DNA from: a virus
Length of the DNA: 22,235 bases
Virus record (IMG/VR): IMGVR_UViG_3300027714_000140
Coordinates: 1-22,235 of that record
Reading direction: 5' to 3' (one strand)
Under the pieces are notes generated by a model, which was given only the letters and a program-made list of their open reading frames with translations, had not been told where the DNA came from and searched no databases. The translations under genes were made by a program, and so were the position numbers. Shown here piece by piece: positions 1 to 22,235 of the stretch (position 1 is its first letter; each line of letters begins with the position of its first letter).

Positions 1-1221
1 CTCCCATACAGGTACCATAAAATCCAAGAACCCGATGCGATTTGTTTTTATAAACGTCTGTTTTTTCATTGTATTAAACGCTTTCCCTAATGAGCTACGA
101 GAGTCGGGTGCTTGAAACGTATCGTTCTCAGTAGTGACCGGTTGTGGTTTACCTGTGTCCGAAGAGTGTCGCATGTTAACACCTAAAAATTTAAACACTT
201 GTGCATAAGCGCCTAACCATATTTTATTGGCTGTAGATACCTCTTTAGAATCTTCGCTAAAATCTCTTCCTGCTGCAAGTTTGTCAGTCGGAACATCCAG
301 CTCGTCATTAAGACCACTAAAGTTTAAAGCCGTTGTAGTTGGTTCAAATTTACCTGGTTTCCCGTCACCGGCTTCAGCGATAATATATTCCTGAAGCTCG
401 CGCCAGTTTGCCACAGCCAGATTATTGGCAATCACATTCAACTGTTCCATATTGGTAGAGTCAGCATCGAATATTGGTATTACTCCTGGATATACTCTGG
501 CGTAGTCTGTTACAAGGTCCTCTAAAATTACATTAAAATCTTTAAGCTGGAATTCTTTATCCAAGCAACTCTTTTGAGTTAATCTGGGAGCAATATTAAA
601 TGTTTGGTTTTCAGCAAGGCTCGAAAACCAGTCTATTAAATGAAGCTCTATAACCTTATCCTTATTGCTGTTTATGGAATACTCACAACCAAATAAAACG
701 CATTTGTGTATTCGAGATAATCCCTGTTCCTCTGTGGTGCCATACCCCCAACGCATATAAAGGAAAGGTAATTGCATTCCGCGCGACAAAAGGTCATTTA
801 AAGCGCTTGAATCATCAACAGCCTTTACAGTAGTCCTAGCCACGTTTTCCCTAGCTGCTTCTGCGTAAATATCAAAGGACGTATTATCAGAAGGGAACGC
901 CGCATTATAAATACCGAACAAAAATATCTCCAGTTCATCAGTAGGATTTATAAGACGGAGTCTGTAAGTTCCTTTGGAAGTGCCTCCCTGCGTCAACTCA
1001 ACTTCAAACCTCTCAACTAAACCTTGTAGGTTAGCAGGGTCTGACATGCCGTAAATACCGTTTTGCAGACTTAAAGTGGCGTTGTCGAAGATACTTGGCT
1101 TTCCAGTACCAGCCTCTGCCTTAGTTACTAGGTCCCCATAACCAGAAGAAATATACACAGAGGCAACGCTATTTCCGTTGTAAGCTCGTGTACTTGTTTC
1201 AGTAGGCAGTGTTCCAATCAT
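1..1221 (-). CDS. Probable baseplate hub protein, gp27/gpD-like (3' end outside window)
   Basis: The frame is open from the ATG at 1221 to the window edge (407 codons, no stop), so the C-terminus is missing. Around residues 150-200 it reads like the hub fold of gp27 and late-control gpD proteins: a short strand ending in MRWGYG, then a segment naming a surface loop (HKCVLFGCEYS), then a strand ending in IELHLIDW. In that family this is the pattern of the first beta-barrel domain of the trimeric hub under the tail tube. It lies directly downstream of gp53-, gp48- and gp29-like genes, as a baseplate operon would. The start follows the stop of the gp53-like gene by a few bases, with no Shine-Dalgarno sequence. 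The hub assignment is inference from motif shape and position; it could be another baseplate protein. Confidence 0.6.
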   Translation of the reverse strand, partial: MIGTLPTETSTRAYNGNSVASVYISSGYGDLVTKAEAGTGKPSIFDNATLSLQNGIYGMSDPANLQGLVERFEVELTQGGTSKGTYRLRLINPTDELEIFLFGIYNAAFPSDNTSFDIYAEAARENVARTTVKAVDDSSALNDLLSRGMQLPFLYMRWGYGTTEEQGLSRIHKCVLFGCEYSINSNKDKVIELHLIDWFSSLAENQTFNIAPRLTQKSCLDKEFQLKDFNVILEDLVTDYARVYPGVIPIFDADSTNMEQLNVIANNLAVANWRELQEYIIAEAGDGKPGKFEPTTTALNFSGLNDELDVPTDKLAAGRDFSEDSKEVSTANKIWLGAYAQVFKFLGVNMRHSSDTGKPQPVTTENDTFQAPDSRSSLGKAFNTMKKQTFIKTNRIGFLDFMVPVWE

Positions 1222-1224
1222 CTA

Positions 1225-1524
1225 TTAAAGTTGGGGTATAATTAGTTGAGTACCAGCCTTCAAATCTGATTCATAGTCATAGATTGAGTTGGCTTCGACG
1301 ATTAACCACCACATAAGTTCTGTGCCATATGCGGCGTAGGAAAGTAAATCTGGTCTGCCTTCCATATCGTTAGGGACAATAGCAACTCTATAATTGGTCG
1401 CAGTATTTTGTTGTTCTAGAAAAGCAAGGTAGGCAGGAGAACTTCCTATATCTGTTATAGTATGTCCTCGATGAGAAATAACTCGTCCAGGGAAAATACT
1501 TGCTCGGTCGTTAGAAAATGCCAT
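1225..1524 (-). CDS. 53: Baseplate wedge protein, T4 gp53-like with LysM-like end
   Basis: A 99-aa protein. The second half has the signature of the gp53 / LysM-like baseplate proteins: GRPDLLSYAAYGT, then WWLIVEANSI, then a DLKAGTQLIIP ending, the typical close of a LysM-type fold. In T4, gp53 helps clamp neighbouring wedges together around the hub. This protein is much shorter than T4 gp53 and is mainly the conserved LysM-like core with a short N-terminal arm. The start at 1524 overlaps no neighbour; the gp48-like gene stops 2 bp upstream, and the start context is AATTATGGC with no Shine-Dalgarno sequence, so it is probably translated by coupling or by start context. Confidence 0.8.
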   Translation of the reverse strand: MAFSNDRASIFPGRVISHRGHTITDIGSSPAYLAFLEQQNTATNYRVAIVPNDMEGRPDLLSYAAYGTELMWWLIVEANSIYDYESDLKAGTQLIIPQL

Positions 1525-1526
1525 AA

Positions 1527-2666
1527 TTAATTTAACCAGGGTAATGATTCGCGAATTTCGTTCTGAAAATTAGAGTTGTCCATAAATTCATGTTGTTCTG
1601 CGGTTGTTGCGGTAGTTCCGGGCAAAGTCCCCCGTAGAAGAAGATGCTCCCAGCCAGGTAAAGAGCCAGTTACGGAGGGGTCGCCAAATTGATTTCCGTG
1701 AACAGCCCTCATCTCCTCCAAAGTTAAGGATATTTTTAGTCTTTGAGAAAAAAGAGATTTGACGTCAAACCCTGCATCTTCTACAGGCTGAAAACGGTAG
1801 TCTTTTACTATACACGGGACAAAATCATACATAGCTCCGTATTTTAACTGAACTATAGGAGGACCCTTAGTATGTACACCCCCACTGCCTATTACTGAGG
1901 CGCGGATATGGTTCATAACGTACTGAAGAAGTCCTGCGAGCTTATTGAATCCCGACTGGGTTCCCATGGTATAAATTAAAGCGTCGTTCCATTGGGAGGA
2001 AATATTGCTAGGAAGTTTGCCAAAAGGACCGTCAGTACCATCAGTAGCGCGACTAGCAACATCCTCCAACATTGAATCAGCTAAACTCCTTTGGGAGTTG
2101 GCTATACTGTTTAATACAGTCGTAGCATTCTCTAGGTCCGGTAATTTGCCAGCGTAAGGATTGTTTGGGGCGGTGGTTACATTAGGAGTCCCGTTAATAG
2201 CTTGGACGGCGCGAGCTAATTGCTCTGCGGTGCCGTCGCCTAAGGGACGCCTGCTACCTGTATCTCGTGCAACTACATCTCTTACATACTTTTCAACCGC
2301 CTCAATCTCCTTGTCATCCAGCTTTTTATCATTGCTAAACATTTTTAAAATTTCGGAAGTAGGGACCATGGATGCCATGTGGATTAAAGTGTAATGTATT
2401 TCAACCCTAAACTGCCTCGCGTCCGCACCTGTGAATAACCTAACAGGTTCATTTCTTAAAAAGATGTCGGTGGACGCATAATTAGCTTTCCTACTCTCAA
2501 CGATTTGAGGGTTTTCGTAAAAGGGCAACCACCTTTTTCTGGTAGCGCCATTATCACTACCATAATTAAAAAGTAGCCCAGCGCGCTTCTCTACCGCCTG
2601 GTTGATTCCTGGTCTAGTGTTGTAGCCAAGTTCTTTCGAGAAGTCCCATGTTGAGTTTGCTGCCAT
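1527..2666 (-). CDS. 48: Baseplate tail-tube cap/initiator protein, gp48/gp54-like
   Basis: 379 aa, close to the length of T4 gp48. Diagnostic stretches are NEPVRLFTGADARQF followed by VEIHYTLIHM near residues 72-96, and a C-terminal domain with GPPIVQLKYG, YDFVPCIV, then LKISLTLEEMR. The latter is the tube-like domain shared by gp48 and gp54, which sit on the hub and start tail-tube growth. The central part is low-similarity and Ser/Asn/Thr-rich. The gene lies between the tape measure and gp53-like genes, as expected of the tail-core operon. gp48 is preferred over gp54 by length and by position next to the tape measure, but the two families are related and only one copy is visible here. A weak AGGAG lies about 20 nt before the start. 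Confidence 0.82.
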   Translation of the reverse strand: MAANSTWDFSKELGYNTRPGINQAVEKRAGLLFNYGSDNGATRKRWLPFYENPQIVESRKANYASTDIFLRNEPVRLFTGADARQFRVEIHYTLIHMASMVPTSEILKMFSNDKKLDDKEIEAVEKYVRDVVARDTGSRRPLGDGTAEQLARAVQAINGTPNVTTAPNNPYAGKLPDLENATTVLNSIANSQRSLADSMLEDVASRATDGTDGPFGKLPSNISSQWNDALIYTMGTQSGFNKLAGLLQYVMNHIRASVIGSGGVHTKGPPIVQLKYGAMYDFVPCIVKDYRFQPVEDAGFDVKSLFSQRLKISLTLEEMRAVHGNQFGDPSVTGSLPGWEHLLLRGTLPGTTATTAEQHEFMDNSNFQNEIRESLPWLN

Positions 2667-2675
2667 AATTATGTG

Positions 2676-4412
2676 TTAAAAAGCTCCTAGGCTAGTAGTT
2701 AAGGAAGGTGGTCCGTTACCGGTTTGGAATTTTGCGTCCTCGGCAAGCTCATTTGACCGGCTTGCAAAACCAGCTGTCCTCTCTAGTACAGCTAGGTTTC
2801 TAATGAGAGTATCATTTATACTGGTAAGGATACGGAGATTAGGGTTTGCTAAGCTCCGTGTTCGGCGCTCTTGGTCCTCTTGAATCCGACGAATCTCTTC
2901 TGTATCTTTTTGTTGCTTGGAAGAGTTGTCCGATAAGGTAGCGAGGTCTGCTTTTGAATCTGCATCTTTATCTGATATACCGCCAATCCACCCGCCGATT
3001 ATATTTCCTACGGTCATTCCGATACCAGTTCCTATCCCAGGCAAAATCATGGAACCGATAATACCTCCAACTCCCATACCAATTGCACCGCCCCAATTTG
3101 CACCGCTGTTCTCTTTATCTTCCCCACCTACGATATCCATAATATCCTTACCTCCCATGGCAAGACCCAAGCCAATAGTACCCGCTGCAACACCGATTCC
3201 TGCGGCGGACCCAGCGAATTTCTTTATGCCGCCCGAGCCGCCCATCATGGTATTAAACTCGATTACCGTTAGGATAGCTTCTATCGCTGTTAAACCCATT
3301 AATAACGTAGGAAGGAATTCAGCCAAAGGCTCTAAAGACTTAGCTATCCCTTGCTGTGCCGTCACTCCGAGCTGTTGCAAATCGTACATTGCTACTTCCG
3401 CTGCTCTGGAGGCGTCCATATTTTTTAAATTCTCTGCAGCAGCTTTATTGCCATCTGTTCGAATGGTATCAATACTTCGACCCATTTTCTCGGCGACCAT
3501 GAAGTTTTCCCGAGTTAACCCGAAAGCGTCCTCAAAGCGTTGGAACGCTACTCCTCCCCCTGCACCTTTTGCCCCTAAGCCCATCTGCACAATTCTTTGA
3601 GAAAGTAACTCTATTTTCTCTACTAACTGCTGTTCGCTCTCCTGACCAGTAAACATTACCCCTAGCCTAGCGGCTTTCATGAATCCTTGTTCACCTGCCA
3701 AAAAGCTTGTAACAAAGCTGGAAGCCATGCCCGCCATCTCTCCATTCGACTGTGCCATACGCGCAACCACGGCTTGTATATTCGCAGTCATTTGAGGTCC
3801 CAACTCAACGGAGGTCTTATTCAGTGCATCCTTCATGGAAGCGATGGCATCAACTAGGGTACTGATGGACTGGTCGTTAGCTCTCGCAGCTTCAACTACG
3901 CTCTCTGACAAGGCGACAGCAGCGTCAGTACTCATCCCCATTGCCTGCACATTAAAACGAGTGACGTTTGCGACAGCGCCGATATTTACCCCCAAAGCCT
4001 TCATCGCTACAAATGATTCAGTGCTAGATTTACTCATCTGCCCTAAGCCAGCCTCAAAGATGGCAGACTGGGTTTCTATCCCTTCAGCCATAGTAGTGTA
4101 ACCTGTGTTAAGGTTATCCATTAACGCAGTTGAATTCTTCACTGATGCAGTGCCAAAAAGGGATAACTGTTTAACTATATCTTTGTTATCCTGTGCAGCC
4201 TTTGCCCAAATGCTTTTCAGCGATGTCATACCTGCGGTAAGACCTACTATAGATGCTGAATTTTTAGCTAACCCCTTTACAAGATTCTTATTCTTGTTTG
4301 CTTTCTTAGCATCAGACTCATCTTTCTTATCAGCATTCTGCTTAATCAGAATATCAATAAGGGTCTCAAGCTTACTTCCTGATTCTGCGGGTGGTGGGTC
4401 TGTGTCTGCCAT
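2676..4412 (-). CDS. 29: Tail tape measure protein, gp29-like
   Basis: 578 aa, near the 590 aa of T4 gp29, implying a tail of similar length if the usual proportionality holds. The N-terminus is charged (Lys/Asp/Asn, residues 14-48), followed by long Ala/Ser/Met-rich helices up to about residue 360. Three hydrophobic, partly glycine-zipper segments follow, at about 362-387, 400-420 and 441-479, where GxxxG spacing is dense. The tail end (480-578) is a charged helix and linker. This helix-plus-hydrophobic layout is that of tape measures, which fill the tail tube and are thought to insert in the host membrane during DNA entry. It lies just upstream of the gp48-like gene in transcription order, as in T4. 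An AGGTAGGA sequence lies about 15 nt before the start. Confidence 0.85.
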   Translation of the reverse strand: MADTDPPPAESGSKLETLIDILIKQNADKKDESDAKKANKNKNLVKGLAKNSASIVGLTAGMTSLKSIWAKAAQDNKDIVKQLSLFGTASVKNSTALMDNLNTGYTTMAEGIETQSAIFEAGLGQMSKSSTESFVAMKALGVNIGAVANVTRFNVQAMGMSTDAAVALSESVVEAARANDQSISTLVDAIASMKDALNKTSVELGPQMTANIQAVVARMAQSNGEMAGMASSFVTSFLAGEQGFMKAARLGVMFTGQESEQQLVEKIELLSQRIVQMGLGAKGAGGGVAFQRFEDAFGLTRENFMVAEKMGRSIDTIRTDGNKAAAENLKNMDASRAAEVAMYDLQQLGVTAQQGIAKSLEPLAEFLPTLLMGLTAIEAILTVIEFNTMMGGSGGIKKFAGSAAGIGVAAGTIGLGLAMGGKDIMDIVGGEDKENSGANWGGAIGMGVGGIIGSMILPGIGTGIGMTVGNIIGGWIGGISDKDADSKADLATLSDNSSKQQKDTEEIRRIQEDQERRTRSLANPNLRILTSINDTLIRNLAVLERTAGFASRSNELAEDAKFQTGNGPPSLTTSLGAF

Positions 4413-4416
4413 GTAA

Positions 4417-4803
4417 TTAGTTTCCTACCTTATGTAGGGCTCTAACCTTTCTAACATTATACGTCCTAATACAGCATTCAGGGTCCTGACTCGCGACCGA
4501 CTTAATATCACTGTAAGATACTGACCCTACAGGCAAGCCTCCAAACTCTGCTATTATTCTGCGGCGAGTCTTGGCTCCTAGGGTCTTTAGGTTAACTCCG
4601 CTAAAATAAGTGTTACCGTTTTTAGCTTTCCATCGTGCTGACACCATAATAATAAAGGGTGATGGGTCGCGACCGTCTATTGCTCTGTAAGAGAAAGAGA
4701 ATAAACAGCCCTTAGGCACTATCTTAGGTTGTTTCTTAGTTGTATCCTGAGAAGGAAGCTTTGAGGTGGTACCTAAAAACGTAGTATTTTTATTTTTTGC
4801 CAT
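4417..4803 (-). CDS. Conserved small phage protein before the tape measure gene; function unknown
   Basis: 128 aa. After a Lys/Thr-rich N-terminus the core reads KGCLFSFSY, then FIIMVSARW, then YFSGVNLKTL with RRRII, and ends with CCIRTYNVRKVRA. I recall the same order of elements (F-Y strand, hydrophobic strand, G-x-N-L, Arg-rich helix, terminal C-I-x-x-Y) in an uncharacterised protein family of marine T4-type phages, but no function was assigned there as far as I know. It is the first gene of the tail operon, 4 bp upstream of the tape measure gene, the place where T4 has gp28. A role in tail or hub assembly is inference from position. The upstream divergent region has TATAAT on this strand (complement of 4837-4842). 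Confidence 0.55.
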   Translation of the reverse strand: MAKNKNTTFLGTTSKLPSQDTTKKQPKIVPKGCLFSFSYRAIDGRDPSPFIIMVSARWKAKNGNTYFSGVNLKTLGAKTRRRIIAEFGGLPVGSVSYSDIKSVASQDPECCIRTYNVRKVRALHKVGN

Positions 4804-4844
4804 TTTTTGTGTCAGAACTGGATGAGCTTCTACTATATTATATA

Positions 4845-4850
4845 TATTAA
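4845..4850 (+). promoter_or_regulatory. Putative -10 (TATTAA) for the 102-aa gene
   Basis: TATTAA in an AT-only stretch 8 nt before the ATG at 4858. With usual -10 spacing the transcript would begin around 4857, leaving essentially no leader. No Shine-Dalgarno sequence is present and no -35 is evident. The AT-rich context lowers the specificity of this call. Confidence 0.35.
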
Positions 4851-4857
4851 ATAAATT

Positions 4858-5166
4858 ATGAGCGATGAATTAGTGTTGTCTGAATTCCTAGAGCAAATAG
4901 ATTACTGTTTGTCTTTGAAGTTTAAAGAAAAATGGAGATACAGGTTTAGTACTCACTTCATAGAAGTGTTTCAGGCTAAAGTATTAAACTCCGTAAAGAC
5001 TGAAAGACCTTTAAAGTTATCATCTTTATTATCTACTTATACAAAAAAACATAAGTACTCTCCTAACGAAGTTAAAGAATTCTTCAAGTTAATATCAATA
5101 GAAGAATATTACCCTCTTATATATGAGGATAAAAAATACATAGCACAAAAGAAGCGCCTGTTTTAA
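4858..5166 (+). CDS. Hypothetical small helical protein
   Basis: 102 aa, rich in Lys, Glu, Leu, Phe and Tyr, predicted mostly helical, without cysteine pairs, signal peptide or membrane segment; I do not recognise it. The C-terminus is basic and hydrophobic (KKYIAQKKRLF). The start lacks a Shine-Dalgarno sequence and follows a putative -10 so closely that the mRNA is probably leaderless. Its 3' end overlaps the 3' end of the convergent nuclease gene by 4 bp. As a plus-strand gene with early-type promoter placement it is more likely regulatory or replicative than structural. A small transcription co-factor of the gp33 type is conceivable, but nothing in the sequence proves it. Confidence 0.6.
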   Translation: MSDELVLSEFLEQIDYCLSLKFKEKWRYRFSTHFIEVFQAKVLNSVKTERPLKLSSLLSTYTKKHKYSPNEVKEFFKLISIEEYYPLIYEDKKYIAQKKRLF

Positions 5167-5951
5167 GGAACAAACTTCTTTCTAGGCTTCTTATTCTTCA
5201 GCGCTTTAGCGTGCTCAGCTAAGTGAGTAGTAGGGTTCTGCTTAGGACACATGTCCTTATAACCGCACCAATTACAAAACTGGTTTACTTGAGGGAAGAA
5301 CTCGTCCTTTTTTTTCTTCCTAATCTCCCAAATCTGCTGTGTCAGCTTCCTCATGTACATTAATACATGGGTCTCAGAAAACTTAATATGCACCAACTTG
5401 TCCAAGTGTGGGTAGTAGTGTGCTAAAGTTACTGAAGAAATAGGTACCGTGTACAGGTTAGAGATAGCGTAGGCATACAATAACATCTGGGGGTCTTTGA
5501 TTAGGTCTCGCTTTGAGGACGGTCTCTTGCTGGTTTTATAGTCGATAACGAGATAGTTCCCGTCCTCGCTCTTTACCACTCGGTCAATAATGCCGTTCAC
5601 AGCGTAGCCTTGTTTAAGCTCCACCGCGAAGAACTGCTCCGTTGCGACCTGCTCGCAGCTTGATAGCGAGTTGTTGAAATTTAGAAAATTAGTTATACAA
5701 ATTTCTATCTTATTTTCACGCTCTTTATCGAACGTGTAATTGCCCCTAAGTGACTCAGCTACTTGATGTAACTCCTCTTCTGAGGTGGCTTTAACGCCAT
5801 CCTCGAAAATCTTATGGATGTATGAGCCGAACTGTAGGGCGTCCGTGTTAGTGGACTTTTCTTGCAAATAGTCAATATATTTGAATTTATACTTCAATTT
5901 GCATTCGTCGTAGACTTTAATCTTACTAGGTGATACCTTATTAATAAACAT
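5163..5951 (-). CDS. Cas4/RecB-like PD-(D/E)XK nuclease with Fe-S cysteines
   Basis: 262 aa. The N-terminus (SPSKIKVYDECKLKYKFKY, with C17) is the usual opening of PDDEXK_1/RecB nucleases. His46 lies in FGSYIHKIFED. The catalytic core is D123 in GIIDRV, D137 and K139 in VIDYKTSK, and Q155 with Y159 in motif QMLLYAY. Three C-terminal cysteines (C226, C229, C235, in FCNWCGYKDMC) together with C17 give the four-cysteine set that holds a 4Fe-4S cluster in Cas4 and AddB-type enzymes. A single-strand exonuclease role in recombination or DNA processing is expected by family. It is divergent from the primase, with overlapping start codons. It has a strong Shine-Dalgarno sequence (GGAGG) and a TATAAT encoded inside the primase gene. 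The basic C-terminal tail (KNKKPRKKF) may bind DNA. Confidence 0.88.
   Translation of the reverse strand: MFINKVSPSKIKVYDECKLKYKFKYIDYLQEKSTNTDALQFGSYIHKIFEDGVKATSEEELHQVAESLRGNYTFDKERENKIEICITNFLNFNNSLSSCEQVATEQFFAVELKQGYAVNGIIDRVVKSEDGNYLVIDYKTSKRPSSKRDLIKDPQMLLYAYAISNLYTVPISSVTLAHYYPHLDKLVHIKFSETHVLMYMRKLTQQIWEIRKKKKDEFFPQVNQFCNWCGYKDMCPKQNPTTHLAEHAKALKNKKPRKKFVP
5939..5944 (+). promoter_or_regulatory. Possible -10 (TATTAA) for the primase gene
   Basis: TATTAA lies 5 nt before the primase ATG at 5950, inside the first codons of the divergent nuclease gene. By usual spacing transcription would start at the ATG itself. The only Shine-Dalgarno-like sequence (AGGTGAT) is about 18 nt away. Evidence is the hexamer and its matching position in other plus-strand genes here. 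Confidence 0.3.
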
Positions 5952-6933
5952 GAATGTTCCTCCAGCTATTATAAAAGACTATTTGTCCGAGAAATTTGCA
6001 GAAAATACCCAATCTGGGCGTGAATTCCGTATTAATTCCATATTTGCCACCGATGACAAGCAGAAGCTCTATATTAACCTGGATACGGGACTGTGGACTG
6101 ATTTCAAATCCGGGGAAAAAGGAAACTTCTTCCAACTCATCTCGCACGTAGAGAATGTCCCTTACTTATCAGCACGCTCATTTATAAATAAGATTGCGTT
6201 CGACAAGGGAGTCAACCTCTTTGATGTATCTACCTTGAATGTAGAGAATGAAGCTATTTCCGTGGAGCGTACCATTAAGGCTGACATGGAGGACTGGATT
6301 GAGGTTGACCCTAAGAAGGATATAAATTCTACTAATGCCTTGAAGCGCTTGGCTTCCAAATTCGCCATTTCTCGTAAGCTTGCGTCCTTTAAATTTTACG
6401 TAGGTAAGACGGGGCGTTACTTTCAGAGAATTATAATTCCTTATGTTGATAAGAAGGGTTGTTTTTACTTCCAAGCTCGTACACTTATAAACCGGGACCC
6501 TAAGTACTTAAATCCGAGTAAGGGCTTGTATGGTATTAAGACATCAGAAATCCTGTATCCCTACGATAAGTCTTTGGAGTACGTCATGGTTACTGAAGGT
6601 CCTTTAGACGCAATGTCGCTTCGAGCAGCTGGCTTCAACGCTACATGCACTCAGGGCTGTAAGATGTCTACGGTCCAAGCTAAGGAGCTTAAAGGCAAGA
6701 GAGTAATACTCGCATACGATAATGACGAAAGTGGACAGGAGGGCTTCGCTGAAGCTAAGAAGAGACTCCTGACCCAACGCACCAATGACATCTACTCCCT
6801 GCGTCCCCCGAAGCACTATAAGGACTGGAATGATTACTGGGTAGCCGCAAAACGTAAAGACTTTGAAGCTTATGTGTACGCTAATATAAATAAAGCGAAT
6901 TGGGAGCTAACTGCTACCTCACTATTAACTTAA
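5950..6933 (+). CDS. 61: DNA primase, Toprim domain, gp61-like
   Basis: 327 aa, close to T4 gp61 (342 aa). The Toprim fold is clear: E216 in VTEGPLDAMS and the acidic motif YDNDESG with D257 and D259, which bind catalytic metal for RNA primer synthesis. The C-terminal KDWNDYW motif is common in phage Toprim primases. The N-terminus (residues 25-62: INSIFATDD, YINLDTGLWTDF, GEKGNFF) has the outline of the CHC2 zinc-binding domain, but every zinc-ligand cysteine and histidine is gone. The primase would work with a replicative helicase not in this window. The start overlaps the nuclease start codon on the other strand; the conserved region begins around residue 8, so this ATG fits. Its 3' end overlaps the convergent 332-aa gene by 20 bp. 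Confidence 0.85.
   Translation: MNVPPAIIKDYLSEKFAENTQSGREFRINSIFATDDKQKLYINLDTGLWTDFKSGEKGNFFQLISHVENVPYLSARSFINKIAFDKGVNLFDVSTLNVENEAISVERTIKADMEDWIEVDPKKDINSTNALKRLASKFAISRKLASFKFYVGKTGRYFQRIIIPYVDKKGCFYFQARTLINRDPKYLNPSKGLYGIKTSEILYPYDKSLEYVMVTEGPLDAMSLRAAGFNATCTQGCKMSTVQAKELKGKRVILAYDNDESGQEGFAEAKKRLLTQRTNDIYSLRPPKHYKDWNDYWVAAKRKDFEAYVYANINKANWELTATSLLT
5956..5973 (-). promoter_or_regulatory. Shine-Dalgarno and -10 of the nuclease gene, inside primase codons
   Basis: On the minus strand TATAAT (complement of 5968-5973) is followed by GGAGGAAC (complement of 5956-5963) and then the nuclease ATG at 5951. This is one of the few strong Shine-Dalgarno sites in the window, and it lies within primase codons 3-8, so both genes constrain the same bases. 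Confidence 0.55.
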
Positions 6934-7912
6934 ACTTGGTACTGTAAAAGGTTTCTGTTAAAATATTGTATTTCACAGTAATTTCATACACTCCCCTTGA
7001 CCCACCTAAAATATCCGCTGTATCAGGCTCATTGAATTTTGGTACGATGAGGGATGTATCCCAAAGATAGCTTATTAGATTTTGTGAATCTAATTGTATG
7101 GTGCCTACGGTATCTTCGAAGTCGTGAATCATCACGCGACTAGTTAATTCAGGACTCTCATTCAACTTAACAATTCGCATTGAAGGGTTAGAAAGCAAAG
7201 CACCTGTCTCCAATAGATTGCGCAGGCTATCTGAGATAGGCTCGTTATCTACTACCAGCTCGGTTTTAACGCGAAGCTTTTCCTTACTCCCTACTTCTAC
7301 ATAACGCTGAATCAGTTTGTTGGTGGGAGTTACTAATAAAGGTTCCGTTATTGCTACGACTGAGGCGGAGTTTAGCTTAAACGAGTTGGCATAAATCTGT
7401 GCACTGGAACCCTCTACATCTACTAAGGTCCAAATATCCAAGTAGTCACCTGTTGCACTTGCACTATTACCTAATACGGGTAACCATGCATTATCTGGGG
7501 CTGTTGTGGGGAAATACTCCGCACCTGGTTGGAGGATTACTGTAAAGTTTCCTACACTTGGGTTGAAAATAGCGCTTGCGGAATTACCTCCGACGTAAGT
7601 AGATTCAGCAGCCATAGCACTTACATTTGCATCAAAGCCAATTCTGTCGCCACTTCCATTGCGTTTGTAATTACGGAAAATGTAGTCTGTAGCTGTAGAG
7701 CTTACTAAACCATAATTCGCATCACCGGGAGTTAGGTTAACATAAGGGTTAGGAGACCCAAACTGTGTGTTGGGGAAAACATGGACCGAACATACCTGAA
7801 AAGGGTTCTGGTAACTGCCATCCTTAATCCATATAAAATCAATTTTGCATGGGCTGATGGGGGATGGGCGGTTAGCCCGGTTAATTACTGTAATATCGTT
7901 GAACTTTGTCAT
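6914..7912 (-). CDS. Probable virion structural protein, beta-rich, unknown family
   Basis: 332 aa, rich in Ser, Asn, Thr, Val and Gly with alternating short beta-type strands and no catalytic signature, signal peptide or membrane span. The C-terminus (YEITVKYNILTETFYSTKFKLIVR split over the last 24 residues) looks like a closing beta hairpin. A late-type box CTAAATAA lies 8 nt upstream, so it is probably expressed with virion genes. It is next to the gp26-like gene and its frameshift extension; the promoter overlaps that extension's stop codon. A tail, baseplate or fibre role is plausible from context only; I do not recognise the family. Confidence 0.6.
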   Translation of the reverse strand: MTKFNDITVINRANRPSPISPCKIDFIWIKDGSYQNPFQVCSVHVFPNTQFGSPNPYVNLTPGDANYGLVSSTATDYIFRNYKRNGSGDRIGFDANVSAMAAESTYVGGNSASAIFNPSVGNFTVILQPGAEYFPTTAPDNAWLPVLGNSASATGDYLDIWTLVDVEGSSAQIYANSFKLNSASVVAITEPLLVTPTNKLIQRYVEVGSKEKLRVKTELVVDNEPISDSLRNLLETGALLSNPSMRIVKLNESPELTSRVMIHDFEDTVGTIQLDSQNLISYLWDTSLIVPKFNEPDTADILGGSRGVYEITVKYNILTETFYSTKFKLIVR

Positions 7913-7919
7913 GTCTTAA

Positions 7920-7927
7920 TTATTTAG
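7920..7927 (-). promoter_or_regulatory. Late-type promoter box CTAAATAA
   Basis: Minus-strand CTAAATAA, matching the octamer found before several other late genes in this window. Taking T4 late-promoter geometry, transcription would start about 2 nt before the ATG at 7912. The box coincides with the last codons and stop of the frameshift extension. Confidence 0.45.
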
Positions 7928-8108
7928 AGGACCTAGAAGACTCAAGTGCTTCTTTCTCACGATTGCTTTCTTCAATTAACAAATCCATGAACTTACCCCT
8001 CTCCTCACCAGTCATAAGGTACATATCATGAAGGGTGAAGTGGGCGTGTTTTATTAGGGAGTATACTTCCGATGCTAGGTTATCCCCTCGAACAACTAGC
8101 TCACGGAG
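7920..8108 (-). CDS. -1 frame extension of the gp26-like protein (tail-chaperone-like domain)
   Basis: This is a 62-codon segment entered by a -1 ribosomal shift after codon 307 of the gp26-like gene, giving a product of about 369 aa (7920-9028). It has no ATG, GTG or TTG in its first 27 codons, yet the protein is compositionally normal from the very first residues: LRELVVRGDNLASEVYSLI, then KHAHFTLHDMYLMTGEERG, then a charged helix ending in SSRSSK. The hydrophobic-helix / H-x-x-x-x-L / E-R pattern resembles small chaperone domains next to gp26-type proteins in phage tails and contractile injection systems (the DUF6760 type, as I recall it), and it occupies the place of T4 gene 51 beside gene 26. 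Chaperoning the tape measure or hub is inference. Confidence 0.7.
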   Translation of the reverse strand, partial: LRELVVRGDNLASEVYSLIKHAHFTLHDMYLMTGEERGKFMDLLIEESNREKEALESSRSSK

Positions 8109-8114
8109 AAAAAA
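8074..8114 (-). promoter_or_regulatory. Programmed -1 ribosomal frameshift signal
   Basis: In transcript order: slippery heptamer T_TTT_TTC in the zero frame (complement of 8114-8108), a 7-nt spacer (8107-8101), then a hairpin whose arms are GCTAGTTGTT (8100-8091) and GATAACCTAGC (8084-8074), with one bulged C, two G-U pairs and a 6-nt loop. The zero frame stops at 8096, three codons past the slip. Heptamer phase, spacing and stem all fit known -1 frameshift sites. Confidence 0.75.
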
Positions 8115-9028
8115 GACTCATTGAATGGTACAAAGGTCTCTATCGTCTCCCCACAGGACGCACAATCAAAAGCGATTTTTTTAGTAAAGCCATAATGTGT
8201 TTTCGCTAGATTTTCGCGAAAAAATGCGATATCTCTAACGGTAGTCTTTTCAAAGAACTGACGCAAAATCTTTTTGTCCGCATGGGCACCTACCGATAAC
8301 GCAAAGCGCCATAGATTTTCTGTTAAGGCTACCATATCTTCCATATAAGGTTCGTCTTTAGCGCGGGGCTTAACATACTTTACTACCTGGTCACTATCTG
8401 GAAGGGTTATCTCCATTGGCTCTTCGAAATCATCTGCTGCGTACTCTACAGGAATTTCACTAATAAGAAGATTAAGTCTATTCTCAGCAGAGCAGTCAGT
8501 GCAGTTTGCTGTTATTACGTATTTATCTCCATAGGAAATCTCCCGTAACTTGAACAGTACATAGTTTTTATCTTCTAAAGTCATTACATCGTAATCTAAA
8601 CCTTGTACACAATCTGTAAATAAAGATTTTATTACGTTGTTAGCTTGATTTACCTTTTTAATACTGCGTAACTTCTTCTCCTCACGGTACGTAAATGCTT
8701 TAATTTGAACAGTTCCATCGTGGTCACGGTAGGATTTTCCTCTAGAAGGAAGGTCCAATGGCATCCACTCATTTATACCACCTACATTTTTGAGCAGGTC
8801 ATTAACTGCAGCTGCAACGGTTCCGTCAAAAGTATCCTTAACTACTGTTTTAGGCTCCTCTTTCTTGGAGTTAAACTTTAAATCCTCCTCCGGGATTTCT
8901 ACACGTTCCTTGGCTGACGTTGCAGGTGCATCTGGCACACTAACTCCTTGAGCAGGGTCAGCGCCAGACTGGTGCATATGGTCGCGAGCTAGGTCGATAA
9001 GGGATTTTTCTTTATTGGGTGGAGTCAT
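8096..9028 (-). CDS. 26: Baseplate hub/assembly protein, gp26-like, with zinc-ribbon cysteines
   Basis: 310 aa in the zero frame. Residues 1-85 are a variable, charged and probably disordered arm. The family core begins at MPLDLPSRGKSY (89-100), followed by the YREEKKLRSI helix, LEDKNYVLFKLREISYG (151-167) and two cysteine pairs, C176/C179 (CTDC) and C289/C292 (CASC), which could hold one zinc. This is the layout of the T4 gp26-type baseplate family, whose relatives also occur in contractile injection systems. In T4, gene 26 lies between 25 and 51 next to uvsW; here it is divergent from the UvsW gene. The short product ends SFFSVS; a -1 shift at residues 305-307 adds 62 more residues. The start at 9028 has context AAATTATG and no Shine-Dalgarno sequence. 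Confidence 0.78.
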   Translation of the reverse strand: MTPPNKEKSLIDLARDHMHQSGADPAQGVSVPDAPATSAKERVEIPEEDLKFNSKKEEPKTVVKDTFDGTVAAAVNDLLKNVGGINEWMPLDLPSRGKSYRDHDGTVQIKAFTYREEKKLRSIKKVNQANNVIKSLFTDCVQGLDYDVMTLEDKNYVLFKLREISYGDKYVITANCTDCSAENRLNLLISEIPVEYAADDFEEPMEITLPDSDQVVKYVKPRAKDEPYMEDMVALTENLWRFALSVGAHADKKILRQFFEKTTVRDIAFFRENLAKTHYGFTKKIAFDCASCGETIETFVPFNESFFSVS

Positions 9029-9052
9029 AATTTTGTAAGTTATAAAAACTTT

Positions 9053-9069
9053 AATACTATAATAGTATT
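9053..9069. promoter_or_regulatory. Palindromic promoter of the UvsW gene
   Basis: AATACTAT-A-ATAGTATT is a perfect 8-bp inverted repeat around one central base. It contains TATAAT at 9058-9063, placed exactly so that +1 is the A of the UvsW ATG at 9070. The symmetry could make it an operator as well as a promoter. No -35 match and no Shine-Dalgarno sequence are visible. Confidence 0.5.
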
Positions 9070-10419
9070 ATGGTAACAATAATTATTAATAATAATTCAT
9101 CTATTTTAAAAACAGATAACAAAAAATTATTAACAACTTTAGAAAAGAAGTATAGTGCTAAGGTTCCTGGATACAACTACTCTGCTGCGTACAGGAAGCG
9201 TGGTTGGAATGGGGAAAAATCATTCTTCTCTTCTAAAACGGGTAAATTTGGTACCGGTCTTTTATCTCACATAGAGGAAGACCTTACTTATTTAGGTATG
9301 GACTATAAAATAGAGGATTCCCGTAACGCAACGCACTCCGATGATATCTATTTGCCAGGAGTAACCTTTCGAGAATACCAAGAATCCATGATTAGAAGCG
9401 CCTTAGAAGCTAAAGGATGTATCGTTAAGGCTCCCACAGGCGCGGGAAAGACTCTTATTTTAGGAGGTATCTTAAAAGCCTTAGAAGGTAAGACTGGTTT
9501 AATATTCTTCACAAAGAAACAATTGCTTAAACAGACTTATGATGACCTACGTAAATGGGGTCTTGATGTAGGGTTAGCTTTTGGAGATGGTGTGATTATT
9601 AAACCGATGACCTTATGCACTATACAATCCATTGATAAGGTTATAGATAGTCATTTAAAGACTTCCGATTTTATAATATTTGATGAGGTGCATGAGTTTG
9701 CCAAAGGTAAAGTGGCTACAAAGGTTATAAAGTCTTTCCCTAACGCAGCTTACAGAATCGGAATGACTGCCACTGTACCTCGCGACCCCATGAGCCGTCT
9801 CAACCTTATATCAGGATTAGGTAAAGTGATTGAGGAAGTAGATGCTAAAGGTCTAATTGAGGCTGGATTCCTTACCGAACCAGTTATTCAGATAATCCCA
9901 ATGGCGGACACAGGTACTGTGGAGGACACGGAACTTACTTATCGAGAAGTTTATGAGAAATTTGTAACCGAAAACGATGTCCGTAATGATATGATTGTAG
10001 ACTTGACAAAAAAAATACAAAAGAAACAATCAAGAACGCTTATAATAGTTAAAGACCTGAAGCATGCTGAGATTTTACACTCTCGAATACCTAACTCCTT
10101 TAAATTGGAAGGAAAAGATGACCTCGCGACTCGAAAAAAGACGATAGATGCATTCAAAGACGACAAAGTATCTGTTTTGATAGGTACAACCATTATGCAA
10201 ACCGGTATTGACATCCCTGAGATAACACATTTGATTAATGCTCGTGGGTTAAAGTCTGAGATTGCTACCCTTCAAGCTATGGGTCGCGCCTTACGAATTC
10301 ATAAATCTAAGAATCAAGTGTTTATATACGACTTCTTTGACCGAGCCCCTTACCTCGAAAAACATGCTAAGGAAAGGATTAAATCCTACAAGTCCTTAGG
10401 ACTGGAGATAAAAACATGA
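9070..10419 (+). CDS. uvsW: UvsW-type superfamily 2 DNA helicase
   Basis: 449 aa. Motifs in order: Q-like FREYQ (100-104), Walker A APTGAGKT (121-128), DEVH (205-208), GMTAT (231-235), a TTIMQTGIDIPE motif V region, and motif VI QAMGRALR (402-409). The first 95 residues match the position of the small DNA-binding domain of T4 UvsW. By family it unwinds and migrates branched DNA (forks, Holliday junctions, R-loops) and helps the switch from origin-driven to recombination-driven replication. It overlaps the next gene by ATGA, so the two are translationally coupled. The ATG is expected to be the first transcribed base. Confidence 0.92.
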   Translation: MVTIIINNNSSILKTDNKKLLTTLEKKYSAKVPGYNYSAAYRKRGWNGEKSFFSSKTGKFGTGLLSHIEEDLTYLGMDYKIEDSRNATHSDDIYLPGVTFREYQESMIRSALEAKGCIVKAPTGAGKTLILGGILKALEGKTGLIFFTKKQLLKQTYDDLRKWGLDVGLAFGDGVIIKPMTLCTIQSIDKVIDSHLKTSDFIIFDEVHEFAKGKVATKVIKSFPNAAYRIGMTATVPRDPMSRLNLISGLGKVIEEVDAKGLIEAGFLTEPVIQIIPMADTGTVEDTELTYREVYEKFVTENDVRNDMIVDLTKKIQKKQSRTLIIVKDLKHAEILHSRIPNSFKLEGKDDLATRKKTIDAFKDDKVSVLIGTTIMQTGIDIPEITHLINARGLKSEIATLQAMGRALRIHKSKNQVFIYDFFDRAPYLEKHAKERIKSYKSLGLEIKT

Positions 10420-10643
10420 AAAATATAAAAATTGAAACTAGAAAATTGAACGACTTTACCCCGGACACAAGAGAACGCCTTTCCATGTTAGGAGAGCAGC
10501 TTAAAGATATGCGTGAAAACAAGCATGTAACTGAGGAAACAATAAAGGAGCTCGATAATTTAATATCTGAGCTCCTTGTAATGCGTTCTTTGTTTGTGTC
10601 CAATATTATTAACTGGACTAAACAGGGTTACTTTACTGAGTAG
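10416..10643 (+). CDS. Small UvsW-coupled protein (UvsW.1 position)
   Basis: 75 aa, two or three charged helices: residues 16-35 and 38-62 read as amphipathic helices rich in Glu, Lys, Arg and Leu, with a final aromatic patch (INWTKQGYFTE). Start and UvsW stop overlap as ATGA, implying coupled translation. T4 has a 76-aa uvsW.1 product in the same place; position and length agree, but I cannot claim sequence homology from memory. A helper or nucleic-acid binding role for UvsW is inference. The 3' end overlaps the convergent 595-aa gene by 11 bp. Confidence 0.7.
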   Translation: MKNIKIETRKLNDFTPDTRERLSMLGEQLKDMRENKHVTEETIKELDNLISELLVMRSLFVSNIINWTKQGYFTE

Positions 10644-12420
10644 GTTCGGTTTCTTCTCCTGCCTCTGCTTCTACCTCTTCGTCCTCTTCGGGTGTTGGGT
10701 CTGGGTCTGCCGAGTCATCTTCTTCCTCGTCCGGCGCCAAATCGAGCTTCATATCTTTAGATATAGACTGGACTTTATCGAACATGTCGTTGAATGCGGC
10801 TACTTCCGCTGCATCTTTCTCAGACTTTTCATCGTCCTCACCATCCTTGGCTACCTCTTTTTCAGCTTCAGCGACTCCTTCTTTACGAAGTTTTTTTAAG
10901 TCTTTGCCATCTACATCGCCATCGTCATCACTGTCCATTGCTTTTTGCTTCTTAGAAAGCTTCTTCTTACCTTTCTTCTTACCTTTCTTCTTGCCATCAT
11001 CGTCGCCCTCGTCTTCATCATCATCGTCGTCACTAGGCTCAAAATCCTTAGCGCCTTTCTTAGTTTTAGACTTAGAACCTTTTTCAAATTCTTTACCTTC
11101 GCCCGGGTCATTAGATAGGTCATCGTCATCACCGTAGTACTGGTTGTCTTGGAGGTCATTCTTTAGGTAATCAGACAACTTCTTCATTTCGAAATTTTCG
11201 TCAATATCTACTACTGTAAAATCAGCTTCTTTCATAATATTAGAAAGAATATTAGAGATATCTAGAACCTGGACGCCACCTTTACGTGACATGCACACAG
11301 AGAACTCTTTAAGTACGTCTGATAGAATGCTTTCGCCTGCCGCTTCACTTAACATCGCGAAGATTTCTGATTGAACTTCTGCCAATCCTTTAAAAGAAGG
11401 GACGAAGCGTAAGCTTTGGACATTCACACCGTACTTTTCGTTTAGAGCAGTGATAACCTTGGTTTTCAATGGCTTCTTAAACTCGTAAATCTTACCTACA
11501 AATTCACGGATATCTTTTTGAGAGATAGTGCCTGGGTTTGTAATCTGAAATACGGACTCCATAACTGTTGACAGGTCAACCTTGTTAGATAGAGCGATAT
11601 ACGGGATATCCATAACCGCTTCCTGTAGAGCTGCTTTAACCGTTGAATCGTTTGAGTAAATGTGCGAAGCTAGGGTGGAGATATGTCCGTTACGCGCCCA
11701 CATGCGTGAGAACGATTCCTTTGCTTCCATTAACTCCTTACGCACCAACTCTTTCTCACACACCATTTCATATAGTGTTTTTTGGGTGTTTCCTGGAACT
11801 ACGATAAACTCATCCGCCAAACCTTCTAGGGTTAGCTTTGGAAGGTCATAAGTATCACCTACCACCTTTGATAGACGAAGACCTTCAATTAACTTACCAT
11901 TAGACTTAAGCTCTTCTAAGTTCTCCGAAAGAAACTTCACAAGCATAGGTGTAATTTCCTGGAACTTACTGAAAGACTTAGTCTCTTTTATATTGTATGC
12001 TTCACCGAAGCGAGCTATCTTCTTGTTAAGCTTCTTGCGAGACTCCTCGATTTTAGCTCTCATTGTAAAGCTTTCTACAATTGAACCAAAAGAAGATTCT
12101 GCTTTGTCATAACGGTCATCCACAATACTCTCTACAAACTTATGGATATTTCCCTGGACTTGGCTGTCCACTGCGTCATCTGACATAACTTCGTCTAGAC
12201 TGGCAATATTGAAATTCTCTAAGGTTAGTTTATTCTTTGTTTCTTGGTAGTAACAAGAGATAAGGTTATTAGATTCTGTTACATAAGTAACTCGGCTATT
12301 CGAGTCGTCTATATCGTAAATAACTAAATTTTCTCGCAGACGACGACCTAGGTAATCACCTGCCTCGTTTAAACGAGCGAAATTCTTGTTGCGGTTATTG
12401 AAAAGGTTTTTTAAATTCAT
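10633..12420 (-). CDS. Large acidic protein next to portal; possible head-core or virion protein with EF-hand-like loop
   Basis: 595 aa. Residues 1-420 look like a helical globular protein with no family I recognise. The last 170 residues are a polyampholyte: acidic runs (YGDDDD, PSDDDDDEDEGDDD), a lysine block with KKKGKKKGKKK, an EF-hand-type loop at 496-507 (DSDDDGDVDGKD, matching D-x-D-x-D-G-x-x-x-x-x-D), then a very acidic Glu/Asp/Pro tail. In transcription order it directly follows the portal gene, where T4 has small acidic prohead core genes (67, 68) and the protease and scaffold. A head-core, scaffold or minor head role is therefore plausible. It has its own late-type box upstream. 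Function is unproven. Confidence 0.65.
   Translation of the reverse strand: MNLKNLFNNRNKNFARLNEAGDYLGRRLRENLVIYDIDDSNSRVTYVTESNNLISCYYQETKNKLTLENFNIASLDEVMSDDAVDSQVQGNIHKFVESIVDDRYDKAESSFGSIVESFTMRAKIEESRKKLNKKIARFGEAYNIKETKSFSKFQEITPMLVKFLSENLEELKSNGKLIEGLRLSKVVGDTYDLPKLTLEGLADEFIVVPGNTQKTLYEMVCEKELVRKELMEAKESFSRMWARNGHISTLASHIYSNDSTVKAALQEAVMDIPYIALSNKVDLSTVMESVFQITNPGTISQKDIREFVGKIYEFKKPLKTKVITALNEKYGVNVQSLRFVPSFKGLAEVQSEIFAMLSEAAGESILSDVLKEFSVCMSRKGGVQVLDISNILSNIMKEADFTVVDIDENFEMKKLSDYLKNDLQDNQYYGDDDDLSNDPGEGKEFEKGSKSKTKKGAKDFEPSDDDDDEDEGDDDGKKKGKKKGKKKLSKKQKAMDSDDDGDVDGKDLKKLRKEGVAEAEKEVAKDGEDDEKSEKDAAEVAAFNDMFDKVQSISKDMKLDLAPDEEEDDSADPDPTPEEDEEVEAEAGEETEPTQ
10961..10996. repeat. 12-bp tandem repeat encoding Lys-Lys-Gly-Lys
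   Basis: Three 12-bp units of TTCTTCTTACCT (third unit TTCTTCTTGCCA) within the lysine block of the acidic protein. They translate on the minus strand as repeated K-K-G-K. Such a short in-frame repeat can expand or contract by slippage without breaking the frame. Confidence 0.75.
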
Positions 12421-12442
12421 TGTTCTAAAATTGGTTCTGTTT

Positions 12443-12450
12443 TTATATAG
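12443..12450 (-). promoter_or_regulatory. Late-type promoter box CTATATAA
   Basis: Minus-strand CTATATAA, 22 nt before the start of the 595-aa gene, in the only real gap between portal and that gene. It matches boxes at 15679, 18456 and 21036 exactly. The predicted leader is about 17 nt. Confidence 0.5.
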
Positions 12451-12477
12451 AGCTCCTAACCTAGCTCTTTGTGATAA

Positions 12478-14205
12478 TTATTGCGGTGTATCTTTTGGTT
12501 TTCCTCCCAAACCCCCGGGACCTCCGCCTTGGTCAGGCTCGGATTTTTGTTCAGTAGGAGGTTTACCCCCCGCTGGTGAAGGTGAACCCCCTGCCGGAGG
12601 TGCGCCTCCAGGAGCAGCGCCCGCTTCTGCTGTCGCAGCTGCTGCTTCTGCTTGTTGCTCTTGGTCTGCTGCAACCTCTGTTTCACGTTGCTGATTAACT
12701 TCTTCAATCTCTCTATCGTTGAAGTTGTAGTAATTCTTAAACAAGTACTCTTTAGAGAACATTTCTAGACCTTTAACAGCCTGTACAACACGTGTTTGTT
12801 GTTCTGCTAACTCCAACTTTCTCTTCTCTGCCATATCTGATGGTGGAGCGAGTTTAATACGAAGCTGTTTGACCAGTTGTGCTGGGAACTTACGCAGGTC
12901 CAAGTGACGTTTAATCAACGTATTCAAGCCTACCTCTGTATCACGCTGTACGCGCATAACAGCTTTAGCAAACTTTGCATCTAGCTGGGCTAGGTTAGAT
13001 TTACGTTCTGGGGACTTGTCATGCTCCACAATAAAATCTCTAGGGATTTTCATTGCAGCCAAGACTTTGTCACGGAAATACTTAACGTCATCAATCTCTC
13101 CTAAGTTCTGAGCGCCAGGCAGGGTATCGATTTTTGTTCCTTGACCATTTTTAATTGGTACAAAGAAATCTTCCTCTCCTGACATAGGGTTGTATTGCTC
13201 ATCACCGCCACCTTGCTCAGTGTTGTAGAACTTCTCTTTCTTAAATTTCTGCTTAACACGCTCCATAAACATTTCCACTTTAGATTGAGGAAGGTTGCCC
13301 GTCTCAATGTAGAAAATACGTCTTTCTGGCGCACGGTGCAGACGGTAGATTAACATAGCATCTTCCATCATACGAAGGGACTTCCACGCGCGTACGCCTG
13401 GGGCTAAGATAGATTTACCATACGGGTAGTAATTAGAGTCTGAGTTATGCAATCTAAACTGCACCAATTGATGGCGGTCTAGCTCGATAATACTCTTCTT
13501 TTTGATATGACCCATTCCTTGGTTATACGCTTGGGATGTAGACTCTGGTACTTCTTGGACAAATCCTTTCAAATACCCGAACCTATCTTCGCGACGGAAT
13601 AAAAATACAGGATTCAACACTTTCAATCTTTGAATGCCTGCGTCTGGATTATTTAAATCCACAATGTTCTCTACAAAACAGTCGCCATACTTACACATGT
13701 TGCGGATAATATCCCACAGATACATATCTAAGTTAGTCTCATGTACAAAAGCAGCGACTGCATCTGCAATCTCTGGTACCTCTGTAATAACCTCTATCAT
13801 CTGCCCGTCGAGGTGGGTCTGGGTGGCGTCATCTGCGTAGATATCTAAAGAGGCACCGATTTCTGGGTACTCATCCATACTCTCATAATCTTGGTAACGT
13901 CGACGTCGCGCATACTCAACTTGGGGTAAAGCAATGCCTCCCTTGGAAACACCAATACCTACGGATGTATCTTGTTCGCCATCTGCTTGCTTTACTACAT
14001 CTCCTCTAAGAGGGTCTTTAGCCCCAGCAGGTCTACCTCGTTTTTTCTTTGTTGTAAAGAACGATTTGAAGAAAGCAGCAAATGCTCCGGACAAAGGGAC
14101 ATTCTGTTGGTATCCACGTGACCCAGGGAACGCTGTAAAACCAGCATTCTCATCTAATTGTTCATTCTCTTCGAGATTGTCGTTATTGTTATCGTTTAAA
14201 TCCAT
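12478..14205 (-). CDS. 20: Portal protein, gp20-like
   Basis: 575 aa (T4 gp20 is 524). The family core is clear: YPEIGASLDIYADDA (about 114-128), MCKYGDCFVE, the clip/stem region MMEDAMLIYRLHRAPERR with FYIETGNLP, then KIPRDFIVEHDKSPERKSNLAQLD. As a dodecamer it forms the DNA gate at one head vertex, docks terminase during packaging and the neck afterwards. The first 85 residues carry a basic KKKRGRPAGAK segment. The last 70 are a Gln/Ala then Gly/Pro-rich low-complexity tail (GGAPPAGGSPSPAGGKPP), which is probably flexible. Its start lies inside the last codons of the terminase gene (10-bp overlap) with GAGGA about 11 nt upstream, implying coupled expression. Confidence 0.9.
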   Translation of the reverse strand: MDLNDNNNDNLEENEQLDENAGFTAFPGSRGYQQNVPLSGAFAAFFKSFFTTKKKRGRPAGAKDPLRGDVVKQADGEQDTSVGIGVSKGGIALPQVEYARRRRYQDYESMDEYPEIGASLDIYADDATQTHLDGQMIEVITEVPEIADAVAAFVHETNLDMYLWDIIRNMCKYGDCFVENIVDLNNPDAGIQRLKVLNPVFLFRREDRFGYLKGFVQEVPESTSQAYNQGMGHIKKKSIIELDRHQLVQFRLHNSDSNYYPYGKSILAPGVRAWKSLRMMEDAMLIYRLHRAPERRIFYIETGNLPQSKVEMFMERVKQKFKKEKFYNTEQGGGDEQYNPMSGEEDFFVPIKNGQGTKIDTLPGAQNLGEIDDVKYFRDKVLAAMKIPRDFIVEHDKSPERKSNLAQLDAKFAKAVMRVQRDTEVGLNTLIKRHLDLRKFPAQLVKQLRIKLAPPSDMAEKRKLELAEQQTRVVQAVKGLEMFSKEYLFKNYYNFNDREIEEVNQQRETEVAADQEQQAEAAAATAEAGAAPGGAPPAGGSPSPAGGKPPTEQKSEPDQGGGPGGLGGKPKDTPQ

Positions 14206-15665
14206 TTTCTGTAATCCTCAAACTCCTTATTGTATGTACCCCTGGAGAAGCCACCTTCTATACTTTCTTTGTTAGAAGGTTTTTCTAGGTCTCCCATAAC
14301 TATTGGAACTGGGCTTCTACCCACAATATCTTCCATAATAGTAGCGCCAATAGCTAAGCTCATAACAAGGTCATCCGCAAAACCAGATTCTGCTTGAATC
14401 TTTCCTGTCTTGCTTATTATAAAAGTAGTTAGCTCTTTAAAAGTTCTCTCTGAATTGATTTTTATTTTTGAAGTTTTTAATTTTTCTTGTAAAGTATTTA
14501 ACATAATATCTCTATTTTTGTTATTTACTAAGTATCCCATCTGTCCCTTGTCGTCGGTCCACATGTTCTCATATTCATGCACTTCAAATAATTGCTCAAT
14601 AAGAGCCAACCCTAAACCATTTCTCTCAGGACATACAAACGCCATATTATAGCGCATACCTTCCTCAGCCATGATTCGAGCAAACTCGTTCAACCCACAT
14701 CGGTTACTGTAGAACTCAGCTACTTGGGTACCGTTATAAAGGTTAATAATATGGAAGGCTGAGTAATCCCTATCCCGTCCAAAAGAGGTATCCGCAGCTA
14801 TCAAGTAGGTATGATATGGTTGAGGTTCCTCAAAGATACGCATCATGTTATAATGCTTTTTCGTGAACTTGTGGGTGGTACTAAGCTTAACTTGGTCTAA
14901 AGTACCTCCGTCAATAAAAGTTTCACCTGTACCCAGGAACTGACCCTCGTACTCCTGTAACCACGCGCGCTCACCTACGTTACTTCGTGTTTGTTGAGCC
15001 CACTTCTCTGTGTATTCAGGGTGCTCTCTCCAATGAATGTCGATTACGTTAAAATCGTTCTTCTCTAGTTCTGCATCTCGGTACAATTCGTAGTAGAGAT
15101 TAGCCATACCATTAACAGTAGAGAGGATATAAGCAGAACCGCCTGTTGAGATTGTTGGGTAAATTGCCATCCAAAACTCTCTCATGTTATCAATAAACGC
15201 AGCTTCGTCCACAATTAAAAGGGATACTGACTCGCCACGTCCAGCGCCTGCGGGCTGAGACTTTATCTTACTGCCTGTAGAGAGTTTAAGGACGTGCTTG
15301 TTTCGTTCGGTTTCTGGCGCCTGTAGCCAGCTAGGTAAATCGTCGTACATGTTAACCGCTCTATCCAAGAAATCCCGGGACTCACGGTCGCCAATGGATA
15401 CCACCATAACATTCTTATCGGAATTGAAGGTGATGTACCATAAAGCGTACGCAGCACTGATTGTTGTCGCGCCAGCCTGACGGAACTTGCGCATGAGATT
15501 AAACCGATTCTTTGTGAATTCGGTGATAATCCGTTCCTGGAATCTATACAAATCGAAATTGACACGCCCGCGTATGGGGTGGACAATCTTAATATAGTGA
15601 CGCATAAAGTAGACGGGGTCTTCCTTACATTTCAAAAATTCTTGCTTTATTTCTTCAGGACTCAT
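14196..15665 (-). CDS. 17: Terminase large subunit, gp17-like
   Basis: 489 aa, shorter than T4 gp17 (610) mainly at the N-terminus. ATPase motifs: a deviant Walker A RKFRQAGATT (59-68), Walker B LLIVDEAAF with D153 and E154, and coupling motif STVNG (182-186). The RNase H-like nuclease has D292 (AADTSFG), E347 (CPERNG) and D431/D432 (GFADDLVMS). It packages DNA into the prohead through the portal and cuts the concatemer. The position where gp17 has the Walker lysine is Ala66 here, with Arg62 available upstream as in other variant terminases. It is the first gene of the terminase-portal operon. A box CTATATAA lies 14 nt upstream; no Shine-Dalgarno sequence. The small terminase subunit is not recognised in this window. 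Confidence 0.93.
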   Translation of the reverse strand: MSPEEIKQEFLKCKEDPVYFMRHYIKIVHPIRGRVNFDLYRFQERIITEFTKNRFNLMRKFRQAGATTISAAYALWYITFNSDKNVMVVSIGDRESRDFLDRAVNMYDDLPSWLQAPETERNKHVLKLSTGSKIKSQPAGAGRGESVSLLIVDEAAFIDNMREFWMAIYPTISTGGSAYILSTVNGMANLYYELYRDAELEKNDFNVIDIHWREHPEYTEKWAQQTRSNVGERAWLQEYEGQFLGTGETFIDGGTLDQVKLSTTHKFTKKHYNMMRIFEEPQPYHTYLIAADTSFGRDRDYSAFHIINLYNGTQVAEFYSNRCGLNEFARIMAEEGMRYNMAFVCPERNGLGLALIEQLFEVHEYENMWTDDKGQMGYLVNNKNRDIMLNTLQEKLKTSKIKINSERTFKELTTFIISKTGKIQAESGFADDLVMSLAIGATIMEDIVGRSPVPIVMGDLEKPSNKESIEGGFSRGTYNKEFEDYRKWI

Positions 15666-15666
15666 G

Positions 15667-15686
15667 ATGGTGACACTATTATATAG
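15667..15686. promoter_or_regulatory. Divergent overlapping promoters: plus TATTAT and minus CTATATAA
   Basis: Plus strand: ATGGTGACACTATTATA (15667-15683) contains TATTAT at 15677-15682, exactly -12 to -7 from the ATG at 15689. Minus strand: CTATATAA (15686-15679) precedes terminase. The two boxes share bases, so early-type and late-type polymerase binding would exclude each other. The 17-bp motif recurs at 21050. Confidence 0.5.
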
Positions 15687-15688
15687 AC

Positions 15689-16408
15689 ATGCGAAAACTT
15701 GCCTTTATACCTACCCGCGAAGCGAAAGAACGTCCGATTAAAACTTTTTTGGAGAAAGCAGGATGGGTAGTCCATTACTTAGTAAACGAGAGTTCTATCT
15801 TTGAAGCTTACACAAAAGCTTTTAAAGATAATAACATTATAGCTAAAGATAAAGTTATTTTGTGTCATGATGACATACAAATTTTAAATACTCCCGAAAC
15901 GTTTAATGAAGTTATAGATAAAAATCTTACAAAGGACGTAGGCTTCCTAGGTATCGCAGGTCCTCAGCGACTAAACAAGACAAGCTGTTGGTGGCACGGT
16001 CTTGGTAAAGAGTACCCTCACCCAGACAGCTTCCTGCGCGGGTGCGTATGGCACGGCGACAGTCTTGACGAGTGTTTCCCCACATACTATGGAGGTTACG
16101 GGGAAGTTGAGGTGTTAGATGGTTTATTGCTGGTTACGACAGGCTCCACGTTAAATAATATAAAAACCACGAAACCTAAGGAATTCTCATCAGACTGGGA
16201 TTACTACGATATGTATTATACTTTACAAGCTAATCGTAAAGGTAAAAAGAATCACGTAGTACCCCTTATGGTCCTCCACTCATCTCAAGGTGAAGGGGCT
16301 ATGAGCGAGGAATGGAATGAAAGTCGTTTAGCTTTCCATAAAATGTATGGGGACGACTTCTTAGAGATTACTCTTCCTGACCAAAGCCAACTTCCAAAAC
16401 CGGAGTAG
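15689..16408 (+). CDS. StrF-type glycosyltransferase-like protein
   Basis: 239 aa. The order of motifs matches the StrF-like GT2 domain (Glyco_tranf_2_5): short N-terminal strand, VILCHDDIQIL (56-66, H60-D61-D62 in the DXD place), VGFLGIAGP (84-92), EVLDGLLLVTT (141-151), FSSDWDYYDMYYTLQANRKG (166-185), and VLHSSQGEG (195-203). Family members transfer sugars using nucleotide-sugar donors. In a phage the acceptor could be DNA bases, virion proteins or host surface sugars; the sequence does not say which. It is soluble, with no membrane span. The gene is divergent from terminase, probably leaderless, and its 3' end overlaps the convergent SLOG-like gene by 41 bp. Confidence 0.75.
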   Translation: MRKLAFIPTREAKERPIKTFLEKAGWVVHYLVNESSIFEAYTKAFKDNNIIAKDKVILCHDDIQILNTPETFNEVIDKNLTKDVGFLGIAGPQRLNKTSCWWHGLGKEYPHPDSFLRGCVWHGDSLDECFPTYYGGYGEVEVLDGLLLVTTGSTLNNIKTTKPKEFSSDWDYYDMYYTLQANRKGKKNHVVPLMVLHSSQGEGAMSEEWNESRLAFHKMYGDDFLEITLPDQSQLPKPE

Positions 16409-16880
16409 GGTCCCCTTGAAACTCTTGGCATAGGTCTGCGAAAGCCTCATTTCCTCCAAACTGGTCATGGGCTATCATCACCCAGTCTGAGGAGTCTATA
16501 ACTCGTTTGGTTCCGGCTATTAGGTCTTTATTCCAGTCTAAAGGATTGGAGGTCTTAGTTTCTAAAATAATAATTTTTTCCGCACAACTACTCGCTGCGT
16601 CTAAGATAGCCTTCTCGTCCTTACTCAGTAAAGTGAAGAACTTCTTGCTAGGTATTACTAACACGAACTTCATCTTATTTATAATAAGCAAGGGAAGTAT
16701 ATTTATGTTAACCCCCTTTGTAGGGCATATATAAATAAGCGATGGCTTATTCTGAGCTATTGCACCAAAACATTGCTGCAGCGCATAGTGTCTTTTTATC
16801 GAGAGATGTGTACTCAGCATAGGAGGAAACTGATTTTCCCCTAAAAGTCCCATTTTTGTATTTGCACGAACATGTTCCAT
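16368..16880 (-). CDS. SLOG/LOG-like Rossmann-fold protein
   Basis: 170 aa. From residue 10 the protein reads like a compact SLOG/DUF1273-type nucleotide-binding fold: opening MGLLGENQFPP, helix with ALQQCFGAIAQNK, strand IYICPTKGVNI (glycine loop), LLIINKMKFVLVIPSKKF, strand KIIILETKT, and a final RVIDSSDWVMIAHD followed by GGNEAFADL. Relatives bind nucleotide-derived ligands and include DprA, cytokinin-activating LOG and YspA types. The family match is by pattern only. The start is either 16880, overlapping the divergent gene's start, or the internal Met10 at 16853, where the fold begins; neither has a good Shine-Dalgarno sequence. The 41-bp convergent overlap at the 3' end encodes the acidic tail. 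Confidence 0.6.
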   Translation of the reverse strand: MEHVRANTKMGLLGENQFPPMLSTHLSIKRHYALQQCFGAIAQNKPSLIYICPTKGVNINILPLLIINKMKFVLVIPSKKFFTLLSKDEKAILDAASSCAEKIIILETKTSNPLDWNKDLIAGTKRVIDSSDWVMIAHDQFGGNEAFADLCQEFQGDPTPVLEVGFGQEE

Positions 16881-17270
16881 AAACTATTATTGATTACCTT
16901 CCTACTGTTATCTAGCCCTAAAGGGATAGAAGCAAGTAAAGTCCGTCACGGAAATTTAGCTAACTTTAAAGAGGGTCAGACGGTCTACGTCATTCAGTCC
17001 CAGAAAGTTTATGCAGAAATGGAGCCCTACAAGACTATAACGAAGGAGAGCCTTAAGGAGGGTAGCGCACGATACAATATACTAATGCGTCGTTGTACAT
17101 CCCTATATAAAGCTACACTTGGCAAATCAGAGTATTCTTTGATTGTCGAAATCAATGGGGTGGATAAAACCCTCCATAAAACAGAGGACGTAACAAAAAC
17201 AATAATAAGTCTTCTAACACCTGCCGAAAGGAGGAATAAAAACTATGAATCATTACTTCACACATTTTGA
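16872..17270 (+). CDS. Small exported protein of unknown function
   Basis: 132 aa. Residues 1-21 (MFHKLLLITFLLLSSPKGIEA) form a typical signal peptide, with possible cleavage after the Ala in IEA-SK. The mature part is about 110 aa, basic, with two cysteine-poor alpha/beta segments (GQTVYVIQSQKVYAEM opening like a small beta-barrel; SEYSLIVEING later). Only one cysteine is seen in the mature part. No family recognised. An exported, phage-coded protein could act at the host envelope. It overlaps the Hsp20 gene by 26 bp and carries that gene's Shine-Dalgarno sequence in its own codons. A weak TATTTG lies just upstream of the ATG. Confidence 0.65.
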   Translation: MFHKLLLITFLLLSSPKGIEASKVRHGNLANFKEGQTVYVIQSQKVYAEMEPYKTITKESLKEGSARYNILMRRCTSLYKATLGKSEYSLIVEINGVDKTLHKTEDVTKTIISLLTPAERRNKNYESLLHTF

Positions 17271-17694
17271 TAAGCTCTTCAGCGAGCTTCAAGGAGACTT
17301 CGAACCGAACTCTCACCCACACCCACAGCGAGTAAAAGATACTTGCAGATTACCGAAATACCCAGTTAGCAACTGCTACCTGTCGGAAGACCAAAACTCA
17401 CTACACTTTGAGTTTGCCCTCGCAGGGTATAAGGAAAAAGAAGTTAAAGTTATCGGAGGTAAAAACTCTTTTACCATTCGAGCAGCCAAGGAGGAATCCC
17501 CAAATTCTATGGGTAGCACTGGCGCAACTCACCTGCTTCTACATCATGGAATCAGCGGCAAAGACATTGATTTTTCCATAAAGGTTGACGAGCAATATGA
17601 TACAAAGAAAGCTAAAGTGGCTTATGAGAATGGATTACTATCTGTAACTGTTCCTAAAGCGAAAGAGGCTGAATCTGTTATTCTATTTGGTTAG
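17245..17694 (+). CDS. hsp20: Small heat shock protein, Hsp20/alpha-crystallin
   Basis: 149 aa with an alpha-crystallin domain from about residue 44: strands LHFEFALAGYKEKEVKV (a classic L-P/A-G-x-x-K-x-x-x-V variant), SFTIRAAKEE, then IDFSIKVDEQYD and the terminal NGLLSVTVPKAKEAE. Such ATP-independent chaperones hold unfolded proteins and are widespread in T4-type phages of cyanobacteria and marine bacteria. The N-terminus is Phe- and His/Pro-rich. It has a very strong Shine-Dalgarno sequence (AAAGGAGG, 17228-17235) inside the upstream gene. It ends just before a bidirectional terminator. Confidence 0.92.
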   Translation: MNHYFTHFDKLFSELQGDFEPNSHPHPQRVKDTCRLPKYPVSNCYLSEDQNSLHFEFALAGYKEKEVKVIGGKNSFTIRAAKEESPNSMGSTGATHLLLHHGISGKDIDFSIKVDEQYDTKKAKVAYENGLLSVTVPKAKEAESVILFG

Positions 17695-17736
17695 ATTAAA
17701 TATTTGTTCTTTGGGATGGTCCCCGTAAAAAGACTA

Positions 17737-17768
17737 AACCCAGGAAGTGAAAGCCTCCTGGGTTTTTT
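17737..17768. terminator. Bidirectional rho-independent terminator
   Basis: Perfect 9-bp stem AACCCAGGA / TCCTGGGTT (17737-17745 and 17756-17764) with a 10-nt loop, followed by a T run on the plus strand and, on the minus strand, a looser T-rich tract (complement of 17727-17731). It sits between convergent genes hsp20 and the 217-aa gene. Confidence 0.88.
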
Positions 17769-17784
17769 GTATTGTCTTGTTGGG

Positions 17785-18438
17785 TTAGACGTCCATCAAA
17801 CTGAACTTCATTAACTCCCAATTACCTGCTGTGGCAGGTGGAGCCGTACCATCATTGCTATAACGAATTCCTCCATTACATACCCGAGAAATAATCTGTC
17901 TTGCGACTTGGGTTGATAAGGTTGGGTCGTATATCCAGTTGTTTGGGAGCCCGTTAATTTCGAACAATCCCTCCCCATAAAAGCGGTTGTCCACTTGAGC
18001 TACGTCACCAGTCTGTGTCCATCGTCTCTCATACCCACCTGACAGGGTGTAAATAGCGCCTGCGCCACCCATTGCATTTGAAGTAGTAATGGTTGTAGAG
18101 GAAAGGGCTAGTACGTGCGCCTGTCTTGCATCAGCAGCAGTCGCGCATCCACTTGCACCGGAAACAGAGCTCGTCACGAAGAAATCTAAGGAGTTTCCTG
18201 CATTTCCCATTACCGTAAGTTTTAAAGCACTTACGTCGGTGGTAGAAGGGAGCCAAGTACCTCCGGTTGGTCGGGGATAAGTGACAACCTCATAAAAGAT
18301 GGTGAGGTCCTGAGTGTGAGTCCAAGTGGTTCCTGAACAAGGACCGCTAGACTGAAATAGATTTCCTCCACCTGCACCTGCGAAGGGAGCAGTATAAGCG
18401 GTAGGAGATGAAGGTGTAGGTGCTGGGAGGGGTGCCAT
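17785..18438 (-). CDS. Ser/Thr/Gly-rich probable virion protein
   Basis: 217 aa. The N-terminus (MAPLPAPTPSSPTAYTAPFAG) is Pro/Ala/Thr-rich and likely extended. The rest has short beta strands with Ser/Thr/Gly loops and four cysteines, and a C-terminal part with GLPNNWIYDPTLSTQVARQI. No enzyme motif, signal peptide or membrane span. A late-type box CTATATAA precedes it, and the start context TAAATTATGGC is shared with structural genes here, so a capsid decoration, fibre or other exposed virion role is plausible. I do not recognise the family. Transcription runs alone between two plus-strand blocks. Confidence 0.55.
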   Translation of the reverse strand: MAPLPAPTPSSPTAYTAPFAGAGGGNLFQSSGPCSGTTWTHTQDLTIFYEVVTYPRPTGGTWLPSTTDVSALKLTVMGNAGNSLDFFVTSSVSGASGCATAADARQAHVLALSSTTITTSNAMGGAGAIYTLSGGYERRWTQTGDVAQVDNRFYGEGLFEINGLPNNWIYDPTLSTQVARQIISRVCNGGIRYSNDGTAPPATAGNWELMKFSLMDV

Positions 18439-18455
18439 AATTTAAGTTTACATAA

Positions 18456-18463
18456 TTATATAG
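18456..18463 (-). promoter_or_regulatory. Late-type promoter box CTATATAA
   Basis: Minus-strand CTATATAA upstream of the 217-aa gene; the predicted leader is about 12 nt. It is back-to-back with a plus-strand TATATA at 18482. Confidence 0.5.
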
Positions 18464-18481
18464 TTCTCCCTACACACTGAG

Positions 18482-18487
18482 TATATA
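18482..18487 (+). promoter_or_regulatory. Putative -10 (TATATA) for the 165-aa gene
   Basis: TATATA five bases before the ATG at 18493; transcription would start within a base of the ATG. No Shine-Dalgarno sequence or -35 is visible. Confidence 0.4.
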
Positions 18488-18492
18488 AAGTT

Positions 18493-18990
18493 ATGAAGAA
18501 AGTTGGAACAATTACAGAGTCTCGCATGTCACGCCCTGCGGAGCCAAAAACATATCCCCTTATATCAGACTCCCTATTTGGTGGTCGAGTAAAGATTGAA
18601 GAGAAAAAGAGCAAGGTCGTTACCAAAGCTGCAGCTAAAAAAGCAACTGCTAAGAAGGTCGGAAACGCCAAACTGTTGAAAGATGCAGATGGAGTACTTT
18701 CTACTAACCAGACTAAGACAGCCATTACTAAAGGCGGAGCCTCTATGGGCGGCTACAAGTCTCAAAAAGGTAACACGGAGAACCCAGACAACGAGGAGGT
18801 CGGCGGTCAAATGACCGACGCTTTCAAGCCATTGGCAGAACCCCGAGGAACAGCAAAGGCTGTACGCAGAGACACGGCATCAGCAGAGGCACGTCCCAAC
18901 AAACCGCTACCACCTAAGAAAGCGGCAAACGTAGCAGGTAACAAGAAAGCATCAGTTGACACGCGCATGAGTGCTGCCGAGCAAATGTAA
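18493..18990 (+). CDS. Basic Lys/Ala-rich low-complexity protein
   Basis: 165 aa, strongly basic, mostly disordered. Residues 37-60 hold an Ala/Lys-rich tract (EKKSKVVTKAAAKKATAKK) like the tails of histone H1 or bacterial H1-like proteins, and a second basic Pro/Lys/Ala tract lies at about 135-155. The middle part is rich in Gly, Asn and Gln. No known domain. It could bind nucleic acid or be a packaged internal protein; this is inference from composition. Its TAA stop overlaps the next gene's ATG by one base (TAATG), so the two are translationally coupled and likely work together. Confidence 0.6.
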   Translation: MKKVGTITESRMSRPAEPKTYPLISDSLFGGRVKIEEKKSKVVTKAAAKKATAKKVGNAKLLKDADGVLSTNQTKTAITKGGASMGGYKSQKGNTENPDNEEVGGQMTDAFKPLAEPRGTAKAVRRDTASAEARPNKPLPPKKAANVAGNKKASVDTRMSAAEQM

Positions 18991-19514
18991 TGCCTTTAAA
19001 GCCTGGAAACTCCAAAAAAGCAATTTCTTCTAATATAAAGAAGTTAAGTAGGGAAGGTCGTAAAAAAGACCAGGCTGTAGCCATCTCTATTAGCAATGCT
19101 CGCAAGACTAAAACAGAGAGCCTTTCTAAGCCTGTTCCTAGAGGTAAACTTACTGGAGTAGTACGAGCTTATCTAGAGGAAACTTACGTCGTCCAGGGAG
19201 CTGGAAAAGGCGCAGACGGTAGAAGCTTCGAAAACGCTTGGGTTGTTTCCAATAAGGATAGAGGTTGGTTAGCTGGCAAAATGAAGAAAAGAGATAAAAA
19301 AGCTTCTCTTAAGAAGGAGATGAACCTGTATGACCTCGCCAAATTGTGCGCAGAGCCAGAAGGTGGACACTTAGACCCTTATGAGATGGATAAGAAATCT
19401 TATACTAAGGAACAACGCGACGCGATGTACGGAGAGAGCTCAACTCCTGTTAAGAAGAAGAAACGAGTGCACGGTAAACTTCACCCTCATAAGAAGGATG
19501 ACGGTAGTACCTGA
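18990..19514 (+). CDS. DUF6496-like basic protein
   Basis: 174 aa. The first 38 residues (MPLKPGNSKKAISSNIKKL then KKDQAVAISISNARK) match the short helical domain I know as DUF6496, found at the N-terminus of many phage proteins of unknown function. The middle has a compact segment with AYLEETYVVQGAG and RGWLAGKMKKRDKKASLKKE. The C-terminus has LDPYEMDKKSYTKEQRDAMYG and ends in a basic Lys/His-rich tail. No catalytic motif, no membrane span. It is coupled to the basic 165-aa gene; shared nucleic-acid binding is a reasonable guess but not shown. It ends facing the neck gene. Confidence 0.65.
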   Translation: MPLKPGNSKKAISSNIKKLSREGRKKDQAVAISISNARKTKTESLSKPVPRGKLTGVVRAYLEETYVVQGAGKGADGRSFENAWVVSNKDRGWLAGKMKKRDKKASLKKEMNLYDLAKLCAEPEGGHLDPYEMDKKSYTKEQRDAMYGESSTPVKKKKRVHGKLHPHKKDDGST

Positions 19515-19548
19515 GGAAAGGCTACTCCTCACAAAGCCTAGTTAGGCT
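19512..19548. terminator. Weak paired hairpins between convergent genes
   Basis: Two short stems, TGAGGA/TCCTCA (19512-19517, 19526-19531) and AGCCT/AGGCT (19535-19539, 19544-19548), fill the gap between the DUF6496-like and neck genes. Neither is followed by a T run, so termination is uncertain. Confidence 0.25.
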
Positions 19549-20110
19549 AACCCCAGTCCTTAGGGTCATAAATATCGGCTTCCACTTGACCACCTGAGTC
19601 TGTAAGTATCTCTGGCTTGTCGCGAAGAACTCTTGCTGATGCTACAAGGTGGTAAACACCGTATACTGCGAAAGAGTCTTGCTGGACTTCAAATACGTCG
19701 TAGTAGACATTCTGAAACCTTGGTTGTATGATGTCGCCCGCAATTAAGGGACGACCAAGCTCGGCTTCGATATACGACTTATTAAAAGTGAACAACTGGT
19801 CGTTGGTCATTTCTATTCCGAACTCGGTCAGATTCTCCTCGAACGCGCGCGGGTCATAATGACCTTCAACCAAAACTGGCTGCTGCCTTATCGCTTTCAC
19901 TCGGTTTTCCCCGTACACATCATCGAAGTTTTCATCAACCTCGTATTTATAAATATACATTTGTGAACCTGACATTCGAATAAGCTCATCATCAATCATA
20001 TTGAACAAGTCAATATCCGGGTTGTTCATGTCGAACATCCGGAGACTGTTACTTGGAGGAGGTTCTGGTGGAACTAACCTCTTGTGATTTGCTTTAAATT
20101 CTTTACCCAT
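19547..20110 (-). CDS. 14: Neck (head-completion) protein, gp14-like
   Basis: 187 aa, shorter than T4 gp14 (256). The pattern follows the T4-type neck family: an N-terminal segment before YIYKYEVDENFDDVYGENRVKAI split over 51-73, a mid region PVLVEGHYDPRAFEENLTEFGIEM, FTFNKSYIEAEL, then RPLIAGDIIQPRF, and the closing strands YYDVFEVQQDSFAVYGVYHLVASARVL. In this family gp13 and gp14 seal the filled head and join the tail. The 306-aa gene ends immediately upstream (adjacent bases), so both are one transcript. No gp13 homologue is recognised; the 306-aa protein is in the position where one might lie. Confidence 0.65.
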   Translation of the reverse strand: MGKEFKANHKRLVPPEPPPSNSLRMFDMNNPDIDLFNMIDDELIRMSGSQMYIYKYEVDENFDDVYGENRVKAIRQQPVLVEGHYDPRAFEENLTEFGIEMTNDQLFTFNKSYIEAELGRPLIAGDIIQPRFQNVYYDVFEVQQDSFAVYGVYHLVASARVLRDKPEILTDSGGQVEADIYDPKDWG

Positions 20111-21031
20111 TTAAATATCTCTATCAACTCCCCAGTCTATCGAAATATTATTAATATCGACGCCGCCGTGATTGTTATTTTTTGCCCAGTCATTATACTC
20201 TTTGACGACTTGTTCCTGCATAATACTTTCCCATTTCGGTAACTTAGGGATAATTAATTCTTCGGTTTCTCCAATCCATGCCTTTTGTTCTGAAACAGGA
20301 ACTTCTTCACACTGGCACAACTCAGCAAAATCCTTCATCTGCCCTTTCTTATAATCATTAAACAGGTCAGACATTATTACAGCCATAGCTTTCATGATAC
20401 CGTTTCTTATCTCGTTTCCCCCTGGATTTGGAGGTCCTCCAATAAATGGCATCCCCTGGGACCACCACTCTAAAGGGTTATCCAGCATATCATAGAAATC
20501 CTTGGGCAACTCACCGTTCTCGTATAAGCCTTCGAGCCACTCCAGCGAGTTGGAAATACACTTTGAGTCTGGCGGACCTATACCTTCAAGACAGTTCTTA
20601 AACTTCTCTTTCTCGGGACCATCTGGTAGCATAAAGTCGACGACGACCTCAACCGTTATGTTCATTTTCTCCGAACCTTCACAACCTTTTTCACACAAGC
20701 TTTTATATCTACCACATGTGAATATCAAATCGAAGTTTAGCTCAATTGTAAGTGGACCCAATACCGTGCCCCAACCAGGCTTTATATCTTTGACAATAAG
20801 GTCTGCTATGGGGCTCTTAAGCCCAAATCCCAAGTCAGGTGCGCCGAGGCTACCATTTGGTTTCATCTCTATCTTTGCTGCGCAGCCATTGTTCAGATTT
20901 TTAATATACTCAAAACCTTCCCACCAGCTGTCCTCAGCGGTTTCTCCTCCCCCAGCCTGTCCACCGCCACCGCCACCGCCGCCGGTATTTGAAAATCCTT
21001 TTGATTGAGATGAAGTGGGTCTTGTAGCCAT
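20111..21031 (-). CDS. Cys-rich protein with polyglycine linker; possible virion protein
   Basis: 306 aa, unrecognised. Residues 1-30 are a Ser/Gln then polyglycine linker (eight consecutive Gly at about 17-24, then GQAGGGE). The body has eight cysteines, in part close-spaced (LCEKGCEG, LCQCEE), and acidic/Trp-rich C-terminal helices. Beta segments (PLTIELNFDLIFTCG; NITVEVVVDF) lie in the middle. No signal peptide. A CTATATAA box lies 4 nt before the ATG, suggesting a leaderless late mRNA. It is the upstream partner of the gp14-like gene, so a neck or head-tail role is possible. The antisense frame here reads polyproline and is a shadow. Confidence 0.6.
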   Translation of the reverse strand: MATRPTSSQSKGFSNTGGGGGGGGQAGGGETAEDSWWEGFEYIKNLNNGCAAKIEMKPNGSLGAPDLGFGLKSPIADLIVKDIKPGWGTVLGPLTIELNFDLIFTCGRYKSLCEKGCEGSEKMNITVEVVVDFMLPDGPEKEKFKNCLEGIGPPDSKCISNSLEWLEGLYENGELPKDFYDMLDNPLEWWSQGMPFIGGPPNPGGNEIRNGIMKAMAVIMSDLFNDYKKGQMKDFAELCQCEEVPVSEQKAWIGETEELIIPKLPKWESIMQEQVVKEYNDWAKNNNHGGVDINNISIDWGVDRDI

Positions 21032-21035
21032 ACAG

Positions 21036-21043
21036 TTATATAG
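21036..21043 (-). promoter_or_regulatory. Late-type promoter box CTATATAA
   Basis: Exact match to the box before terminase; the two share a 10-bp TTATATAGAC on the plus strand. With T4 late geometry, +1 falls at the ATG of the 306-aa gene. Confidence 0.5.
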
Positions 21044-21049
21044 ACTAGA

Positions 21050-21066
21050 ATGGTGACAATATTATA
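21050..21066 (+). promoter_or_regulatory. Second copy of the ATGGTGACANTATTATA motif
   Basis: ATGGTGACAATATTATA differs in one base from the motif at 15667-15683 that serves the glycosyltransferase gene. It contains TATTAT at 21060-21065, predicting a start near 21072 on the plus strand, where no large gene follows. Confidence 0.45.
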
Positions 21067-21071
21067 CCTGG

Positions 21072-21164
21072 TCCTAAGGGATTGTAATTAATGGTAGAAA
21101 AATCACAATTCCCCACAGCGAGTCCTAGCAAGACAAGTATAAATAAAATTTTTATACGTTTTTT
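21072..21164 (+). ncRNA. Candidate small RNA or 34-aa ORF between late genes
   Basis: A promoter-like motif (21050-21066) and a hairpin plus T run (21137-21164) bracket about 93 nt of plus-strand sequence in a gap between two minus-strand genes. A 34-codon ORF (21091-21195, start MVEKSQFPTAS) with AAGGG 11 nt upstream lies in it but runs past the terminator, so a non-coding transcript fits better. The 3' part overlaps the end of the 176-aa gene by 2 bases. No homology known. Confidence 0.3.
21137..21164 (+). terminator. AT-rich hairpin with T run
   Basis: Stem GTATAAA / TTTATAC (21137-21143 and 21151-21157), loop of 7, then GTTTTTT on the plus strand. The stem is A/T-rich and weak. On the minus strand it lies just after the 176-aa gene but without a T run on that side. 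Confidence 0.4.
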
Positions 21165-21693
21165 AAGATTCGGTTCCGGTTTCATTAACAACTAGAGTTT
21201 TATGCACAATGTCTGACATGAGCTCAACAGGGTCTTTCGGTTCCTTGGTATCAACAACTGTTTTCAGTATGCTGCTAAGCTGAGTGACGACGAGGGTGAT
21301 TAGGGTTGCAGCGACAGCAATTGCTTCTGTATCCAACATAGACATCGCGGCAATGAATGAGAGCACGCAGATACACAAATATGCAGCTCCGAAAATCGCA
21401 AGGTGTTTTCCGGCTTTTTCCTTCGCAGACTCAGATGCCTTTATGGTGTCAATTTGTCCTTTCAAATTCGCTTTTCTCAGACGAATCTCACCATCAATCT
21501 CCGCACGACGAAGTTGGATAGCCTCTTTAGTGGAGCCTAGAAGCTGTGCTTCCTTTTGGTCCTTATCTTGTGTAGGAGGAGCAACTTCTTCTTTAAGTTT
21601 TTCTTGCTCACGCATCGCGAGCGCTTCCTCGGGCGTAAGCTCAATAAGCTTTACGTTCCCCTTTTTATCGTATGTTTTTCTGTATTGTGCCAT
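21163..21693 (-). CDS. Two-span membrane protein with coiled-coil arm; possible holin
   Basis: 176 aa. Residues 1-95 are charged and helical, with a probable coiled coil at 45-92 (alternating LRRAEIDGEIRLRKANL). Two hydrophobic spans follow at about 98-119 and 123-145 with a very short turn (LDTEA), so both ends should be on the cytoplasmic side. The C-terminus is polar. Two-helix hairpins of this kind occur in holins and in membrane anchors of unknown role. It lies next to another small membrane protein, which supports a lysis pair, but no endolysin is present in this window. A CTAAATAA box lies 14 nt upstream of the start. Confidence 0.6.
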   Translation of the reverse strand: MAQYRKTYDKKGNVKLIELTPEEALAMREQEKLKEEVAPPTQDKDQKEAQLLGSTKEAIQLRRAEIDGEIRLRKANLKGQIDTIKASESAKEKAGKHLAIFGAAYLCICVLSFIAAMSMLDTEAIAVAATLITLVVTQLSSILKTVVDTKEPKDPVELMSDIVHKTLVVNETGTES

Positions 21694-21707
21694 TAGTTTT
21701 ACCTACT

Positions 21708-21715
21708 TTATTTAG
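21708..21715 (-). promoter_or_regulatory. Late-type promoter box CTAAATAA
   Basis: Minus-strand CTAAATAA upstream of the 176-aa membrane protein, the same variant as before the 332-aa gene. Predicted leader about 9 nt, holding a weak AGGT. Confidence 0.45.
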
Positions 21716-21755
21716 TGCACATTGAATCTCATCGTTCGCAAAATTTTTTTATTTT

Positions 21756-21971
21756 TTATCGGTTTTGAACCTCGTCTATGGTCTCATCGCTTAGCTTCTT
21801 CCCAAGGGTTCTCAACCATCGTGTGCGTTCATTGTGCCATTTTCCTCGTTCCCCCTCGAACCTCAATGAGAGCTCTTCCATTTTCTTCAACAGCCATCGC
21901 TCACGGATTACACTGTATATGACCCAACATCCGAGCACCCCGTAATCTAGTAGTATTGTTTCCATCAACAT
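21756..21971 (-). CDS. Small one-span membrane protein, BhlA/UviB holin-like layout
   Basis: 71 aa (69 if it starts at the second Met, 21965). One N-terminal span (residues 4-22, ILLDYGVLGCWVIYSVI) is followed at once by a basic coiled coil (RERWLLKKMEELSLRFEGERG) and a Trp/Arg-rich end. This is the general layout of BhlA/UviB-type holins: short outer end, one span, charged cytoplasmic helix. The match is by layout only. A CTAGATAA box overlaps the first ATG and would place +1 at the second ATG, which favours the 69-aa form. It is first in the membrane-protein pair. Confidence 0.55.
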   Translation of the reverse strand: MLMETILLDYGVLGCWVIYSVIRERWLLKKMEELSLRFEGERGKWHNERTRWLRTLGKKLSDETIDEVQNR

Positions 21972-21978
21972 TATCTAG
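21971..21978 (-). promoter_or_regulatory. Late-type box variant CTAGATAA
   Basis: One base off the CTAWATAA consensus. Its last base is the A of the first in-frame ATG of the small membrane gene; T4 late geometry puts +1 at 21965, the second ATG. Supports a leaderless start there. Confidence 0.3.
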
Positions 21979-22024
21979 AGGTGCGTGGAATAGAATTGGA
22001 GTCCCTTTGATAAATCTCGACCGG

Positions 22025-22084
22025 TTTTTACCAAAATTTTATTTTTATTACCGAACTTTTTACCGAACTTTTATTTTTATTCCG
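22025..22084. repeat. Two direct copies of a 28-bp AT-rich unit
   Basis: Copies at 22025-22053 and 22057-22084 share TTTTTACC, then A-rich or GAAC, then TTTTATTTTTATT and CCG, with a 32-bp period and about three differences. On the minus strand they give repeated TTCGGTAA words. They lie in the gene-free 264 bp at the right end (21972-22235), where I see no convincing gene. They could be protein-binding iterons or promoter elements. Confidence 0.6.
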
Positions 22085-22130
22085 TCCATTGTAGACTGTT
22101 TTATTATATTTTTTTTTGTTCTCTTATAAG

Positions 22131-22235
22131 ATGTACCTCCTAGGAGGAAGTGGGGGGGCTTTACCCCTGTATGGTACCTACTTTTCGAGTTTCTCTCCGG
22201 TGGGAAACTTGAAATAATCACAAATAAACATGAGA
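22131..22235 (+). other. Structured right-end segment with a possible 28-aa ORF
   Basis: This stretch contains a perfect palindrome CCTCCTAGGAGG (22136-22147), a GGGG/CCCC hairpin (about 22152-22167) and an 11-bp stem TTTCGAGTTTC / GAAACTTGAAA (22183-22193 and 22204-22214) with one G-U pair. A short ORF of 28 codons (22131-22217, starting MYLLGGSGG) covers all three; whether it is translated is unclear. An ATG at 22230 preceded by AATAAAC (as before primase) may open a gene beyond the window. Confidence 0.3.

Follow-up and report, generated by a model that had tools for sequence, protein, structure and literature searches.

A gp26-family gene with a conserved -1 slippery site, a putative tail assembly chaperone gene of an uncultured marine T4-like virus

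The window, a stretch of 22,235 nucleotides from IMG/VR virus record IMGVR_UViG_3300027714_000140, very probably derives from a marine T4-like myovirus and carries its tail assembly chaperone gene, one that would yield a short and a long protein form through a -1 slip on the heptamer T_TTT_TTC. For the frameshift reading, the support is close to the most that sequence by itself can give, the evidence from the site, the codon choice and a covarying stem being unusually strong, and the locus brings a large uncultured group from the sea into the published scheme of T4-like tail assembly chaperones.

The slippery site and its conservation

All parts of the locus lie on the minus strand. The zero frame (8096..9028) encodes a gp26-family protein of 310 aa, the putative short form or TAC-N, recognised by PF12322, phrog_150 and a T4 gp26 profile. 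The 3' end of this ORF reads AAT GAG TCT TTT TTC TCC GTG AGC TAG, which sets the slippery heptamer (8108..8114) in the register TC[T TTT TTC]; it is followed by a spacer of 7 nt (8101..8107, from the sequence and the fold), by a putative stimulatory stem-loop of 11 bp with one bulged C (8074..8100, from the fold and covariation) and by the zero-frame stop TAG of the short form (8096..8098). In the -1 frame a stop lies two codons 5' of the slip site, and from the slip onward this frame provides an extension of 62 codons plus a stop (7920..8108), a putative TAC-C domain recognised from the sequence, its relatives and matches to T4 gp51 and phrog_634. Joining these parts gives a complete frameshift product (7920..9028), the putative long form or TAC-NC, with a predicted length of 307 + 62 = 369 aa. 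Re-reading the sequence, we found the heptamer, spacer, hairpin, stop and 62-codon extension where an earlier note on this DNA had placed them, and its predicted product of 369 aa was recovered. The majority of ribosomes would thus be expected to terminate at 8096 and release the 310-aa gp26-type protein, and a fraction would move one base back on T_TTT_TTC, aided by the downstream stem, to make the 369-aa TAC-NC, which would end in a helical domain that is related to the C-terminal part of T4 gp51.

Relatives were collected by two scans of viral contigs, which gave 80 distinct sequences, and more members were added from isolated phages. The analysis set comprises 67 non-redundant sequences, all with the extension in the -1 frame, and includes the cyanophages P-SSM7 and ACG-2014g together with phiWae14 and the KVP40-like phages V09 and Moby; T4, Thornevirus, SagM-GXN1, LR756511, LR756508, GG32 and RL2RES, which have another architecture, were examined separately. 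These relatives range in identity from 84% down to about 15%, cultured cyanophages included.

The heptamer alone is unremarkable, as the window holds 38 comparable in-frame X_XXY_YYZ sites (Y = A or T) per 6123 codon steps; its position at the end of the gene and its conservation carry the weight, and it exceeds chance because the relatives keep it, mere presence being insufficient. Six T are found in register in 67 of 67 relatives (TTTTTTC in 55, TTTTTTT in 12), so that the loss of the heptamer, which the earlier note had named as an observation that would speak against its reading, was seen in none of them. The -1 extension is likewise present in all 67, at 56-68 aa, and the distance from the end of the heptamer to the end of the stop is 12 nt in 59. 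These same counts bear on the reading of the locus as a pseudogene, or as a single ORF broken by an assembly or sequencing error that removed or added one T in the poly-T run. Runs of six T are a classic site of such errors, but the arrangement recurs throughout the 67 sequences, from independent assemblies and complete cultured cyanophage genomes, and the 59 with the 12-nt distance all keep the zero-frame stop in place. A sequencing error in the run is excluded because the same six T stand in frame in every relative, and this explanation, to which we give next to no probability, is already refuted by the relatives.

Codon choice near the site is constrained as well. When pairs of sequences from the window's clade (25 members) are compared wherever they share an amino acid, their codon identity is 0.84 over the last six codons of the gp26-family gene, against 0.46 gene-wide, a level that is matched by the translation start region alone; a second clade of 26 members has an equal peak (0.84 against 0.47), and the depletion of silent changes around the heptamer that had been proposed as a check is thus present in two clades. 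The two phenylalanines themselves are kept family-wide, even where the heptamer is absent (TTC TTT after GAG in T4, TTT TTT after GAA in SP-15), and the signal therefore lies in the choice of codons and in the preceding T. On the 3' side of the zero-frame stop, substitutions follow the period of the -1 frame, with pairwise differences of 0.33, 0.25 and 0.54 at positions 1, 2 and 3.

The RNA stem and the reading of the -1 frame

In the window the stem folds with 11 pairs and one bulged C at -16.3 kcal/mol. This energy is not significant when compared with shuffles (z -1.9 and -0.3), and covariation was therefore required as support. In the window's clade, 93% of the cells of a seven-pair core stem are paired and four of the seven pairs show compensatory changes; none of 500 shuffles reaches the pairing or the covariation score of this core, and the pairing is lost when the partner is slid. 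Conservation does not extend to the outer UCCG/CGGA pairs of the window's fold, and these were left out of the count. Pairing is also conserved in the second marine clade but covariation there is not in excess, and P-SSM7, ACG-2014g and phiWae14 have no strong stem 3' of the heptamer; for these reasons the stem is to be regarded as a clade feature and not a universal one, the heptamer being family-wide. A search of Rfam gave no match.

The extension has been annotated in cyanophages and KVP40-like phages as a separate small gene (gp51) with a start of its own, in which case the heptamer would be incidental; cyanophage records carry a 31-aa gp51 beginning at an internal ATG, and an ATG overlaps the zero-frame stop in V09, RL2RES and Moby (as TAATG or TGATG), LR756511 also having TAATG. 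We consider a separate gene highly improbable for the window. In 55 of the 67 relatives there is no ATG, GTG or TTG between the upstream -1 stop and codon 10 of the extension. The first such codon in the window comes only after 28 codons, and a start there would cost 28 residues, the conserved EL...L..E.Y.L..H part among them; the constraint on codon choice around the heptamer in two clades also speaks against a separate gene. Relatives with a separate start codon had been named beforehand as what would count against frameshifting: such a start is impossible in those 55, and V09 and Moby do possess an ATG that overlaps the stop.

In these last phages (V09, locus L098, 3260-3280; Moby, locus L100, 2730-2745) the overlapping ATG is found together with a poly-T heptamer, as it is in RL2RES (locus L097, 3140-3160), where the heptamer is TTTTTTG, and frameshifting and a coupled restart may therefore both operate there. 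The jumbo phage LR756511 (locus L009, 3200-3290) has T_TTT_TTC in frame some 24 codons ahead of the zero-frame stop, a -1 frame that is open throughout and also its TAATG stop-start overlap.

Protein families, gene neighbourhood and putative role

The 310-aa protein matches PF12322 T4_baseplate at 1.1e-17 (64.9 bits, cut-off 24.5) and phrog_150 (baseplate hub) at 2e-18, and the family profile finds T4 gp26 with a probability of 98.4%; on these profile matches it is the counterpart of T4 gp26. The N-domain belongs to the gp26 family and is zinc-ribbon-like, its Cys pairs being conserved.

The profile of the extension family matches residues 209-247 of the 249 of T4 gp51 (probability 72.7%, E 3e-5). 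The gp51 family phrog_634 is matched by 20 of 30 extensions, at best with 1.7e-29; for the extension of the window by itself the match is weak (E 0.078). The TAC-N profile in turn matches residues 12-121 of T4 gp51 (probability 76.8%, E 2e-5), so that T4 gp51 looks like a complete protein with N and C parts. As its N half resembles the gp26 family, its counterpart would be the 369-aa fusion and not the 62-aa extension. The earlier note's description of a gp26-family protein joined by frameshifting to a gp51-type extension consequently stands in its first part, and in its second is narrowed to the last 40 or so residues of gp51. Its expected link to DUF6760 (PF20546) did not appear: the window's extension has no match to this profile, and two of the 30 extensions match it, at a best E of 0.008, too little for the extension to be identified as DUF6760.

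An AlphaFold model of the extension has three helices (mean pLDDT 82.9). Foldseek comparison of the extension and TAC-N models with the PDB gave nothing useful and a sequence search for solved relatives found none; as no solved structure resembles the predicted model of TAC-N, no solved chaperone was matched either. Against viral predicted structures, Foldseek found the gp26 family alone, with SP-15 at the top, and the 62-aa extension had no tblastn match among isolated phages.

In analogy with lambda G and GT, the two forms would act jointly, in a fixed ratio, on the tape measure protein while the tail is being assembled. This putative chaperone role is suggested by that analogy, by the gene position in SP-15 and LIS04 and by the title of the paper on T4-like phages by Vladimirov et al. 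(2022). In the Thornevirus SP-15 and in LIS04 the gp26-family gene is flanked by the tail tube and tape measure genes, the classical chaperone position. The gene directly after the extension in the window (6914-7912, minus strand, 332 aa) has no Pfam or PHROG match at E 0.001, and is thus no recognised tape measure; a gene of similar size comes after the extension in most of the relatives sampled, and the window's tape-measure candidate lies about 3.5 kb beyond the 332-aa gene, with a weak match to phrog_167 (E 0.003). This neighbourhood would suit a long form that is really made by frameshifting and serves another role, for example catalysing hub assembly, the classical T4 view of gp26 and gp51. 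We hold such a role to be unlikely, given the order of genes in SP-15 and LIS04 and the name, tail assembly chaperones, that these T4-like genes bear in the same title. The T4 tape measure gp29 is moreover a hub protein too, and hub and chaperone roles are therefore compatible.

Possible other routes within the family and comparison with known systems

A gp51-like extension whose frame is +1 (or -2) to that of gp26, with no poly-T heptamer, was observed in Listeria phage LIS04 (locus L007, 3165-3400), Bacillus phage SP-15 (L008, 3171-3410), Streptococcus phage SagM-GXN1 (L010, 3180-3490) and jumbo phage LR756508 (L101, 3200-3518). The motif CCCGATT is common to the junctions of LIS04, SP-15 and SagM-GXN1, and the junction region of SP-15 has no ATG, GTG or TTG ahead of the conserved part. 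The +1 placement in Thornevirus and others is the least explained of our observations, and in some distant relatives it is possibly new. With somewhat less than even confidence, we propose that one homologous chaperone family arrives at its long form by several routes: marine T4-like phages and cyanophages by a -1 poly-T shift; SP-15/LIS04, SagM-GXN1 and LR756508 by a +1/-2 shift; other relatives by a stop-start overlap; and T4 by separate genes. If this is true, the direction of frameshifting switched in evolution and the protein product remained unchanged.

A scan of genome contigs gave a single distant match, in a deltaproteobacterial MAG (locus L102, 2812-3743). There, a -1 ORF of 92 aa overlaps the end of a distant gp26-like gene, and a tape-measure-like gene comes immediately 3'; a clear slippery heptamer was not seen in this gp26-like gene.

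TAC-NC frameshifting is reportedly conserved in several T4-like groups, T4's own group being said to use genes 26 and 51. The T4-like tail assembly chaperone genes are named in the title of Vladimirov, Gautam and Davidson 2022 (Virology, 10.1016/j.virol.2021.11.003), and a passage of PMC12846349, crediting that paper, describes poly-T -1 signals in T4-like TAC-N genes as known. As such signals were thus already published, the earlier note's claim to know of no description for gp26-family genes is overtaken by both papers, and the window probably represents a further lineage in which this published phenomenon occurs. It shares with the T4-like TAC-N/TAC-NC pair the protein families and the poly-T -1 signal; it differs in belonging to an uncultured marine lineage and in the covarying stem of its clade. 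PMC12846349 also reports, for Pseudomonas phage Adele (Vandenendeviridae/Andersonviridae), a -1 frameshift that is conserved and has GTTTTT as an invariant motif at the 3' end of TAC-N, in a TAC locus situated 5' of the tape measure. These are different phage families, and the likeness to the window considered here is one of frameshift motif and position.

The likeness to lambda G/GT would be that of a pair made by frameshifting, and no sequence relation is claimed: the lambda slippery site is G_GGA_AAG, that of the window T_TTT_TTC, and the N-domain here is of the zinc-ribbon-like gp26 family. T4 serves as a natural control, as the conserved Phe-Phe of its gp26 is coded TTC TTT, with no heptamer, and genes 26 and 51 are separate and on opposite strands.

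The Kyanoviridae with gp26 and a short 'gp51' (P-SSM7, ACG-2014g) have the TTTTTTC heptamer, the -1 extension and the protein family of the window, but their zero-frame stop comes just 6 nt past the heptamer, the stem at 7-nt spacing is absent, and their annotated gp51 is a truncated gene of 31 aa. Sullivan et al. 2010 (PMC3037559) described cyanophage gp51 as having about 20% of the normal length, without the first 200 or so residues and with a similar C-terminus. In two cyanophage loci (L093, 3274-3369; L094, 3277-3372) the sequence favours a 64-codon -1 extension of gp26 over the 31-aa gene. The annotated gp51 would then be a fragment of the -1 extension, which explains the short length reported in 2010, and for genomes of this kind we recommend that a joined gp26/51 product replace the gp51 calls in the annotation.
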